In this document: in pieces, positions 1 through 64,000 of the stretch | Numbering within the stretch: position 1 is the first letter of the stretch | Layout: the number at the start of each line of letters is the position of its first letter | Made by a program: the position numbers and the translations under genes | Notes under the pieces: model-generated | Told to the model about the DNA's origin: nothing | The model's input: only the letters and a program-made list of their open reading frames with translations | Database searches by the model: none | From: Saprospiraceae bacterium | GTDB taxonomy: Bacteria > Bacteroidota > Bacteroidia > Chitinophagales > Saprospiraceae | Direction of reading: 5' to 3' | Length of the DNA stretch: 64,000 nucleotides | NCBI GenBank assembly: GCA_027488855.1 | Contig: JAIYAV010000158.1 | Coordinates: 1 to 64,000 of the forward strand

Positions 1-757
1 AAAGGATACTGACCCGACTCACTTCGAGCACAGCCGGATAATCACATTTGATTAAGGCTTCCGAAATCTGCAACGTGCGTACAAACAGGTGCAGGCGATG
101 AGAGGTGTACTTGGAAAGGAAAGGCAAGAGTTCAGTATAATAATTACTCGTTTCAAGCGCTAAGTCTGGTTTTGGTGCCAGGGATTTTACAAAGTTAAGC
201 CTGATTTTCTCATAATAGGTTATCGCCACATTTTCCAGACGATGTGTCTCCTGATAGTGATTGTACAGCTGGGTATGCTGCTCAAATAGCACTGCGTCTC
301 CTTGTACACTAGCTGCTTCATGCTTTACAATGCTCAATAAAGACAAACAAATCTCTGTTAGCTCGAAATGAATGGCTTGAGGCAGGAGTTTCTCCGCTAA
401 TTGTGCCGCTAAGCGCAATTGACCCAATGTTTGTAAAATCTGAATGGCCATCCACTCCTTCTGAATGCTGAGATGGGCTTTTTGCAGGGAATAGAAATCT
501 TCATGTTCACCCGAAATGAAAAAAATATTGTTGAGCAATTTACGACGGAAAATACTTTTGAATTTGCGGAATCGCTCCGAAGTTGGATTGCCATCAAAAA
601 GATACTGTGCAGCTTGCTGATCAGAATTGATTTGGCCATTTGAAATTTGATGGAATAAATCGGTATAAGGGCTATCGCTACCTTCATTGGCTAGAATATC
701 AATTTTTTTTAATCGATAGCGGCTGAGTAATTCAACTAAGGGAATCAGGAGCTTCAT
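1..757 (-). CDS. Unknown helical protein, 3' end beyond the window edge
   Basis: An uninterrupted minus-strand frame runs from ATG at 757-755 to the window edge (252 codons, no stop), so the C-terminus is missing. The protein begins MKLLIPLVELLSRYRLKKID and is rich in Leu, Gln, Glu and His with no signal peptide or membrane segment. Amphipathic helices dominate (for example around KAHLSIQKEWMAIQILQTLG), which looks like an all-alpha, possibly TPR-like, cytoplasmic protein. I do not recognise the family and assign no function. It is transcribed in the same direction as the downstream-facing desaturase gene but is separated from it by a terminator. Real-gene status rests on the long open frame and sensible composition. 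Confidence 0.7.
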   Translation of the reverse strand, partial: MKLLIPLVELLSRYRLKKIDILANEGSDSPYTDLFHQISNGQINSDQQAAQYLFDGNPTSERFRKFKSIFRRKLLNNIFFISGEHEDFYSLQKAHLSIQKEWMAIQILQTLGQLRLAAQLAEKLLPQAIHFELTEICLSLLSIVKHEAASVQGDAVLFEQHTQLYNHYQETHRLENVAITYYEKIRLNFVKSLAPKPDLALETSNYYTELLPFLSKYTSHRLHLFVRTLQISEALIKCDYPAVLEVSRVSIL

Positions 758-865
758 TGGGAATTATTTACATCGATTCTATTTCCTTTAATTAGTTAAA
801 CTACCATTCTTTCAATATGTTCATCATCATCATCTTGCCAAAACATGAGAATAGGAAAATCCAAC

Positions 866-910
866 AAAAAATCCGCAGCCAGACGTTTGCGTCCAACTGC
901 GGATTTTATT
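866..910 (-). terminator. Intrinsic terminator after the hydroxylase gene
   Basis: Arms AAAATCCGCAG (868-878) and CTGCGGATTTT (897-907) are an exact 11-bp inverted repeat with an 18-nt loop. Read on the minus strand the stem is followed by a run of six T, as expected of a Rho-independent terminator. It lies 22 bases beyond the stop of the minus-strand fatty acid hydroxylase gene and upstream of the truncated gene at the window start. Confidence 0.75.
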
Positions 911-931
911 TACCCCTAAAAAAACGAAATA

Positions 932-1600
932 TCAGAGGTGATCGTTCACCACAATCTCTGCCGTCTTAATCCCCTTCTTCTTAGGCGTAGTGCCAAACAC
1001 ATAATCCCATAATGGCGACGAAACACCAAACATGGCATCCTCCGGGCTGTAATGGTGAATAGAGTGGTTGACCCACAAAGCTTTCAGGAAATTATTCGGA
1101 GCGCGGAAAATGTGTACCGAATAATGCACCAGCAAGTACATGGCATACCCCACCAGGAATCCCGCCAGGAACGAGAAGGAATACTTGTCCAGGATCAATT
1201 CAAAGATCAACAGCAAGATAGTGGCAATGGTGATGCTCAAAAAGGGAGGCATCGCCAAACGTTGTTTGTCCTTTGGATAATCATGGTGTACCCCGTGCAT
1301 TTTGTATTGCGCCTCTTTTTTGGCAGGAGTGTCCCCTTCCATGTGGTACACATAACGGTGAACCAGGTATTCCACATGGGTGAAAACCAACAAACCAGCA
1401 AAGAACAAACCCGTCACAACCGGCCAGCTCAGGTCAGTTTTTACGGTCGTGTAATACAATAAACAGGCTGAGTACACAAAAAATACCGATACAGGAATGG
1501 CGATATGTGTGCGGGTAAAACGATCGATCCACTTGTTTTTGAACAATGGAATCGAAACATCTTCATTCGACAAATAGGCTTGTTTTTTCTCAGTCTTCAT
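932..1600 (-). CDS. Fatty acid hydroxylase / sterol desaturase family membrane protein
   Basis: A 222-residue membrane di-iron oxygenase. Its histidine clusters are those of the fatty acid hydroxylase superfamily: H75/H81/H86 in HVEYLVHRYVYH, H102/H105/H106 in HGVHHDYP, H159/H163 in HYSVH, and H179/H182/H183 in NHSIHH. Together they would bind two irons facing the cytoplasm. Hydrophobic segments lie near residues 33-50, 60-78, 120-137 and 143-160. The motif spacing resembles Scs7-type fatty acid 2-hydroxylases, which in Bacteroidota would act on sphingolipid or other acyl chains; the substrate is inferred, not shown. The gene is monocistronic, with a good Bacteroidota promoter 31-61 bases upstream and a clear terminator downstream. 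Confidence 0.85.
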   Translation of the reverse strand: MKTEKKQAYLSNEDVSIPLFKNKWIDRFTRTHIAIPVSVFFVYSACLLYYTTVKTDLSWPVVTGLFFAGLLVFTHVEYLVHRYVYHMEGDTPAKKEAQYKMHGVHHDYPKDKQRLAMPPFLSITIATILLLIFELILDKYSFSFLAGFLVGYAMYLLVHYSVHIFRAPNNFLKALWVNHSIHHYSPEDAMFGVSSPLWDYVFGTTPKKKGIKTAEIVVNDHL

Positions 1601-1630
1601 ATGTTAGGTCGGAAATTTATAAATCCGTCG

Positions 1631-1661
1631 CAAAAATAAGCGCCGGAAATGGAATTGTCAA
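1631..1661 (-). promoter_or_regulatory. Bacteroidota-type promoter for the hydroxylase gene
   Basis: On the minus strand TTG (1661-1659) is followed after 20 nt by TATTTTTG (1638-1631), matching the TTG/TAnnTTTG pattern of Bacteroidota housekeeping promoters. The expected start of transcription lies about 25 nt before the ATG at 1600. Confidence 0.65.
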
Positions 1662-1681
1662 GGTAATAAAAGTCACTGTGA

Positions 1682-1760
1682 AGTTGGAAAGTTGAAAGGT
1701 TGAATGGTTGAAGCTACCGCAGCAACTTAGACGCTACCTTTCTCAACTCCTCAACTTTCA
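1682..1760. repeat. GTTGAA-type palindrome at the end of the PLP synthase gene
   Basis: The left side repeats GTTGAAAG-like units (AGTTGGAAAGTTGAAAGGTT and on); the right side carries the complement, TCTCAACTCCTCAACTTTCA. The match between arms is only moderate. The TGA stop of the PLP gene (1760-1758) is the outer edge of the right arm. The loop holds CCGCAG-3 nt-CTTAGACG (1717-1733), and the same arrangement with identical spacing appears, on the other strand, in the loop of the palindrome after thrS (14377-14393). Shared arm and loop motifs make these two members of one element family. Confidence 0.65.
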
Positions 1761-2942
1761 GAGCCCCAGCGTTTGCCGCGTCAAGCGAATGTATTTTTTG
1801 TACTTCAAACGATACGTCCGATAGTATTTGATGTAGCGATCGCGCATGGCTTCGTAGCTGTAAAAATAAGAGCTCGAGCTGCTGGTTCCTTCCGTGGGTT
1901 CTGGATGTTCGTGGTGAATCAGCGGCGGCGTACTGCCCACTGAGCTGGCTGCTTCGGAAGGCACAGATTCCATCCAGCCTTGTTGAACCATCCAGTCGTC
2001 GTTGAATACCTTGCCCAGATACCGGGAGCCGTGGTCGGAGAATAGCGTCACCACCACATCGTCTTCGGTAAGGGTATCCGCAATTTCAAACACCGCCTGC
2101 ATCGCCGAACCACTGGAGTAGCCCACCATCAGTCCTTCGTATTTCGCCAGATCCCGCACTTGGAATGCGCTGTCTTTGTCGGTCACTTTGATGAAATCAT
2201 CCACCAGTTCAAAGTTCATGTTGTGGGGAATGATGTTTTTCCCCAAACCTTCTACTCTGTAAGGTTTGATTTCGTTGGGGTCGTATTCATGGGTTTCCCA
2301 GAATTTTTTCAGAACAGAGCCATACGCATCCACCCCAATGATTTTGATGTTGGGATTTTTTTCCTTCAAGAACCTAGCTGTTCCCGAAAGGGTGCCACCC
2401 GTGCCTGCACAGCAAACGTAGTGGGTGATTTTGCCCTGGGTTTGTGCCCAAATTTCTGGCCCGGTGGAGCGGTAATGCGCTTCAGCGTTATCCGGGTTAA
2501 AGTTTTGAGCCAGATAAAAAGAGTTGGGCGTTTCGTGTGCGATGCGCTCTGCGACCGAATAATAGGAACGAGGGTCGGCGGGCTCTACATCTACCGGGCA
2601 GATGACGACATCCGCACCCATTGATTTGAGGAGGGAAATTTTTTCCTGCGACGCTTTGCTCGTGAGGGTAAGGATGCAGCGGTAGCCCTTAATGGCGCTC
2701 ACCATTGCGATACTGAAACCCGTGTTGCCAGAAGTTGCTTCTATGATCGTACCACCCGGTTTGAGCTTGCCGCTGCGCTCCGCTTCTTCGATCATGAATA
2801 GGGCGATGCGATCTTTGGCGCTTTGCCCTGGGTTGTAGGATTCTACCTTTGCGAATACCTTGGCTGGAATTCCCTGCGCAATACGATTCATCCGAATCAG
2901 TGGGGTATTGCCTATGGTCGCCAGAACGTTTTCGTAATGCAT
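1758..2942 (-). CDS. PLP-dependent cysteine synthase / cystathionine beta-synthase-like enzyme
   Basis: A 394-residue fold-type II PLP enzyme. IGNTPLIRM opens the domain; the PLP lysine is K43 in NPGQSAKDR; EATSGNTG (69-75) is the substrate loop and CCAGTGGTLSG the phosphate-binding loop. A catalytic domain without CBS regulatory domains fits bacterial cystathionine beta-synthase or O-acetylserine sulfhydrylase; the insertions and VEGLGKN motif favour the cystathionine synthase branch. Product choice is not certain. The last 70 or so residues are an odd tail: a Ser/Pro/Glu/His-rich stretch with a run of five serines, then a Tyr/Lys/Arg-rich helix. The stop codon lies at the outer edge of a palindromic repeat. 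Together with metY and ahcY elsewhere in the window it points to homocysteine/cysteine interconversion. Confidence 0.8.
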   Translation of the reverse strand: MHYENVLATIGNTPLIRMNRIAQGIPAKVFAKVESYNPGQSAKDRIALFMIEEAERSGKLKPGGTIIEATSGNTGFSIAMVSAIKGYRCILTLTSKASQEKISLLKSMGADVVICPVDVEPADPRSYYSVAERIAHETPNSFYLAQNFNPDNAEAHYRSTGPEIWAQTQGKITHYVCCAGTGGTLSGTARFLKEKNPNIKIIGVDAYGSVLKKFWETHEYDPNEIKPYRVEGLGKNIIPHNMNFELVDDFIKVTDKDSAFQVRDLAKYEGLMVGYSSGSAMQAVFEIADTLTEDDVVVTLFSDHGSRYLGKVFNDDWMVQQGWMESVPSEAASSVGSTPPLIHHEHPEPTEGTSSSSSYFYSYEAMRDRYIKYYRTYRLKYKKYIRLTRQTLGL

Positions 2943-3081
2943 AAGCGCTCTTTTGGTTAAATAGTTAAGGTTAATGGCACATTATCAGGCAAGTTCACGG
3001 GAAATTGAGTACAAAAATAGTAAAAAATACTTAGTTGAATATCATCCCAATCTTTTAGTGAGGTGATTCCACAAGTGTTGC

Positions 3082-3089
3082 TATATTTG
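3082..3089 (+). promoter_or_regulatory. Possible -7 promoter element before the Nudix gene
   Basis: TATATTTG matches the TAnnTTTG element of Bacteroidota promoters and lies about 60 nt upstream of the ATG. No convincing TTG at the expected distance is visible, so support is partial. Confidence 0.4.
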
Positions 3090-3151
3090 GCCCTGGTGTA
3101 GACGCTGATTTTTGACAGCAGATACATTCATGTTCTCAAACTCGTTATCGA

Positions 3152-3583
3152 ATGGACATAGTAGGCAACATCAATGTAAAGGCGCGCTTAATCTTGTACC
3201 ACAAAGGTCAAATCTTGCTTTTGAAGCAAACCAAACCCAATGGCGGCAACTACACCCTTGTCGGGGGCAATGTAGAATTGCGTGAATCAGCCCGGCAATC
3301 AGTCATCCGCGAAAGCTTTGAAGAAGCCGGGATTTTACTCAAACCCGAAGACCTTCATTTGGTTCATGTATTGCACAAAATCAAGAAACAACAGCAGCGC
3401 ATCGTCATGTACTTCAAAGCTTACTATTGGGAAGGGGAGCTCAAAGCCAAAGAAACCCACAAGTTCAAAGAAGCAGAATGGTTTTACCTCGATAATTTGC
3501 CTAAAAACCTCACCCAAACCGTTCGGCATGTACTGGACGAGTACCGCGAAGGAAATTTTTACTCAGAGGTACTGACAAAATAG
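3152..3583 (+). CDS. Nudix hydrolase
   Basis: A 143-residue single-domain Nudix protein. The Nudix box G39-x5-E45-x7-R53-E54-x2-E57-E58-x-G60 is complete, so metal-dependent hydrolysis of a nucleoside diphosphate-linked substrate is expected. The substrate cannot be read from the sequence; the closest general match is to the MutT-like/ADP-ribose group. No signal peptide, so cytoplasmic. The next gene on the same strand starts 58 bases after the stop but has its own TATATTTG element, so the gene probably stands alone. Confidence 0.85.
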   Translation: MDIVGNINVKARLILYHKGQILLLKQTKPNGGNYTLVGGNVELRESARQSVIRESFEEAGILLKPEDLHLVHVLHKIKKQQQRIVMYFKAYYWEGELKAKETHKFKEAEWFYLDNLPKNLTQTVRHVLDEYREGNFYSEVLTK

Positions 3584-3604
3584 CTAAACTTAATCAGGGT
3601 TGCT

Positions 3605-3612
3605 TATATTTG
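3605..3612 (+). promoter_or_regulatory. Possible -7 promoter element before the BNR-repeat gene
   Basis: TATATTTG lies 29-36 nt upstream of the ATG at 3641, the usual place for a Bacteroidota -7 element. The upstream TTG is not evident. Confidence 0.4.
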
Positions 3613-3640
3613 GTCAGGCTCTACACAACTGACCAAAAAT

Positions 3641-6600
3641 ATGAAAAAACTGTATCATTTCGCACTGCTGGGTTTACTCTTGCTCAGCGTCAATCTTTGG
3701 GGGCAAAAAAAGAAAACAACGCCCCCCACTGCTGCACCTGCACCAGTCGTTACCAATACTTTTGATGCCAAAAACTTCGCCGGGCTGCGCTGGCGCAACA
3801 TTGGCCCCTTCCGTGGTGGTCGCTCCAATGCCGTAACTGGCGTAATCGGCAACGACAACCTCTATTATTGTGGCTACACCGGCGGTGGCATCTGGAAAAC
3901 CGAAGACGGCGGCCTGAACTGGGCCAATATCTCCGACGGCCAATTCAAATCCACTACCGTGGGCGACATCGCCGTTGCGGAATCAGATCCCAACGTGATC
4001 TACGCAGGTATGGGCGAGCACGCTGTTCGTGGCGTGATGACCACTTACGGCGATGGGGTATACAAATCGGTTGACGCAGGCAAAACCTGGAAAAACATCG
4101 GTTTGGAAAAAACCCGCCACATCTCCGACGTCGTCATCCATCCCCAAAACTCCGATGTGGTGTACGTGGCCGCTCAAGGTGCCTTGCATGGCCCCAACGA
4201 AGAGCGGGGCATCTACAAATCTACCGATGGGGGCACCACCTGGAAAAAAGTCCTCTTCGTTGACGAAAACTCCGGTGCCTCCAGCCTGAGCATGGATCAT
4301 AGCAACCCCCGCATTTTGTACGCTGCCACCTGGCAGCACCGCCGCACGCCCTGGAAGGTGGAAAGTGGTGGCCCGGGCTCCAGCCTCTGGAAGTCGACCG
4401 ACGGAGGGGAAAGTTGGAAAAAAATCAACGAAGGTTTGCCAAAAGATCTAGGCAAAATGGGTATTTCCGTTTCCCCAGTCAACCCCAACCGGGTTTTTGC
4501 CATTGTGGAAGCGGAAAAAAGCAAGTCGGGGCTATACCGTTCCGACAACGGCGGGGAATCCTGGACTTTGCTGAGCTCCGACCAAAACATCAATTCCCGT
4601 TCCTGGTATTACATGGAAGTATTTGCCGATCCCGTCAATGCCGATGTGGTCTATGTGCTCAATGCACCCATGACCCGCTCGATCGACGGCGGCCGCACCT
4701 TCAGCACCATCCGGGTGGGCCACGGGGATACGCACGATCTTTGGATCAACCCCCTCAACAACCAAAATATGATTCTGGGTGACGACGGCGGCGGAGAAAT
4801 TTCCTTCAACGCTGGTCGCACCTGGTCCACCCAGGGCAATCAACCCACCGCTCAGTTTTACCGCGTCAACACCGATAACCTTTTCCCTTACCGGGTGTAT
4901 GGCGGGCAACAAGACAACACTTCGGTAGTCATTTCCAGCCGCAACAATGGCTCGGATATCGGCGTCACCGATTGGTTCATCGGCCCGGGTTGTGAAAGCG
5001 CCTTCGTCGCTTTTGACCAAAACAATCCACAAGTACTATTGGGCGGCTGTTATCAAGGCATCATCGAGGCCCTGGATACCCGCACCAACGAGAGCAAGGA
5101 CATCATGGCCTATTCCGCGCTCAACCTGGCCAATCCGCCCAAAAAGATGAAGTACCGCTTCAACTGGAATGCCCCGATCATCAGCTCGCCGCATGATCCC
5201 AAGGTGGTCTACCATACCGGCAACGTGGTGCTGCGCACCCGCGATGGCGGAATCAGCTGGGAAAAAATCAGCCCCGACCTCACCCGCAACGATACCACGA
5301 AGCAGGAAGTAGGCGGTGGCCCTTTCACCAATGAAGGCGCTGGCGGCGAAAACTACAACACCATTTATTACCTGATCGAATCCAGTTTGGAAAAAGGGGT
5401 GATTTATACTGGCTCGGACTGTGGGCTCGTACACGTGAGCCGCGATGATGGCCGTACCTGGACCAATATTACGCCCAAAGACCTGGCTGAATGTTTGATC
5501 CAGTCCATCGAGGTTTCCCCTCACGACCCGGGCACTGCCTACATCTGTGGCACACGATACAAATTCAACGACTTTGTCTCGTATACCTACAAAACCACCG
5601 ATTACGGCAAGAGCTGGGTGAAAATTGCCACGGGCATCGACACGGATGATTTCATCAAAGTCATTCGCGAAGACAAAGTGGTCAAGGGCTTGCTGTACGC
5701 CGGAGCGGAGCGGGGCTTTTACCTCTCCACCGATGGCGGGATGCAGTGGAACCGTTTGCAACTCAATTTACCAATCGTACCCGTCACCGACCTGCAAATT
5801 CGCAACAACGACCTGGTCGCCTCTACCGCTGGTCGGGCCTTCTGGATTTTTGACGACCTGGGTGCTTTCCAACAGGCCAAGGGTGTGGTCGGCAGCTCGA
5901 CGGTTCAGCTGTTCAAACCCCAGGCTACCCGCCGCTACAGTGGAGGTTCGTCTTACCTCTCGGGTGAAGGTGCCCCCGGCGTAGGGATGAACCCGGCCGA
6001 AGGTGTCATTTTTGATTATTACCTCAAAGAAAAAGCCGACACCAATACGCTGCGGGTGGAAATTCTGGACGCAACGGGTAAGGTAATCCGCAAGTTGAGC
6101 AACAAAAAAGATGAAAACTACAAGCGTTATCCCGGTGGCCCCGCTCCGGAACCCGTTTTACCCGCTGCTGCTGGTGTGAACCGTTTCGCCTGGGATTTCC
6201 GCACCGATGGCCTGACTGATGTACCGGGCGTGTTCATTTATGGCGATTACCGAGGGCACCGGGTTGCTCCTGGAATGTACAAAATCCGCCTGAGCCACCG
6301 TGGGCAAGTATTGGAACAAGCCGTAGAGGTTTTGCCCGATCCTCGCATCAACGTCAGCCCTTCCGACTGGCAGGCTCAGCAAAGCATGTTGCAAAAATTG
6401 GCTGAACAAATCAACACAATTCACCAGTCGGTGATGCAATTGCGCAAAGTCCGCAAACAACTGGATGCTTACAACGAAGTGCTCAAAGACAATAAAGCCG
6501 CCGCTGACTTGTTGAAAAAAGGCCAGGATTTGGTCAAAAAAATCAACGACCTGGAAAGTGAACTGGTAGAACCGCGCACCAAAAACGGCCAGGATGTGAT

Positions 6601-6814
6601 CAACTGGCCCAGCAAACTCAGCGCCGAACTCTTCACCGTACGGGGTAGGGTGGATGTACACGATCCGCGCATCACCCAGGGCAACCGCGATCGTTTTGCG
6701 GATTTGAGCGCAGAATGGGCCAAGCAACAGCAAGGTTTGCAGAATCTGAAGAAGGAGATTCAGGGGTACAACGAGGAGTTTAAGAAGCAGGGGATTCCGG
6801 CTTTGGTGGAATGA
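3641..6814 (+). CDS. Secreted BNR/Asp-box beta-propeller protein (VPS10/sortilin-like)
   Basis: A 1057-residue exported protein. [21 protein letters not shown] is a signal peptide. Residues from about 45 to 750 contain many Asp-box signatures (S-x-D-x-G-x-T/S-W): [72 protein letters not shown]. These build two beta-propellers like VPS10/sortilin domains and bacterial WD40/YVTN/BNR-like exported proteins. The last 250 residues contain an Ig-like region and a helical, coiled-coil-like segment (about 915-1050, Gln/Lys/Glu rich). There is no T9SS tail, so it may stay periplasmic. No catalytic residues can be assigned. The TGA stop directly abuts a palindromic repeat. Confidence 0.8.
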
Positions 6815-6818
6815 GTTG

Positions 6819-6974
6819 AATGATGAATAATTCGAATGACGAATGACGAATGGGGTGGTAGCACCTGAAATTTTTTGGAAACGCAAGATTGGAGTTCCAT
6901 ATGTTTGTAGTCCCCAATAAAAATTAAAGGCAACGCTCCAAATTCGTCATTCGTCATTCGAAAAATTCGTCATT
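6819..6974. repeat. GAATGAC-type palindrome between convergent genes
   Basis: Left arm 6819-6851 and right arm 6942-6974 are inverted copies (about 30 of 33 positions allowing one gap). Both are built from tandem GAATGAC units, for example CGAATGACGAATGACGAAT. The left arm begins five bases after the stop of the BNR gene. The right arm contains the stop codon and the last codons (MTNFSNDE) of the convergent GNAT gene. The 90-nt loop has no obvious gene. Confidence 0.75.
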
Positions 6975-7414
6975 TGATAAACATCCGGATTGTGCACTTC
7001 CATCCAGCTTGCCGGACTAGCAATGGGTTTCCAGCCATACTGCGCATACAAACCATGCGCATCGCTGGTAGCCAGAATCCAGCGCCGCAGTCCTTGCAAT
7101 TCGGGGTGCTCCGTGATGGTTTCCATCAACCATTTGGATAAACCCTGGCCGCGATGCGCCTCCAGAATGTAAACATCGCCCAGGTAAGCAAAGATGGAAA
7201 AGTCGGAAATAATGCGGGCATAACCCACTTGTTCCTCGCCGCAAAGGACGATAAAAGTGAGCGAGTGCTGTGCAGCTTTTCTTACCGTTTCGAAGGGAAT
7301 TCCACGACTCCAATACGATTCTTTGGACAAATACTGGTGCACAGCATGCAAGTCCAAACGCGCTTTGTCTGTGGTAATGAGGTAATTGTCACGAGTGACC
7401 GAAATGTTTTTCAT
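6947..7414 (-). CDS. GNAT family N-acetyltransferase
   Basis: A 155-residue acyl-CoA-dependent N-acetyltransferase. The acetyl-CoA site motif is visible in AHRGQGLSKWLME (the R/Q-x-x-G-x-G/A signature) after the strand VGYARIISDFSIFAYLGDVYI; the C-terminal YAQYGWKPI is the usual GNAT beta6-beta7 element. Substrate unknown. I choose ATG at 7414 rather than a longer frame to 7507, because a strong promoter (7434-7465) lies between the two and the protein then starts MKNISVTRDNYLI. The last eight residues, MTNFSNDE, are encoded by the right arm of a palindromic repeat, so the original C-terminus may have been replaced or extended by that element. Confidence 0.8.
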   Translation of the reverse strand: MKNISVTRDNYLITTDKARLDLHAVHQYLSKESYWSRGIPFETVRKAAQHSLTFIVLCGEEQVGYARIISDFSIFAYLGDVYILEAHRGQGLSKWLMETITEHPELQGLRRWILATSDAHGLYAQYGWKPIASPASWMEVHNPDVYQMTNFSNDE

Positions 7415-7433
7415 AAGTTGAGCTGAATTGAAA

Positions 7434-7465
7434 CAAATGTACTGATTCACGAAAACTAATTCCAA
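7434..7465 (-). promoter_or_regulatory. Bacteroidota-type promoter for the GNAT gene
   Basis: Minus-strand TTG (7465-7463) and TACATTTG (7441-7434) are separated by 21 nt. The inferred transcription start lies about 15 nt before ATG 7414 and decides that start over the longer open frame. Confidence 0.65.
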
Positions 7466-7534
7466 ACTGTCTCCACCGCTACATTTCAAGTGCTGTAATA
7501 GTTCCATTTTGCAGTCACAATTTTGATCGCTTGT

Positions 7535-8560
7535 ATGTTCAGAGACACCATAACGATATTAACCTTGATGCTGTGTTTCTCCAGCGTCGCCCTCTCCCAG
7601 GGCACCCATACTCCGGCGGAGTTGGGTAAAGTTGCGTGGGTGCGTGATTTCGAACAAGGCTTGGCGCGGGCCAAAAAGGAACAAAAACCAGTGTTTTTGC
7701 TTTTTCAGGAAGTGCCCGGATGTAGCACTTGTCAGCGTTATGGCGCTGAAGTGCTGAGCCATCCCCTCATTGCCGAAGCCATCGAATCCCTGTTCGTCCC
7801 CGTAGCGATTTACAACAACAAAGGTGGTAAAGACGCCGAAGTGCTCAAATTTTACAATGAACCTGCCTGGAACAATCCGGTTGTACGCATTGTGGATGCG
7901 GGTAAAAAGAACCTGGCCGAGCGCGTTTCCGGAAATTATACACCCCTGGCGGTGTTGAATTCAATGTTGGTTGCGCTGGAAAAAAGCAACCTCGTCGTAC
8001 CCACTTACCTGGCTTTGTTGCGGGAAGAACTCCAGAGCAAAGCCTTGGGCACTAAAACAGTTACTTTATCCATGTACTGTTTTTGGACTGGCGAAAAAGA
8101 ACTGGGCAAAATTCCTGGAATAGTGTCCACCGAAGCTGGATTTATGGGGGGCCGGGAAGTTGTCAATGTGGAGTACAATCCCCGCTTGCTTTCTTTTGAA
8201 AACCTGATTGAATCGGGGAGTAAAGTGAAATGTGCCGATGGGGTTTTTACCGCTGATGCACAAGAGCAAGTCAAAGTAGAAAAGGTCTTGGGAAAAGGCA
8301 AAGTGAAAGAACCTTCAACTTATCGCCCCGATCCCGAAAGTAAATATTACCTTTATCAAAGTCATTATCGATTTCTGCCGATGACGGAGTTGCAAGCGGC
8401 GCGCGCCAATAGCCTTTTGGCTGGAGGCAAGTCGCCAGAAGAGGTGTTGTCGCCTCGGCAGATTGAACTGGCGCGCCAAATCAAGGCCAATCCAAAGAAG
8501 AATTGGAAGCCCGTGATTGGCAAAAGCGTCACCGAGTCCTGGCCCTGGCCAACGGCTTGA
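7535..8560 (+). CDS. Secreted VPGC-type thioredoxin-like protein fused to an MsrA-like domain
   Basis: A 341-residue exported protein counted from ATG 7535 (the longer frame opens with TTG). Residues 1-22 are a signal peptide (TILTLMLCFSSVALSQ). An N-terminal thioredoxin-like domain carries VPGCSTC (60-66), the Cys form of the VPGU motif known from selenoprotein relatives. A second domain resembles methionine sulfoxide reductase A: YCFW (181-184) in place of GCFW, then IPGIVSTEAGFMGG and VEYNPRLLSFENL, close to the MsrA pattern. The MsrA catalytic Cys is kept but the preceding Gly is Tyr. The C-terminal segment (YYLYQSHYRFLPMTELQAARAN) also matches the end of MsrA. A self-contained periplasmic repair enzyme, with reductant and reductase in one chain, is the natural inference. 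Confidence 0.75.
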   Translation: MFRDTITILTLMLCFSSVALSQGTHTPAELGKVAWVRDFEQGLARAKKEQKPVFLLFQEVPGCSTCQRYGAEVLSHPLIAEAIESLFVPVAIYNNKGGKDAEVLKFYNEPAWNNPVVRIVDAGKKNLAERVSGNYTPLAVLNSMLVALEKSNLVVPTYLALLREELQSKALGTKTVTLSMYCFWTGEKELGKIPGIVSTEAGFMGGREVVNVEYNPRLLSFENLIESGSKVKCADGVFTADAQEQVKVEKVLGKGKVKEPSTYRPDPESKYYLYQSHYRFLPMTELQAARANSLLAGGKSPEEVLSPRQIELARQIKANPKKNWKPVIGKSVTESWPWPTA

Positions 8561-8597
8561 CCTAGGTTGATTTAGAGTTAGAGTACCCAATATCATT

Positions 8598-8629
8598 GCC
8601 GACTACCAGATGTAGTCGGCCTTTTTTTT
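8598..8629 (+). terminator. Intrinsic terminator after the thioredoxin-MsrA gene
   Basis: GCCGACTAC (8598-8606) and GTAGTCGGC (8612-8620) form a perfect 9-bp stem with a 5-nt loop, followed by C and eight T. This is a classical Rho-independent terminator 38 bases past the stop codon. Confidence 0.9.
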
Positions 8630-8712
8630 GCCCGCCAATGTACACTTACCCAATTATTTTATGCGTTTGACTGCTGATCTACTCTCCCAAGTAACACCCA
8701 AATTTTAATCAA

Positions 8713-9171
8713 ATGAAAAAGATCCTATTCGTTTTACCCTTCGTCTTGCTGGGACTGAGTAAGGTTGCCGTCCACGCACAGGTAAAAAGTGGCAGTGTTG
8801 GTATTGGTTTACAGGTCGGTGACCCGAGCGGTTTGACCTTGAAGTTTTACAATGGAAGCAAAGCTTCGGTCGATATTTTAGCCGCCTGGGACTTGAACGA
8901 TTATTTGTTCGTCAATGTCCACGCCTTGTACCACAAACCACTGGGCGGTGCCCGTAATGTCAATTTCTTTTATGGCCCTGGGGCCTTCATTTCTTTTTAT
9001 GAGCGCGGCCGCTACGAAGATTACATTGGTGCGGGCATCAGTGGCAACTTTGGGTTGAATGTGTTTTTTGACCGCTTCGAACTTTTCGCGCAGATCACGC
9101 CAAGGTTGCAGGTACTCGAATTCACCGATGGTGATTTGGGGGGAGGGGTCGGATTGCGGTTTTATTTTTGA
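8713..9171 (+). CDS. Small outer membrane beta-barrel protein
   Basis: A 152-residue exported protein. MKKILFVLPFVLLGLSKVAVHAQ is a signal peptide. The mature part alternates short amphipathic strands (VGIGLQVG, GLTLKFYN, FVNVHALYH, AFISFYE, YIGAGISGNFGLNVFF, ELFAQITPRLQVLEF) and ends GGGVGLRFYF with a terminal Phe, the usual BAM recognition pattern of an OM beta-barrel. An eight-stranded barrel is plausible for the length. No function is assigned. It follows a strong terminator, so it has its own transcript, and it converges on the TMTC-like gene across a long palindrome. Confidence 0.7.
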   Translation: MKKILFVLPFVLLGLSKVAVHAQVKSGSVGIGLQVGDPSGLTLKFYNGSKASVDILAAWDLNDYLFVNVHALYHKPLGGARNVNFFYGPGAFISFYERGRYEDYIGAGISGNFGLNVFFDRFELFAQITPRLQVLEFTDGDLGGGVGLRFYF

Positions 9172-9198
9172 GGTGACGAGTGGAACTAATTTCCAATC

Positions 9199-9311
9199 TG
9201 AGGTGATTCTTAGGTGCCTTAGGTTTCTTAGGTGGTGAAAAAGGAAAAAACCTGCGTAGCAGGATATTCTTTCACCACCTAAGAAACCTAAGGCACCAAG
9301 GAATCACCTCA
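9199..9311. repeat. TTAGGTG-type palindrome, copy 1
   Basis: Left arm 9199-9240 and right arm 9270-9311 are inverted repeats, identical at 40 of 42 positions. Each arm is three to four degenerate direct repeats of a TTAGGTG-like unit (TTAGGTGCC, TTAGGTTTC, TTAGGTGGT). The 29-nt loop contains its own small stem CCTGC-GTA-GCAGG. It lies between two convergent genes, 28 bases after the OM barrel stop. Related copies are at 19438-19536 and 62804-62907. Confidence 0.85.
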
Positions 9312-9358
9312 GGAAGGATAAAAATTACCAAAATTCGATATAACTCAATATTTATCCT

Positions 9359-11233
9359 TTACCTCAGATTTTTCAATGCCTTCTCAATCCTCGAATCCAC
9401 ACCTTCAGTCCCTTCTCCATATTGCAAATACTGCCGCGCATGCTCCGTATCCCGCTTTTGCTGCGCAAAGTGTTCATAGCCTATCTGATACGCAAAATCG
9501 GCCAACGCAGCAGGTACTGCCCCCGAGCTGGGCTTGACGTATTTCAAAAAGTCGTGAATTGACTTTGAATCGGGATCGTATACGGCAGCCTTGGCAAAAA
9601 CATCCAGCATCGGTTTGAGCTGTAGGTCAATTTTATAGCGCTCACCAGCTAACCCGGCCATGAAGCCCCAAGCCGCTTTGTACTCCGGTAAAATCCGAGT
9701 AGCCTCCTCCACCATCGGGATCATTTCATTCAGCCTGGCTTTTTTTAGCTCATTGGTAGGCAATTGGGCGTACTCGTAGCGGAAGATCGTCACTGCCCGA
9801 AACAATTTGGCGCGGGCACTGCCAGTTGAAATGTTGTAAGCCGCCAGATTGAGCGTATTTTCATCTTTCCAATCGGGCAAACGGGTGAAGGTTTTAACCG
9901 CATAGCCTAGTGAAAGCACCGCAATCAGCCCCAACCCCAGCGGATAACTTTGGCCCGCACTCAGGCCCAATCTTTTGGGCAAAAAAGCTACAATCAACCA
10001 GGCGCAAAACAAACTGAATCCCAGGGATGGCAAAAACACAAATCGCTCATTCATAAAAGCCCCCACCGTAAAGGGCAAATTCGATACTATAGACAAGGTG
10101 ATCAGGTAAAAGGCCGCCGCAAAAGTGGGGACATTTTTTTTCCACAGCCCCCAAATGGCTACTCCCGCCAACGCTACATGCAAAGCCAGTCCCAACAATG
10201 CCCGCCAATCGTCGAAACCAACCACGGGCACGTGGTAAGGATAATAGTCGTGGGTAAGTGGATGGGGAAAAACCAGGAGTTTGAGGTACCAGCCCAGGGT
10301 CATGAAAATCGTAGCATATTTATTCCCAGTGGAAAGATTGACAAAAGGATCGTTCATCGGATTGGGTTCAACATCAGGTCCACCCAGCAATTGCCCAACG
10401 ATGGCGTAACGCAAGGCCACGTACAAAATTCCGGTTAAGGCTAAAGTCCCGGTATTGATGAGCAAATTCCGCTTGCTGGCTGATCCAAAATAGTAGAGGG
10501 CCAGCGGAATTACCGCGATAAAGGTCAATGCATTTTCTTTGGACAACAAACCCAGGAAAAAAACCACTGCGGCGATGATGTTCCAGCGCATCGTCCCCTC
10601 TTGCACGTAGCGCCAACTGGCGTACAAGGCACCCATGGCGCCCAGGGCCGCCATAATTTCATCGCGCCCTTTGACATTGGCCACTGCCTCGCTGTGGATG
10701 GGGTGCAGTACATATAATAAGGTGGCCAAACCTGCCAGGCTAAACCACCAACTGCCTTTTTCCTCCGGTGGAAAAATACGGCGCAGGGTGCGGTAGGTCA
10801 ACCAACCCAATAAGGCGTAGAGCAGTAAGTTGACAAAATGGCTCAGTGCCGCATTTTGTCCAAACAAACCTTTCTCCATGGCAAAAGTGACAATGGACAA
10901 GGGCCGGTAACGTCCACCCACCAGCAGATTTTTTTGTTCGCCAAAAAAGCCGGCAAAGGACTCGGTGCTCAAGATTTTGCCAATTCCAGCAAAACCCTCT
11001 TGCACGTACTGGTTGTTGACGTACATCATCTGATCGTCCAGCACATAGCCATAGCGCAAGGAAGGTGCGTAGAGGAAAAAAGCCAGTGCGGCAATGATCA
11101 GCCCAGCGGCACCCGTGGAGCCTGTGCTTTCAGCGGAAACGGCTTTATTTACTTTTGTGTTCGTAGTATTTGTTTTGCCTGGAGCAGGGCTTGAAGCAGA
11201 TTGGCGATTGGTGCCTTTTTTTCCTTTGGCCAT
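9359..11233 (-). CDS. Polytopic GT-C-like membrane protein (TMTC/PMT-like)
   Basis: A 624-residue integral membrane protein. A basic, Ser/Thr-rich N-terminus of about 40 residues precedes some ten hydrophobic segments between residues 43 and 460. The first extracytoplasmic loop carries the acidic pair D66-D67 in YGYVLDDQMMYVNNQYVQEG and is followed by a loop with GGRYRPLS. That arrangement (DD loop, RPLS motif, long C-terminal helical part) is characteristic of the TMTC/O-mannosyltransferase group of GT-C glycosyltransferases. The C-terminal 160 residues are helical and TPR-like (KARLNEMIPMVEEATRILPE). The donor and target are unknown. A minus-strand TATTTTTG at 11276-11269 is a possible promoter element. 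Confidence 0.65.
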   Translation of the reverse strand: MAKGKKGTNRQSASSPAPGKTNTTNTKVNKAVSAESTGSTGAAGLIIAALAFFLYAPSLRYGYVLDDQMMYVNNQYVQEGFAGIGKILSTESFAGFFGEQKNLLVGGRYRPLSIVTFAMEKGLFGQNAALSHFVNLLLYALLGWLTYRTLRRIFPPEEKGSWWFSLAGLATLLYVLHPIHSEAVANVKGRDEIMAALGAMGALYASWRYVQEGTMRWNIIAAVVFFLGLLSKENALTFIAVIPLALYYFGSASKRNLLINTGTLALTGILYVALRYAIVGQLLGGPDVEPNPMNDPFVNLSTGNKYATIFMTLGWYLKLLVFPHPLTHDYYPYHVPVVGFDDWRALLGLALHVALAGVAIWGLWKKNVPTFAAAFYLITLSIVSNLPFTVGAFMNERFVFLPSLGFSLFCAWLIVAFLPKRLGLSAGQSYPLGLGLIAVLSLGYAVKTFTRLPDWKDENTLNLAAYNISTGSARAKLFRAVTIFRYEYAQLPTNELKKARLNEMIPMVEEATRILPEYKAAWGFMAGLAGERYKIDLQLKPMLDVFAKAAVYDPDSKSIHDFLKYVKPSSGAVPAALADFAYQIGYEHFAQQKRDTEHARQYLQYGEGTEGVDSRIEKALKNLR

Positions 11234-11300
11234 GGTTTTATTCCTTAATTTTATCCTTAGTAGTGGGGCAAAAATAGGTAAAAAGTTGAGATAAGCCCCT

Positions 11301-12191
11301 TTATTGCATCCCCAAAAGGGTGACTTCGATGGCTAGGTTAAAGCCTGCTGCCAGCCTTTGCCACTCATTTTTGTAATTCAGACTCCAAGAAGTAAGATCT
11401 TTAGCATTTGACACTCGATATGATTTAATGTAGGGTTCATACGCTATAATGGTTTCTGACTTCTTACTCCGAAATTGGATGATATTTTCTTTGATTTTTA
11501 GCCATTCTACTGCGATGTAAAAACCGTTTTCAGGTACTTCAATTTTGTAATGTGACAAATCGATTTGCTGGAGGTGTTCTTTAACTTTTACAATCAATGG
11601 CGATATAAGAATATCCGCCCCTGGGCCGTTTAATTTTGCATTGTTTTCATACACTCTTAATCTGAAAGAACTCCCATTTCCTGAGGATGTTAAAATTTTT
11701 ACACTTTCTAAATAGAAATTTTCGATGTTTTTTGGTGTTGGAAAAAAACTTGCAATTTGTTGCAAAAAGCCAGTTGAACCTATACTCATATCATAGCGTT
11801 TCTTTTCAATAGTGTTCAATATCAGGGTTCCGCTTCCTGGTTTAGGGTATATCGCAACCTCAGGCATTTCATAGACTATGGGTATTAGTTCAAAACTATT
11901 CATCGTGCTTTCTGCCAAAGTTTTTACCGGGACAATTTTGGATTTATAGCCAATACAACTGATAATCAACGTGTCGGATTGTTTTTTTTCCTGAATGCTG
12001 AAGGAGTAATGACCCTGTAGGTCAGAAGTGCCACCAGTATTAGCTAGTTTTAATCCAATGGTGGCATAAGGGATACCTTGCTGTGTTGTTGAATCTAATA
12101 GCCTTAAGTTGAATGATTTTTGAGCGGATAGTAAGAAAGAAGAGCATAAAAGCAGCATAGAAAAAACAATAGTTGTAGAATGAGGGTACAT
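11301..12191 (-). CDS. Carboxypeptidase-regulatory-like (CarboxypepD_reg) surface protein
   Basis: A 296-residue exported protein counted from ATG 12191, which directly opens a signal peptide (TTIVFSMLLLCSSFLLSAQ); the frame extends 40 codons further upstream without a reason to use them. After the signal comes a carboxypeptidase-regulatory-like Ig domain (about 22-105: FNLRLLDSTTQQGIPYATIG, GGTSDLQGHYSF, LIISCIGYKS), the domain found at the N-terminus of SusC receptors. Here no TonB plug or barrel follows. The remaining 190 residues are unrecognised. Composition is visibly more AT-rich than thrS next door. Surface or periplasmic role, otherwise unknown. Confidence 0.65.
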   Translation of the reverse strand: MYPHSTTIVFSMLLLCSSFLLSAQKSFNLRLLDSTTQQGIPYATIGLKLANTGGTSDLQGHYSFSIQEKKQSDTLIISCIGYKSKIVPVKTLAESTMNSFELIPIVYEMPEVAIYPKPGSGTLILNTIEKKRYDMSIGSTGFLQQIASFFPTPKNIENFYLESVKILTSSGNGSSFRLRVYENNAKLNGPGADILISPLIVKVKEHLQQIDLSHYKIEVPENGFYIAVEWLKIKENIIQFRSKKSETIIAYEPYIKSYRVSNAKDLTSWSLNYKNEWQRLAAGFNLAIEVTLLGMQ

Positions 12192-12391
12192 GGTTGTTCT
12201 ATTGTGTGAAAAATGACAATATGAAAATAACTTTTTCTGCACTGGAATATTGTTGTGCTTTAGCTCATCTAAACGGATTGTTTTTAACTCAAACGCTTCA
12301 ACCTCTCTCAACTTTTTTTCCCCAATCCTAAAAAAACCTGCTAATCCTGCCTATTTTTGCAGCCGCTATAGCGAAATAAACAACGTAAACC

Positions 12392-14329
12392 ATGATTAAC
12401 ATTACTTTCCCAGATGGTAAGGTTCGGGAGTACGAACCAGGAACAACGGCGCTTGAAGTAGCCCGTTCCATCAGCGAGGGCTTGGCCCAGAAGGTTCTTT
12501 CGGCAAAAGTAAACGGCGAAGTGTGGGATGCCACCCGTCCGATCCCCACCGACGCGACCTTGACGCTACTCACCTGGGATGATAAAGACGGAAAAACCAC
12601 ATTCTGGCACTCCTCTGCCCACCTGATGGCTGAGGCATTGGAAGCACTGTTTCCTGGCATCAAATTTGGTACGGGCCCAGCTACCGAAGGTGGTTTTTAC
12701 TACGATGTTGATCCCGGTAGCAAACCAATCTCGCTGGACGACCTGCCCAAGATCGAAGCAAAGATGCTCGAATTGGCCCGGCAAAAAAATGGCTATATCC
12801 GCAGAGACATTACTCGGGATGAAGCCCTGAAGTTTTTCCAGGAAAAAGGCGACGAGTACAAAATTGAACTGATTGAAAAACGCGGCGCCGACGAAGCCCT
12901 TACGCTGTATACGCAAGGCAACTTCGTGGACCTTTGCCGCGGGCCACATATTCCGGATACCGGATTCATCAAGGCTGTAAAATTGACCAACGTAGCGGGT
13001 GCTTATTGGCAGGGTGATGAGACGCGCCAGCAGTTGCAGCGCATCTACGGGGTTGCTTTCCCCAAACAAAAAGACCTGCAAGAGCACCTCGTGATGCTGG
13101 AAGAAGCCCGCAAACGCGATCACCGCAAGTTGGGGCAGGAACTAGAACTTTTTATGTTTTCCGAGCGCGTAGGGGCGGGTTTGCCCATTTGGCTACCCAA
13201 GGGCAACGCCCTGCGCGACCGTTTGATGAACTTCCTGCGCGTGGAGCAGGAAAAGCGGGGCTACAAACTGGTTACCACTCCCCACATTGGCCGCAAGGAA
13301 TTGTACGTCACTTCCGGGCACTACGCCAAGTATGGCAAGGATAGTTTCCAGCCCATCCATACCCCTAAGGATGGGGAGGAGTTCCTGCTCAAACCGATGA
13401 ACTGCCCGCACCACTGCGAAATTTACGCCCACCGTCCCCACTCTTACCGCGATCTGCCAATGCGCATCGCGGAGTTTGGTACGGTGTATCGCTATGAGCA
13501 GACTGGGGAGTTGCACGGTTTGTCGCGGGTACGTGGCTTTACGCAGGACGACGCCCACATCTTTTGTACCGAAGATCAGGTAAAGGATGAGTTCTTGAAC
13601 GTATTGGACCTGACTCGGACGGTGTTGTACAAAATGGGCTTTAAAGAATTCACGGCTCAAATCTCCTTGCGTGACCCCAATACGCCCGAAAAATACCTCG
13701 GAACGGACGAAAACTGGCGCAACGCAGAAAACGCCATCATCGAAGCAACCCGTGAGGTGGGGCTAAAAACCACCATGGAATTGGGCGAAGCCGCCTTCTA
13801 TGGCCCCAAACTGGACTTTATGGTGCGCGACGCCATTGGTCGCCAATGGCAATTGGGTACCATTCAGGTGGATTACAACTTGCCCGAACGTTTTGAACTG
13901 GAATACGTCGGTGCCGACAACAAAACCCACCGCCCGGTGATGATTCACCGCGCACCTTTTGGGTCGATGGAGCGCTTCATCAGTATTTTGATTGAAAACA
14001 CGGCGGGTAAATTCCCGCTTTGGCTCATGCCCGAGCAGTATGCCTTGTTGCCGATCAGTGATAAATTTGTAGACTACTGCAAAGAGCTTGAAGAAAAACT
14101 GGCCGCCCACGACATCCGGGGTTACATCGATGACCGCAGCGAAACCATCGGTCGCAAAATCCGGGATACCGAATTGAAACGTATACCTTATATGCTCATC
14201 GTTGGGGAGAAAGAAATGGAGGCTGGCGCGGTAGCGGTACGTCGCCAGGGCGAAGGGGATAAGGGCAGTGTGAGCCTGGAGGCCTTTGTGGAGCTCTTCA
14301 AGGAAGCGCTGGCGAAGGAGGAAGAATAA
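12392..14329 (+). CDS. thrS: Threonyl-tRNA synthetase
   Basis: Full-length ThrRS of 645 residues that charges tRNA-Thr in the cytoplasm. In order: TGS domain (1-60, [20 protein letters not shown]), the editing domain with [11 protein letters not shown] and the downstream [10 protein letters not shown] zinc-type motif, the class II catalytic core with motif 2 ([20 protein letters not shown]) and the zinc ligand region [11 protein letters not shown], motif 3 ([12 protein letters not shown]), and the anticodon-binding domain (about 545-640, [12 protein letters not shown]). All family hallmarks are present and length is typical. TATTTTTG at 12352-12359 may be its -7 element; the leader is too short for a T-box. 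The TAA stop abuts a GTTGAA-type palindrome. Confidence 0.97.
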
Positions 14330-14434
14330 GTTGAAGAGTTGAAAAGTAGCTCCCGCAGCGTTTTTGACAATGCGCTCGTCTAAGCCACTGCGGAAGCCAC
14401 TTTTCAACCTTTCATCTCTCCAACTTTTCAACTT
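14329..14434. repeat. GTTGAA-type palindrome after thrS
   Basis: The left arm (14329-14351, AGTTGAAGAGTTGAAAAGTA) starts at the last base of the thrS stop. The right arm (14399-14434) is its complement and is longer, adding a CATCTCTC block typical of the GAGATGAAAG family. The loop shares CCGCAG-3 nt-CTTAGACG (minus strand, 14393-14377) with the palindrome at 1682-1760. Arms are asymmetric, consistent with deletion in the left arm. Confidence 0.65.
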
Positions 14435-14544
14435 CCATTATCATCTAAAAGTTAAAAAAATGCAAATACCCAAATTAGGTTTGCATAATACTTGAACCTG
14501 ACGTATTTTTAAAGTGTTAAAATTTTGTCCTAAAATACTATTGC

Positions 14545-14892
14545 ATGAAGCACTACTTACTCTTTTTAACCCTGGTACTTTTCACAATCCCAAAAGCGAT
14601 AGGACAAACAAGCGCTAAGACTGGTAATTGGTATGCATCAGTAGAGGCAGACCGAGGTGTAATTATTGAGGTTTACCCCAACCCAACGACCAGTCACATT
14701 GGTTTAACTGACGTTCAAGGTGTGCAAAAAGTGATGGTTTTCAATTTGGCGGGCCGCCAGATGAAAAGCTTCGAAGACATTGCCGCCGACAAAAAAATGT
14801 ACGTTGGAGACCTACCCAGAGGGATTTACCTGGTGCGGATCATCGGCGAGAAAAACAAAGTTCTCACCACCAAAAGGATCAGCAAACAATAA
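14545..14892 (+). CDS. T9SS mini-protein: signal peptide plus type-A sorting tail
   Basis: Only 115 residues. MKHYLLFLTLVLFTIPKAIGQ is a signal peptide; about 20 residues (TSAKTGNWYASVEADRGVII) follow; the rest is a T9SS type-A C-terminal sorting domain: VYPNPTTSHIGL, VQKVMVFNLAGRQM, ADLPRGIYLV-type strand (VGDLPRGIYLVRI) and the final KVLTTKRISKQ. In known T9SS cargo this tail directs OM translocation and is then cleaved by PorU. Here almost no passenger remains, so the product after processing would be a peptide of a few tens of residues. It may be a truncated cargo gene or a genuine small surface peptide. Confidence 0.8.
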   Translation: MKHYLLFLTLVLFTIPKAIGQTSAKTGNWYASVEADRGVIIEVYPNPTTSHIGLTDVQGVQKVMVFNLAGRQMKSFEDIAADKKMYVGDLPRGIYLVRIIGEKNKVLTTKRISKQ

Positions 14893-14970
14893 ATTAGGTA
14901 ATCAGGAAAGAACCAAAAGCGGCTGGATGAAGTTGAAAAGACTTGATTCAGCCGTTTTGCATTTTAGCTT

Positions 14971-16107
14971 ATGTCCAATACGCTCTTGCAACGCCATACT
15001 ACACTTAGTGCCAATTTGCTGGCCTTTTGCCGCCACCTGCGCCAAAAAGGCTTCACCATTGGCCCAATGGAGTCGAGCACGATGTTGTCAGCCCTGGAAT
15101 TGGTTGAACCGTTTTCTGATCCAGCTTTGTTTCAATACACCCTGCGTGCCACGCTTGCCCGCACGCAACGCGAGCAAGAACTTTTTGATCAAATTTTTCC
15201 CCAATACTGGAAAGAACTGGAAAAAGCGGTGGACTCCAAAATCGCCGACGACAAACAACCCCGCAAACCCGGCACCCGCCAGCAGCCTCCCTCCTTGCAA
15301 GCCCTGAAAAGTTGGCTCAATGGCAAACCCGCCCAAGACAACATCGAATTGGCCGTATACAGCTCAGGCGAATCCCTGGGCCGCAAGGATTTTTCTATGT
15401 TCAGCGCCGAAGAATTGCAGGAAATCAACCAACTGATCCTCCAAATTGCCCGCCGTATGGCTCGCCAATACAGCCGCCGCAAAGAACGCGCCCGCTCTGC
15501 AAGCATGCTCGACCTGCGTACCACCATGCGCAAAAACCTGCGCCGGGGTGGGGAACTGATTGAATTGGCCCGCTTTCGCCCCAAACAACAAAAGAACCAA
15601 CTCATCCTGCTGTGCGATGTGAGCAAGTCGATGGACTTGTACAGCCAGTTTTTGATCCAGTTCGTATACGCCTTTCAGCAACTCGGCCAAAGGGTGGAGA
15701 CTTTTGTTTTTTCCACCAGCTTGCAACGCATCACCAAAGTGCTGCGTCAAAGCAATTACCGCCAGGTGCTGAACGAACTGAGTGATACTGTCCCCGGCTG
15801 GTCGGGAGGGACCCGCATCGGGGCTTCTTTTGAGCAGTTTTATCAGCAATACAACCGCTTGCTGCACGGTCATAGCACTGTACTCGTCCTCAGCGATGGT
15901 TGTGATACGGGGGATATTGAGGTGTTGGAAGAAAGTATGCGCAAAATTGGCAAAAAGGCCGAGCGGGTGATTTGGTTGAATCCATTGGCGGGTCGGCCTG
16001 GTTATGCACCCGAAGTGCGAGGCATGCAGGTGTCGCTGCCGTACGTGGATCTGTTTGCGCCACTGCACAATGTGGAGAGTTTGCGGGCTTTGGGGAGGGT
16101 GTTGTGA
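14971..16107 (+). CDS. CoxE-like VWA-domain protein
   Basis: A 378-residue cytoplasmic protein of the VWA/CoxE group. The N-terminal 200 residues are helical and basic (ARRMARQYSRRKERARSASM). The VWA domain begins near residue 207 with LILLCDVSKSMDLY; the MIDAS signature is D216-x-S218-x-S220, then the Thr in GGTRIG and the Asp in LVLSDGCDTGD. All metal-ligand positions are present. Family members usually work with a MoxR-type AAA ATPase as maturation or metal-insertion chaperones (CoxD/CoxE); no such ATPase is in this window. A small AT-rich gene follows 5 bases after the stop and is probably co-transcribed. Confidence 0.8.
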   Translation: MSNTLLQRHTTLSANLLAFCRHLRQKGFTIGPMESSTMLSALELVEPFSDPALFQYTLRATLARTQREQELFDQIFPQYWKELEKAVDSKIADDKQPRKPGTRQQPPSLQALKSWLNGKPAQDNIELAVYSSGESLGRKDFSMFSAEELQEINQLILQIARRMARQYSRRKERARSASMLDLRTTMRKNLRRGGELIELARFRPKQQKNQLILLCDVSKSMDLYSQFLIQFVYAFQQLGQRVETFVFSTSLQRITKVLRQSNYRQVLNELSDTVPGWSGGTRIGASFEQFYQQYNRLLHGHSTVLVLSDGCDTGDIEVLEESMRKIGKKAERVIWLNPLAGRPGYAPEVRGMQVSLPYVDLFAPLHNVESLRALGRVL

Positions 16108-16112
16108 GCATT

Positions 16113-16802
16113 ATGATGATTTATTTTGAAAAATTGAAAACAAGATTGATGTATCCACAATTTGAAGAAGAATTAAAAATTGAACATATACAGGGATACT
16201 TGTATGTGCAACAGTTAATTGAAAATACTATTTCAGCAAATGCGGGAAGTATGGTAACGTACGCCCTGACAGAATTAGAAGAAACAAGTTCAAGTTTGAA
16301 AAAAACACTTGTAGATCACATCTTGAATAGACTCAGGTATAACATGAAACTTGAAGACCGACACTTTGATTTATTCTACAGCAATGCTGAGTTTCTAAAA
16401 TTTGAAGATTGGGAAAAGAGTCTTGGGCATAAATTAGAAACCTGGTTTGCAGATGGATACCTCAAAGTCAGTTTTTCGGCAGATGACTATAGATCGATTA
16501 CCGATGTATTATCTAAGGAAGACAGTGCCAACTGGTTGGAGCGGAGAGAGCATGAAATGCTCAAAATAAATGAGCGAATTAAATCAACTAAGCCCTGTGT
16601 AAGGTACTTTATTGATTTGCTGCGCCAGCATCTAGGCACAATAAATATTGATGTGTGGGAATTATTTGTGAGCAATGAAATGAAAAAAAACGATGACTAC
16701 CCTTGGCATATGAATTTATATTGGGGGATGTCATTCAATTTTTTTCTCTTAAAAAATAATGAAAAACTACTTTTACTTCATTTAGGGCATGTGATTACCT
16801 AA
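16113..16802 (+). CDS. Unknown protein, probably co-transcribed with the VWA gene
   Basis: A 229-residue protein starting at ATG 16113 (MMIYFEKLKTRLMYPQFEEE), only 5 bases after the CoxE-like gene; an in-frame extension into that gene is not needed. It is helical and acidic/basic mixed, with repeated Trp-containing segments (FEDWEKSLGHKLETWF, NINIDVWELF-like, YPWHMNLYWGMSFNFFLL). No signal peptide; the last 30 residues are hydrophobic but broken by charges. I do not recognise the family. Base composition is far more AT-rich than the VWA gene, suggesting a different origin despite the tight spacing. Confidence 0.6.
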   Translation: MMIYFEKLKTRLMYPQFEEELKIEHIQGYLYVQQLIENTISANAGSMVTYALTELEETSSSLKKTLVDHILNRLRYNMKLEDRHFDLFYSNAEFLKFEDWEKSLGHKLETWFADGYLKVSFSADDYRSITDVLSKEDSANWLERREHEMLKINERIKSTKPCVRYFIDLLRQHLGTINIDVWELFVSNEMKKNDDYPWHMNLYWGMSFNFFLLKNNEKLLLLHLGHVIT

Positions 16803-16940
16803 GTAATTTGTCGTTTTCTAAGGTCTTGGTTATCAACGCACATTACTCAGTACGCAATTTTGCTGCTCGTTTTTTACTTTACCACGACGACGACGGACAA
16901 GACATTTTGTGCGCTTCGCGCTTTAACGCCTTCGGCGTAG

Positions 16941-17090
16941 AGCGACAGGATGGGAAAACGGATGAAACGGATTGAACGGATTAGAACGGACTTTGACTCG
17001 CCTTCGGCTCGTCTTTATCCGCTGCAGGCGGAATAAAAAATCCGTTTCAATCCGTTCAATCCGTTTCATCCGTTTTCCCATCCTGTCGCT
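16941..17090. repeat. ACGGATGAA-type palindrome, copy 1 (50-nt arms)
   Basis: Left arm 16941-16990 and right arm 17041-17090 are inverted repeats matching at 48 of 50 positions. The arms are tandem direct repeats of an ACGGATGAA-like unit (ACGGATGAAACGGATTGAAC). The 50-nt loop contains a second stem built from GACTCGCCTTCGGCTCGTC and a GCCTGC/GCAGGC-like pair. A further, weaker pair of outer arms (around 16880-16925 and 17100-17135, TACCACGACGACG against CGTCGTAGTGGTG) extends the element. A second copy in opposite orientation lies at 63741-63887. The surrounding interval 16803-17225 holds no gene that I can support. Confidence 0.85.
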
Positions 17091-17225
17091 TTTAGCAAAA
17101 TTGAAGCGAAGCTCAAAACGTCGTAGTGGTGAAAATAATAGGCAGTGAAGCTGCTCCTCTGCGCAATGTGAGTTATTAACTTGCCACGAGCCCAATCTAC
17201 AAACAAACAACATTAGCTACACTAC

Positions 17226-19346
17226 ATGAACAAGACCAGCCTGTCCCTCTGCTGCCTCCTGTGTTTTTCCAGCCTTTGGGCGCAAAAACCAATTCTGTCC
17301 AGCGACCAATCCGAATGGTGGAAACGCAACAACCTGCGGCTCATCCAAATGAACCTGCCAGCCTATGAAGCCGCCAATCTGCACGCCGACAGCATCGTCA
17401 AAGATTTGCACACCTTTTCGGCCAATACCCTCATCATCAATGCAGGCGGGATTATGGCGTTTTATGAAAGCAAGCTTGATTTCCATTACATCAACCCTTA
17501 CATGAAGCCGGGCGACCTAGGACGGATCGTCCAACGATGCCACGATCAAGGGATCCGAGTGATTGTACGTTTTGACTTCAGCCGGGCCGATCAAAGCATT
17601 TTTCAAAAACATCCCGACTGGTTTTACCTTTCGCCAACGGGCAAAAGAATTGTCAATACCGATAAATACGTGGTGAGCATCAATGCGCCCTACGTGCAGG
17701 AAAAAGCTTTTGACATCGTTGCCGAAGTGCTCGACAATTATGACGTGGATGGCATCTTCCTCAACATGCCCGGCTACCAAACCCGCAATTCCTACGAAAA
17801 CACCTACGAAGGCATCGATCAAAACGAATACGACAAGGCTGCTTTTAAAAAATGGAGCGGCGGCCTGGACTTGCCGCTGAAAGAAGACAAAAACGATCCC
17901 GTTTTTAGAAAATACGAGGAATTTAAAAAGGAGAGCATCAGCCTATGGTCCAAAAAGCTGCACGAATTGGTCAAGGGCCGCAAAAAGAAAGTAGCCATCT
18001 GCACTTACCTCGAAGACTATGTCGACATCATTCGCCACGAAAGCCAAACCCACGGCTTGCCCTATTGGCCTTATACGGGCAGCGACAATACCAACCACAT
18101 CGAACAAACCTTCCCCGATAAAATCGTTAGCAATGCCAGCATCCAGCAAATCTCCTTCCGCAGCCGCTTCAACGCCGCTGAACCCGAAGAGGTAGGCATC
18201 CGCTTGTGGGAAAACCTGGCCAACGGCTCCGGCACCGACGTAAGCCTAATGGGCGACCTCCGGGAGTACGAAGACCAGCGGAATTTTGTGGTGATGAAAA
18301 AGATTTATGCCTTTCAGAAAAAATGGGAACCCTATTTTGGCAAATACGAGTCGGTGGCCAAAGTTGCAGTGGTTGCTCCGGGTTATTGGCCAAGCGGTTT
18401 ACCGATGGAAGAGTATCGGGGCATTCAGCTGATGCTGAAAGAGGCGCATATTCCTTTCGACATCATTCAGGATAACCATTTGGCTAAGCTTAAAGAAAAA
18501 CTGGGGAAGTACAAAGTTTTGATCTTGCCGGATATTCAATATTTATCCGCGCAAGATTTGGCAGCTTTGCAAGAGCTTTCGCAGGCTGGTATGTCACTTT
18601 TTGCCAGCAACCGCAGCCTCTTTGATGCTCCACTGGTGTTAAAAAAACTGTTTGGTGCGACCATTGTAAAAGACCTCAATGATGGAGATGGCCATTATCT
18701 GCAACCCAATGACCCAAAAATCTTCACCCATTTCGTCGGGCAAAGCATGGTGCATTTTAAGTACAATTTGGGCTTGTACCAGTTTGACCAAGGCGACAAG
18801 ACACTGTTGCCCATTTTGGACAAAGGCCGACCCGGCCCACCCGAAATGATCGGCGGCCACGACCCCCTTAACTATTTTGCCACCAACTTGCACCAAAACG
18901 GCAGCAGCACCAATGCCCTGATGCCCATCAACATTGGCCGCATTTATTACCAAACGGGCTACGAGCAGCACAAATACTTGGTTCTGGATATTTTGAAGCG
19001 CCTATTTCCTGCCCTTGACCAACAAATCGTTACGAATGCCCATCCTCGGGTGGAAATGATCCTGAATGAATACATGCCGAATACAGCAGCGGTGACCATC
19101 GCTACTCCTTTTCGTTCGGCTGGGCACATCTTGCATTTGATCAACCTCACGGGTTTTAGTGGCAATACGTATTTTGATCCGCTACCGATTCATGAAACTG
19201 AGATCAAAGTCAAGGTGGATTATCGGCCACGGAAAGTGTGGAGATTGGGGGAGGAGAAGCCCTTGCCTTTCGTTTATCAGCAAGGGTATGTGAGTTTCAA
19301 AGTGAGTCGTTTGACGGATTATGCGGGGATTGTAGTAGAGCGATAA
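17226..19346 (+). CDS. Secreted GHL6-type glycoside hydrolase-like protein
   Basis: A 706-residue exported protein. The signal peptide is MNKTSLSLCCLLCFSSLWAQ. Residues about 30-370 form a TIM-barrel like the hypothetical glycosyl hydrolase 6 (GHL6) family: ANTLIINAGGIMAFYESKL, HYINPYMKPGDLGRIV, GIRVIVRFDFSRAD, HPDWFY, and the strand YDVDGIFLNMPGYQ. Residues about 375-600 look like a Rossmann-type beta-galactosidase trimerisation domain (YKVLILPDIQYLSAQDLAAL, GMSLFASNRS), and a beta-sandwich closes the protein. GHL6 proteins are assigned to carbohydrate processing by fold; the substrate is unknown. There is no T9SS tail. The 5' leader and first codons are duplicated downstream at 19600-19640. 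Confidence 0.75.
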   Translation: MNKTSLSLCCLLCFSSLWAQKPILSSDQSEWWKRNNLRLIQMNLPAYEAANLHADSIVKDLHTFSANTLIINAGGIMAFYESKLDFHYINPYMKPGDLGRIVQRCHDQGIRVIVRFDFSRADQSIFQKHPDWFYLSPTGKRIVNTDKYVVSINAPYVQEKAFDIVAEVLDNYDVDGIFLNMPGYQTRNSYENTYEGIDQNEYDKAAFKKWSGGLDLPLKEDKNDPVFRKYEEFKKESISLWSKKLHELVKGRKKKVAICTYLEDYVDIIRHESQTHGLPYWPYTGSDNTNHIEQTFPDKIVSNASIQQISFRSRFNAAEPEEVGIRLWENLANGSGTDVSLMGDLREYEDQRNFVVMKKIYAFQKKWEPYFGKYESVAKVAVVAPGYWPSGLPMEEYRGIQLMLKEAHIPFDIIQDNHLAKLKEKLGKYKVLILPDIQYLSAQDLAALQELSQAGMSLFASNRSLFDAPLVLKKLFGATIVKDLNDGDGHYLQPNDPKIFTHFVGQSMVHFKYNLGLYQFDQGDKTLLPILDKGRPGPPEMIGGHDPLNYFATNLHQNGSSTNALMPINIGRIYYQTGYEQHKYLVLDILKRLFPALDQQIVTNAHPRVEMILNEYMPNTAAVTIATPFRSAGHILHLINLTGFSGNTYFDPLPIHETEIKVKVDYRPRKVWRLGEEKPLPFVYQQGYVSFKVSRLTDYAGIVVER

Positions 19347-19437
19347 TTACTGCATAAACATGAACTATTGCAAAAGCAAAAGGAGAGGGTATCGTGAAGG
19401 AACCTTCTTACTTTTGAGCGCCGAAGGCGCAAAAAAT

Positions 19438-19536
19438 CTAAGGTGTTCTAAGGTGTCTAAGGTGGTTCAATTTATTTTACTGCCCTTCGAGCCTTTCTTT
19501 GTTTTGAACCACCTTAGGCACCTTAGAACACCTTAG
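19438..19536. repeat. TTAGGTG-type palindrome, copy 2
   Basis: Left arm 19438-19470 and right arm 19504-19536 match as an inverted repeat at 32 of 33 positions. The single exception would be a U-G wobble in plus-strand RNA. Arms are tandem CTAAGGTG units (TCTAAGGTGTCTAAGGTGG). It lies 91 bases past the GHL6 stop. The arms are nearly identical to those of the copy at 62804-62907, while the loops differ. Confidence 0.85.
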
Positions 19537-19578
19537 AATGGGATATATCTGGGATAGTCGGTAGCTGAGAATATAGTA

Positions 19579-19606
19579 TTGTTGACTAGGCTTTTCGCTA
19601 TACTTG
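19579..19606 (+). promoter_or_regulatory. Possible promoter of the duplicated GHL6 leader
   Basis: TTG (19579-19581), 17 nt, then TATACTTG (19599-19606), one base off TAnnTTTG. It is followed at once by a leader copied from the GHL6 gene and a 16-codon frame. Confidence 0.35.
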
Positions 19607-19682
19607 CAAACAAACAACATTAGCAAACCACATGAACAAGTTCAGCCAACGAAATCAAGAGTTAATTCCCAAGTCCGGTTAA
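19607..19682 (+). pseudogene. Duplicated leader and first codons of the GHL6 gene
   Basis: Eighteen bases (CAAACAAACAACATTAGC) at 19607-19624 are identical to 17200-17217 in front of the GHL6 gene. After 7-8 bases both continue CATGAACAAG and then xxCAGCC. At the upstream copy this is the start of the 706-residue protein; here the frame from ATG 19632 gives only 16 residues (MNKFSQRNQELIPKSG) before TAA. It looks like the 5' remnant of a deleted tandem paralogue, or a free-standing leader. Nothing else recognisable lies between 19683 and the M28 gene end at 19796. Confidence 0.5.
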
Positions 19683-19795
19683 AGGTGTGTTCATGTCGAA
19701 GAGGTTTTAGCATCGCAGCAATATTGCCACTTACACCATTACGTGTTTATGCAAAACCCCTTCGTTCCAACTTTTGATACTTTTAAAACGGATCT

Positions 19796-20833
19796 TTACA
19801 ATTCACCATTGAACTCCCGATAGATCACCGCCAATAACACCTGGCCTACCGCTCTTAAGGTGTAGCGGTCGATTTTGTCGATCGTGTCCCCATCCGTATG
19901 CCAATGATCCACAAAACCGGTTTTGCTAGCCGCAGGTTTGTTGATGATGTCGATCATTTTGATGCCTGCAATGTAGTTGACGTACACGTGATCGTCGGTA
20001 ATGCCGCCAGTTGGTTCTTCTACAAAGTATTGACCGTAACCCATTTCTTTGGCGAGGCCCCATACTTTTTGCAAGACGTCAGAAGCGCGTTCGTAGGACA
20101 CATCGTCGAAGCCAAAACGGGCGGAAGGTGCGCCGACCATATCGAGCAGGATGCCGTATTCCGGGCGGATGTCATTTTTATAATGCAGATTTCTGGCCCA
20201 ATGTTGGGAGCCAAGGCACCAGGTGTCGGGTTTGGCGTTTTCACTGCCATCGCCATAATCTTCAGCGTCAAAAAAGACAATGTCTACCCCAATATCTACA
20301 GGATTGGCTTGCAATTGGCGAGCTATTTCGAGCAAAACTCCAACACCACTACCGCCGTCATCGGCACCCATGACGGGTTTGGTTTTGTCACTAGTTGCTA
20401 TGGGTGAATCGGCAAAGGGGCGCGAATCCCAATGTGCCGCCAAAACAATCCGCCGACTGAGTTCGGGGCGGTATTGGCCAATGATGTTGGTGCTGTTGAG
20501 CTTTTTGCCATCAAAAGTGGTTGGCGTAAAATTTTGCTCAATCACCTCCAGTCCATATCCTTTGAGTTGAGCCGAAAGCCAATTTTTGCAAGCTTGGTGA
20601 GCGGCAGTATTGGGTACCCGTGGGCCAAACTCGGTTTGTTTGCTGACATATTGAAAAGCGGAATCACGGTTAAAAGCAGGCACTTTTACCGCAACGGCGG
20701 GTTTGTCATCCACAACCTCAGGCTGACCTTTCCCATTTTTACAAGCAGTGAAACTCAGGGCCAGGATACAGACGAACCCACCTAAAAGGGCCAGTTTATT
20801 TCTCATGTTTTTCATGTTTCTCGTATTTCTCAT
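19796..20833 (-). CDS. M28 family metallopeptidase / glutaminyl-peptide cyclotransferase-like lipoprotein
   Basis: A 345-residue exported zinc enzyme. The N-terminus ends in a lipobox LSFTAC with the lipid-modified Cys at 31. M28 ligands are visible: H134 and D136 in AAHWDSRP, D158/D159 in GADDGGSGVG, E191/D192 in FFDAEDYGDG, a later Asp in GILLDMVGAP, and the His in FVDHWHTDGDTID. The AAHWDSRP and DHWHTDGDTIDKID patterns are those of bacterial glutaminyl cyclases rather than general aminopeptidases, so N-terminal pyroglutamate formation on exported proteins is a plausible role; this enzyme supports T9SS cargo maturation in relatives. The first 13 codons overlap the rsmI end by 38 bases in a repeat tract; ATGs at codons 1, 7 and 10 are all usable starts. 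Confidence 0.8.
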   Translation of the reverse strand: MRNTRNMKNMRNKLALLGGFVCILALSFTACKNGKGQPEVVDDKPAVAVKVPAFNRDSAFQYVSKQTEFGPRVPNTAAHQACKNWLSAQLKGYGLEVIEQNFTPTTFDGKKLNSTNIIGQYRPELSRRIVLAAHWDSRPFADSPIATSDKTKPVMGADDGGSGVGVLLEIARQLQANPVDIGVDIVFFDAEDYGDGSENAKPDTWCLGSQHWARNLHYKNDIRPEYGILLDMVGAPSARFGFDDVSYERASDVLQKVWGLAKEMGYGQYFVEEPTGGITDDHVYVNYIAGIKMIDIINKPAASKTGFVDHWHTDGDTIDKIDRYTLRAVGQVLLAVIYREFNGEL

Positions 20834-20850
20834 GTTTTTCTTCCTTGCCT
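20796..20850. repeat. Tandem repeat tract bridging rsmI and the M28 gene
   Basis: Degenerate repeats of a CATGTTTTT/CATGTTTCT-like unit with one CGTATTTCT variant. On the minus strand they encode KHEKYEKHEKHEK at the end of RsmI and, in another frame, MRNTRNMKNMRNK at the start of the M28 protein. The unit has the same look (short A-rich direct repeats containing GAAA/ATGA) as the arms of the intergenic palindromes, but no complementary arm is seen nearby. Confidence 0.6.
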
Positions 20851-21518
20851 TCTTTGCCGGCTACAACAATCACAATTTCCCCTTTGATTTTCTCGGGGTG
20901 TTGTTGAAAAAACGCAACAAGTGTGGCTAAAGTACCCCGATGAGCTTCTTCAAATAATTTGCTCAACTCGCGTACCACGCAGGCGCTGCGATCGGGGCCA
21001 CAAAACTCCAACAATTGCTCCAGGGCTTTGACCAAGCGATGAGGCGATTCGTACAGCGCAAAGGTGTGAGGTAAAGACGCCAGATATTGCGCGCGGGTTT
21101 GTCGGCCTTTTTTATGGGGCAAAAAACCTTCAAAATGAAAACGGTCACAGGGCAATCCCGACAAAACCAGGGCAGGTATCAGCGCAGTTGCACCGGGCAA
21201 ACATTCCACCCGAATCTCCTGCCGTACACATTCCCGCACCAGCAAAAAACCTGGATCAGAAATGCCCGGAGTACCCGCGTCAGAGATCAAGGCCAGTTTT
21301 TTACCGGCCAATAATTCGCGCAAGGCCCCATTCACCCCCGCATGCTCATTGTGCGCATGATGAGCCCAGAGGGGCGTTTCGATGCCGTAATGATCGAGCA
21401 ACTTGCGCGAAGTACGGGTGTCTTCCGCCAGGATGATGTCCACCTCCTTGAGTACCCGGATGGCGCGCAAGGTGATGTCTTCAAGGTTGCCGATGGGCGT
21501 TGGAACGAGGTAGAGCAT
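20796..21518 (-). CDS. rsmI: 16S rRNA (cytidine(1402)-2'-O)-methyltransferase
   Basis: A 240-residue RsmI counted from ATG 21518 (MLYLVPTPIGNLEDITLRAI); the longer frame begins with TTG. The enzyme methylates the 2'-O of C1402 in 16S rRNA using SAM. Family motifs are clear: VPTPIGNLEDIT at the N-terminus, ILAEDTRTSRKLLDHYGI, LISDAGTPGISDPG, VECLPGATALIPALVLSGLP and FEGFLPHKKGRQ. After the usual end at about residue 220 an anomalous repetitive tail, KHEKYEKHEKHEK, follows. It is encoded by a tandem repeat that overlaps the start of the next gene (38 bp). Confidence 0.93.
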   Translation of the reverse strand: MLYLVPTPIGNLEDITLRAIRVLKEVDIILAEDTRTSRKLLDHYGIETPLWAHHAHNEHAGVNGALRELLAGKKLALISDAGTPGISDPGFLLVRECVRQEIRVECLPGATALIPALVLSGLPCDRFHFEGFLPHKKGRQTRAQYLASLPHTFALYESPHRLVKALEQLLEFCGPDRSACVVRELSKLFEEAHRGTLATLVAFFQQHPEKIKGEIVIVVAGKEGKEEKHEKYEKHEKHEK

Positions 21519-21540
21519 GGATAAAGGTTGCAAACAAGAG

Positions 21541-21582
21541 TCATCCCGAATTGCTCATTTTTTTTGTGATACTTCGGGATGA
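21541..21582 (-). terminator. Hairpin between purS and rsmI
   Basis: TCATCCCGAA (21541-21550) and TTCGGGATGA (21573-21582) are a perfect 10-bp inverted repeat with a 22-nt loop, 8 bases beyond the purS stop. Read on the minus strand it is not followed by a T-run, so it may act as a transcript end or stability hairpin rather than a classical terminator. Confidence 0.55.
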
Positions 21583-21589
21583 TCCCTAT

Positions 21590-21844
21590 TTATTCTATTG
21601 CGGTTAATTCAAAAGCAAAGCTCTCCATAATCAGGTTGGCCAGCAATTTGCGGCAGGCGTTGTCCACAATTTCACGGGCAGCCTCCTCTGTTTCAGCCTC
21701 CAGGGTAAGGGTGATGTGTTTGCCAATCCGCACATCCTCTACACTGTGAATATCCAGGCTTTTTAAGTTGTGTGACACTGCTTTTCCCTGTGGGTCTAGC
21801 AATTCTTTATGGGGCATGATGTCAATTTCTGCAACAAATTTCAT
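21590..21844 (-). CDS. purS: Phosphoribosylformylglycinamidine synthase subunit PurS
   Basis: An 84-residue protein with the PurS pattern: KFVAEIDIMPHKELLDPQGKAV, then LDIHSVEDVRIGKHITLTLE and EEAAREIVDNACRKLLANLI. PurS bridges PurL and PurQ in the fourth step of purine synthesis. Length is normal. The start overlaps the pssA stop by ATGA, so it is translationally coupled to a phospholipid gene; no purL or purQ is in the window. Confidence 0.9.
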   Translation of the reverse strand: MKFVAEIDIMPHKELLDPQGKAVSHNLKSLDIHSVEDVRIGKHITLTLEAETEEAAREIVDNACRKLLANLIMESFAFELTAIE

Positions 21845-22569
21845 GGCAATGATTTACGCTTAAATAAATGGATGAAAATTGAAAGTAGGATGTACAGCAA
21901 CACCACTATCGCTAAGCCAGCAATTTGCCAAACCAGCAAGATGGCTACTGCAATCGCCGCAAATATAATTCTTATCTCATTCCCTGCCCATTGTAAAGAT
22001 TTGAATTTGAAACTAAACATGGGGATTTCTAGCACCATTAGTGCCGAAAAGAGAACAGTAATTACATAGTACCAGACTGGATGGGCAAAATGCACAAAAG
22101 AATTCGGTGAAAGATAGGCACCCAGCAAGCCCACCATGAACAAAGTACATCCCGGGGTGGGTAAACCCAAAAAACCATCACTTTGCCGTTCATCCAGGTT
22201 GAATTTGCCCAAACGTAAGGCGGCAAAAAGGGTGAGGATAAAAGCAGGCAGTGCCCTGATTTCCAGGTCATTTGGCCATTGCCCCTGCCAGGCAGCTGCA
22301 ATCAAACAATACAAAATAATTCCCGGTACCAGTCCAAAAGAAACCATGTCGGCCAGAGAATCCAGTTGTTTGCCCAATTCAGAATGCACTTTCAGCAAAC
22401 GAGCCACCATTCCATCTAATAAATCGGCTAATGCGCCCAATGCGACCAACCCGATGGCCCATTCCAAACGTCCGTACAACAGGCAAAGGCTCGCACATGC
22501 GCCGCAAAAAAGATTCAATAAAGTGATGGCATTCGGCAGATGGCGACGCATTTGTGTTTTTTTTGTCAT
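21841..22569 (-). CDS. pssA: CDP-diacylglycerol--serine O-phosphatidyltransferase
   Basis: A 242-residue integral membrane enzyme of the CDP-alcohol phosphatidyltransferase family that makes phosphatidylserine, the precursor of phosphatidylethanolamine. The family signature D-G-x2-A-R-x8-G-x3-D-x3-D is intact in LLDGMVARLLKVHSELGKQL followed by DSLAD. LPNAITLLNLFCGACASL is the usual first membrane segment, and six to eight hydrophobic segments follow. The C-terminal KSLQWAGNEIRI region fits PssA rather than PgsA. The gene overlaps purS by four bases. Confidence 0.9.
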   Translation of the reverse strand: MTKKTQMRRHLPNAITLLNLFCGACASLCLLYGRLEWAIGLVALGALADLLDGMVARLLKVHSELGKQLDSLADMVSFGLVPGIILYCLIAAAWQGQWPNDLEIRALPAFILTLFAALRLGKFNLDERQSDGFLGLPTPGCTLFMVGLLGAYLSPNSFVHFAHPVWYYVITVLFSALMVLEIPMFSFKFKSLQWAGNEIRIIFAAIAVAILLVWQIAGLAIVVLLYILLSIFIHLFKRKSLP

Positions 22570-22713
22570 TCAATGCACAAAAATATCATCCTCTTTTCAA
22601 ATGGAATGATATAAATCGGGCTTAATGGCGTTATTTGTAGTAACTCCTGCAAATTATTAAATTGAGAGCTCGTTTTGAAAGACAAGCTCTAAGAGGCCAA
22701 ACCAAATTCGGCT

Positions 22714-25710
22714 ATGAGAAAAATATTTATGCTCTTGTTGTGCACCCTTGCACTGTGTGAACTTCGTGCCCAAGCTCCGGTAAACGATAATTGTGCCAGT
22801 CCTTTTGTGCTGGATACCGTCAACGGTTGGTGTTCGCGTATCGCTCAATTCACAACGGTTGGGGCTACACCTACTGTAGGTTTAGCCGTACCTCGTTGCA
22901 CACCTTCCTCCACCACTCCCAACGACGTTTGGTTTGCTTTTGATGCCATCGGGACAGATTTGAGCATCAGTGTTTCGGGCGCAACCCGCATCAATGCTGG
23001 TGGAACGTTACGTGCCCCTCAATTTACGGTTTATACTGGTAACTGTGGCAATCTGACTGAAATCAACGCCTGTATTTCTGATGCCAACAACCGCAACAGT
23101 GTACAAATCCTTACTTCCAGGGTCATCGTAGGGCAGCGCTATTTCGTTCGAGTGAGTTCTCGTACCAACAACAACGGGACTTTTCAATTGTGTATCAATA
23201 GCTTTAATGCCAATCAGGTGCCCAGCAGCGACTGCCCAACCGGGAATATCCTTTGTGACAAAAGAGCACTTACAGTCCCTTTTGTACAAGGTGAAGGCAA
23301 GGATCCTCGCGAAATTGACGGAGTATGCGGCCGTTTGGGGTGTGATCCAAGTGAGTCCCAGTCCAATTGGTTTAAATGGACCTGTGATGTGCCAGGTACT
23401 CTGGCTTTTTCCATTAATCCTTTGAATCCCGACGATGATATCGATTTTGTGGTTTTCGAGCTTCCTAGTGGTGTAAATGACTGTTCAGGCAAGCGGGCCA
23501 TTCGTTGTATGTCGGCAGGAGAAAATGTCGGCCAGGCAATAAGTACCTGGATCAACTGTACTGGAGCCACTGGCTTAAGGACTGGCGAAAACGGTACAAT
23601 TGAATATTGCGGTTGTGAATCGGGTTACAACAATTTCATTTCGGCGATCGACATGCAAAGGGGTAGAGCGTATGCCCTCGTCGTCAATAACTTCAGCCAA
23701 TCTGGGGCCGGGTATACCATTAGTTTTAGTGGCAGCGGGACCTTTGTAGGCCCCAAAGCCGATTTTAATGTGGATTCCAGCCCAGCTTGTATTGGTAAGG
23801 AAGTCAGATTTACGGATGCTTCCAGTTTTAATGGTGGACTGACCAAATGGGATTGGTTTTTTGGACCAACTTCAGATCAAAGTGCAGTCGTCAGTGGCAA
23901 AGGACCTTTCAAAGTGTCATTCAACCGCCCTGGCAGAAAAAACATTGTGCTCAATGTAACCAGTACCGATGGCTGCCAGGTGACCCGGGTAAAAGAAATT
24001 CAGGTGGAATGTTGCAAAGATCATTTTACCCTCAATGGACAAACCCGGGATGAAAATTGCCCCAATTCGAACAATGGCTCCATTGATGTAGGGGTCAACA
24101 ACAACTACGGCCCGTATACTTATGTTTGGAACAATGGTTCGCGGGCTGAAGACCTGCAAAATCTCCCACCAGGCACGTACTCCATCAACATCACCGACCA
24201 AGCTACTTGTGATACCACTTTGAATTTCACAATAAAAGGCCCCGCACCCTTTGCGCTAACTGCTCAAGACAAGGAAGCAACCTGCAATGGAGGGCGCGAC
24301 GGAGAAATCAGCGTGCAACTCACCGGGGGCACTGGCCCGTATCAGTACAGTTGGAACAACGGGCCGCTGATTGCTGATCCATTTCAGCGCAATGTTCCAG
24401 CAGGTGATTATAACCTGCGCTGGCGTGACCGAAATGGTTGTGGAAGAGATACCTTGCTCAAAGTACGGGAAATCACCCTGCGGCTCGATCCTGCGGTGGA
24501 TGCCATTACCCGACCGACCTGCTTTGGATTGGCCAATGGCTCGATTGTCGTGCGATTGGGCAATGGACAAGGGCCTTATCAATTCAACTGGAATGACGGC
24601 CAGGGTTTTCGGGGGGCCAATTCGCTACTCAATATTCGAGCGGGAACCTATCAGGTGGATGTACAGGATCAAAACTTATGCAAGGGCGAGTTTAATTTTT
24701 CAGTAGCAGATTTTCCACGTCTGGTGCTCCAAATGAGCAACAGTGACCCGAGTTGTTTTGGGGCCAAAGATGGAGCTGTCGATATCCTGGGCAGTGGAGG
24801 TACGGGTACCTATAAATACCTATGGGACAATGGTGCCATTGCTCCCTTCCGCTCTGATCTGCCCGCTGGCACTTATCGAGTGACCTTGACTGACTCCAAT
24901 GGTTGTAATCGGGATACCCTGGCCAGGCTGGTTGACCCACCTTTGTTGCTCATCGGTGATGTACAACCCTTAGATGTCATCTGTTTTGGCGAGGCAACTG
25001 GCATCATCAGTTTACTCGGAAAAGGGGGGCGACCACCTTATAAATATGGCATCAACGGCGGCAATTTTCAAAGCGACAATCGCTTTATTGGTCTGCGGGC
25101 TGGTACTTACACCGTCGCAGTTGAAGATGGTGGCGGCTGTACGGCTTCGCAGGAAGTGATCATCAGGGAACCGCCCCGATTACAGGTAGATGCAGGCTTG
25201 GATACCTCAATTTCACTGGGCCAAAAAATTACCCTTTTGGCCGTTCCGAATAATCCCTCGGTCAATTTCCAATGGTCACCCGCCGATTTGGTCACTTGCT
25301 CGACTTGCCAAACTACGCTGGCGGGGCCGCTGCGCACGGTGCGCTTCCAGATTGAAATAACCGATGCCGCAGGTTGTAAGGCCGTTGACCAGTTGTTGGT
25401 CACCGTAGTCAAAAACCGTCCGGTTTATATTCCGAATGGCTTTACCCCTGATTTGGATGGCAACAATGACTTTTTTACCCTCTATGGCGGCCCAGCAGCC
25501 CGGCGAATCCGACGCCTACAAATCTACGACCGTTGGGGTGAACAAATGTTTGATACCAAAGACATCCCCCTCGGCCAAGAGCCCCTGGGCTGGAATGGCA
25601 CTTACCGCAATCAATCGATGCCTTCGGGGGTATACGTGTATGTCGCGGAAGTGGAGTTCATTGACGATGAGGTGCTGGTATTTAAAGGTGATTTGACCTT
25701 GGTGCGGTAG
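22714..25710 (+). CDS. T9SS type-B cargo with PKD and SprB repeats
   Basis: A 998-residue cell-surface protein. MRKIFMLLLCTLALCELRAQ is a signal peptide. Residues about 25-170 and 175-345 are two pre-peptidase-like beta-sandwich domains with paired cysteines; a PKD domain follows (about 348-435, ADFNVDSSPACIGKEVRFTD). Residues about 440-835 hold five SprB repeats (ATCNGGRDGEISVQLTGGTG, PSCFGAKDGAVDILGSGGTG, VICFGEATGIISLLGKGGRP and others). The C-terminus is the gliding-motility-associated type-B tail: VYIPNGFTPDLDGNNDFFTL, IYDRWGEQMFDT, GWNGTYRNQSMPSGVYVYV. The protein is therefore expected to be exported by the type IX system and attached or released at the surface; SprB-repeat proteins act as adhesins. 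Specific ligand unknown. Confidence 0.88.
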   Translation: MRKIFMLLLCTLALCELRAQAPVNDNCASPFVLDTVNGWCSRIAQFTTVGATPTVGLAVPRCTPSSTTPNDVWFAFDAIGTDLSISVSGATRINAGGTLRAPQFTVYTGNCGNLTEINACISDANNRNSVQILTSRVIVGQRYFVRVSSRTNNNGTFQLCINSFNANQVPSSDCPTGNILCDKRALTVPFVQGEGKDPREIDGVCGRLGCDPSESQSNWFKWTCDVPGTLAFSINPLNPDDDIDFVVFELPSGVNDCSGKRAIRCMSAGENVGQAISTWINCTGATGLRTGENGTIEYCGCESGYNNFISAIDMQRGRAYALVVNNFSQSGAGYTISFSGSGTFVGPKADFNVDSSPACIGKEVRFTDASSFNGGLTKWDWFFGPTSDQSAVVSGKGPFKVSFNRPGRKNIVLNVTSTDGCQVTRVKEIQVECCKDHFTLNGQTRDENCPNSNNGSIDVGVNNNYGPYTYVWNNGSRAEDLQNLPPGTYSINITDQATCDTTLNFTIKGPAPFALTAQDKEATCNGGRDGEISVQLTGGTGPYQYSWNNGPLIADPFQRNVPAGDYNLRWRDRNGCGRDTLLKVREITLRLDPAVDAITRPTCFGLANGSIVVRLGNGQGPYQFNWNDGQGFRGANSLLNIRAGTYQVDVQDQNLCKGEFNFSVADFPRLVLQMSNSDPSCFGAKDGAVDILGSGGTGTYKYLWDNGAIAPFRSDLPAGTYRVTLTDSNGCNRDTLARLVDPPLLLIGDVQPLDVICFGEATGIISLLGKGGRPPYKYGINGGNFQSDNRFIGLRAGTYTVAVEDGGGCTASQEVIIREPPRLQVDAGLDTSISLGQKITLLAVPNNPSVNFQWSPADLVTCSTCQTTLAGPLRTVRFQIEITDAAGCKAVDQLLVTVVKNRPVYIPNGFTPDLDGNNDFFTLYGGPAARRIRRLQIYDRWGEQMFDTKDIPLGQEPLGWNGTYRNQSMPSGVYVYVAEVEFIDDEVLVFKGDLTLVR

Positions 25711-25728
25711 GGGTAAAACCATACTAAT

Positions 25729-25883
25729 GGACATTTTTGTATTTCAGAAGCGAAGGACATGAATTGCCACGTGCTCTAGCGCGTGGATGGAGATTGTCTT
25801 TTTGATGGACTTTAGTCCTAGCATTAATGTTTAAGCGAGGGCTAAAGCACGTGGCAATTCATGTCCTCCGAGTAAAATGTCCA
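25729..25883. repeat. Palindromic element between the SprB and pnkp genes
   Basis: Inner arms GGACATGAATTGCCACGTGC (from 25755) and its complement (25841-25866) match at 25 of 26 positions. Outer arms TGGACATTT (25729-25737) and AAATGTCCA (25875-25883) extend the element. The core contains another small palindrome, GGACTTTAGTCC. It fills the space between two convergent genes and encodes nothing that I can recognise. Its arms are not tandem repeats, unlike most others in the window. Confidence 0.8.
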
Positions 25884-25940
25884 GTAATGTGGGGTGAAAC
25901 TGGTATTTAGTAAGGAGGAAATATAGTGAAGAAGTGGATC

Positions 25941-28550
25941 CTACAATCGTGGATCCACCTCTTCACTCTCCAATGCCAGAACCCCAAACACACATTCATG
26001 CGTTTTGCGCAAGGGTTCCTTCGCCACAAAGCGCTCCAGGGCTTCCATACCCAGGGTAAACTCCCGAATGGCCAGCGAACGTTTGTGTCCCAATCCCCGG
26101 CTTTTCAACTTCTGAATTTGCTCCGGGTGGTCGTATTCCGGCCCGTAGATGATGCGCAAGTACTCGCGCCCCCGGCACTTGATGGCGGGTTGTACAAAGC
26201 CATCGTCGAGGCGAGTCAGGAATTGACGGGGTTTGATTACCATCCCTTCCTGCCCACGGGCAGTGAGTTCCGTCCACCAATCAATGGCGGCAGTGACCGA
26301 GGCTTCATCATCCAGATTGACCAGTCGGTAGGGCGTAGCCAACAACAACTCAGGATCGGCGGCGCAAAAACTGGCAATTTCCTGCAGGTGCCACAAGTTG
26401 TCCTGCTCAGAATGCACCCGCCCTTCGGTCGCCAAAATGTGGAAAGGTGCCAATACCAAACCCTGCAATCCATCTACTGGACTGCAATAGTTGCGGTAAG
26501 CCTGAGTGTACTTTTCGATGGCTTGGCCCCGATCGGTATACCGTGTTTGTAAATCTTCCAGCGGCAAATTCCGCGTATTTCCCAGCGCAAAAGTAGATTG
26601 AAGCACCTGCATCGAAGCAGTACCTGCTGCGTGCAAACTGGCGTATTGAGTTTTGATCAATTCCTGTGCTTTGGCCGACCAGGGCATCAGCTCACAGTCC
26701 AGACAAACCCAATCGGTTTCGTGTTTTTCCCAAAAACCACTTTGGGTAAGCGCTGCGTTGACACGCGCGATAAAAGCGGCTTCCAAATTTTTGTCATCAA
26801 AAAAAGCACGTCCTGTGCGGGTATAAACTACACCCAGGGAAGCTTGTACCAATCCAAAGCGACGAGTAGAAACTTCCGGGCTTTGGCACACAATCACCAC
26901 TGCCCGCGAGCCCATGTGTTTTTCTTCACAAATCAACTCCTTTACCCCCATTTTCTGGTAATACGCAAGACCTTCCAGCGGGTGCTCCAGCAAATCGGGC
27001 AAGGCACTCGTTTCGGTAGGCGACATAGTAGGCGGCAGGTAAATCAGCCACTTGGGATTGATCGCAAAACGGGACATCACTTCCAGCGCAGCAATAGAAT
27101 TTTCCTCTTTGATCAAAATTTTCTTGTCGTAACGCGTTTCGATGAAACGGCGACCACTGACGTCGGCCATGTCCAGCATGTCGTCGTGCGCATGTTGGGC
27201 ACTGACGCTCATGATGGCATTGCTGCGCTGGATCGGGCGGCTCGGTTTGTAGTATTCCTGCAAAGCGGGCACCGTCTCCAATTTTCTTTCAGGGTAACGC
27301 AATGCTGTCAAACGCCCGCCGAATACACAACCCGTATCGATGTCGATGGTATTGTTCAGCCATTCGGCGTCGGGTACCGGGGTGTGGCCGAATACAACCA
27401 TGGCTTTGCCCTGGTATTCTGCCGCCCAATTGTAGCGTACAGGCAGGCCAAATTCGTCGGTTTCGCCAGTCGTTTCGCCATAGAGGCAAAAAGAACGGAC
27501 TGCTCCACTGGCTCGCCCCTGCATGTCTTCGCGCAGGCCCGCGTGAGCGACCACCAATTTTCCCTCATCAAAAACCAGGTGGCTGACCAGCCCATCCAAA
27601 AAGCTGCGCAGTTCCTGCACAAATCCAATGGGTTCATCGGCCAGTTGTTCCAGGGTTTCGGCCAGGCCATGCTTCACTTGTACGTCTTTGCCCTTGAGTT
27701 TGCGCAGCAATTTGTCGTCGTGATTGCCGGGTACACACCAGGCCTGCTGGTTTTTGACCATACTCATCACCAAGCGCAGTACTTCCGGCGATTTGGGCCC
27801 ACGATCTACTAGGTCACCAACAAAAATGACTTGTCGGCCAAGGGGCGGGGTCACTTTGAAACCGTAGTCCAATCCAGGATCTTGCCGCTCGATCTGGTAA
27901 TCCATTTTTTCCAGCAACAACAACAACTCATCAAAACAGCCGTGTACGTCGCCAATGATGTCGAAAGGCCCTTTGACCTGGCTGAAATCACTCCAGCTTG
28001 GCATGCGGCGTATGGATGCAGTCTCAATTTCCTCGGGGCTGTCCAGAATGTAGGTATAACGAAAGCCATCTTTGCGCAAAAAGCTCAAAGAACGTTGCAA
28101 GTCCCGGCGCTGATTGCGGATGACGTGTGGGCCAAAATCGCGGTCGCTGCGCTGCGTATGGCGTTCGAAAAGCACCCGCTCTGGCAGATTGAGCACAATG
28201 GCTACGGCCATGACGTGGTATTGACGAGCCAGTGCCAGCAAGGACTTACGGGCTTCGGGTTGTACGTTGGTGGCATCCACCACGGTGAGTTTGCCTTGTT
28301 TGAGGCGTTTGGCCACAATGAGGTGCAAGAGCTCAAAGGCGTCGTCGTTGACGTTGAGGGCATTTTCGCTATCGGCTATCAGGGCGCGACAAAAATCGGA
28401 GGAGACAATTTCGGTTGGGAGAAAATGTTGTCGGGCAAAGGTTGATTTGCCGGAGCTGCTCGCCCCGATGAGCACAACTAGGGCGAGTTCAGGTATGTCG
28501 AGTTGGCCGGGAATGGGCCTGGGTTTTTGTAATTGATCGGGGTTTTTCAT
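25941..28550 (-). CDS. pnkp: Polynucleotide kinase-phosphatase-ligase (bacterial Pnkp)
   Basis: An 869-residue three-domain RNA-repair enzyme, the length of known bacterial Pnkp. The kinase domain has the P-loop GASSSGKST (29-37). The 2',3'-phosphatase is a calcineurin-like domain: DVHG (201-204), GDLVDRG (245-251), GNHD (275-278). The ligase/adenylyltransferase domain has its nucleotidyl lysine near residue 540 in EEKHMGSRAV and a later EGMVIKP motif. In characterised systems Pnkp heals and seals broken RNA together with the 2'-O-methyltransferase Hen1. No hen1 neighbour is visible here. I chose ATG 28550; a TTG at 28625 would overlap the upstream stop but adds 25 atypical residues. The upstream serine hydrolase ends 72 bases away on the same strand. 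Confidence 0.9.
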   Translation of the reverse strand: MKNPDQLQKPRPIPGQLDIPELALVVLIGASSSGKSTFARQHFLPTEIVSSDFCRALIADSENALNVNDDAFELLHLIVAKRLKQGKLTVVDATNVQPEARKSLLALARQYHVMAVAIVLNLPERVLFERHTQRSDRDFGPHVIRNQRRDLQRSLSFLRKDGFRYTYILDSPEEIETASIRRMPSWSDFSQVKGPFDIIGDVHGCFDELLLLLEKMDYQIERQDPGLDYGFKVTPPLGRQVIFVGDLVDRGPKSPEVLRLVMSMVKNQQAWCVPGNHDDKLLRKLKGKDVQVKHGLAETLEQLADEPIGFVQELRSFLDGLVSHLVFDEGKLVVAHAGLREDMQGRASGAVRSFCLYGETTGETDEFGLPVRYNWAAEYQGKAMVVFGHTPVPDAEWLNNTIDIDTGCVFGGRLTALRYPERKLETVPALQEYYKPSRPIQRSNAIMSVSAQHAHDDMLDMADVSGRRFIETRYDKKILIKEENSIAALEVMSRFAINPKWLIYLPPTMSPTETSALPDLLEHPLEGLAYYQKMGVKELICEEKHMGSRAVVIVCQSPEVSTRRFGLVQASLGVVYTRTGRAFFDDKNLEAAFIARVNAALTQSGFWEKHETDWVCLDCELMPWSAKAQELIKTQYASLHAAGTASMQVLQSTFALGNTRNLPLEDLQTRYTDRGQAIEKYTQAYRNYCSPVDGLQGLVLAPFHILATEGRVHSEQDNLWHLQEIASFCAADPELLLATPYRLVNLDDEASVTAAIDWWTELTARGQEGMVIKPRQFLTRLDDGFVQPAIKCRGREYLRIIYGPEYDHPEQIQKLKSRGLGHKRSLAIREFTLGMEALERFVAKEPLRKTHECVFGVLALESEEVDPRL

Positions 28551-28621
28551 GATTTCATTTGATGATAAAAAACAAAGACGATCTAATCCACATGATTGGG
28601 CATTTTGCTCGGTTGAAACGT

Positions 28622-29944
28622 TCAAAATACCTCCAAAAGTTCCCTAAAAAACCGAACATCATCAAAATTTCCCCCATTCGGCGTGCAGCCCAAGCGTACC
28701 ACCACCAAGTTTTTGGAAGGCACAATCAACACCCGCTGCCCTTCAAATCCATCCGCGTAGTACAAATCCTGCGGTATGCCTTCCTTGCGGTAACCTATCC
28801 AAAACTGCGCGGCGTAAAGTCCATCTGAATGAGGAGTCTCTTTTCCAGAATAGGCGGCCCAACCCTTGGGTAAAATCTGTTCGCCCTTCCACTGCCCATC
28901 TTGCAGGTACAATTGCCCAAATTTGGCCCAGTCCCGCGCTGAAGCAAACATGTACGAAGACCCCACATACAAGCCCGAAGGATCAGGCTCCAGAATGGCC
29001 GTACTCATGCCCAGTTTTTGAAACAAACGCTGGTGGGGAAAAGCCAGGTAAGCGGGTAAGTTTTTGAATTGCCGCCGGATCAATTCCTGTAAAATATTGG
29101 TGGTGCCGCTGGAGTAATACCATTCCGTACCCGGTTTGACTTTTAGGGGCGACTGGATGGCGTATTGTCCGGCATTCGGCATGCGGAAGAGCATGTTGGT
29201 GGCATCGCTGACCTTGCCATAGTCTTCTTCAAAATCCAGGCCGCTGCTCATGCGTAGGAGGTTGTCGAGGGTAATGGTGGCGCGTTCGTCGTTTTTCCAT
29301 TCTTTGATGGGGGCGGGAGCGTTGACTTTGAGTTTGCCGTCCTTTACCAGCAGGCCAATCATGGCATTGGTGACACTTTTGGTCATCGACCAACCAATTA
29401 GTGGCGTATTGCGGGTGATGCCTGTGGCGTAGCGCTCGGCGACTACTTTGCCATTGTGCAGGATCACCACGGCGCGAGAATGTACTGGCCGGGTACTATC
29501 AGGTTCGGAAAAAGCCCAGTCCAAGGTTTTTTCAATGGCTTGTTTGGTCGAGTCTGCCAGCGTGGAATCCGGCAATTCCTGCGCAGCGGTGCGGGGGAGT
29601 TTTAATCGAGCTTGTTTGCGCAAAATGCCGGGTGTGGTTTCATTCAAAAGGGTACAACCTAAGCCTGGGCGGTAAAATGCCGTTTTGGATACCAAGCCAA
29701 AGATGCTGGAAGTCACCGTATGCGCCTTGCGGTCGATGGTTTGGGTGGTAAAGGGGATGGCGTACAAATCCTCTTTTTCAATCGAACTCAGGGTACGCCC
29801 CGAGACAAATACGCAGGAGCAGGTCATTTTGGCGTTGTAGGCGGCACCCACCTGGGCGTATTTGTAGTAATAGGGGCCATTCCAGGCGATGGCGATGAGG
29901 AGGAGAAGTAGAATGCCGAGGAAGATTTTTTTGCTTAGGGCCAT
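28622..29944 (-). CDS. Serine hydrolase of the class C beta-lactamase / esterase family
   Basis: A 440-residue membrane-anchored or exported hydrolase: one hydrophobic segment at residues 7-22, then CSCVFVSGR. The beta-lactamase-like fold shows the S-x-x-K motif S186-M-T-K189 in IGWSMTKSV, the Y-x-S motif in WYYSSGTTN, and HSDGLYAAQFW in the place of the third motif. These fit the AmpC/EstB group of penicillin-binding-protein-like enzymes. Whether it acts on beta-lactams, peptides or esters cannot be read. TATCTTTG (minus, 29977-29970) is a plausible -7 element 26 nt upstream of the start. It may be co-transcribed with pnkp, which follows 72 bases later. Confidence 0.8.
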   Translation of the reverse strand: MALSKKIFLGILLLLLIAIAWNGPYYYKYAQVGAAYNAKMTCSCVFVSGRTLSSIEKEDLYAIPFTTQTIDRKAHTVTSSIFGLVSKTAFYRPGLGCTLLNETTPGILRKQARLKLPRTAAQELPDSTLADSTKQAIEKTLDWAFSEPDSTRPVHSRAVVILHNGKVVAERYATGITRNTPLIGWSMTKSVTNAMIGLLVKDGKLKVNAPAPIKEWKNDERATITLDNLLRMSSGLDFEEDYGKVSDATNMLFRMPNAGQYAIQSPLKVKPGTEWYYSSGTTNILQELIRRQFKNLPAYLAFPHQRLFQKLGMSTAILEPDPSGLYVGSSYMFASARDWAKFGQLYLQDGQWKGEQILPKGWAAYSGKETPHSDGLYAAQFWIGYRKEGIPQDLYYADGFEGQRVLIVPSKNLVVVRLGCTPNGGNFDDVRFFRELLEVF

Positions 29945-29969
29945 TGGGCTTGTGGTTTTGTGTGGTGAA

Positions 29970-29977
29970 CAAAGATA
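29970..29977 (-). promoter_or_regulatory. Possible promoter of the serine hydrolase gene
   Basis: TATCTTTG on the minus strand is a perfect TAnnTTTG element. The nearest TTG (29993-29991) is only 13 nt upstream, shorter than usual, so the -33 element is uncertain. Confidence 0.45.
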
Positions 29978-30017
29978 AGCCCTATTTCGCCAAAATGATG
30001 GATTACATTGTCAAAAA

Positions 30018-30063
30018 CCCCAGGTTGGGACAAACGCTCCTGCTTGTCCCTACCCAGCCTGGG
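30018..30063. repeat. Short palindrome in the divergent interval
   Basis: CCCAGGTTGGGACAA (30018-30032) pairs imperfectly with TTGTCCCTACCCAGCCTGGG (30044-30063), the right arm having five extra bases. It lies between the divergent serine hydrolase and sigma factor genes. The rest of 29945-30303 shows nothing supportable beyond the promoter element given separately. Confidence 0.55.
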
Positions 30064-30303
30064 CTAAATTGCAACGAGATTGAATAACAAAAAAGTCAGC
30101 GAATTACTTACAAGGTGCAGCCTGAAAACTGCAATATCTTCTAGATGCCGGGGCTGAAAAAATAGTTGGGAGAATGGACAAAAAATGAAGCGACAAGTTT
30201 TAAATAAGCCGCGTAGCTCCACACATTTGCAACTTTAGTCGAAGCATGCACCGTTTTTTGCACATTCCTCGTATTTTGCAGCCGGGTCATGTGATACCAA
30301 CCT

Positions 30304-30888
30304 ATGCAAGTAGACCGTTTACACCTACAACAACAATTACTGCATCGCCTGCGCACAGACGACAAAGGCGCGCTTCAGGAAATCTTTCAGGACAACTACC
30401 AGAAAGTTTGTGGTGCTATTTTTCGCCTGATCAAGGATTCGGTGATTGTGGAAGACCTCGCCCAGGAAGTATTTTTTCGCTTCTGGCAAAAACGCCACCA
30501 AATTGAAATCACCTCCTCCCTGGATGCCTATCTGCGGCGCATGGCGGTCAACGAAGGATTGGCCTATTTGCGCAGCCGCAAATATTTCACCGAAGAGATC
30601 GAGCCCCATTCAGCACAAATCAGTGATTCAAGCACAGCTGAAGACCGTTACTTGCATTCCGAGTTGGAGCAAAACATCCGCAGCGCCATCGATGGCCTGC
30701 CACCCAAATGCCGTATGGTGTTTCAATTGAGCCGCTATGAAGAAATGAGCTACCAGGAAATAGCGAATCAAATGGGCATTTCCATCAAAACGGTAGAAAA
30801 TCAAATGGGCAAAGCCTTAAAAATACTGCGGCAAGAATTGCATGGATACTTGCATATTTTGCTGTTAATCTGGCTGTTTGGAAGCTAA
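30304..30888 (+). CDS. ECF RNA polymerase sigma factor (FecI/Bacteroides sigma-70 family)
   Basis: A 194-residue extracytoplasmic-function sigma factor. Region 2 is FQDNYQKVCGAIFRLIKDSV followed by VEDLAQEVFFRFWQKRHQIE; region 4 is IDGLPPKCRMVFQLSRYEEM followed by SYQEIANQMGISIKTVENQM, a helix-turn-helix for -35 recognition. This is the form that Bacteroidota pair with FecR anti-sigma factors to control surface uptake systems. Its anti-sigma gene follows 98 bases later on the same strand. The final hydrophobic HILLLIWLFGS is common in this family. Confidence 0.92.
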   Translation: MQVDRLHLQQQLLHRLRTDDKGALQEIFQDNYQKVCGAIFRLIKDSVIVEDLAQEVFFRFWQKRHQIEITSSLDAYLRRMAVNEGLAYLRSRKYFTEEIEPHSAQISDSSTAEDRYLHSELEQNIRSAIDGLPPKCRMVFQLSRYEEMSYQEIANQMGISIKTVENQMGKALKILRQELHGYLHILLLIWLFGS

Positions 30889-30986
30889 GTCGAAAAAAAT
30901 CATAAATTTTTCATAAAATTGCAGAAAGGAATAGGGGTACGGCTGCGTTTTTTACATCCCTACCATTGACCATAATTCTGTTTACA

Positions 30987-32054
30987 ATGGAACATACTTT
31001 ACAAGAGGATCTGATTGGCAAATACCTCTCCGGCGAATTGAGCGCTGGAGAAGAAGGCAAACTTATGGCCTGGGTAGAAGCCAGTGCTCAAAACCGTGAG
31101 GTTTTTGAGGAGATGGTTCAATTGTGGAGCCTCAGCGAAACCAGTACTGAACCAGAATTCTCTGTCAATTTGTCCCAAGCCTGGACTGCACTCGATAGCC
31201 GCATTGACTTGGGGGAGGATACCTTGGTGGCTGAGCCAATGGTCAGCACCGCAAAACCAACCCTGCAAGTTCTTCCCCAGCCGAAAGTGCGCAGTTTGAA
31301 CTGGGCTTGGTCGGCAGCTGCCGCCGTTGCCGTATTGGTTGTGGCCGCTTGGTGGGTCTTTATGCGGGATACCACGCCAGAAACCCTGGCTTTTAGCACT
31401 CCCGACAACGAAAGTCGCAGCATTAGCGTGCCTGATCAAAGTAAAATTGTCCTCAACGAAAATTCTACCCTTTCTTATACTTTTGATGGCGACACCCGCA
31501 AGGTAGTCCTGAGCGGCGAAGCCTTTTTTGATGTCGAAAAAGACGCCAAACACCCTTTCGTGATCGAAACAGGCGAAGTCCAAACCCGCGTAGTGGGTAC
31601 CAGCTTCAACATTCGGGCCTATCCCGATGAGGCAAAAGTGAAGGTGAGTGTCAAAACTGGAAGGGTAGAAGTGCAAAAGCGCGAAGAGGTGTTGCAAAAA
31701 AAGGTACCCCCTCTGGTTTTATCGCCGGGCAATTCAGCGATTTATGAAAATGAAAGTGCTACATTGGAAAAAGCACAGGATATTGCGCTTGAAGATGTTG
31801 ATTCCTGGAGTCAGGGGGTAATTGTTTTTCCAAATGGATCTAAAGTTGGTGAGGTAGTTCCAGCTATTGAAAAGCTATACAACATTAAGATTGAGGTAAA
31901 AGACAATGAGATTCTGGACGAACCCACAACTAGGGTAGCATTTAACCCAAATATGAGTGTTCGGGAAGCAATGGACTTGCTTACTTTTCCAATTCCCAAG
32001 GGTGCATATAAATTGGAAGGTGACGTCTACATTATTTTTAGGGAAGAAAAGTGA
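30987..32054 (+). CDS. FecR-family anti-sigma factor
   Basis: A 355-residue inner membrane protein counted from ATG 30987 (MEHTLQEDLIGKYLSGELSA); the longer frame opens with TTG. The N-terminal cytoplasmic part (1-100) would bind the sigma factor. One membrane segment at about residues 110-125 (SAAAAVAVLVVAAWWVFM) is followed by a periplasmic FecR domain: GDTRKVVLSGEAFFDVEKDA, HPFVIETGEVQTRVVGTSFN and VSVKTGRVEV. The C-terminal domain (DUF4974-like, VVPAIEKLYNIKIEV, VREAMDLLTF) resembles STN. It lies between the sigma gene and an STN-containing OM protein, so it should relay a signal from that protein to the sigma factor. Confidence 0.9.
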   Translation: MEHTLQEDLIGKYLSGELSAGEEGKLMAWVEASAQNREVFEEMVQLWSLSETSTEPEFSVNLSQAWTALDSRIDLGEDTLVAEPMVSTAKPTLQVLPQPKVRSLNWAWSAAAAVAVLVVAAWWVFMRDTTPETLAFSTPDNESRSISVPDQSKIVLNENSTLSYTFDGDTRKVVLSGEAFFDVEKDAKHPFVIETGEVQTRVVGTSFNIRAYPDEAKVKVSVKTGRVEVQKREEVLQKKVPPLVLSPGNSAIYENESATLEKAQDIALEDVDSWSQGVIVFPNGSKVGEVVPAIEKLYNIKIEVKDNEILDEPTTRVAFNPNMSVREAMDLLTFPIPKGAYKLEGDVYIIFREEK

Positions 32055-32090
32055 TCAACCTACTTTTGCCCCACTACTTACGGATTTGGT

Positions 32091-33839
32091 ATGAAACTCT
32101 TTTCCACTTTTGTATGCTGCTGTTGTTTGGTGTTCTCTTTGTATGGGCAAAACCTTGCCCGCAAGGTCAATTTTTCTTACAACCGCCTTGCCCTTAGAAA
32201 TGTATTGGATGATATTTCAGCCGATCATGACGTCTATTTTGTTTACAACCCGGATTATATTCCAACTACTCAACCCATTACCATTTCAGTAAGCAATATC
32301 TCACTTTCAGAGGCACTGGATAAATTGTTTGATCCCTTGCCTATTGCTTACAAACCCATTGGTGGGCAAATCGTGTTGCGCCCCGTAGAAAAAAATCCAC
32401 CACCCCGGATTACCAATAAAACCATCCCGAAAGAAATAAACCAAGACAGTCCACTTTACGCTGATCCACGGATGGAAGAAATCATTGCCGAGCGCAAAAA
32501 ACGTTGGGCTGAAAGTTCTCCCACCATTTCCGGGCGCCCTGCCCCTCAACAAGTTCCCTCAAATACGGAGAGTAAAGGAGTAGAGAACCTGACCGCTACT
32601 CGCTTCGATCCACTGGTGATTGATTCCGCTTTGTTGGTGGAAGAGGAAGTGGCTGCGGCACCCATTCCCATTCCAGATTCGAGTGCGGTTGGCTCCAGTG
32701 TAGTGATTAATCCAAAGAAAAATCTCCCCCGTTTGGCGCAAATCTCTTTGTTGCCCTTCTTGGGATCCAATTTTATACAGAGTGCCCGCACCACCAATCG
32801 GGTCTCCGTGAATTTACTTTGGGGGCACAACGGCGGGGTCGAAGGCCTGGAAATTGGTGGCCTGATGAATTCGATCCGCAATGACGTGCAAGGCATCCAA
32901 ATTGCGGGCTTGGGGAATACCGTTGGGGATGACGTATTGGGCACCCAGGCAGCGGGTTTGTTCAACATCGCCACTGATACCATGGTAGGGATACAAGGTG
33001 CAGGGTTGTTCAATATTTTGGGACGGGGTTCGGCCTTACAATGCGCAGGTTTGTTCAACATCGCCCGGCACGATTTTGCAGGGGTGCAGACCGCGGGCTT
33101 GTTCAATATTGCGGGCAAAAACTCGCGTGCGGTGCAATTGGGCGGTTTGTTCAATGTCAGTGGGGGGAGAACCCGTTTGCAGGTTAGCCCCTTGTTCAAC
33201 ATTGCGAAGGATGTGAACAATGGCCAATTGAGCTCCATCATCAACGTGGCCCGCCAGGTAAAAGGGGTGCAAATCGGCCTGATCAACGTAGCGGACACCG
33301 TGAGTGGCGTCACCATTGGCCTACTCAACCTCGTGCGGAAAGGCTACAATCGGGTTGAATTGTCGACCAGCGAATCTTTTTCAGGAAATTTAGCTTTTAA
33401 AATAGGGGTAAAGCCATTTTACAACATCTTCTATCTGGGAGCGCGAATCAGCGAGGCGCAAAACCCGGGTAACAACGCCGAAGAAAGCATCAAAGAGTTG
33501 ACCTGGGGTTTGGGCTACGGCATCGGCACCGCTTTCAGCCTGGGTAAACGAACCCTGAGCAATTTGGAACTGATCAGCATCAAAGTAAACGAGCGTGAAG
33601 GTTGGACCCGACCGCTGCACCAACTGCACCAATTTCGCCTGCTTTTCGACTGGCGCTTGGGCAAACGCATGAGTGTGTACGCGGGCCCAACGGCCAACTT
33701 GCTGGTGTCCAGTCGCAAGGATCCTGAACTGGGCATTGGAGGCAGCGAACTCATTCCAGAAATTACTTTGTACGACAAGGTGGATGCGAACAAACGCAGC
33801 CAGGGCTGGATCGGTTTTAATGCAGGTATTCGCCTGTAA
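32091..33839 (+). CDS. STN-domain outer membrane protein with GLFN-type repeats
   Basis: A 582-residue exported protein directly downstream of FecR. After a signal peptide (LFSTFVCCCCLVFSLYGQ) comes an STN domain (about 25-100: VNFSYNRLALRNVLDDISAD, YVFNPDYI-like, ISLSEALDKLFDPLPIAYKP). In FecA-type receptors STN touches the anti-sigma factor. Here, however, no TonB-dependent receptor follows. A Pro/Glu-rich linker (100-230) leads to about eleven 15-17-residue repeats of the form G-x-Q-x-A-G-L-F-N-I (QTAGLFNIAGKNSRAVQLGG and similar, about 245-420), recalling LA_2272-type surface repeats. The C-terminus has beta-strands of a barrel. It may be a sensor or cargo of the sigma/anti-sigma pair. 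Start ATG 32091 lies 36 bases after FecR. Confidence 0.75.
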   Translation: MKLFSTFVCCCCLVFSLYGQNLARKVNFSYNRLALRNVLDDISADHDVYFVYNPDYIPTTQPITISVSNISLSEALDKLFDPLPIAYKPIGGQIVLRPVEKNPPPRITNKTIPKEINQDSPLYADPRMEEIIAERKKRWAESSPTISGRPAPQQVPSNTESKGVENLTATRFDPLVIDSALLVEEEVAAAPIPIPDSSAVGSSVVINPKKNLPRLAQISLLPFLGSNFIQSARTTNRVSVNLLWGHNGGVEGLEIGGLMNSIRNDVQGIQIAGLGNTVGDDVLGTQAAGLFNIATDTMVGIQGAGLFNILGRGSALQCAGLFNIARHDFAGVQTAGLFNIAGKNSRAVQLGGLFNVSGGRTRLQVSPLFNIAKDVNNGQLSSIINVARQVKGVQIGLINVADTVSGVTIGLLNLVRKGYNRVELSTSESFSGNLAFKIGVKPFYNIFYLGARISEAQNPGNNAEESIKELTWGLGYGIGTAFSLGKRTLSNLELISIKVNEREGWTRPLHQLHQFRLLFDWRLGKRMSVYAGPTANLLVSSRKDPELGIGGSELIPEITLYDKVDANKRSQGWIGFNAGIRL

Positions 33840-33989
33840 ACTGAGGAATTGATTTCCTCAAATTTTCCTTGAATTTTATCATCAAATTGAATTGCCGCGT
33901 GGAGTTGTCTGTGCTGCAAAGAGGGCTTTTTTTGCCTCCGCAATTCAGTTTTTATTGTCTCATTCATTGACCTTAAAAGCTCAAACATT

Positions 33990-34568
33990 ATGAAAAACTT
34001 CATCATTACCGCGTTTATGCTTCTCTGTTGTGGAGCCATTTTTGCCCAGGAACAAACCCTCTTTGGCCGCAGCCATGTAACGGGTGGCTTTGGGGGTATG
34101 ATTTTTGAATATGGTTTGAACGACAACAAAATTGGTACCTCCGTGGGCGGCGGTGGCGGGATTGTATTTAAAAACTTCTTCCTGGGTGGTTATGGAATGG
34201 GTAGTGTAGATTTTAACTACTTGCTCGACAACAACAACCTGGAAAAAATCGACATCGGCCACGGTGGTTTGTGGTTGGGTATTACCGTACCTACCAATAA
34301 AGTGATCCACTTGTACGCCAGTGGCCGTTTTGGCTGGGGCGCTGTGAATATCCCGATAGACAACCCCAATTTTCAATTCCGCGATGCTGACCAGGTTTTT
34401 GTAATGACCCCGGAAGCAGGCCTGGAGTTGAACGTTACCCGTTGGTTCAGAGTAGGTGGCACGGTAGGTTATCGCTTCCTTCGCGGTGCCAATGAAAATC
34501 GTGGTTACACCAACGATGATTTTAGTGGATCACACTGGGGCTTGACTTTGCGTTTTGGAGGGTTTTAG
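33990..34568 (+). CDS. Outer membrane beta-barrel protein, unknown function
   Basis: A 192-residue exported protein. The signal peptide is MKNFIITAFMLLCCGAIFAQ. The mature part is Gly/aromatic rich with alternating strands (GGFGGMIFEYGL, GGGGGIVFKNFFLGGYGMG, GGLWLGITVP, IHLYASGRFGWGAV, FRVGGTVGYRFL) and ends HWGLTLRFGGF, a terminal-Phe beta-signal. Likely an 8-stranded barrel. It lies 150 bases after the STN protein on the same strand and 77 bases before the head-GIN gene, so it may belong to the same sigma-controlled locus. A small stem TGAGGAA/TTCCTCA at 33842-33860 separates it from the STN gene. Confidence 0.7.
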   Translation: MKNFIITAFMLLCCGAIFAQEQTLFGRSHVTGGFGGMIFEYGLNDNKIGTSVGGGGGIVFKNFFLGGYGMGSVDFNYLLDNNNLEKIDIGHGGLWLGITVPTNKVIHLYASGRFGWGAVNIPIDNPNFQFRDADQVFVMTPEAGLELNVTRWFRVGGTVGYRFLRGANENRGYTNDDFSGSHWGLTLRFGGF

Positions 34569-34645
34569 CCTAAAACCACATTTTTTTTCGACTGACTCTT
34601 GTAAGAAATCAACCCATTTTTTCTGTTATCAAACACCTGACTGTT

Positions 34646-35377
34646 ATGAAAAGGATCTTGTTTTTGACTTTCGGCCTAGTGCTGGCTTTAACGCAGTTTT
34701 CCTGCGATTTCGATTTTGATGACGACTTTGGCCCCTGTATTCGTGGCAATGGCAATACGGTAACTCGAACGCTGAACTTGCCCGACTTTACGGGTGTCGA
34801 CCTCGACATTTCTGCTGAAGTCATCATCACCCAAGGTGACAATTTCAAAGTTACCGTAGAAGGAGAATCGAACATCATCGCTGAACTGAAAACCAACGTA
34901 CGGAATGGGATTTGGGAAATCGACTTCGACCGCTGTGTGCGGGACCATGACGAACTGACCATTTTCATCACCATGCCCCGGATTCGTTCCTTGAGCATCA
35001 GTGGCTCGGGCGTCATCACCAGTACCAACATCATGAATGTGGACGATATCGATTTGAGCATTTCAGGCTCCGGTAAAATCGACGTGGGCATTGATGCCGA
35101 TGATGTCTTCAGCCGGATCAGTGGCTCGGGCAGGATGGTATTGGAAGGTGAGTCCAATAGCATCGAACATACCGGAAGTGGCTCCGGTGATTTATTCGCC
35201 TTCCAGCTAAAAACCCGAGATGCAAATATCCGGTTAAGTGGAAGCGGCGACTCCGAAGTAAATGTAAGCGATAACCTGAATGTTAGAATTTTTGGCTCCG
35301 GCGACGTATACTATCGCGGCAAACCTCAGGTAGAGGTGAGTGTGTCAGGGTCGGGGAAATTGGTGAACGCGAATTGA
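34646..35377 (+). CDS. Head-GIN domain (DUF2807) lipoprotein
   Basis: A 243-residue exported protein with signal peptide and lipobox (LALTQFSC, Cys near residue 20) followed by an acidic run DFDFDDDFG. The rest is a DUF2807/head-GIN beta-helix: FTGVDLDISAEVIITQGDNF, then repeated SGSG turns (SLSISGSGVI, DLSISGSGKI, SRISGSGRM, HTGSGSGDL, RLSGSGDSEV, RIFGSGDVYY, SVSGSGKL). Domains of this type are common on Bacteroidota surfaces and proposed to be adhesin-like; function is not established. The TGA stop is followed within seven bases by a 35-bp perfect palindrome. Confidence 0.85.
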   Translation: MKRILFLTFGLVLALTQFSCDFDFDDDFGPCIRGNGNTVTRTLNLPDFTGVDLDISAEVIITQGDNFKVTVEGESNIIAELKTNVRNGIWEIDFDRCVRDHDELTIFITMPRIRSLSISGSGVITSTNIMNVDDIDLSISGSGKIDVGIDADDVFSRISGSGRMVLEGESNSIEHTGSGSGDLFAFQLKTRDANIRLSGSGDSEVNVSDNLNVRIFGSGDVYYRGKPQVEVSVSGSGKLVNAN

Positions 35378-35383
35378 GCTATC

Positions 35384-35461
35384 AGCTATTAGCAGTGAGC
35401 TATCAGCTATCAGCAAGGGGTAATCACCTTGCTGATAGCTGATAGCTCACTGCTAATAGCT
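35384..35461. repeat. AGCTATCAGC-type perfect palindrome (35-bp arms)
   Basis: Left arm 35384-35418 and right arm 35427-35461 are exact inverted repeats over 35 bp with an 8-nt loop. Each arm is itself tandem: AGCTATTAGC, AGTGAGCTATCAGC, TATCAGC. A further partial unit (AGCTATC, 35378-35384) precedes the left arm. The right arm contains two bases of the TAG stop (35462-35460) of the convergent MBL gene. No T-tract follows on either side. Confidence 0.9.
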
Positions 35462-36914
35462 ATATCGCATTCGCATTCGCCTCATCGATCACCTCTTGCG
35501 GAATACTGGTTGGGCAGGCGAAATCGGTTTTGGCAATGTTTGCTTCAGCTTCGATGGCTTTCCAGCCACCTTTGATGTCGATTAAGTTTTCAAAACCACG
35601 CGCACGCAGGATGGAGGCAAAAACCATCGAGCGGTAACCCCCGCCGCAATGCAGGTAATAAGTGTGCTGCGGATTCAGTTTGTGCATGTTGTTGTTGACG
35701 TAATCCAGCGGAATGTTTTCAGCAACCAGCGCGTGTTGGGAGATGAATTCCGTTGGTTTGCGTACATCCAACAAGTGTTCAACCTGATCCGCTTCCATTC
35801 GTTTGGCTAATTCAGCCGCATCGATGGATTCGATCGTATCCAATTCTTTACCCGCAGCTTTCCAGGCTTCGATGCCACCTTTGAGGTAGCCCAAAGTATT
35901 GTCGTAACCTACCCGAGCCAAGCGGGTAACCACCTCTTCTTCCCGGCCTTCAGGAGTGATTAGCACAATCGCTTGCTTCAAATCGGGGATTAGCGCACCG
36001 ACCCAAGGAGCAAAACTGCCATCAATGCCGATAAAAATGGAATTGGGAACAAAGCCGTCTTTGAATTCCTGCTCATTGCGTACATCCAGTACCAAGGCAC
36101 CTTCGGCTTCAACCACCATTTCCAGTTCATCTGGGCTGAACGGGGTAGCGCCACGTTCCAACACCTCGTCGATGCTATCGTAGCCCGACTTGTTCATTTT
36201 GGCATTTTTGGCAAAATATTGTGGTGGAGGCGTCAAACCTGCGGTGACTTCACGAATGAATTCGGCCTTGCTCATATCCGCCCGCAAAGCGTAGTTGTTT
36301 TGCTTTTGGCGGCCCAGGGTGTCCCAGGTTTCTTTGCTCATGTTTTTGCCGCAAGCCGAACCAGCCCCGTGTCCGGGGTAAACGATCACCTCATCGGAAA
36401 GGGTCATGATTTTTTCCCGCAAACTATCGTACAACCAACCGGCCAGGTCTTCCTGCGTCACTTCACCAGATTTTTGCGCCAGATCGGGGCGACCTACATC
36501 ACCGATGAACAAAGTGTCTCCCGTAAAGATGGCAAAATCTTCGCCATCCTCATCCTTCAACAAATAAGTGGTGCTCTCAGGCGTATGGCCAGGGGTGTGC
36601 AGTACCTTGAAACTTACGTTGCCCAATTGCAGCACTTCACCATCTTTGGCTTGGTGAATGTCGAAACTTGTATGGGCAGTAGGGCCGAATACAATGGTTG
36701 CGCCGGTTTTTTCGGCCAGGTCAATGTGTCCCGAAACGAAGTCGGCGTGGAAATGCGTTTCAAAGATGTATTTGAGCTTGCTGCCGTTTTCAGCCAATTT
36801 TTCGAGGTAAGGTTGGGTTTCCCGCAGTGGATCAATGATGACTGCTTCGCCCTCACTTTCGATATAATACGCTGCTTCGGCCAGGCAACCTGTATAGATT
36901 TGCTCTACTTTCAT
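35460..36914 (-). CDS. MBL-fold hydrolase with two rhodanese domains (persulfide dioxygenase-like)
   Basis: A 484-residue cytoplasmic protein. Residues 1-235 are a metallo-beta-lactamase domain with the ETHE1/persulfide dioxygenase motif H54-x-H56-x-D58-x4-H63 (THFHADFVSGH), then HTPGHTPEST and DTLFIGDVGRPDL and VYPGHGAGSACG. Two rhodanese-like domains follow, at about 255-355 (EGALVLDVRNEQEFKDGFVP) and 370-475 (EHLLDVRKPTEF, YYLHCGGGYRSM). In the second, the position of the active-site Cys is occupied in HCGGGYRS; the first lacks a clear Cys. Such fusions act on glutathione or low-molecular-weight persulfides in sulfide detoxification. TATTTTTG (minus, 36946-36939) is a likely promoter element. 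The stop codon lies in a palindrome arm. Confidence 0.85.
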   Translation of the reverse strand: MKVEQIYTGCLAEAAYYIESEGEAVIIDPLRETQPYLEKLAENGSKLKYIFETHFHADFVSGHIDLAEKTGATIVFGPTAHTSFDIHQAKDGEVLQLGNVSFKVLHTPGHTPESTTYLLKDEDGEDFAIFTGDTLFIGDVGRPDLAQKSGEVTQEDLAGWLYDSLREKIMTLSDEVIVYPGHGAGSACGKNMSKETWDTLGRQKQNNYALRADMSKAEFIREVTAGLTPPPQYFAKNAKMNKSGYDSIDEVLERGATPFSPDELEMVVEAEGALVLDVRNEQEFKDGFVPNSIFIGIDGSFAPWVGALIPDLKQAIVLITPEGREEEVVTRLARVGYDNTLGYLKGGIEAWKAAGKELDTIESIDAAELAKRMEADQVEHLLDVRKPTEFISQHALVAENIPLDYVNNNMHKLNPQHTYYLHCGGGYRSMVFASILRARGFENLIDIKGGWKAIEAEANIAKTDFACPTSIPQEVIDEANANAI

Positions 36915-36938
36915 AGTGTAGTGACTTTAGAAATGATG

Positions 36939-36946
36939 CAAAAATA
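36939..36946 (-). promoter_or_regulatory. Possible promoter of the MBL/rhodanese gene
   Basis: TATTTTTG on the minus strand, 25 nt before the ATG, matches TAnnTTTG. The nearest TTG is 27 nt further upstream, slightly too far. Confidence 0.4.
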
Positions 36947-37182
36947 TGAAAGTCTGTTCATGTATTCCTGTAACAATACTAACTTTCTTTAGGTTGAATG
37001 AACAGAACGGGTACAAAAGTAGCGCCACCCGTTCTTCAGCACAGTGATCTACTTCACATTGCCCAGGTTTTTTTGATTTTCTTTTATTGTGTTCAACAAA
37101 CTACACTTTGCTGATCAAGGCAGCATCTTCAAACCAAATCCTGTCTATCTTGCGTTAGAGACTTCGAAATTGCTTGTGTTTC

Positions 37183-40100
37183 ATGAGGGAGGGGAGCATT
37201 ATTCTGAGCCTGCTGGTATTTGTTTTGCTGAGCGCATTGCCCGGTTATGCGCAGCAATCGCCCCAAAACAATTGGAGACGGAGTCAGATTTTGCACTGCA
37301 AAAACGATCGCCCACTCGATACCCTGCTCATTGTGCCCCATACTGTGCAAATTCGGGAAAAAGACTCCCAGCGTCTCCTCGATACCTCCTGGTACCGCGT
37401 TCAATTCAATTTGCTGATTTGGCGGGTGGATACGGCCCAGTTGAGTCCCCCCTTTGAAATGACTTATCGGGTTTTTCCCGCCTCTCTTTCCCAAAGTTTC
37501 CGTTTGTTGGACACCAGTCAACTGCGACAACCCAGCATTCTGGGTGGTACCCGCATCGCCATTCGCAACGAAGGACCTCTGGTTGATTTTCGCCAATTGA
37601 ATTACAGCGGCAACTTTTCCCGCGGGGTCTCCCTCGGCAACCGTCAGGATTTGGTGCTCAACTCCAATTTTAACCTACAATTGGCTGGTGATCTTGGCGA
37701 TGGCGTACAAATCCTCGCCGCCATTTCCGACGAAAGTATCCCCCTCCAACCCGAAGGCAATACCGTGCAGCTCCAGGAACTCGACCGCGTATTTGTACAA
37801 CTGCGTAAAAAAGACACTCAACTTACCGCAGGTGACTACGAAATCAACCGCCCGGACAGTTATTTTATGAATTATTACAAAAAACTGCAAGGGGCAACTT
37901 TTGGGCAAAAACAAAAACTGGGCGAAAAAAGCAGCCTGCAAAACAGCGCCAGCATTGCCGTATCCCGTGGCAAATTTGCCCGCAACATCATCACTTCCAG
38001 CGAAGGCAATCAAGGCCCTTACAAGTTGCGCGGCCCCAACAACGAGCGCTTCATCATCGTGCTGTCGGGCACCGAAAAAGTTTGGCTCAACGGCCAACGC
38101 CTGCAACGCGGTCAAGACCAGGACTACATCGTAGACTATAACCGGGGTGAAATCACCTTCACTGCCCGCCACCTGATCAGCCGTGAAAGCCGCATCATTG
38201 CCGAGTTTGAATACGCCGATCAGAACTACTTGCGCACCCTGGTGGCGGCAGGGGTGCAGTACCAGGCGCCGACCTTGCGGGCTTATGTCAATTTGTACCA
38301 GGAGCAGGACAGTCGCAGCTCTACGGGCGGGTTATCCATCGGCGAGTCGGAGCGCATGGCCCTGCAATTGGCGGGCGACGATCCAGCCAAAGCGGTAGCC
38401 TCGGGTTTGCTGGAACAGACCGAATTTGTAGCCAGTCGGGTCTTTTACGAGTTGCGGGACACGCTCCTGGCTTGCGGGCAACGCGATTCCGTGCTCGTTT
38501 TTAGCAACAATCCGCAAAAGGCCAAGTATACGGCCAGCTTTTCCTTCCTGGGGCCGAATCAGGGAAACTACCAATTGGCCCCGGCCCAAACGGCCAATGA
38601 GCGGGTATACATCTGGGTGCCGCCCGATCCGATCACCTGTGCACCCATGGGTGAGTACGCTCCGGTGATCGCCCTGAGTACGCCCCAAAAACAACGCATG
38701 GTGACCCTAGGCCAAAACTGGACACCCAATCAAAATACCAGTTTACAAACCGAAGTGGCGCTTTCGCACTACGACCGCAACCGTTTTTCCACCCTCGACC
38801 AGCAGGACGACGCGGGTTGGGCGGCTTTTACGCAGTTTAGACAACGATTGTTGTTGGGAAAAAAAACGGCAGCGCCCGAGATGAACCTGCGCCTGAGTTA
38901 CGAGGCCGTGCAACGCAATTTCCGTAGTTTGAACCCCTACCGCAACCCGGAATTTTTGCGCGATTGGAGTTTGGCGGATTTTCAGGGGCAGGGCACCGTG
39001 GCTGCGGCCAATGAACAAGTTGCCCGGGCTGAATGGAGCCTGAGTAAAACCGGTGTTGGGGCGCTAAACTATGGCTTCAGTACTTTTTTGCGGGAAAAAC
39101 AATACCAGGGCACCCGGCACGAACTGAGTTGCGAAAGCAGCTGGAAAGGCTGGCAACTCAAGGGCTTCGCCAGTAGCCTGCAAGCCGATGCCAATGGGGA
39201 AGAACGCCGCTTTTTTCGTCCCCAAGTAAGTGTGGACAAAACCTTTAAAAAATTAAAAAACTGGTCCTTGGGCTGGGCCGCTGAGGGTGAACAAAACGAT
39301 CGTTTTGCCCGCGCTCAAGATTCTTTGACAGGCAGCAGCTTCCGTTTTTTCAGCCAACGCTTTTACCTCAAAAGCCCCGAAAGTCGCAAGTGGGAAGGTG
39401 GCCTGGAATACGTCAATCGCCAAGATACCCGCCCCATCGAAGGCATTTACCAGCCGCTCAGCAAAGCCAGTGAATGGCGCTGGAACAGCAAACTACAACT
39501 CAAACAAGCCTTTGGACTCAATGGCAATCTGACCTATCGGCAACTGGAAACTTTCCAAAGCCAATCGAACGCCAATACGGGCAATACCCTGCTGGGCCGG
39601 ATTGATGTAAACGCGGCCTTGTGGAAAGGTCTGGCGCGGGCCAACACGACTTATGAACTAGGCTCGGGCCAGGAACCCCGCCTCGAATTTACTTACATTC
39701 GGGTATCGCCCGGCGAGGGTTTGTACATCTGGCAAGACTCGTTGTACAACAGCGACGGGGTGATCCAGCCCAACGAGATGGAGATTTCACCCTTCCCCGA
39801 TCAAGCCAACTACATCCGGGTGGCTACCATCACCGATCAGTACATCCGCAACAACTACGTGAACTGGAACCAAAGCATCAACATCGACCCTCGGGCGCGT
39901 TGGTTCAATGCCAAAACTGGCCTTAAAAGTGTACTCAAAACCCTGGCCTTACAATCGTCCTGGCGCATCAGCCGCAAGGTGCAAGACCGGGAACAGGGCT
40001 TCAACTGGAACCCCCTGGCGCTCAACCTCAGTGATACCAACCTGGTAGCGGCGAGTGCCAATGGCCGCCACATCTTGTTCATCAACCGCGCCAGCCCCAA

Positions 40101-40698
40101 GTGGGAAATCCAAATCGGCAATACCGATACGCGCAGCAAACTGGTGCAAACCACGGGTTTTGAAAGCCGTGCCTTGCAAGAGCAGTTCATCCAGGGCCGC
40201 TGGAACCTGAACAAGGTGCTCAGCCTCAAACTCAATGTGGCCCGTGGCCTGCGCAGCGCCGATTCCGAATCCTTCAACAACAAAGACTACCGCCTGCAAT
40301 TCCAAAAATACGAACCCCAATTGACCTGGCAACCCGCCGCCGATTTCCGCACGATCTTCCAATACCGCTACCAAAGGGATCAAAATACCCTGGAGCAAAC
40401 GTCTACGGGGGCGCAGCAGCACGACTTGAGTGCTGATTTTACGTACTCCAAGGCGAGTAAATCGGCGCTACGCGGCAAGGTTTCCTGGGTGAACATCGAT
40501 TTTCAAGGGGTAGCGAATTCACCGACAGGTTTTGCGATTTTGAATGGTTTGCAGCCTGGGACGAATTGGTTGTGGAATGTGAGTCTGGATCGGCAGATTG
40601 CGAAGAATTTGCAGTTGAGGTTTAGTTATGAGGGTCGGAAAACGGGGGAGAGTAGGGTCGTGAATGTGGGGAGAGTGCAGGTTGGGGCGGTGTTTTGA
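37183..40698 (+). CDS. Giant outer membrane beta-barrel candidate, unknown function
   Basis: An 1171-residue exported protein. I start at ATG 37183 (MREGSIILSLLVFVLLSALP, signal peptide); the frame opens three codons earlier with TTG. The N-terminal 250 residues include VDFRQLNYSGNFSRGVSLGN, QLAGDLGDGVQILAAISDES and IPLQPEGNTVQLQELDRVFV, a pattern shared with large OM proteins that carry an SprA-like plug/barrel start. From about residue 330 onward it is a long series of aromatic-ended amphipathic strands (LRAYVNLYQEQD, LNYGFSTFLREKQY, LQLRFSYEGRK), ending RVQVGAVF. This is the look of a very large beta-barrel. No T9SS tail is present. Family not recognised with certainty; relation to SprA is an inference from local motifs. 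Confidence 0.6.
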   Translation: MREGSIILSLLVFVLLSALPGYAQQSPQNNWRRSQILHCKNDRPLDTLLIVPHTVQIREKDSQRLLDTSWYRVQFNLLIWRVDTAQLSPPFEMTYRVFPASLSQSFRLLDTSQLRQPSILGGTRIAIRNEGPLVDFRQLNYSGNFSRGVSLGNRQDLVLNSNFNLQLAGDLGDGVQILAAISDESIPLQPEGNTVQLQELDRVFVQLRKKDTQLTAGDYEINRPDSYFMNYYKKLQGATFGQKQKLGEKSSLQNSASIAVSRGKFARNIITSSEGNQGPYKLRGPNNERFIIVLSGTEKVWLNGQRLQRGQDQDYIVDYNRGEITFTARHLISRESRIIAEFEYADQNYLRTLVAAGVQYQAPTLRAYVNLYQEQDSRSSTGGLSIGESERMALQLAGDDPAKAVASGLLEQTEFVASRVFYELRDTLLACGQRDSVLVFSNNPQKAKYTASFSFLGPNQGNYQLAPAQTANERVYIWVPPDPITCAPMGEYAPVIALSTPQKQRMVTLGQNWTPNQNTSLQTEVALSHYDRNRFSTLDQQDDAGWAAFTQFRQRLLLGKKTAAPEMNLRLSYEAVQRNFRSLNPYRNPEFLRDWSLADFQGQGTVAAANEQVARAEWSLSKTGVGALNYGFSTFLREKQYQGTRHELSCESSWKGWQLKGFASSLQADANGEERRFFRPQVSVDKTFKKLKNWSLGWAAEGEQNDRFARAQDSLTGSSFRFFSQRFYLKSPESRKWEGGLEYVNRQDTRPIEGIYQPLSKASEWRWNSKLQLKQAFGLNGNLTYRQLETFQSQSNANTGNTLLGRIDVNAALWKGLARANTTYELGSGQEPRLEFTYIRVSPGEGLYIWQDSLYNSDGVIQPNEMEISPFPDQANYIRVATITDQYIRNNYVNWNQSINIDPRARWFNAKTGLKSVLKTLALQSSWRISRKVQDREQGFNWNPLALNLSDTNLVAASANGRHILFINRASPKWEIQIGNTDTRSKLVQTTGFESRALQEQFIQGRWNLNKVLSLKLNVARGLRSADSESFNNKDYRLQFQKYEPQLTWQPAADFRTIFQYRYQRDQNTLEQTSTGAQQHDLSADFTYSKASKSALRGKVSWVNIDFQGVANSPTGFAILNGLQPGTNWLWNVSLDRQIAKNLQLRFSYEGRKTGESRVVNVGRVQVGAVF

Positions 40699-40728
40699 GG
40701 AATAAAAAACAGCTTGAGTCGGAGAAAG

Positions 40729-41038
40729 GGTAAGTGTTCCGGTGCTCTGCACCTTGGAAATCGTACTTTGGTCCACGGGCTATCGACGTTTCGCGGCTAA
40801 TGCCGCTGGTCAGAGGCTCGAAGCTGGTTAACTTGATTTGGAGCTGGGTGAGGGTGAATTTCAATTTTTGAAACTGCTGATTGGATTGTTGCACGGATCA
40901 ACGTGAGGTAAAGTTGGGGCGATGAAATGGGGCCACGGTAATTATCCAGGCTGAACGGACCAGCGGCGCTAGCCGCGCAACGTCGATAGCAGTTCGGCAG
41001 CGGTAGATGTTTGGAGGTGCAGAGCACCGGAACTTATT
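40729..41038. repeat. Nested palindromic element, about 310 bp
   Basis: Outer arms: GTTCCGGTGCTCTGCACC (40736-40753) and GGTGCAGAGCACCGGAAC (41016-41033) are exact complements. Inner arms 40779-40811 and 40958-40990 (GCTATCGACGTT... and its complement) match at 30 of 33 positions and each contains a smaller stem GCGGCTA/TGCCGC. The 146-nt core carries no convincing frame. The element fills the whole gap between two convergent genes, and the PIN gene stop codon (TAA, 41036-41034) touches the outer arm. It looks like a structured non-coding repeat or non-autonomous element. Confidence 0.8.
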
Positions 41039-41495
41039 TGATCTTCAATACATCCTCTACGCTTTGAATCAATGTTATGTTTTCCGCTGCGCATGCTTCA
41101 ATGAAATCAGAGTCAAAACTAGCTAAATAGGGAATTCGATGTAAGCAACTAAGGGCTAAAATCAATGCATCATTAGGAAGCAGGTTATACTTGCGCATAT
41201 TTTGGAAAGTCAAAGAAGTTACCTGGTCGGAATCGTTCAAAAATGATAAAGGTCTAAATATATCTAAAGCAACATTTGGCGCAAGAAGATTACCAATGTC
41301 ATGGTTGACCTTTATGGTTAAGGGTGATTTTTTTCCTGCAATAGCTAGAAAATGAAAAAGGTACTCGTTTAAGACTGGTGCTCCATAACACAATTCTAGG
41401 TCTTCTCTCGACAAAAGTGCTTCAAATAGTTCACCTCTCGAATTCTTAACATATTCGATGAGCACAGAACTATCCAGCATAATCCTATTGTTCAT
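41034..41495 (-). CDS. PIN-domain toxin candidate (VapC-like)
   Basis: A 153-residue PIN ribonuclease-like protein from ATG 41495 (MNNRIMLDSSVLIEYVKNSR). Conserved acids are D8 in MLDSSVLIEY, the Glu in APVLNEYLF, the Asp in LLPNDALILALS and the pair in LASFDSDF, which would hold the catalytic metal. The gene overlaps the preceding small gene by 11 bases, the classic toxin-antitoxin arrangement. Target RNA unknown. It is AT-rich compared with the surrounding large genes. Longer starts at 41504 and 41549 are possible but lie deeper in the antitoxin gene. Confidence 0.75.
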   Translation of the reverse strand: MNNRIMLDSSVLIEYVKNSRGELFEALLSREDLELCYGAPVLNEYLFHFLAIAGKKSPLTIKVNHDIGNLLAPNVALDIFRPLSFLNDSDQVTSLTFQNMRKYNLLPNDALILALSCLHRIPYLASFDSDFIEACAAENITLIQSVEDVLKIK

Positions 41496-41709
41496 AAAAA
41501 TCATACTTTGAATATGGTAAATCGGGAAGGATTCCTTTAAGATGCGCAACCATCTCTAAACGATTGGAAGAAGGAGGCAAAACTTCCGTGTCCTGAATAG
41601 GATGTGCTGGTAAAATGATGATTTCCAATTCAATGTCATGAAATTGCTCGGGAAGCTGAATCATCAGCTGTCCATTTTCTGTTTTTTGTATGGTGCGTAT
41701 TGCTTGCAT
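41485..41709 (-). CDS. Antitoxin candidate for the PIN toxin
   Basis: A 74-residue protein (MQAIRTIQKTENGQLMIQLP...) with a short N-terminal strand pattern ENGQLMIQLPEQFHDIELEI that looks like a DUF2281/AbrB-type swapped-hairpin DNA-binding segment, and a disordered acidic C-terminus (LPDLPYSKYDFYEQ) suited to wrap a toxin. I start at ATG 41709, because the in-frame TTG at 41763 coincides with the -33 element of a good promoter. Stop overlaps the PIN gene start. Confidence 0.65.
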   Translation of the reverse strand: MQAIRTIQKTENGQLMIQLPEQFHDIELEIIILPAHPIQDTEVLPPSSNRLEMVAHLKGILPDLPYSKYDFYEQ

Positions 41710-41732
41710 TTTTTTTGAGTTAACTTGGTGAA

Positions 41733-41763
41733 CTAAGATAGGGGGATTTTTGGGGTTTGTCAA
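41733..41763 (-). promoter_or_regulatory. Promoter of the antitoxin-toxin pair
   Basis: Minus-strand TTG (41763-41761), 20 nt, then TATCTTAG (41740-41733), one base off TAnnTTTG. The transcript would start about 18-20 nt before ATG 41709 and so sets the antitoxin start. Confidence 0.5.
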
Positions 41764-41782
41764 GGTGGTATTCAGAGAATGC

Positions 41783-43702
41783 TCACTTTAGCAAGAATTT
41801 ATCCAAGAGTTGTTTCAAGGAATCAAATGCTTCAGGTTTATTTTCTAGGAGATATTCTGTGAGTTTGACAGAGTCTACAGTTTTTTGATAACTTACTTTA
41901 TGGTCAGTAAACTCTCCGAAGAGGTCTTCGAGCAATTTTGCTGCATGTATGTTCTCTTTCCATTCTGCTGAATCTGCCTGATCTTGCTTGCCTTTATCCC
42001 AATATTTTAGGTTTGATTTATTCGATTCAACCCAAGTATTAATTTTTTCTGGAGAGTAATTTTCTCCTAAGCCATAATGACTACTATATTCGTTCAAAGA
42101 GAACGCAATAGCATCATTATCAAGGATAAAGTTTTCATATAGTCGAGGCTTAATAAAGTGAACAATATCTACATCTTTTGTTTTTGAAGCTTTTTTACCT
42201 ATTCTTGCTAAGTCGTCTATATCCTGTTGTTTTTTTCCTTCTTTATCAAATATATAGGCAATGGCTGGCGGAATTAAATATGAATCTCCTCCTGAAAGTT
42301 TTTGATAAAGTTTAATGGTAGTTTCAAGATACTGCTTTTCAAAATTTCCAGTATTTCGAACATGCTCTACAGCTATGTTTATAGCTAATCCAGGATAAAG
42401 TTTTGAGATTATTTTTGGAAAACAAACCTGCTCGGTTGGTCCTTCTACCCACAAGATTTTATCATATCCATACACATCTGAAAGCTTAAGGCCAATTTCT
42501 TGCATAGCATATTGAATGTCTTGCTTTTGCTTTGTCTCCAGTACTTTAACTCTAGTTTCTCCTTCTTCAAGAGTTAATAAAATTAAATTATCTGGATTTG
42601 AGGCTATGATTTCAGGGGAATGGGTGGATATAATGTATTGATGTTGGGGGTAGCGCTTAAAAATATTTATTAATTTTCGAGAAGCAGAAGGATGAAGGAA
42701 GCTGTTTGGCTCATCTATAATAATTACTTGCGGCGAAGTTGAACTAATTACTAGGTACAGAATAGCCAAAACTTGACCGATTCCTGTGCCACAATCTTTT
42801 AAAGGAATAGCTAAATCGGTTCTGTTTTTTATTGGCCCTTGATTCCATATACCTATTTGAGCAAAGTTAGAGTCATTTGGGTGAACAATTATATCCGATA
42901 TCTCAGGAAAAATCTCCTTTACTGCCTCTTTATAAGCATTAAACCCAGGTGAATCTGCTTGGAAAAATAACAGAACAGAGGGAAGATTGCTGCAATCACT
43001 AGAGAGAATGTTATTACCTGTTATAGGTGAGCTTGAGCCAACTGTTCGATAAACTTCAAATTTATAGACTAGGCTCTTTATTAACGAATCTGCTAGTTTC
43101 ACAAAGGTGTCAGATACATTATTTTGAGTTCCAATAAAAGATAGACTATTTTCACTTATTCTGAACTGATAGCATTCACGAATAGTTTCATCGACAAAAC
43201 TCTTATGTAATTCATTGAGTTTAAATTGTTTTTTTTCTCCATTGGTATTAAGTGAAAGGGAAAAAAGTTCTTTAGTAAAAAAAAACTTAATCTTCTCTTC
43301 AAAAGAATAGGGTCCTGGATGGTTTGTATAAGACTCATTAGAATGAGTGAAATCTGTTACATCCCAGTTTTCTGGACGTTGACTGTCTCTTTGAAAATAA
43401 AAAGGATAACTTACTTCGGTATCCAAATAGAAATCTCCATTACACTGGTCAATAATGTAACCCTCAATTTCATCTTTAGTAAAACCTAATGTAGCTCTGA
43501 TTGTGGAAGCTCTTAAATGAGAAGAATTAGCCTTAATACTACCTTTATGCGGGTTATTAACAAAAAAGGTTAATGCGTCTAAAAAAGTCGTTTTCCCTAC
43601 GTTGTTTTTTCCAATAACTATATTGATACCTCTTGACAATTGAAGTAATTGAGGTTTATTAAAAGATTTATAATTGCTAATTTCGAGACTTTCTATGTAC
43701 AT
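41783..43702 (-). CDS. OLD-family ATP-dependent nuclease (AAA ATPase plus TOPRIM)
   Basis: A 639-residue protein from ATG 43702 (MYIESLEISNYKSFNKPQLL). The ABC-type ATPase half has Walker A GKNNVGKTT (31-39), a signature-like region KDCGTGIGQVLAIL, and Walker B VIIIDEPNSFLHPSA with a downstream THSPEIIA switch. The C-terminal TOPRIM domain shows ILWVEGPTEQVCF and AYIFDKEGKKQ. This is the OLD (overcoming lysogenisation defect) architecture, whose members cut DNA and often serve in phage defence. Gabija GajA is related but needs a GajB helicase, which is absent. Strongly AT-rich relative to ileS. An ATG at 43723 lies inside a hairpin and is less likely. Confidence 0.85.
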   Translation of the reverse strand: MYIESLEISNYKSFNKPQLLQLSRGINIVIGKNNVGKTTFLDALTFFVNNPHKGSIKANSSHLRASTIRATLGFTKDEIEGYIIDQCNGDFYLDTEVSYPFYFQRDSQRPENWDVTDFTHSNESYTNHPGPYSFEEKIKFFFTKELFSLSLNTNGEKKQFKLNELHKSFVDETIRECYQFRISENSLSFIGTQNNVSDTFVKLADSLIKSLVYKFEVYRTVGSSSPITGNNILSSDCSNLPSVLLFFQADSPGFNAYKEAVKEIFPEISDIIVHPNDSNFAQIGIWNQGPIKNRTDLAIPLKDCGTGIGQVLAILYLVISSTSPQVIIIDEPNSFLHPSASRKLINIFKRYPQHQYIISTHSPEIIASNPDNLILLTLEEGETRVKVLETKQKQDIQYAMQEIGLKLSDVYGYDKILWVEGPTEQVCFPKIISKLYPGLAINIAVEHVRNTGNFEKQYLETTIKLYQKLSGGDSYLIPPAIAYIFDKEGKKQQDIDDLARIGKKASKTKDVDIVHFIKPRLYENFILDNDAIAFSLNEYSSHYGLGENYSPEKINTWVESNKSNLKYWDKGKQDQADSAEWKENIHAAKLLEDLFGEFTDHKVSYQKTVDSVKLTEYLLENKPEAFDSLKQLLDKFLLK

Positions 43703-43717
43703 ATATAGTTTGGTTTT

Positions 43718-43755
43718 AAGCATTCATGGCAATATCCTTATCGCCATGAATGCTT
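43718..43755 (-). terminator. 13-bp hairpin between ileS and the OLD gene
   Basis: AAGCATTCATGGC (43718-43730) and GCCATGAATGCTT (43743-43755) are perfect complements with a 12-nt loop. It lies 17 bases past the ileS stop and ends 16 bases before the OLD start. On the minus strand it lacks a T-run (TTAAAACC follows), so it may be a transcript-end hairpin or an operator of the OLD gene. Confidence 0.55.
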
Positions 43756-43771
43756 ATTTCAAATAGCTACC

Positions 43772-46700
43772 TCACGCCAATTCCACCCTCACCTTCACCA
43801 CAACCTCCTCCGGCAAATCCAGCACTTCCCCTTCCACTCCTTCCACCAAATCCAATCTCACCGCCAGTACCTCATCCTTGATGTACTGCCCAAACTGGGC
43901 TACCGCTTCCACCACTGCCGGATGTTTCTCCAGGTCGATTTGGATGCGGTCGGTAACGTTGAAGTCGCGGGTTTTGCGGATGTTCTGGATGCGGTTGACC
44001 AATTCGCGGGCCATGCCCTCGGCCACCAGGGCGGGCGTGAGCGTAATGTCGAGTGCCACGGTAAGTGGGCCGTCGTTGGCGACCAACCAGCCGGGGATGT
44101 CTTCGGCGGCGATTTCGAAATCTTCCAGGTTCAGGTCGAAGCTGGTGCCGCCGACCTCCAGGATATATTCTTTGTTCTTTTCGATGGTGTTGATGTCGGC
44201 TTGGCTCAGGTTGTTGATGATTTCCTGGGCGGCTTTCATGTGTGGCCCCAGGCGTTTGCCGAGGGTTTTGAAGTTGGGCTTGATGCGCTTTTTGAGCAGG
44301 CCCGAAGCATCGGTCAGGTATTCAATTTCCTTCACGTTTACTTCCGACTTGATCAGGTCTTTCACTGCGTCCAGTTGTTCGGTGAATGCCTCATCCAACA
44401 CGGGTAGGATTACCTTTTGCAGCGGCTGGCGCACATTGATTTTGTGCTTTTTGCGCAGCGAAAGCACCAGGGAGGAGATGCGCTGGGCATAATCCATTCG
44501 TTCCTCCAAACCTTTGTCGATCATGTCGTCGCCAGCGGGTTCGATCAGCGCGAGGTGCACCGATTCGAAAGGCTCGTGGCGGGTTACCTTGTTCAGGTTT
44601 TGGTACAACCAGTCGGCAAAGAAGGGCGCGATGGGCGCCATCAGCTTGGCCATGGTTGTGAGGCATTCGTACAAGGTTTGGTAGGCCGAGATTTTATCGT
44701 CGGTGTAGTCGCCCTTCCAGAAACGGCGGCGGCAGAGGCGGATGTACCAATTGCTCAGTTGCTCGTCCACAAACTGCATCATCTTGCGGGCCGCGTTGGT
44801 CGACTCGTATTGCGCCAAGTCGGCGTCCACCTCGTTGATGAGGCTATGCAGCGCGGAAAGGATCCAGCGGTCGATCTCCGGGCGTTGCCACATCGGGATA
44901 TCGGCCTCCATGTGCCGGAACTTGTCGATGTTGGCGTACAGCGCGAAGAAGGAGTACGTATTGTAGAGTTTGCCAAAAAACAAACGGGTCGTTTCTTCGA
45001 TGCCGGCCAGGTCAAAACGCAGGTTGTCCCACACTTGCGCGTTGGAGATCATGTACCAACGGGTGGCGTCGGCACCGTATTTGTCAACCGTTTCGAAGGG
45101 GTCTACCGCGTTGCCCAGGCGTTTGGACATTTTCTGGCCGTTTTTGTCCAGCACCAAACCATTGGACACCACGTTTTTGAAGGCCACACTGTCGAACACC
45201 ATCACGGCGATCGCGTGCAGGGTATAAAACCAGCCCCGGGTTTGATCCACGCCCTCGGCGATGAAATCAGCAGGGTAACGGAACTCAAAGCCCTCCTTGT
45301 TTTCAAAAGGATAGTGCCACTGCGCATAAGGCATGGCCCCCGAGTCGAACCAAACGTCGATCAGGTCGAGCTCGCGGTACAGCGGTTCACCATTGTCGGC
45401 TACCAGCACGATCTCGTCAATGTAGGGGCGGTGCAGGTCTTTGGGTACGCTTTGGTTTTTGCCCAAAACAGTATTGGCCTTGTCGACCTCGTTTTGTAAT
45501 TCTTCAACCGAGCCGATGCACTTTTCCAGTGTACCCTCCTTGTTGCGCCAGATTGGGAGTGGGATGCCCCAGTAGCGTGAGCGGGAGAGGTTCCAGTCTT
45601 GCAGGTTTTCGAGCCATTTGCCAAAACGACCTTCACCCGTTGAAGCAGGTTTCCAGTTGATGGTTTGGTTCAGCTCGAACATGCGCTCCTTCTTGGCCGA
45701 AGCCTTGATGAACCAGCTGTCCAGCGGGTAGTACAAGACCGGGCGATCGGTACGCCAGCAGTGCGGGTAGGAGTGGACGTATTTTTCGGAGACAAAAAGT
45801 TTGTTCTCCTCCTTGAGTTTGATCACGATGTCGACGTCCACAGGGCGCTCTTCCACCTGGCCGTAGTCTTTGACGAAGCGGCCTGCGAAGTCGGTCACCT
45901 CTTTGACAAATTGACCGTGGCGATCCACCAGTGGCATATCGTTGCCCAATTCGTCTTTGACCATCAGGGGCACGATGCCGTACTGCTTGGCCACCTTGAA
46001 GTCGTCCGAACCAAAGGTGGGGGCGATGTGTACGATCCCGGTACCGTCCTCGGTGCTCACGAAGTCGCCCAGGAGTGCGCGGAAGGCGGGGCCGTCCGGC
46101 TTGACATAAGGCAACAATTGCTCGTACTCGGTATTCTCCAACTCGGCTCCTTTCAATTCCGCTACAATTTCGATGTAGGGGATAGGTTTGTTGCCGGGTT
46201 TGAGGTCTTCGGGTTTGAGGTCGGGGTTTTGCTCCGAAAAGTAGGAGCTGAAGCGGTCTTTGGCCAAAATCACCACGATGGGCGCTCCGGTGTAACGGTT
46301 GTAGGTGCGCACCTTCAGGTAGGTGATGTTGCGCCCGAGGGCCACGGCGGTGTTGGAAGGCAGAGTCCAGGGCGTGGTGGTCCAGGCCAGGAAATACTCG
46401 TTGTCGGTACCTACAATTTTGAACATGGCCACCGCCGAAGTATCGCTGATTTCCTTGTACGCGCCGGGCATGTTCAACTCGTGCGAGCTGAGGCCAGTGC
46501 CTGCGGCGGGCGAGTAAGGCTGGATGGTGAAGCCTTTGTACAACAAATCCTTGTTGTACAATTGCTGCAAGAGCCACCAAACCGACTCGATGTAATCGTT
46601 TTCGTAAGTGATGTAGGGATTGTCCAGGTCTACCCAGTAGCCGGTTTTGCGGGTGATGTCGTCCCAACGGTCCTTGTACATCATCACCGTTTCGCGGCAC

Positions 46701-47053
46701 TTCTGGTTGTATTCGTCTACACTGATGCTTTTGCCGATGTCATCTTTGGTGATGCCCAGCGCCTTTTCTACACTCAACTCGATGGGCAGGCCGTGGGTAT
46801 CCCAGCCGCCTTTGCGCTCCACCCGTTGGCCTTTCATGGTGTGGTAACGACAAAAAATATCTTTAATGGTACGCGCCATCACGTGGTGGATGCCGGGCAT
46901 CCCGTTGGCCGAGGGCGGACCTTCGTAAAATACATAACTGTTCTCAACCGCTCTTTGCGCGATGCTCTTCTCAAAAATGCCCTCTTTTTCCCAAAATGCG
47001 CGTATCTCCCGATCGATTTCCGGTAAATTGAGTTGCTTGAATTCCTTGTACAT
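43772..47053 (-). CDS. ileS: Isoleucyl-tRNA synthetase, eukaryote-like type
   Basis: A 1093-residue class I synthetase. The HIGH-type motif is GIHH in PPSANGMPGIHHVMA (about 44-60), the KMSKS loop is KMSKR near residue 641, and the editing domain includes LAWTTTPWTLPSNTAVALG and VSTEDGTGIVHIAPTFGSDD. Length and the KMSKR variant are those of type 2 (eukaryote-like) IleRS rather than the shorter type 1 with a C-terminal zinc finger. Type 2 enzymes are generally insensitive to mupirocin. A strong promoter 24-55 bases upstream leaves a leader of about 20 nt, so there is no T-box. Confidence 0.97.
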   Translation of the reverse strand: MYKEFKQLNLPEIDREIRAFWEKEGIFEKSIAQRAVENSYVFYEGPPSANGMPGIHHVMARTIKDIFCRYHTMKGQRVERKGGWDTHGLPIELSVEKALGITKDDIGKSISVDEYNQKCRETVMMYKDRWDDITRKTGYWVDLDNPYITYENDYIESVWWLLQQLYNKDLLYKGFTIQPYSPAAGTGLSSHELNMPGAYKEISDTSAVAMFKIVGTDNEYFLAWTTTPWTLPSNTAVALGRNITYLKVRTYNRYTGAPIVVILAKDRFSSYFSEQNPDLKPEDLKPGNKPIPYIEIVAELKGAELENTEYEQLLPYVKPDGPAFRALLGDFVSTEDGTGIVHIAPTFGSDDFKVAKQYGIVPLMVKDELGNDMPLVDRHGQFVKEVTDFAGRFVKDYGQVEERPVDVDIVIKLKEENKLFVSEKYVHSYPHCWRTDRPVLYYPLDSWFIKASAKKERMFELNQTINWKPASTGEGRFGKWLENLQDWNLSRSRYWGIPLPIWRNKEGTLEKCIGSVEELQNEVDKANTVLGKNQSVPKDLHRPYIDEIVLVADNGEPLYRELDLIDVWFDSGAMPYAQWHYPFENKEGFEFRYPADFIAEGVDQTRGWFYTLHAIAVMVFDSVAFKNVVSNGLVLDKNGQKMSKRLGNAVDPFETVDKYGADATRWYMISNAQVWDNLRFDLAGIEETTRLFFGKLYNTYSFFALYANIDKFRHMEADIPMWQRPEIDRWILSALHSLINEVDADLAQYESTNAARKMMQFVDEQLSNWYIRLCRRRFWKGDYTDDKISAYQTLYECLTTMAKLMAPIAPFFADWLYQNLNKVTRHEPFESVHLALIEPAGDDMIDKGLEERMDYAQRISSLVLSLRKKHKINVRQPLQKVILPVLDEAFTEQLDAVKDLIKSEVNVKEIEYLTDASGLLKKRIKPNFKTLGKRLGPHMKAAQEIINNLSQADINTIEKNKEYILEVGGTSFDLNLEDFEIAAEDIPGWLVANDGPLTVALDITLTPALVAEGMARELVNRIQNIRKTRDFNVTDRIQIDLEKHPAVVEAVAQFGQYIKDEVLAVRLDLVEGVEGEVLDLPEEVVVKVRVELA

Positions 47054-47076
47054 GGAAGTTGAAAATTTTGAAGGTG

Positions 47077-47108
47077 CAAAGATAGTTCTTTTTAGCTTAG
47101 GAGAACAA
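47077..47108 (-). promoter_or_regulatory. Bacteroidota-type promoter of ileS
   Basis: Minus-strand TTG (47108-47106), 21 nt, then TATCTTTG (47084-47077), a perfect TAnnTTTG. The ATG is 24 bases downstream of the element. Confidence 0.72.
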
Positions 47109-47172
47109 GTAAAGGCTGGTTTTGGGTTCCATTTGGTAGGGGTTCAAGCAATGAAAACGCCAAGAGCTTGCA

Positions 47173-47198
47173 TTGCGCGGTGTAAAACCCTATCTTTG
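47173..47198 (+). promoter_or_regulatory. Promoter of the Uma2 gene
   Basis: TTG (47173-47175), 15 nt, then TATCTTTG (47191-47198), a perfect -7 element 18 nt before ATG 47217. It argues for that start against the longer open frame, which would begin inside ileS. Confidence 0.55.
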
Positions 47199-47216
47199 AA
47201 AAAAAGTCGATTCGTC

Positions 47217-47792
47217 ATGACCGGTACAAGTGCAATTTTAGCCATTGATGTTCCAACCCGTCTTGTATATGAATGGGATGATGGTTCGCCTATTTATTAC
47301 CGAAATTATCAGGAAGTATTATCAGGTAAAATTACAAGTGAAGAAGTTATGGCGGATAGCACCTTGCAAGCATGGATTAAGAGTAAATTATACCTTTTTT
47401 TGTGTGGTGCCTTATTGGAAAAAGGTTATGAAATTCTGGTGGGTGAAATTGGGATGCAGCTCGCACCAAAATCTACACGTGCCGCAGATATTGCTATTTT
47501 CAAAGCTGAAACCTTCACATTAAGCAATAAGTATACCGAGCAGGCTCCTGAAATCGTCATTGAAATAGACGTCAAGGCCGACTATGCAAATAGTGGAAAA
47601 CTGATTGAATATTATGAATTGAAGACGCAAAAACTGTTGGCATTCGGGGTCAAAAAAGTAATCTGGATTTTTACGGATTCTGAAACGGTGATTGTCATAA
47701 ACCCCGATCAAAAATTGTTTTTGGATTGGTCGGATGAGGTGGAAGTGCTGCCTGGGTTTGGTTTGAGATTGGATGATTTGCTTAAGCGATAG
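47217..47792 (+). CDS. Uma2-family (DUF820) PD-(D/E)XK endonuclease-like protein
   Basis: A 191-residue cytoplasmic protein from ATG 47217 (MTGTSAILAIDVPTRLVYEW). The Uma2 fold is recognised from the N-terminal helix region with DGSPIYYRNYQEVLSGK, the nuclease strand TRAADIAIFKAET with its Asp, and EIVIEIDVKADYAN followed by KLIEYYELKTQKLLAFGVKKVIW, which supply the Glu and Lys positions of the PD-(D/E)XK core. Biological role of this abundant family is not established. Divergent from ileS, with its own promoter. The encoded protein is more AT-rich than ileS. Confidence 0.75.
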   Translation: MTGTSAILAIDVPTRLVYEWDDGSPIYYRNYQEVLSGKITSEEVMADSTLQAWIKSKLYLFLCGALLEKGYEILVGEIGMQLAPKSTRAADIAIFKAETFTLSNKYTEQAPEIVIEIDVKADYANSGKLIEYYELKTQKLLAFGVKKVIWIFTDSETVIVINPDQKLFLDWSDEVEVLPGFGLRLDDLLKR

Positions 47793-47850
47793 TATAGATG
47801 GTATTGCCTGTTTACACTTTGATTAGGAACGATTGTTAATCTCTACTCCT

Positions 47851-48549
47851 ATGAAAAAAACAACCATCGTTTTTTCCATTTTAATAACCGCAATCCATTT
47901 TGCAAACGCCCAGCCCAGCAAATTCCCGCCTCCCAACGACATCACCAAGGACAAATCCCTGGTCGCTTTTGTCAATCAATTGAAGGTGGCGGTGCAAAAG
48001 AAGGACAAGGCTTTTTTGTTGGGGGCTTTGGATGAAAAAGTGATGAGCGACCTGGGTGGCGACGGCGGGATCGCCGAATTTAAAAGAACCTGGAATTTGG
48101 ACGCTGGGGACACTTCGATCTGGCACCAATTGAGCCGTGCGATCGAATTGGGAGGTGCATTCAATAAAGATGATCAGGAAGGCAGGTACACCTTTGCGTT
48201 TCCTTACGTACATTTTATTGATCTGGAGCATGCCGATGATTACATCAATGTGGGGGTAATCACTGGGAAAAATGTAAACGTCCGTGAAAAACCCGACCTG
48301 AAAGCCAAAGTGCTAATGCAATTGAGCTACGACGTAATCTGGTTTGTAGAGGAGGAACAAGCCTTACAAAAAACCGAAGGCAGCAACCCTTGGGGGGAAC
48401 CGGAATGGTACCTGATTGAAACCATGGATCGGAAAAAACAGGGCTGGGTGTTCTGGAAATATGTGTGTAGCCCGATTGATTATCGATTGTATCTATTCAA
48501 AAACAAACAGGGGAAGTGGAAGATTTCCGCTTTTTTGGTGGGGGATTGA
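47851..48549 (+). CDS. Exported SH3-like domain protein
   Basis: A 232-residue exported protein from ATG 47851; the longer frame begins with TTG. The signal peptide is MKKTTIVFSILITAIHFANA. Residues about 25-125 are a helical region (LVAFVNQLKVAVQKKDKAFL). Residues about 135-210 form a bacterial SH3 domain: VGVITGKNVNVREKPDLKAK, LMQLSYDVIWFVEE and KKQGWVFWKYVCSPIDYRL. Such domains bind peptidoglycan peptides or proteins in the envelope. The last residues (GKWKISAFLVGD) resemble an NTF2-like strand. Function otherwise unknown. Confidence 0.7.
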   Translation: MKKTTIVFSILITAIHFANAQPSKFPPPNDITKDKSLVAFVNQLKVAVQKKDKAFLLGALDEKVMSDLGGDGGIAEFKRTWNLDAGDTSIWHQLSRAIELGGAFNKDDQEGRYTFAFPYVHFIDLEHADDYINVGVITGKNVNVREKPDLKAKVLMQLSYDVIWFVEEEQALQKTEGSNPWGEPEWYLIETMDRKKQGWVFWKYVCSPIDYRLYLFKNKQGKWKISAFLVGD

Positions 48550-48591
48550 TGGTGGGGACTATTAGCTTTGAATTAGGTCACTAGCGGAGCA

Positions 48592-49350
48592 CTATTCCAA
48601 AGCATCGATAAACGATTTATAATAATCATTGCTGATGTCGCAATGTAAGCCATTACGTAAGAGTACTTTTTTTTCTGTAGCGTTAACAAAACTGATCCAC
48701 ATCTTGTTAACTGCGGCATATCGGCTAACTTGAATAAACCCTAAAGGGAGTTTTTCTTTTATCAATTTTGTCAATCCAAGATTGCAGATTATTACCTCTT
48801 TGTCGAGTACTACATTGGATGTTCCTGCCCCTTTTTTACCAGTAGTTACCATAACAATATCGTTTAATTTGACTAAATAGTTAGAATACCTACTTGGAAT
48901 GTTCAGCATCTCCTCGTGGCTATAATTGTTCTTGGTAATTCTTTCTGATTTTGTTTTTTGGTAAATCGCCTGAATGATTCGTTCCTGGTTTTTTTCCCAA
49001 TCTTTCCAAAAAGGTTTTTTCAAATATCCAATAATCAACCCGTTGTATTCATTGATCACTTTTTGAGCATAGTCGTCACCTTCCAATCCTGTTGTAATTA
49101 CGACAGCAGGAATAGGCGTATTGGAGTATTTCAGGTGGTTTAATAGCTCAAAAGCATTCCCTCCCCTTAGTTTAATGTCCAAAAAAAGCACCTCCGCAGG
49201 CGTATTCTGAACCAACTCTACCCCTTCTGGCATTGACTCAGCATAGCCGACTACAATGAACTCTTGGCTTTCGTTTAATGCCTCAATTAATATGTTTCTT
49301 GAGTCCTCAACGTCTTCTATTACAAGAGTTCTCCATTTAGGAAAGTTCAT
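48592..49350 (-). CDS. LytTR-family response regulator
   Basis: A 252-residue two-component regulator from ATG 49350 (MNFPKWRTLVIEDVEDSRNI). Receiver domain residues: E12/D13 acidic pocket, D58 phospho-acceptor in LFLDIKLRGG, T86/T87 in VVITTG and the Lys in GYLKKPF. The C-terminal LytTR DNA-binding domain (about 150-252) includes YSNYLVKLNDIVMVTTGKKG, NLGLTKLIKEKLPLGFIQVS and RYAAVNKMWI. It overlaps the sensor kinase gene by 14 bases and should be its output regulator. Confidence 0.9.
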   Translation of the reverse strand: MNFPKWRTLVIEDVEDSRNILIEALNESQEFIVVGYAESMPEGVELVQNTPAEVLFLDIKLRGGNAFELLNHLKYSNTPIPAVVITTGLEGDDYAQKVINEYNGLIIGYLKKPFWKDWEKNQERIIQAIYQKTKSERITKNNYSHEEMLNIPSRYSNYLVKLNDIVMVTTGKKGAGTSNVVLDKEVIICNLGLTKLIKEKLPLGFIQVSRYAAVNKMWISFVNATEKKVLLRNGLHCDISNDYYKSFIDALE

Positions 49351-52300
49351 AGTTGTAATTTTTAGGTAAATGAATGAGGACTCGGGTTCCGTAGGGAGAT
49401 TCCCCACCAGTGCCAAAAATTAGATCTTCATACTCAACAGTAATCTTTGGGGCATTGTATTTGTTCAATAATTGAAGCAGTTCAGACATAACCAAGGTAC
49501 TACTCCTGTTATTAGTGCTGGTTGTTGATCCTTTTTTTTTTTTTTTACCATCGTCCTCAATTTCAATGAGGTACGCTGAGCTTAGGTTGCTAATTCTGAT
49601 ATTAATTTGATTTGCCTCCTTTCGATTTCTAATTCCTTTCTCCACCGCATTCTCGGCATGAATTTGGAGTAAAAGAGCAGGAATTTGCACTTCGTTACAA
49701 TAATCCACAAAACCAACAGGCAGGTCACAACTTATGCGCAATTGGTTGCTAAACCTGATTTTTTGCATATTGAGATAATTCAAAGTTAAGTCGAGTTCCT
49801 TTCTAAAGGAGTGATGAATGGTGCCACTTTTGATGTTTTTATAGAGAATACCAACATTTTCTGCCAAATTATCGACCATCAAAACCATGTCAGGGTCTTT
49901 CCGATAGCGGCCTTGCATCCAATGCAGTGTATTATTGATAAAATGAGAATTAAAAAAATTGGTTAATGTTTGTACTTTAAAAGCATCACGCTCTCTTTTT
50001 GCTCTTTCTTGGCCGATATTACTTTGCATATACTGCCAAAACAATAAGCAGATCAGCACAATGATCAGCACAATCGTCAGCAATTGAATCGATGGGTGTT
50101 CAAGCAAATCCCTAGGCACAATAAAGGTGTATTTTACCTTGCCAGAAACAACATTGTGTTTGTATGCAGTGATGCTTAGGAAGTATTTACCTGGGTCAAG
50201 ATGGTCTATGTGGTGCTTTTTGATGGTCGTTGCATACTGGTGAAAAATACGCTCTCCTTTCATATTTACAACAGCAACGTCATAATGAAATCCGGCAATG
50301 GAAAAATTACTTGAACTGGGAAAAAACGAAAATTCAATTGCTCGCTTATGCAAGGGCAATTTCGTGGATTGCTTCCTTTGCATGTTGACAATTTCATCTC
50401 CTGCCCTAAAATAACTCAATTCTATCTGGGTTTTAGTAGTGTCAAAATGTAGATTTTCAAGATCAATACGAGTTGCACAACCTTTGGCTCCGATCCACAG
50501 AAAACCCTTGCTATCCAATAGTACAGCGTTCTGCTCAGCACCTATTCCTTCAATATCGGCACCAAACAATAGTGAATATATGCGTTTTTTATCGCTATGT
50601 ATTGTTTTTTTATCAAGTAAATAAACCCCTGCTAAGGTGCCAACAACCAAATATCGCTCTGTGTTGCACAAGAACATTACCCCTGTTTCATCGGAGCCAG
50701 GCAAATTAATTTTATGCAGTTTTTTCGTAAAATCTTCACGCAAATATTCAAACTGATGTGCATGAGGTAATTGATACAGCCCGTCATGGCCACCTAGCCA
50801 TAATGTGCTTTGATCATCAACAAGGGCACTCCACACACCAATACTTCCTTGAACATCCAAAGATCGCGACCATGTAACAGCCGTATCCCTTTGTGGGTCG
50901 TATAGGGCGACTCCTTTTGTGGGGCGCCCCATCCAAATCCGCCCATTAGAATCTTCAGCTATTGCAAGTACATTGCCAAGGTGTACCCCTTTTTCTTTTC
51001 CAATTAACCGATCCAATGAAAGTTGCCTACCTTTTTCATTCACGATAGCCAGACCTTTTTCGGTGATACCAAGGGCTATTTTACCAGAGGCCAAAGTAAA
51101 GAAGTAGTAGCCACGCGTCCATTGTTGGTTGGTTTTAAGACCATTCCAGTGCAGTTTCCCCGACTCAATAGTTCCTATACCGGGATCTCGTTCTGCAAAA
51201 AAGTAAATCAAGCCGGATTTGCTGCGAAAGGCTCCAGGGAGAACAGGTATAGCCCCTGTGCCAAAATGCACTTTTTTGAGTGAATTGCCATCAAATACTG
51301 AAAAACCGCCCTCATCGGTATAGCCCCCGATCCAGATTTTGCCGTAATTGTCTTCTACAATGCTACTAACCCCGCTTACCATTTCAGGGGCATCTTCCCG
51401 AAAAGTCAAAATATTTTTGTTGGATCGAACCAATCCGGTAGGAGTATTAAACCACCAATTCCCGGAAGGGTCTTGTGCAGCTTCTGGAAGTGCATTTTTG
51501 GGCAACCCACTATAAAGAAGTTTAGGAAAGCCAAGGGAGTCAATTCTGAATAGGTGACGGCTGTTGTCCATGGGGTCTTTTACAATCCAAGCCTGTTGAT
51601 TTGCAGGGTGCATCGGGGCTTTCCATGTCAATAATCTCATTCCTCCCAAAACCATGGCTTTTCGCCCATTCTGAAGGAAAAATTCAATGCTTCTTTTTTT
51701 GTTGTTCTCAACCCAACTCAAGGTTGTTCCGTCCCAATTTATGCCCTTTACAAGGTCAGGTTTTAGTACATAAGGCGTAAAGCTTGATGGAGAAGCTACT
51801 TCAAATAAATGCTCAAATGAGGTGCCATACCGAAGATAGGTTTTTCCATTTTTTGAATTATTGACGATCAGGAAATTCAGTTTTTTTGAGAGCGAAGTAA
51901 TCCCCTGGATGGATTCACCTGGCTCGAAGACATAGAGAGGTTTGGAGGACTTTATAAAGGAGTCGTTTCTCACCGAATAGGGATAAGTGTAACCTTTTTC
52001 AGTTACCACAATAGGGTATCCAGTATTGGGGTTTTGAAGTAGGTGTTTTGCCTCTGGAACTATGTATTTTTTCCACTTGCCATTTGAGGTGTAGCAAGCC
52101 AATGTGACCTGACCATCACTAAAGTTGTACCACCATGTTCCATTTGGACTCTCACAAAGCAGTGGAAGAGTGAGGGGCAAGCCAAGTTGTTCAAGGTCAT
52201 AATGTGTCCAGTTGATCCCATCAAAACGAGTGAGTTTTTCACCGGGGCTAGTCTTTATCCACAACTGGCCTTTACTGGAGAAAAAACATTGAAGAACTTC

Positions 52301-52423
52301 TATTTTTGGAAGCCCTTCATTTATTCCATATCTATACTGGAAAGGATATTGTGCATGAATGGGGACACAAATAAAAGACAAAAAGATAAAAGTAAAATTT
52401 ATTGGAAGAAAGGTCTTGTACAT
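49337..52423 (-). CDS. Propeller-type sensor histidine kinase (two-component, LytS/YehU-like)
   Basis: A 1028-residue membrane sensor from ATG 52423 (MYKTFLPINFTFIFLSFICV, signal peptide). The periplasmic part is a two-component-regulator propeller (repeated GLPKIEVLQCFFSSKGQLWI, NYGKIWIGGYTDEGG, DSNGRIWMGRPTKG, DDQSTLWLGGHDGLYQLP) followed by a Y_Y_Y domain. One membrane helix (LLTIVLIIVLICLLFWQYM) leads to a His_kinase (PF06580-type) domain with NFFNSHFINNTLHWMQ, where the His is kept although the usual NPHF reads NSHF, and a GHKL ATPase (LLLQIHAENAVEKGI, IEIEDDG). Immediately after EIEDDG a run of 15 T (49532-49546; five Lys codons) makes the ATP-lid slippage-prone. Overlaps its response regulator. 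Confidence 0.88.
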   Translation of the reverse strand: MYKTFLPINFTFIFLSFICVPIHAQYPFQYRYGINEGLPKIEVLQCFFSSKGQLWIKTSPGEKLTRFDGINWTHYDLEQLGLPLTLPLLCESPNGTWWYNFSDGQVTLACYTSNGKWKKYIVPEAKHLLQNPNTGYPIVVTEKGYTYPYSVRNDSFIKSSKPLYVFEPGESIQGITSLSKKLNFLIVNNSKNGKTYLRYGTSFEHLFEVASPSSFTPYVLKPDLVKGINWDGTTLSWVENNKKRSIEFFLQNGRKAMVLGGMRLLTWKAPMHPANQQAWIVKDPMDNSRHLFRIDSLGFPKLLYSGLPKNALPEAAQDPSGNWWFNTPTGLVRSNKNILTFREDAPEMVSGVSSIVEDNYGKIWIGGYTDEGGFSVFDGNSLKKVHFGTGAIPVLPGAFRSKSGLIYFFAERDPGIGTIESGKLHWNGLKTNQQWTRGYYFFTLASGKIALGITEKGLAIVNEKGRQLSLDRLIGKEKGVHLGNVLAIAEDSNGRIWMGRPTKGVALYDPQRDTAVTWSRSLDVQGSIGVWSALVDDQSTLWLGGHDGLYQLPHAHQFEYLREDFTKKLHKINLPGSDETGVMFLCNTERYLVVGTLAGVYLLDKKTIHSDKKRIYSLLFGADIEGIGAEQNAVLLDSKGFLWIGAKGCATRIDLENLHFDTTKTQIELSYFRAGDEIVNMQRKQSTKLPLHKRAIEFSFFPSSSNFSIAGFHYDVAVVNMKGERIFHQYATTIKKHHIDHLDPGKYFLSITAYKHNVVSGKVKYTFIVPRDLLEHPSIQLLTIVLIIVLICLLFWQYMQSNIGQERAKRERDAFKVQTLTNFFNSHFINNTLHWMQGRYRKDPDMVLMVDNLAENVGILYKNIKSGTIHHSFRKELDLTLNYLNMQKIRFSNQLRISCDLPVGFVDYCNEVQIPALLLQIHAENAVEKGIRNRKEANQINIRISNLSSAYLIEIEDDGKKKKKGSTTSTNNRSSTLVMSELLQLLNKYNAPKITVEYEDLIFGTGGESPYGTRVLIHLPKNYNYELS

Positions 52424-52713
52424 ATTCACGTGATTGGTTTTGACAAGGTACAAATCTGTATCTTTTTTTGCAAGGGTCAAGCCATAGAATAGGGCGCAAA
52501 TGGCTATTAACTACTGATTGAAGGGCATAAAAGTAAAAAAGCAATGTGCATATTTTGTTAAAACTCTTAATGTGCTAAAATTATGCTTCGGTAGTTGTTT
52601 GAGTGCCTATCTACGGGGAGAGGGTTGGATTGAGGGGAGAATGGGGGTAATATTGCTTTGGATAAGAGAATTGTGTAATGCATTTATTCCTAAATATTTA
52701 AAATTGAGTTGTG

Positions 52714-53718
52714 ATGAAAAAACTAGTACATATTGTCTGCATACTCTTCTGTTTTTCCCATGAGGAAATGTCAGCCCAAACAACTCAAGGTAATTCAGGT
52801 GCAAATAATGTAAAAAAATTTAGCTTGAGTTATTCTTGCAATTTTGTTGGAGAAAAACTTCCTATTTCAAGTATCTATGGGTTCCAGTCTGATACCGAAG
52901 CAAGCCAGGCTTTAGAAAGAATTATGAAGTATACTGGGTTGCCCACAAACTTTAAAATTATGGCAGCAAATGTACCAAATGCTTGTGCCGTTATTGAATG
53001 TTCTTCATCAGGAAAATGTGATCGGTTTATTTTATATAATCAGGAATTTATGATGAAGATTAAAAATCTAACCAGTACAAATTGGGCCTCGATAAGTATT
53101 CTTGCACATGAAATTGGTCACCACCTTTCTGGACATACACTTGATTCAGAAGGTAGTAGGCCTTCAATAGAGCTGGAAGCAGATAAGTTTTCAGGGTTTG
53201 TACTAGCAAAAATGGGGGCCACACTTCAACAAGCAAAGATTGCAATGGAAACCTTGGGGGGGGCGCAGGGTAGTTTTACCCATCCAGCAAAAGATGCACG
53301 GGTTGCAGCGATTGTTAATGGATGGAAAGAAGGGATGATGGGTAAAGACACTAATTCCGATACACCTTCAAATAAAGAGACGCTTAATCCCAAGCCGCAG
53401 ATTATTCTTCAAAATAACATTATACAGATAATTGCAAATGCAGCAGCGATGAATTTGATGAATTGTTGTTCGTCCTTGGGTGGTAGGCAAAATCGGGCGG
53501 ATGTTGATTTTTCAAATGTAACCCAAAATGAAACTGGTACAAAAGTAACCATACCAATGACTGCCCACTGGTATGGGGGATGGTCTGGTAACCATTACTG
53601 GATTAAGGGAATATTAACGTATGATAGTTCAAACCCTAATAATGTCACTCGTAATTGGCAAAAAGTAGAGGACAGTGGTGGCTTTTCACCTGGATGCTCT
53701 AAAGGGTGTATTTACTAA
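52714..53718 (+). CDS. Exported M48-like HExxH metallopeptidase candidate
   Basis: A 334-residue exported protein from ATG 52714 (a GTG lies one codon upstream). MKKLVHIVCILFCFSHEEMSAQ is a signal peptide. The zinc motif HEIGHH (132-137) in ISILAHEIGHHLSGHTLDSE and the downstream SIELEADKFSGFVLAKMGA give the HExxH and third ligand E of M48-type peptidases, with Glu in EADKF. The C-terminal 120 residues (after a Ser/Thr/Asn-rich linker) are a separate domain with WYGGWSGNHYWIKGILTYDS and paired cysteines, unrecognised. AT-rich. It lies upstream of a second, unrelated HExxH gene. Confidence 0.75.
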   Translation: MKKLVHIVCILFCFSHEEMSAQTTQGNSGANNVKKFSLSYSCNFVGEKLPISSIYGFQSDTEASQALERIMKYTGLPTNFKIMAANVPNACAVIECSSSGKCDRFILYNQEFMMKIKNLTSTNWASISILAHEIGHHLSGHTLDSEGSRPSIELEADKFSGFVLAKMGATLQQAKIAMETLGGAQGSFTHPAKDARVAAIVNGWKEGMMGKDTNSDTPSNKETLNPKPQIILQNNIIQIIANAAAMNLMNCCSSLGGRQNRADVDFSNVTQNETGTKVTIPMTAHWYGGWSGNHYWIKGILTYDSSNPNNVTRNWQKVEDSGGFSPGCSKGCIY

Positions 53719-53866
53719 CCTATGTATATATCGCTGCTTCAGGTTTGTGCATTTGAAATGGTGAAGGTCGATGGAATGAGGAATCCCCGAATCCCATTTG
53801 CACTTTCTCTTACTCAGTGAGGTATGCTATGTGTTTAACTTAGATGTGAAATAAAAAGGGCAGATA

Positions 53867-54583
53867 ATGAAAAATTTTTTAAGCATAAAAAATGGGCTGG
53901 TTTCGTGCAGCCTAATCTTGATAGTAATAATCAATATTCATGGTTCTGTTTACCATGGATTAACAATTTCTAGTCAAGTCAAAAAAAGCTTTAAAATTGA
54001 GGATGTTTTACAAGAAAGAGATTCCTTGTTTAAACTTTATGGTAATAACAAGTATATTCAAAAAAAAATTGAATTATCTACCCTTATTGCATTGTCGTTT
54101 TACCCTGAATTAAAAGATAATAATATAGATTTTATTTATGAAAACATTAAAACTACAATGGCTACAAGACCCAGCCCTCTCTCTGTTTTTAAACAAAATA
54201 GAGACTACACCATCTATATTGATAATGATCCAGAAGGAGAGGGTATTTTAATTGATGATGTACCATTTAATGCTCAAATAGGTATCATTGGGCATGAATT
54301 AGCTCATATAGCTGACTACGAATCTAAGAGTGGTGGGCAAATTATAGGAATAGGATTACGGTATTTACATCAGCCAATGAGAGCTTCTTTTGAAAAAGAA
54401 ATAGACATCATTACCATTCGGAAGGGTTTGGGTTGGCAGTTGCACGATTGGTCAAAATATGTTCTCTATGAATCAAATGCCTCAAAAGAATATAAGGAGT
54501 ACAAGCAGAGGACGTATTTGACTCCACAAGAAATAATTAGCGAAATTTCTATAGATTCAGCGTATATTGGTGTAGAACGATAA
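53867..54583 (+). CDS. Exported or membrane-anchored HExxH protein, unknown family
   Basis: A 238-residue protein with a hydrophobic N-terminus (LVSCSLILIVIINIHG) that could be a signal or anchor. The zinc-binding HELAH (143-147) sits in IGIIGHELAHIADYESKSGG, and FEKEIDIITIRKGLGWQLHD around 175-194 may provide the third ligand. The pattern resembles minimal zincins but I do not recognise the family, so peptidase activity is an inference. No relation in sequence to the preceding M48-like protein apart from the motif. Strongly AT-rich. The gap 53719-53866 shows nothing supportable. Confidence 0.6.
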   Translation: MKNFLSIKNGLVSCSLILIVIINIHGSVYHGLTISSQVKKSFKIEDVLQERDSLFKLYGNNKYIQKKIELSTLIALSFYPELKDNNIDFIYENIKTTMATRPSPLSVFKQNRDYTIYIDNDPEGEGILIDDVPFNAQIGIIGHELAHIADYESKSGGQIIGIGLRYLHQPMRASFEKEIDIITIRKGLGWQLHDWSKYVLYESNASKEYKEYKQRTYLTPQEIISEISIDSAYIGVER

Positions 54584-54651
54584 ATTGCAAAGGATTAATA
54601 ATTAATGAATTGAATTGTATCTAAGTATAGGACAAAACAAGAATTTGCACG

Positions 54652-54758
54652 TTTATACTGGATGCCACCAAGTTTTGTGCGTTGGGTTATGGTAACTCTT
54701 TTAGGAGGCTGGGCGGTGGTTATAGGCATGCACAAAACTTGGCGGTGTACAGTATAAA
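54652..54758. repeat. CAAGTTTTGTG-type palindrome, copy 1
   Basis: Left arm 54652-54680 and right arm 54730-54758 pair with about five mismatches in 29. Both contain CCAAGTTTTGTGC or its complement and end in TTTATACTG/CAGTATAAA. It lies between the HExxH gene and the frameshifted lipoprotein gene. The same core recurs at 55692-55784 on the other side of that gene. Confidence 0.75.
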
Positions 54759-54803
54759 TAGATCATATTGTCAACCCAAATCTTAAAATACAACAAAATC
54801 AAC

Positions 54804-55681
54804 ATGAAACAGTCTTTTTTTCTCCCAATGCTATTTTTTCTCCCAATTGCTATTTTTACTTCATCGTGTAAGTACATTAGCTATTATCCAGTTCAAGTAG
54901 ATTATGGCTTAAATTCGGTTACAGCCATAAATCAATAACACCTAATATTGTTGCTAACATATCACCTTTTGTCAATGACCAGGAGTTAAATGAACATTGG
55001 TCAAACTTTCCCGACCAACTATTGGTCAAGTCAAAAGAAAATGAAAGTGAATATGATTGGTCAGACGGGTTTTACAACAAAAATCTTTCAGCTTCTATTG
55101 GCTTTGGCATAACGCCTACTATACAATTTGGCCCGCATACCTTCGGAAAGTTATATTGCCAAGGGACTTATCGAAGAGCTCCGTATTTGTTAAATTTTGA
55201 GAACAACAATTATTTGATAGACAAATCATATTTTAGCAACCTTACTGGGGCGACTGCTAATTTTAAAGCTGAAGATATCGAATTGGATATTCTTCAACTC
55301 GGTGGCTCGTCCTATTTTAAATTAATTGCTGGAAGTTTTAGTTGGGATTTTGGAGCTGGGGTTTTATTTAGCAATGGTAAAATGAGGTTTAAAGGGGTTG
55401 AGTTTGGTACCCCAAATGTCTCTTTGGCATATGATGAAAAACAAAACATCCTAACACCAACAAGGTATCCGTATGGATTTACCAAAATTGGAATTGGAAG
55501 AATAAACGGAGACAAAGGTTTTCAATTTACATTTGGTATCAACGCTGCAAAACCTAGCTTTACAATGAATGAAAACTTCAAAATATACAAAAAAATAGGC
55601 AGTAATACTTCTGAATTAGCATCAGGTTTGAATACAGAATGGCGTATTGGTTATACGTTTGGGTTCGATATTTTATTTTGA
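54804..55681 (+). pseudogene. Frameshifted exported lipoprotein gene
   Basis: ATG 54804 opens a good lipoprotein signal (MKQSFFLPMLFFLPIAIF then TSSCKYI) but the frame ends after 44 residues at TAA (54936-54938). The downstream frame, shifted by one base, is open from about 54881 to the stop at 55681 and has no credible start of its own. The two join naturally around 54900-54915: ...QVDYGL from the first and FGYSHKSITPNIVANISPFV from the second, which implies loss of one base near GGCTTAAATTCGG. The restored product would be about 290 residues, with strands typical of an OM beta-barrel (SASIGFGITPTIQFG, WRIGYTFGFDILF, terminal Phe). Either a recent pseudogene or a sequencing error. Confidence 0.7.
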
Positions 55682-55691
55682 GCGGAATTGT

Positions 55692-55784
55692 GTGTATTAC
55701 CAAGTTTTGTGTACAGATTAACCTTTGTTTTTTAATCCCCAACAATTTGTATGAAAAGGCTGCACACAAAACTTGGCGATACAT
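55692..55784. repeat. CAAGTTTTGTG-type palindrome, copy 2
   Basis: Left arm 55692-55716 and right arm 55760-55784 pair with about four mismatches in 25 and share the CCAAGTTTTGTG core with copy 1. It lies between the frameshifted lipoprotein gene and the convergent metY gene, ending eight bases before the metY stop. Confidence 0.75.
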
Positions 55785-55791
55785 CACGGAA

Positions 55792-57177
<1,386 letters not shown>

Positions 57178-57226
57178 TCAATAATCGTGAGAACGTCTGG
57201 ACTTAAGGAGCGAGTATATTTGAAAA

Positions 57227-57679
57227 TTATGGTTTGGGATTGTGGATGAGGCCCTGCAATAAATCGCCAGCCTCGTAAACCATCAAAGTTACTAAAATTC
57301 CCCAAACCGAAGCAAAGATGGACATCCAGAAAAAGATTTTTTCCTTTTTTTCACCAAAGGCATTGGCGACTAGGGTGCCACCAATGGGCGTTAACAAAAG
57401 GGGCGTAAACATGGCTACGCCGATGATTCCGTACCGCCGCCACAAAGTCACTTTGCGCCGGTTAGCAGGGGTAAATACTTTTTTGGTTTTGAAAAAACGC
57501 TGTTTGAGGTACTGTCCGAAGTAGGTGAACACCACTACGCTCAACATCATACCAGCCGCAGTCAAAGCGGCAGTGAGTAGCCAGGGTAAGCCGTAGGCTT
57601 TGCCCTGCAAAGGGCCAAACAAAAACTTAAAAGAACTAGAAAGGAGTACAGAAATATACTCCACTATATTTTCGGACAT
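57227..57679 (-). CDS. Small multidrug-export-like membrane protein
   Basis: A 150-residue membrane protein with hydrophobic segments near residues 30-55, 83-105 and 115-140. The arrangement (LLTAALTAAGMMLSVVVFTY; RYGIIGVAMFTPLLLTPIGG; FFWMSIFASVWGILVTLMVY) with the PLLLTPIGG helix break matches the Sm_multidrug_ex/YqaA-like group. Transport function of that family is weakly supported, so the role is open. The 291 bases upstream to pdxH show no gene. Confidence 0.65.
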   Translation of the reverse strand: MSENIVEYISVLLSSSFKFLFGPLQGKAYGLPWLLTAALTAAGMMLSVVVFTYFGQYLKQRFFKTKKVFTPANRRKVTLWRRYGIIGVAMFTPLLLTPIGGTLVANAFGEKKEKIFFWMSIFASVWGILVTLMVYEAGDLLQGLIHNPKP

Positions 57680-57970
57680 GTCAAGGGATGTTTCAATCGT
57701 TTAAACACTATTTGCAGGGTTTAGGTTGCAGTTTTTTTCAGGACACAAATATGCAAAAAAAACGGGGATAAAATCAATAACGTGAATAGGGCATTCAGGG
57801 GTATTTTGGGGCATTGGAAACTAATCGCTCATAATATTGAATTGGCATGACAAATCACAGCTCATCGTACCGTATTCTTCTGCATCTTTTGTCCAAAAAA
57901 AATTGTTCATTGCTTTTGTTTTTGCGCACCCTGATCGTTTCGGGGAGCTTTTCATTACAATCATTCAGTC

Positions 57971-58615
57971 ATGATAAAAAATGTAGCTGATTTGCGGCAA
58001 GAATACACTGCCGCCACCCTCGACATCGCCGATACCGCCGAGAACCCCATCGATCAATTTGCCCGTTGGTTCGAAGAAGCGCTTCTGGCCGAAGTCAAAG
58101 AGCCCAATGCCTTTACCCTTGCCACCATCAACGCAGTGGGACGGCCCCGGGCCAGAGTAGTTCTGCTTAAAGGATTTGATCACGAAGGCTTTGTTTTTTA
58201 CACCAATTACAGCAGCGCCAAAGCTGCGGAGCTGTTGGCTCATCCCTACGCGGCGATGAATTTCTTCTGGTACGACCTGGAGCGCCAGGTTCGCATCGAA
58301 GGTAAAATTGAAAAAGTAAGTGCCGAAACCTCCCGGGAATACTTCCAAAGCCGACCCAAAACCAGCCAAATTGGGGCATGGGCATCACCACAGAGTAAAG
58401 TGATTACCGACCGGGTGGTGCTGGAGGCCGAAATGGAACGCCTTAGTCAGCAATACGCTAGCGAAGAGGTATTGCCCCTGCCACCGCACTGGGGTGGGTA
58501 CCTGATCCGACCGGATTTGATTGAATTTTGGCAAGGTCGCCGCAGCCGTTTGCACGATCGGGTCCAATACCGCCTGGAGCATGGCCAATGGGTAAAAGAA
58601 TTATTAGCACCTTGA
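57971..58615 (+). CDS. pdxH: Pyridoxamine 5'-phosphate oxidase
   Basis: A 214-residue FMN enzyme that oxidises pyridoxamine or pyridoxine 5'-phosphate to PLP. Motifs: NPIDQFARWFEEALLAEVKE, ATINAVGRPRARVVLLKGFD with the FMN-binding RPRARVVLLK, FVFYTNYSSAKAAELLAHPY, FFWYDLERQVRIEGKIEKVS, SRPKTSQIGAWASPQS and the C-terminal WGGYLIRPDLIEFWQGRRSR LHDR region. Length is typical. It supplies cofactor for the PLP enzymes in this window. ahcY follows 77 bases later with its own promoter. Confidence 0.95.
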   Translation: MIKNVADLRQEYTAATLDIADTAENPIDQFARWFEEALLAEVKEPNAFTLATINAVGRPRARVVLLKGFDHEGFVFYTNYSSAKAAELLAHPYAAMNFFWYDLERQVRIEGKIEKVSAETSREYFQSRPKTSQIGAWASPQSKVITDRVVLEAEMERLSQQYASEEVLPLPPHWGGYLIRPDLIEFWQGRRSRLHDRVQYRLEHGQWVKELLAP

Positions 58616-58626
58616 TCTTTTGGCAG

Positions 58627-58654
58627 TTGTTTTTATAAAAACTAGCTATCTTTG
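58627..58654 (+). promoter_or_regulatory. Bacteroidota-type promoter of ahcY
   Basis: TTG (58627-58629), 17 nt, then TATCTTTG (58647-58654), a perfect TAnnTTTG. The remaining leader of about 32 nt is too short for an SAH riboswitch. Confidence 0.72.
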
Positions 58655-58692
58655 CACCGCGAAATCAAAAATTTAATAAAAGATAAGTACAC

Positions 58693-60003
58693 ATGTCGGT
58701 AGCAACTCAATTGAAGTACAAGGTAAAAGACATTGCTCTTGCCGAATGGGGGCGCAAGGAAATCACCCTTGCTGAGGCAGAAATGCCAGGTCTGATGGCG
58801 CTTCGCGAGAAGTACGGTCAAATCAAACCACTGAAAGGTGCACGCATCGCAGGTTGTTTGCACATGACCATTCAAACGGCTGTACTGATTGAAACCCTTA
58901 AGGAACTAGGTGCAGATGTAACCTGGTCTTCTTGCAACATCTTCTCGACCCAGGATCACGCTGCTGCCGCAATCGCTGCAGCCGGAATTCCCGTTTTTGC
59001 CTGGAAAGGAATGACTGAAGAAGAATACGAATGGTGTGTAGAGCAAACCTTGTACGCTTTTGAAGACGGACAGGGCCTCAACATGATCCTGGACGATGGT
59101 GGCGACTTGACGAATATTGTTTTGGACAAATTCCCCGAATTGGTGAAAGACCTCGGCGGCATTTCCGAAGAAACCACTACAGGCGTACACCGCTTGTACG
59201 AGCGCGTAGCGAAAGGCACTCTGCCTGTTCCTGCCATCAACGTGAACGACTCCGTTACCAAGTCTAAGTTTGACAACAAATACGGCTGTAAAGAATCACT
59301 GGTGGACGCTATCCGCCGCGCTACCGACATCATGATGGCCGGTAAAGTGGCAGTAGTGGCTGGTTACGGTGACGTAGGTAAAGGTTCTGCTGCTTCACTG
59401 CAGGGTGCAGGTTGCCGCGTGATTGTTTCTGAAATCGACCCCATTTGTGCGCTGCAAGCGGCCATGGACGGTTTTGAAGTGAAGAAAATGATCAACGCGA
59501 TTCCTCGCGCCGACATCGTGGTTACTGCTACGGGCAACTGCCGCATCATCGGTCCTGAGCACTTCAAAGTGATGAGAGACAAAACGATCTTGTGCAACAT
59601 TGGCCACTTCGACAACGAAATCGACGTAGCTTGGTTGAAAGAAAACTACGGTCACACCAAAGATACCATCAAGCCTCAGGTAGACTTGTACAACATCGAT
59701 GGCAAAGACATCCTGTTGTTGGCTGAAGGCCGCCTGGTTAACCTCGGTTGTGCAACTGGTCACCCATCCTTTGTAATGTCCAACTCTTTCACCAACCAGG
59801 TTTTGGCTCAATTGGAGCTGTATACCAAAGGTGACAAGTACGAAAACAAAGTATACATGCTGCCCAAAGAATTGGACGAGGAAGTAGCTCGCCTGCACCT
59901 GGCCAAAATTGGGGTAGAACTGGAAGAACTGACTACCGAACAAGCTGAATACATCGGCGTTGAAAAACAAGGTCCGTTTAAGCCCGAGTACTACCGGTAT
60001 TAA
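58693..60003 (+). CDS. ahcY: Adenosylhomocysteinase
   Basis: A 436-residue NAD-dependent enzyme that splits S-adenosylhomocysteine to adenosine and homocysteine, recycling the by-product of methyltransferases. Hallmarks: [83 protein letters not shown], the NAD loop [11 protein letters not shown] and the C-terminal FKPEYYRY that reaches into the neighbouring subunit. Codon choice is markedly optimised compared with neighbours, as in a highly expressed gene. Confidence 0.97.
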
Positions 60004-60034
60004 TCGAACCCGAAATTTCGGTGGAGAAACAGGG

Positions 60035-60064
60035 AGTCCATGTTGCAGTTGTGCGGCATGGACT
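60035..60064. terminator. Hairpin between ahcY and trpF
   Basis: AGTCCATG (60035-60042) and CATGGACT (60057-60064) are a perfect 8-bp stem with a 14-nt loop in the 69-base gap between the convergent genes ahcY and trpF. A T-rich stretch (TCTGTATTTT) follows on the plus strand, so it probably ends the ahcY transcript. Confidence 0.55.
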
Positions 60065-60072
60065 TCTGTATT

Positions 60073-60723
60073 TTAGCCATATACTGCCTTAAAAAACGCC
60101 TCCAATTTCACTGGATCCAAATTCCCATTCGTCCGCACACCGCTGCACAAATCCAGCCCCCAAGGTTGCACCGCATCCATTGCCGCGCGTACATTTTCCG
60201 CTTTGAGGCCTCCAGCCAAAAAAACGGGCTTGGAAGCCTGCTCCACGATCTGGCGACTCAGCGACCAATTGTGAACCCGGCCAGTTCCACCTAATTCCTT
60301 TACGACCAGGTTGGGATTGCCGGAATCCAATAGTAAGGCATCCACTTGCGGCGCGATTTCCAGGGCCTCTTCCACACTCCGCTCATCGATCACGTGAATC
60401 ACCTGTACAATCGAAATGCCGGGTAATGCCCGACGCAAGTCGGCATAAGACCCCTCGCTCAAAGCATCCACAATCTGCACGGTATTGGTCCCTACTGCCT
60501 GCTGGTGCGCGGCGATACTTGCTGCATCAGTCCGACTGGTAAGCAAAAAACTGGCAATGGGTGGTGGTACGCTGGCCGCAATTTCCTGAATGAGTTCATC
60601 ACTAATGGGGCCGGGGCCACTGGGCATCTTTGCGACCAGACCCAAGGCTGAAGCGCCATGCTCAATGGCCATTTTTGCTTCAACGAGGCTGGAGATGCAG
60701 CAAATCTTGACTTTTGGAAACAT
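60073..60723 (-). CDS. trpF: Phosphoribosylanthranilate isomerase (TrpF-like)
   Basis: A 216-residue TIM-barrel enzyme. The start MFPKVKICCISSLVEAKMAI corresponds to the TrpF pattern VKICGI with its catalytic Cys, the usual Gly being Cys here. The catalytic Asp lies in VDALLLDSGNP; FLAGGLKAENVRAAM and GLDLCSGVRTNGNLDPVKLE are the phosphate-binding end (usual V-D-x-S-S-G-V-E replaced by L-D-L-C-S-G-V-R). These substitutions and the isolation from other trp genes make a divergent or altered-function paralogue possible, though the fold is clear. Confidence 0.75.
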   Translation of the reverse strand: MFPKVKICCISSLVEAKMAIEHGASALGLVAKMPSGPGPISDELIQEIAASVPPPIASFLLTSRTDAASIAAHQQAVGTNTVQIVDALSEGSYADLRRALPGISIVQVIHVIDERSVEEALEIAPQVDALLLDSGNPNLVVKELGGTGRVHNWSLSRQIVEQASKPVFLAGGLKAENVRAAMDAVQPWGLDLCSGVRTNGNLDPVKLEAFFKAVYG

Positions 60724-60828
60724 TTCTTTAACGCTTTTGGTGCTTCAAATCACCCATTGGGGTGAGGACATGCGCAGGGAACTAAGCTAATTTTGAGGTA
60801 TTCAAATACCAAAAAACACCTCAAGATT

Positions 60829-61788
60829 ATGAAAAAGAATTGGAAAATCACCTTACAACTGTTGTTGCTTGTTTGCGCCCTGTTCAACTTCAATGCCTGT
60901 GGCAGCGAAGAACTGGTCGATCCCGGTGGCAATGAAATGACGGTCCAAAAACGCATCGATCATACCCTGAACGTGGAGGGCAAAAACCGTGAATTCATCG
61001 TGTTTCAGCCCGCTGGGATTCAAGCAATTTCCCCCGTTCCTGTGGTATTTATGTTGCACGGCACTTCTGGGGATGGAGAAAAGTTTTACAACATCTCCGG
61101 CTGGAAAGAGAAAGCCACAAAAGAGAAATTTTTCGCCATTTTTCCGTCTTCGCTAGCGTATTGCATCACCGAAGATGGGGTGAAATCTACAACTACCAAG
61201 TGGAACCATTTCGACCTTGATTCCATTGCTTGTCCTGGCCAAAAACTGTACGATGATGTGAAATTTTTCCGGGAGATGTTGAAGTTTTTACAAACGAAAT
61301 ACCCCATTGATCCCAAGCGGGTGTATGTGAGTGGTTTTTCCAACGGTGGGCAGTTTGCTTTTCGCCTGGCGGTAGAAGCTTCTGATGTGATTGCGGCAGT
61401 AGCACCCTTCGGGACCATTTTTACCAATCAAAACAAGGTGCCGCTGTCACTCATCCCGATCTACCACGGTTTTGGAAACCTGGACGACCGTTTTTTTCCC
61501 TTGAACAACGGCCAACCATTGCCCATGGGGGCGCCACTCATGAACCTTGGAGGGATGAAATTGTCCACTGGCACAATCTGTAATACTTTTGGTTTGACTT
61601 ATGCCAACACCTTAAAAGAAACGGCCAGCTCGGCATTTTGGACTTTTAGCACGCCCACCAAAGGCAATACCAACGTTTACCACGTCCACGAGTTCAAAGA
61701 CTTGACGCATGAATATCCGAATGGAACGAATTACCCGATTGCTGCTACGGAGTTGTTGTGGCCGTTTTTTAGCAAATACAGCAAATGA
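60829..61788 (+). CDS. Alpha/beta-hydrolase esterase lipoprotein (PHB-depolymerase-like)
   Basis: A 319-residue lipoprotein from ATG 60829. Residues 1-23 are the signal with lipobox FNAC (Cys24). The alpha/beta-hydrolase core shows the oxyanion region VVFMLHGTSGDGEKFY, the nucleophile in VYVSGFSNGGQFAFRLA (Ser near 171) and a C-terminal His in VYHVHEFKDLTHEYPNG. The arrangement is that of the polyhydroxybutyrate depolymerase/feruloyl esterase (LpqC-like) family. Substrate not determinable. TAATTTTG at 60788-60795 may be the -7 element. The TGA stop is the first three bases of a palindrome arm. Confidence 0.8.
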   Translation: MKKNWKITLQLLLLVCALFNFNACGSEELVDPGGNEMTVQKRIDHTLNVEGKNREFIVFQPAGIQAISPVPVVFMLHGTSGDGEKFYNISGWKEKATKEKFFAIFPSSLAYCITEDGVKSTTTKWNHFDLDSIACPGQKLYDDVKFFREMLKFLQTKYPIDPKRVYVSGFSNGGQFAFRLAVEASDVIAAVAPFGTIFTNQNKVPLSLIPIYHGFGNLDDRFFPLNNGQPLPMGAPLMNLGGMKLSTGTICNTFGLTYANTLKETASSAFWTFSTPTKGNTNVYHVHEFKDLTHEYPNGTNYPIAATELLWPFFSKYSK

Positions 61789-61862
61789 GAGATGAACGAT
61801 GAGAGATGAAAGCGGTGGAAACAAAATGCTGTACGCTTTCATCTCTCATCTTTCATCTCTCA
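61786..61862. repeat. GAGATGAAAG-type palindrome running from stop codon to stop codon
   Basis: Left arm 61786-61814 and right arm 61834-61862 are inverted repeats with one mismatch in 29. Each is TGA followed by GAGATGAA(A/C)GAT and GAGATGAAAGCG, that is, tandem GAGATGAA units. The first three bases of the left arm are the stop codon of the esterase gene and the last three bases of the right arm (TCA) are the stop codon of purU on the other strand. The loop is 19 nt. The element thus occupies the complete space between two convergent coding regions. Confidence 0.9.
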
Positions 61863-62702
61863 GTCAAAAATAATCGTCTTATTCCCCACCACGGCCACCT
61901 TGTCGTTGAAAACCAGTTTGAGCGCGTGAGCCAGTACAATTTTCTCCACGTCGCGGCCACTTTGCATCATGTCTTGTACGGAGTAGGTGTGATCCACGGG
62001 AATGACGTTTTGCATCAGGATGGGGCCTTCGTCCAGGTCATTGTTGACAAAATGGGCGGTGGCGCCAATGATTTTTACGCCGCGCTCGTAGGCTTGGCGG
62101 TAGGGGTTGGCTCCGATAAAGGCGGGCAAAAAGGAGTGGTGGATGTTGATGATGCGGTTGGGAAAATTCCGCACAAACTCCGGGGATAAAATGCGCATAT
62201 ACTTGGCCAAAACCAGGTACTCCGGGTTGTAGCGCTGCACCACTTCCAGGACTTCCTGCTCATGTTGTTCGCGGCTTTTGCCTTCGTGTGAGACGAGATG
62301 AAAATTGACGCCGAATTGATGCGTAAAAGGTTTCAGGGTATCGTGATTGCCAATGACCGCTAGGATATTGGCATTGAGCTCATTGAACTGGTGCCGCACC
62401 AACAATTCCCCCAAACAGTGTTGCTCTTTGGTGACCAGCAGAACGATGTTTTTGGCGCGTTTTTGCCGCAGGCTGATGCTGGCGTCGGCGGGCAGTACTT
62501 TGCGCAATTCCTCCAGGATGTGGGCGTCGTTGATTTTTCCCGAAAAATCGGTGCGCATGAAGAAGCGGTCTTGCTCGCGCTCCACAAATTCCTGGTTGCC
62601 GATGATGTTCACATTCTGGCTGTACAAAACGCTGGTGATTTTGTAAACGAGGCCCTTTTGGTCGGCACAGTCGATGAGGAGTACGTAGGCGGCTTGGCTC
62701 AT
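61860..62702 (-). CDS. purU: Formyltetrahydrofolate deformylase
   Basis: A 280-residue enzyme releasing formate from 10-formyl-THF. An N-terminal ACT domain (about 1-80: YVLLIDCADQKGLVYKITSV) is followed by the formyltransferase-like domain: KNIVLLVTKEQHCLGELLVR, ANILAVIGNHDTL, LAKYMRILSPEFVRNFPNRI, NIHHSFLPAFIGANPYRQAY, GVKIIGATAHFVNNDLDEGP. The catalytic Asn/His/Asp set of the family is present in NIHHSFLP and DLDEGPI. TATCTTTG (minus, 62730-62723) is its likely promoter element. Stop codon is part of a palindrome. Confidence 0.95.
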   Translation of the reverse strand: MSQAAYVLLIDCADQKGLVYKITSVLYSQNVNIIGNQEFVEREQDRFFMRTDFSGKINDAHILEELRKVLPADASISLRQKRAKNIVLLVTKEQHCLGELLVRHQFNELNANILAVIGNHDTLKPFTHQFGVNFHLVSHEGKSREQHEQEVLEVVQRYNPEYLVLAKYMRILSPEFVRNFPNRIINIHHSFLPAFIGANPYRQAYERGVKIIGATAHFVNNDLDEGPILMQNVIPVDHTYSVQDMMQSGRDVEKIVLAHALKLVFNDKVAVVGNKTIIFD

Positions 62703-62722
62703 GTTGTTTGGGTTGAAAGGGG

Positions 62723-62757
62723 CAAAGATAAGCAGGGATTGGATTCGGCTGCGCCAA
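62723..62757 (-). promoter_or_regulatory. Promoter of purU
   Basis: Minus-strand TTG (62757-62755), 24 nt, then TATCTTTG (62730-62723), a perfect TAnnTTTG 21 nt before the ATG. Spacing is at the long end of the accepted range. Confidence 0.55.
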
Positions 62758-62803
62758 ATCTTTTAAACATCCCTAAGCATCGAAAACCTTAGAAGCAAAA
62801 CTT

Positions 62804-62907
62804 CTTAGGTGCTCTTAGGTGTCTAAGGTGGTTCAAAATAAACAAAGTATAATTCTGAAAGCGACTTATTTGAATTGAACCACCTTAGGCACCTTAGAAC
62901 ACCTAAG
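62804..62907. repeat. TTAGGTG-type palindrome, copy 3
   Basis: Left arm 62804-62836 and right arm 62875-62907 pair with three mismatches in 33. The arms are almost the same sequence as at 19438-19536, including the same single T-G wobble position, but the loop is unrelated. It lies between purU and the end of the PepSY gene, 47 bases past the PepSY stop. Confidence 0.85.
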
Positions 62908-62953
62908 CAGCCATATGCTTATGATAATCAAGACATATAAGGACTAACGAACC

Positions 62954-63679
62954 TCAATTTTTCACCCGCTTCCGGCTCAGCCAAAACAACAAAAAACCCG
63001 AAGCAATCGTACACAAACCCATGATTGAAAACACCCGCAGCAGCACATTCCCCAAATTGTCCCGCGACTGGTAATCCATCGTGTGCAACATCCACAAAAA
63101 ATCAAAAATACGCCACTTGTCATTGCGGAATTTGGTCACTGCGCCCAGCTCCGTCGCCACATATACGGTGGTGCGACTCGGATGATCAAAACGAATGGCG
63201 TAAGCAGGCAAAGGATTTTCGCGGTATTCGTGGTGGCCATCGGTCGTGGTGAGGTACTGGACCTTGGTGATTTTGGGCGCTCCATTGAATTGCTGGGTCG
63301 CCATCGCGACTGCTTCTTTTTTGCTCAAAGCGGGACGGATTTCGCCCGTGACAGCATCGGCCAGGAAGAACATTTTGTGGTGCATGCCATGCACGATCTC
63401 CACCCGATAAGTGGGCTTACCCAAAATATCGATGAGCTGGATGCTGGCAACTTGGTTGATGGGGTGCCGAGCGGCCAGGTTTTTCAAAACCAGATTGGGC
63501 GACACCAAACTATCTCGAACCTGCAACATGGGCGGCGCTTTGCGCTGGTAATCCCCGTGGATGTAGTCCATGTCGGACCAACTGAAGTAGAGGCCGCCGA
63601 TGGTCCAGAGTAGGAACTGGATGCCAAGGAATAGGCCAAGGTAGCGGTGGGTGCGGCGGGCGAGGTAGTGGAAGGTCAT
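62954..63679 (-). CDS. PepSY-domain membrane protein
   Basis: A 241-residue inner membrane protein. A membrane helix at about 12-33 (YLGLFLGIQFLLWTIGGLYF) and another at about 213-234 (VFSIMGLCTIASGFLLFWL) flank an extracytoplasmic PepSY-like region (about 95-195: VTGEIRPALSKKEAVAMATQ, KWRIFDFLWMLHTMDY). The HRYLGLFLG start and the LHTMDY motif are typical of PepSY-associated TM proteins, often tied to iron or copper metabolism. Here no such partner is visible. Its stop TGA is followed by a palindrome after 47 bases. Confidence 0.8.
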   Translation of the reverse strand: MTFHYLARRTHRYLGLFLGIQFLLWTIGGLYFSWSDMDYIHGDYQRKAPPMLQVRDSLVSPNLVLKNLAARHPINQVASIQLIDILGKPTYRVEIVHGMHHKMFFLADAVTGEIRPALSKKEAVAMATQQFNGAPKITKVQYLTTTDGHHEYRENPLPAYAIRFDHPSRTTVYVATELGAVTKFRNDKWRIFDFLWMLHTMDYQSRDNLGNVLLRVFSIMGLCTIASGFLLFWLSRKRVKN

Positions 63680-63740
63680 TTATCGGTTGATTTATGGCCT
63701 AAATATCGGAATAAATGGGGAAGTAGGAGCAAATTCAACC

Positions 63741-63926
63741 AAAGCGACAGGATAGAAAAACGGATGAAACGGACTGAACGGATGAAAACGGATTTTTTTC
63801 CGCCTGCGGCGGATAGAGACGAGCCGCAGGCGAGTCAAAGTCCGTTCCAATCCGTTTAGTCCGTTTCATCCGTTTTACCATCCTCACTATTCAACCAAAG
63901 CGAAAGGATAGCAAAACGGAAGAAAC
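63741..63926. repeat. ACGGATGAA-type palindrome, copy 2, with a third partial arm
   Basis: Left arm 63741-63792 and right arm 63841-63887 are inverted repeats of ACGGATGAA-like units with several mismatches. The loop (TCCGCCTGCGGCGGATAGAG onward) equals the loop of copy 1 (16991-17040) read on the other strand with few changes, so the two copies are inserted in opposite orientation. From 63890 a partial copy of the left arm recurs (CAACCAAAGCGAAAGGATAG against CAACCAAAGCGACAGGATAG at 63738). The interval 63680-63971 contains no supported gene. Confidence 0.8.
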
Positions 63927-63971
63927 AGTCAGTACAAGTAGTCTATTTTTTATTCGGCTATTGCCTATCAA

Positions 63972-64000
63972 TCATTCTTCATCGTCAACGGCGATTTCCC
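63972..64000 (-). CDS. Possible C-terminal end of a gene entering from the right edge
   Basis: On the minus strand the last nine codons before a TGA at 63974-63972 read EIAVDDEE, an acidic tail typical of a protein end. Too short to identify. The adjacent palindrome at 63741-63926 would then lie downstream of this gene, as do most of the others. Confidence 0.25.

Follow-up and report, generated by a model that had tools for sequence, protein, structure and literature searches.

STRR heptamer repeats of cyanobacteria are dispersed direct arrays of tandem heptamers with no known origin. In the intervening sequences (IVSs) of 23S rRNA, inverted repeats bound an open reading frame for the S23p/IVP protein, and heptameric repeats that vary in number are reported upstream of it in Coxiella (PMC4990558). 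The same source describes the protein as having no known function, and cites an earlier proposal that the IVS ORF served mobility (PMC4990558). TAACTGA heptamers are present in Beggiatoaceae, cyanobacteria and some Bacteroidetes, with a role in gene rearrangement suggested for some of them (PMC4679880). No literature linking IVP or GxxExxY proteins to dispersed stop-codon palindromes or heptamer repeats was found among open-licence full texts; in the portion of PMC8700078 concerned, four helix bundle proteins are mentioned without repeats.

Inverted repeats, an S23 ORF and heptameric repeats are combined in the IVP elements described here as they are in the rRNA IVSs, but IVSs are inserted in rRNA helices, from which RNase III excises them (PMC4990558), whereas the present elements abut the stop codons of protein genes; the S23 ORF is also missing from the copy under study and present at another locus (L315) with the same arms. 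REP/RAYT systems, REPtrons and TIRtrons are likewise short dispersed palindromes 3′ of genes, with copies that carry a cognate protein gene between the repeats (PMC3733652), but here an IVP takes the place of the Y1 transposase, the arms are tandem heptads and contact with the stop is tight. TAACTGA repeats share the intergenic location and the stop triplets within heptamers, but are direct rather than inverted and in Maribeggiatoa lie mostly just upstream of start codons (PMC4679880).

The window, a 64,000-nt stretch of a Saprospiraceae genome (G000, 8.37 Mb), was compared with the genomes of four congeners (G001 to G004), of which all but G002 are, like G000, draft assemblies; individual loci are given L-numbers. 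The original prediction of a palindrome running exactly from the stop codon of an esterase gene to that of the convergent purU gene was confirmed (Table 1). The 29-nt arms, which are 97% complementary, enclose a 19-nt loop; each gene has an outer TGA triplet as its stop codon (61786-61788 for the esterase and the complement of 61860-61862 for purU), and no base separates the element from either reading frame. The arms are the heptad array TGAGAGA TGAACGA TGAGAGA TGAAAG, in which TGA recurs every 7 nt so that all three frames are closed within 17 nt from either side. With up to 2 mismatches, the heptad motif has 4 matches in the window, all at this hairpin, where 0.01 would be expected. Folded as RNA, the hairpin reaches -46.7 kcal/mol on one strand and -46.5 kcal/mol on the other (z -8.60 and -8.75), and none of 200 shuffles equalled the -46.7 kcal/mol fold. 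The hairpin is therefore more than chance would produce. It sits between protein genes outside any rRNA gene, no S23/IVP ORF is present in the 19-nt loop, and no target site duplication was seen by eye at this copy.

Table 1. Positions of the stop-to-stop hairpin, its flanking genes and the other palindromes of the window (class B: arms tens of bases past a stop).
Feature	Position	Strand	Remarks
Esterase/dienelactone-hydrolase-like gene	60829..61788	+	Ends in left arm; longest ORF from 60793
Left arm	61786..61814	+	Four TGARRGA-type heptads; first TGA is the esterase stop
Loop, 19 nt	61815..61833		Without the CTACCGCAG..CTGCGGTAG core present in 26/39 family members
Right arm	61834..61862	-	Same TGARRGA-type heptads inverted; outer TGA is the purU stop
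purU (ACT + formyl transferase)	61860..62702	-	3′ end in right arm
Second stop-to-stop case, AGCTATC heptads	35375..35462		+ gene ends 35377, - gene ends 35460; main arms 35384-35418/35427-35461
GAATGACGA-heptad palindrome	6819..6974		Between convergent predicted genes ending 6814 (+) and 6947 (-)
AAGTTGAA-octad palindrome	14329..14417		78% complementary; CCGCAG core variant; adjoins + gene ending 14329
TTAGGTG-type palindrome, class B	9198..9312		27 and 47 nt from two gene ends
TAAGGTG-type palindrome, class B	19437..19537		Between convergent genes
TTAGGTG-type palindrome, class B	62801..62910		Between purU start and gene ending 62954 (-)
CGGATT-type palindrome, class B	16941..17090		
CGGATT-type palindrome, class B	63749..63884		

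The TGARRGA heptads belong to a dispersed family. The 15-mer GATGAGAGATGAAAG occurs exactly 71 times in the 8.37-Mb genome (reversed control, 0), and the 20-mer TGARRGATGARRGATGARRG occurs 190 times; of the 30 genomes searched, the four congeners have 9, 8, 0 and 1 matches and the remaining 25 have none. The 38 stretches listed around 20-mer matches, together with the window, contain at least 43 motif clusters, and exclusion of 4 clusters shorter than 50 nt left 39 elements; the counts that follow are among the matches listed. A stop codon lies within 25 nt of an arm in 37 of the 39, part of this nearness being built in because a reading frame that enters a TGARRGA arm has to stop inside it; negative arm-to-stop distances are bounded by construction and positive ones are unbounded, and gene ends were taken from a codon-usage ORF caller built for this work, not from annotation. 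At L053:3039, one of the two exceptions, the left boundary is misplaced and the arm starts a few bases past the end of the upstream gene at 2930. Where the flanking genes are convergent, both stops are at the arms in 11 of 13 elements; only one of the 39 lies between divergent genes, and 4 have no gene on one side, at a contig end. Abutment of stops is the rule in this family.

The interior and the arms of the family members vary. A core hairpin of approximately 50 nt, CTACCGCAG..CTGCGGTAG, separates the arms in 26 of the 39 elements and is absent from the window copy and 12 others (among the matches listed). It is not tied to TGARRGA arms, the forward pattern occurring 57, 41, 19, 0 and 60 times in G000 to G004, respectively. 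Covariation among 22 distinct 49-nt cores was not positive in the register used. Unit variants agree between the two arms of an element no better than after shuffling (0.507 versus 0.502; 36 elements, 134 unit pairs), and hence the near-perfect arms in the window are partly luck and exact pairing is not kept. The arms of one element can be unequal in length (L031-L068; L051, for instance, has 5 units in one arm and 12 in the other), and stretches of a single unit variant are frequent, as slippage would produce. Many ends, on the start side as well as the stop side, have the sequence TARAGATGA and could hold a TA duplication. As in MITEs, inverted-repeat copies without coding sequence are dispersed alongside a coding form of the element, which is described below, and as in STRRs there are dispersed tandem heptamers.

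Orthologues indicate that the stop positions of both genes predate the window element. The esterase ends at the same final codon in G000, G001 and G002, with TGA each time, followed by a palindrome of different heptads (TGARRGA, TGAAAAG and TGAAAAG/CGAATAG, respectively); the upstream side is common to the three and the downstream neighbour is different in all of them over the 0.7-1.5 kb compared. Likewise, purU ends at the same codon (..FD-stop) in G000 (TGA) and G002 (TAA), where a class B palindrome follows approximately 16 nt on, and in other Saprospiraceae, with TAG in L205 (G003), TAA in L206, L210 and L211, and TGA in L215. The TGARRGA element was found after purU in none of G002, L205, L206, L210, L211 and L215. 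In L207, L208 and L209 the purU stop is directly followed by GTTATTG-type repeats that form a palindrome, the gapless arm in L209 beginning 18 nt past the stop. These palindromes (L207:840-980, L208:3840-3990 and L209:3840-4000) differ in the inner part (GGGGTGGT..), and the GTTATTG repeat pattern has 644 and 1486 matches in two of the three genomes (29 and 138 for the reversed control).

Similar turnover is seen elsewhere. In the convergent gene pair C212, species differ in what lies between the two stops and the coding sequences can be aligned as far as the final codon, and L065 is another case of family turnover at a fixed stop. Among 58 gene pairs compared between G000 and G002, neither stop has a palindrome nearby in 24, and both have an abutting one in 5. 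Three G000 genes have a C-terminus altered at the element, two of them with a heptad-encoded tail, ..EMRDER*, where the G002 orthologues end otherwise. The stops thus usually predate the element, which can also supply a stop. The window element has no clean empty site in relatives, where the gap holds other sequence, and neither excision nor transposition nor a target duplication was observed. One suggestion of the original prediction, that the element brings its own stops and came to both gene ends by insertion or spread, is largely supported by the dispersed family, the stops in all frames and the three altered C-termini, except that the stop positions at the esterase and purU predate this element. 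The refuting observation named with it, relatives with the same stops followed by unrelated DNA as a mark of coincidence, agrees in part with what was found (same stop position, other DNA after it), but a family that abuts stops as a rule (37/39 among the matches listed) does not point to coincidence.

A scan for gapless inverted repeats with a score of at least 18 and a span of up to 220 found 67 in G000 (442 kb, in contigs selected for holding a TGARRGA copy), 241 in G002 (1.6 Mb) and 11 in G003 (400 kb), and none in Markov controls. Palindromes with tandem-repeat arms belong to many families and have a density of about 15 per 100 kb in both G000 and G002, the arms being mostly near-tandem 7- to 10-mers of many different sequences. 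The window also contains inverted repeats of other kinds, without clear tandem arms, at 25754-25867, 40779-40990, 54652-54758 and 55693-55783.

Two motif classes were drawn after the data had been inspected, as were the regular expressions, arm-family labels and thresholds (TGAAAAG and TGAAAAA were lumped, as were GTTGAAG and GTTGAGAAG). Class A arms, mainly 7- to 8-mers, adjoin stops, and class B arms, mainly 9- to 10-mers (ACGACG is nearer 8), lie tens of bases past them. The nearest stop is within 10 nt in 13/16 YGAAWAG, 6/6 AGCWATC, 9/11 GAATGACGA, 17/25 GGGTTCG, 22/37 AGTTGAA, 6/9 TGARRGA and 2/2 TGTGCTG palindromes of class A, in 3/26 CAGATT, 1/20 CGGAGT, 2/18 CACAAAG, 0/10 CGGATT, 0/9 ACGACG and 4/23 TTAGGTG palindromes of class B, and in 0/4 core-only and 21/55 unclassified palindromes. 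Uniform placement in the same gap would put 52.6 class A palindromes within this distance (sd 3.3; largest of 2000 runs, 65) and 83 of 105 were found there, compared with 15 of 106 for class B (24.4 expected) and 23 of 58 for the remainder (14.0 expected; largest of the runs, 22). The stop placement of class A therefore goes beyond gap size. In G002, 67 palindromes are in convergent and 21 in divergent gaps, with 185 gene pairs of each kind. GGGTTCG arms include no stop triplet, so that the ability to supply a stop is not common to every family.

A single TGARRGA copy with a gene between its arms was found (G000:C332, locus L063/L315). The product is a 23S_rRNA_IVP (S23)/four helix bundle protein (PF05635, 5.9e-23; TIGR02436). 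PF05635 has 26 matches in the genus, 25 of them over the cut-off, with 8 in G000, 2 in G001, 8 in G002, 5 in G003 and 3 in G004. In a gapless test with a 10-base seed, inverted repeats flank 22 of 24 IVP loci at a score of at least 15 and 19 of 24 at a score of at least 20 (L312 and L322 excluded), compared with 8 and 5 of 417 ordinary genes of 280-700 nt, a control set not purged of IVP and GxxExxY genes. The test detected no repeat at L306 and L317, though the arms of L317 are visible by eye. Judged by eye, the arms at IVP loci are of the class A types TGARRGA, AGCTATC, GTTGAA, TGAAAAG, GAATGACGA and GGGTTCG or other 7- to 10-mers, and none is class B.

Class B arms enclose a different gene. 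A long-repeat scan found the gene for a GxxExxY protein (TIGR04256, PF13366) between CGGATT arms, and 14 of 19 GxxExxY loci in the genus have flanking repeats with a score of at least 15, compared with the 8 of 417 ordinary genes given above, the 19 being those kept of 30 among the matches listed after weak or partial matches were excluded. Ten loci have clear class B arms by eye (L323-L325, L328, L329, L332, L333, L335, L336 and L343). On plasmids, GxxExxY loci gave clear arms at L366 (score 16), weak ones at L365 (11) and none at L367.

The association of IVP genes with arms extends to other phyla. A search of plasmids with the L315 protein matched 24 records, and all 12 loci examined, from Cyanobacteriota, Spirochaetota, Chloroflexota and Bacteroidota, have flanking inverted repeats with scores of 14 to 41 (8-base seed); with the same seed, a score of 14 is reached by none of the 39 further CDS in a stretch of a Nostoc plasmid. 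The arms are tandem by eye in 11 of the 12, the repeats of L363 being not clearly tandem, and the stop of the upstream gene lies inside an arm at 4 of the 12 (L356, L358, L359 and L364). In plasmids of Nostoc and Dolichospermum, the IVP genes are flanked by (GTAATTC)n. These heptamers, which may be STRRs, resemble the present elements as dispersed tandem heptamers, and the difference is that an inverted pair encloses an IVP gene here, where STRRs are direct arrays. The inverted (GTAATTC)n pair around an IVP gene is an addition of this work. The genomes of L207, L208 and L209 contain 7, 10 and 5 PF05635 matches, and no arm was found within 900 nt of the IVP genes G031:C1 and G030:C30 among the matches listed, leaving a prediction of GTTATTG arms unsupported at these two genes. 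IVP might be related to Avd, a protein of diversity-generating retroelements, but the IVP profile matched only 2RLD and 2GSC in PDB at E<=0.01, which does not support such a relation.

An IVP gene with heptad arms lies between cas2 and cas1 in an Anabaena plasmid (L357:1201-1548) and a Nostoc plasmid (L360:1201-1557), the right arm in the latter being within annotated cas1, close to its 3′ end. The IVP elements of L356, L359 and L364 are preceded by helicase genes and have DNA-methyltransferase genes after or near them (drmD and pglX, respectively, in L356), in DISARM/BREX-like surroundings.

IVP lineage and arm family go together. Among 35 IVPs with arms named by eye (L306, L312 and L322 left out), the nearest-relative IVP has the same arm family in all 20 with a recurring family, compared with a mean of 0.97 and a largest value of 8 in 5000 shuffles of arm family. 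Five of the 8 groups of IVPs with the same family include pairs at loci without flanking homology (E 1e-6); in the others, the AGCTATC and AAAGTAA groups are the same locus and one flank is common in GAATGAC. Two predictions made beforehand held. GGGTTCG arrays are confined to G002 (622; 0 in the four others), the genome with an IVP so armed (L311), and GGTTAATGG arrays to G003 (195; 0 in the four others), the genome with IVPs L299, L303 and L308, although this match is partly circular because an absent family cannot supply arms to an IVP. The informative half is that the abundant families GGGTTCG and GGTTAATGG do have an IVP. Co-clustering at non-homologous loci thus indicates that the IVP gene and its arms travel together as a unit.

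The window palindrome is probably a gene-less copy of a small, dispersed, stop-abutting mobile element of IVP type, the full form of which has an IVP gene between arms of its own family. It could be argued instead that a host or trans process of another kind spreads the palindromes, and that IVP and GxxExxY genes are cargo with a tendency to lodge between arms. IVP has no known catalytic or enzymatic activity, and G000 has 190 copies of the family 20-mer yet one IVP gene found with TGARRGA arms, both of which would suit a passenger; the 20/20 agreement between IVP lineage and arm family, which includes loci without flanking homology and two cyanobacterial genera, and the scarcity of IVP genes without arms (2/24 in the genus and 0/12 on plasmids) speak against it, and such an account is rather unlikely. 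Movement of a REP-like element by a RAYT (Y1) transposase would fit dispersed palindromes at gene ends in a genome with 13 Y1_Tnp genes. However, no tandem-armed palindrome from these families lies beside any of the 12 Y1_Tnp loci examined (of 38 matches listed); the loci show only stray single motifs, and several have other inverted repeats. With no cognate Y1 transposase between TGARRGA-type repeats in these 12 loci, the link to RAYT is unsupported and very improbable. Common hairpins with GGCGATGTTCCA are present at the Y1_Tnp loci L286, L287, L293 and L295 of the genus.

The hairpin might also be a bidirectional terminator, or a stabiliser of mRNA 3′ ends, maintained by selection, with compact spacing accounting for the overlap with the stops. 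The very stable fold on both strands, the placement at 3′ ends with the excess in convergent over divergent gaps, and the replacement of one family by another at a fixed site are all compatible with this, and TTTGCTGT follows the hairpin on the purU transcript. A terminator scan reported none at the element, but allows only loops of 3-8, the 19-nt loop being beyond its reach. On the esterase side, GTCAAAAA follows the hairpin and there is no T-run. The original prediction had offered joint selection on termination and translation stop as an option, and T is mildly enriched outside class A arms (0.35 versus 0.26 genome-wide), but at least 5 T in 8 nt were found at only 17% of 228 class A ends. 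The evidence on termination is weak in both directions, and it may be a secondary role. Families confined to one genome and IVP genes between arms are left unexplained by termination, which is unlikely as the main account. Origin at a single site through slippage or template switching, with an accidental meeting of the stops, is hardly credible. Arms do vary in unit number and contain runs of one unit variant, and slippage probably shapes arm length, but these heptads are present at about 40 loci, 26/39 with the same core and 37/39 abutting stops (among the matches listed), and the dispersed copies refute local origin as a full account.

For the mobile IVP-type element, the following course can be proposed. 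The element consists of two inverted TGARRGA arrays that evolve independently, mostly around the core hairpin of approximately 50 nt and in the window around the 19-nt loop. As its placement and the orthologues show, the family settles at the 3′ ends of genes against the stop, where the stop-rich heptads keep or replace it. The putative full element has a 23S_rRNA_IVP (S23) gene between arms of its own family, L315 being the TGARRGA-armed copy; IVP would help the hairpin to move, and gene-less copies may be mobilised in trans, like REPs or MITEs. Stops may be favoured either because insertion is aimed at them, the TARAGATGA ends looking as if TA were the target, or because only insertions there survive, and selection alone could have placed the copies. 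In the RNA of both transcripts the hairpin would form, with a possible secondary effect on mRNA ends. A wider reading, for and against which we see about equal odds, is that S23/IVP and GxxExxY (PD-(D/E)XK-like) proteins each head a cross-phylum superfamily of hairpin-armed mobile elements. Those with IVP would settle at stops and rRNA loops and those with GxxExxY a few tens of bases further on. The IVP branches would then include the intervening sequences of 23S rRNA and at least part of the heptamer repeats of cyanobacteria, and most tandem-armed palindromes in genomes of this kind would be gene-less offspring.

TGARRGA arms have stops in all frames, and insertion at a stop therefore leaves the protein nearly unchanged; the element's own stops provide a simple reason for such an element to live at the gene ends of a compact genome. 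The DNA between conserved gene ends is replaced fast and gene order changes there, the esterase having three downstream neighbours in three species. If IVP is the element's own protein, the function of IVP and the origin of dispersed heptamers would become testable together.
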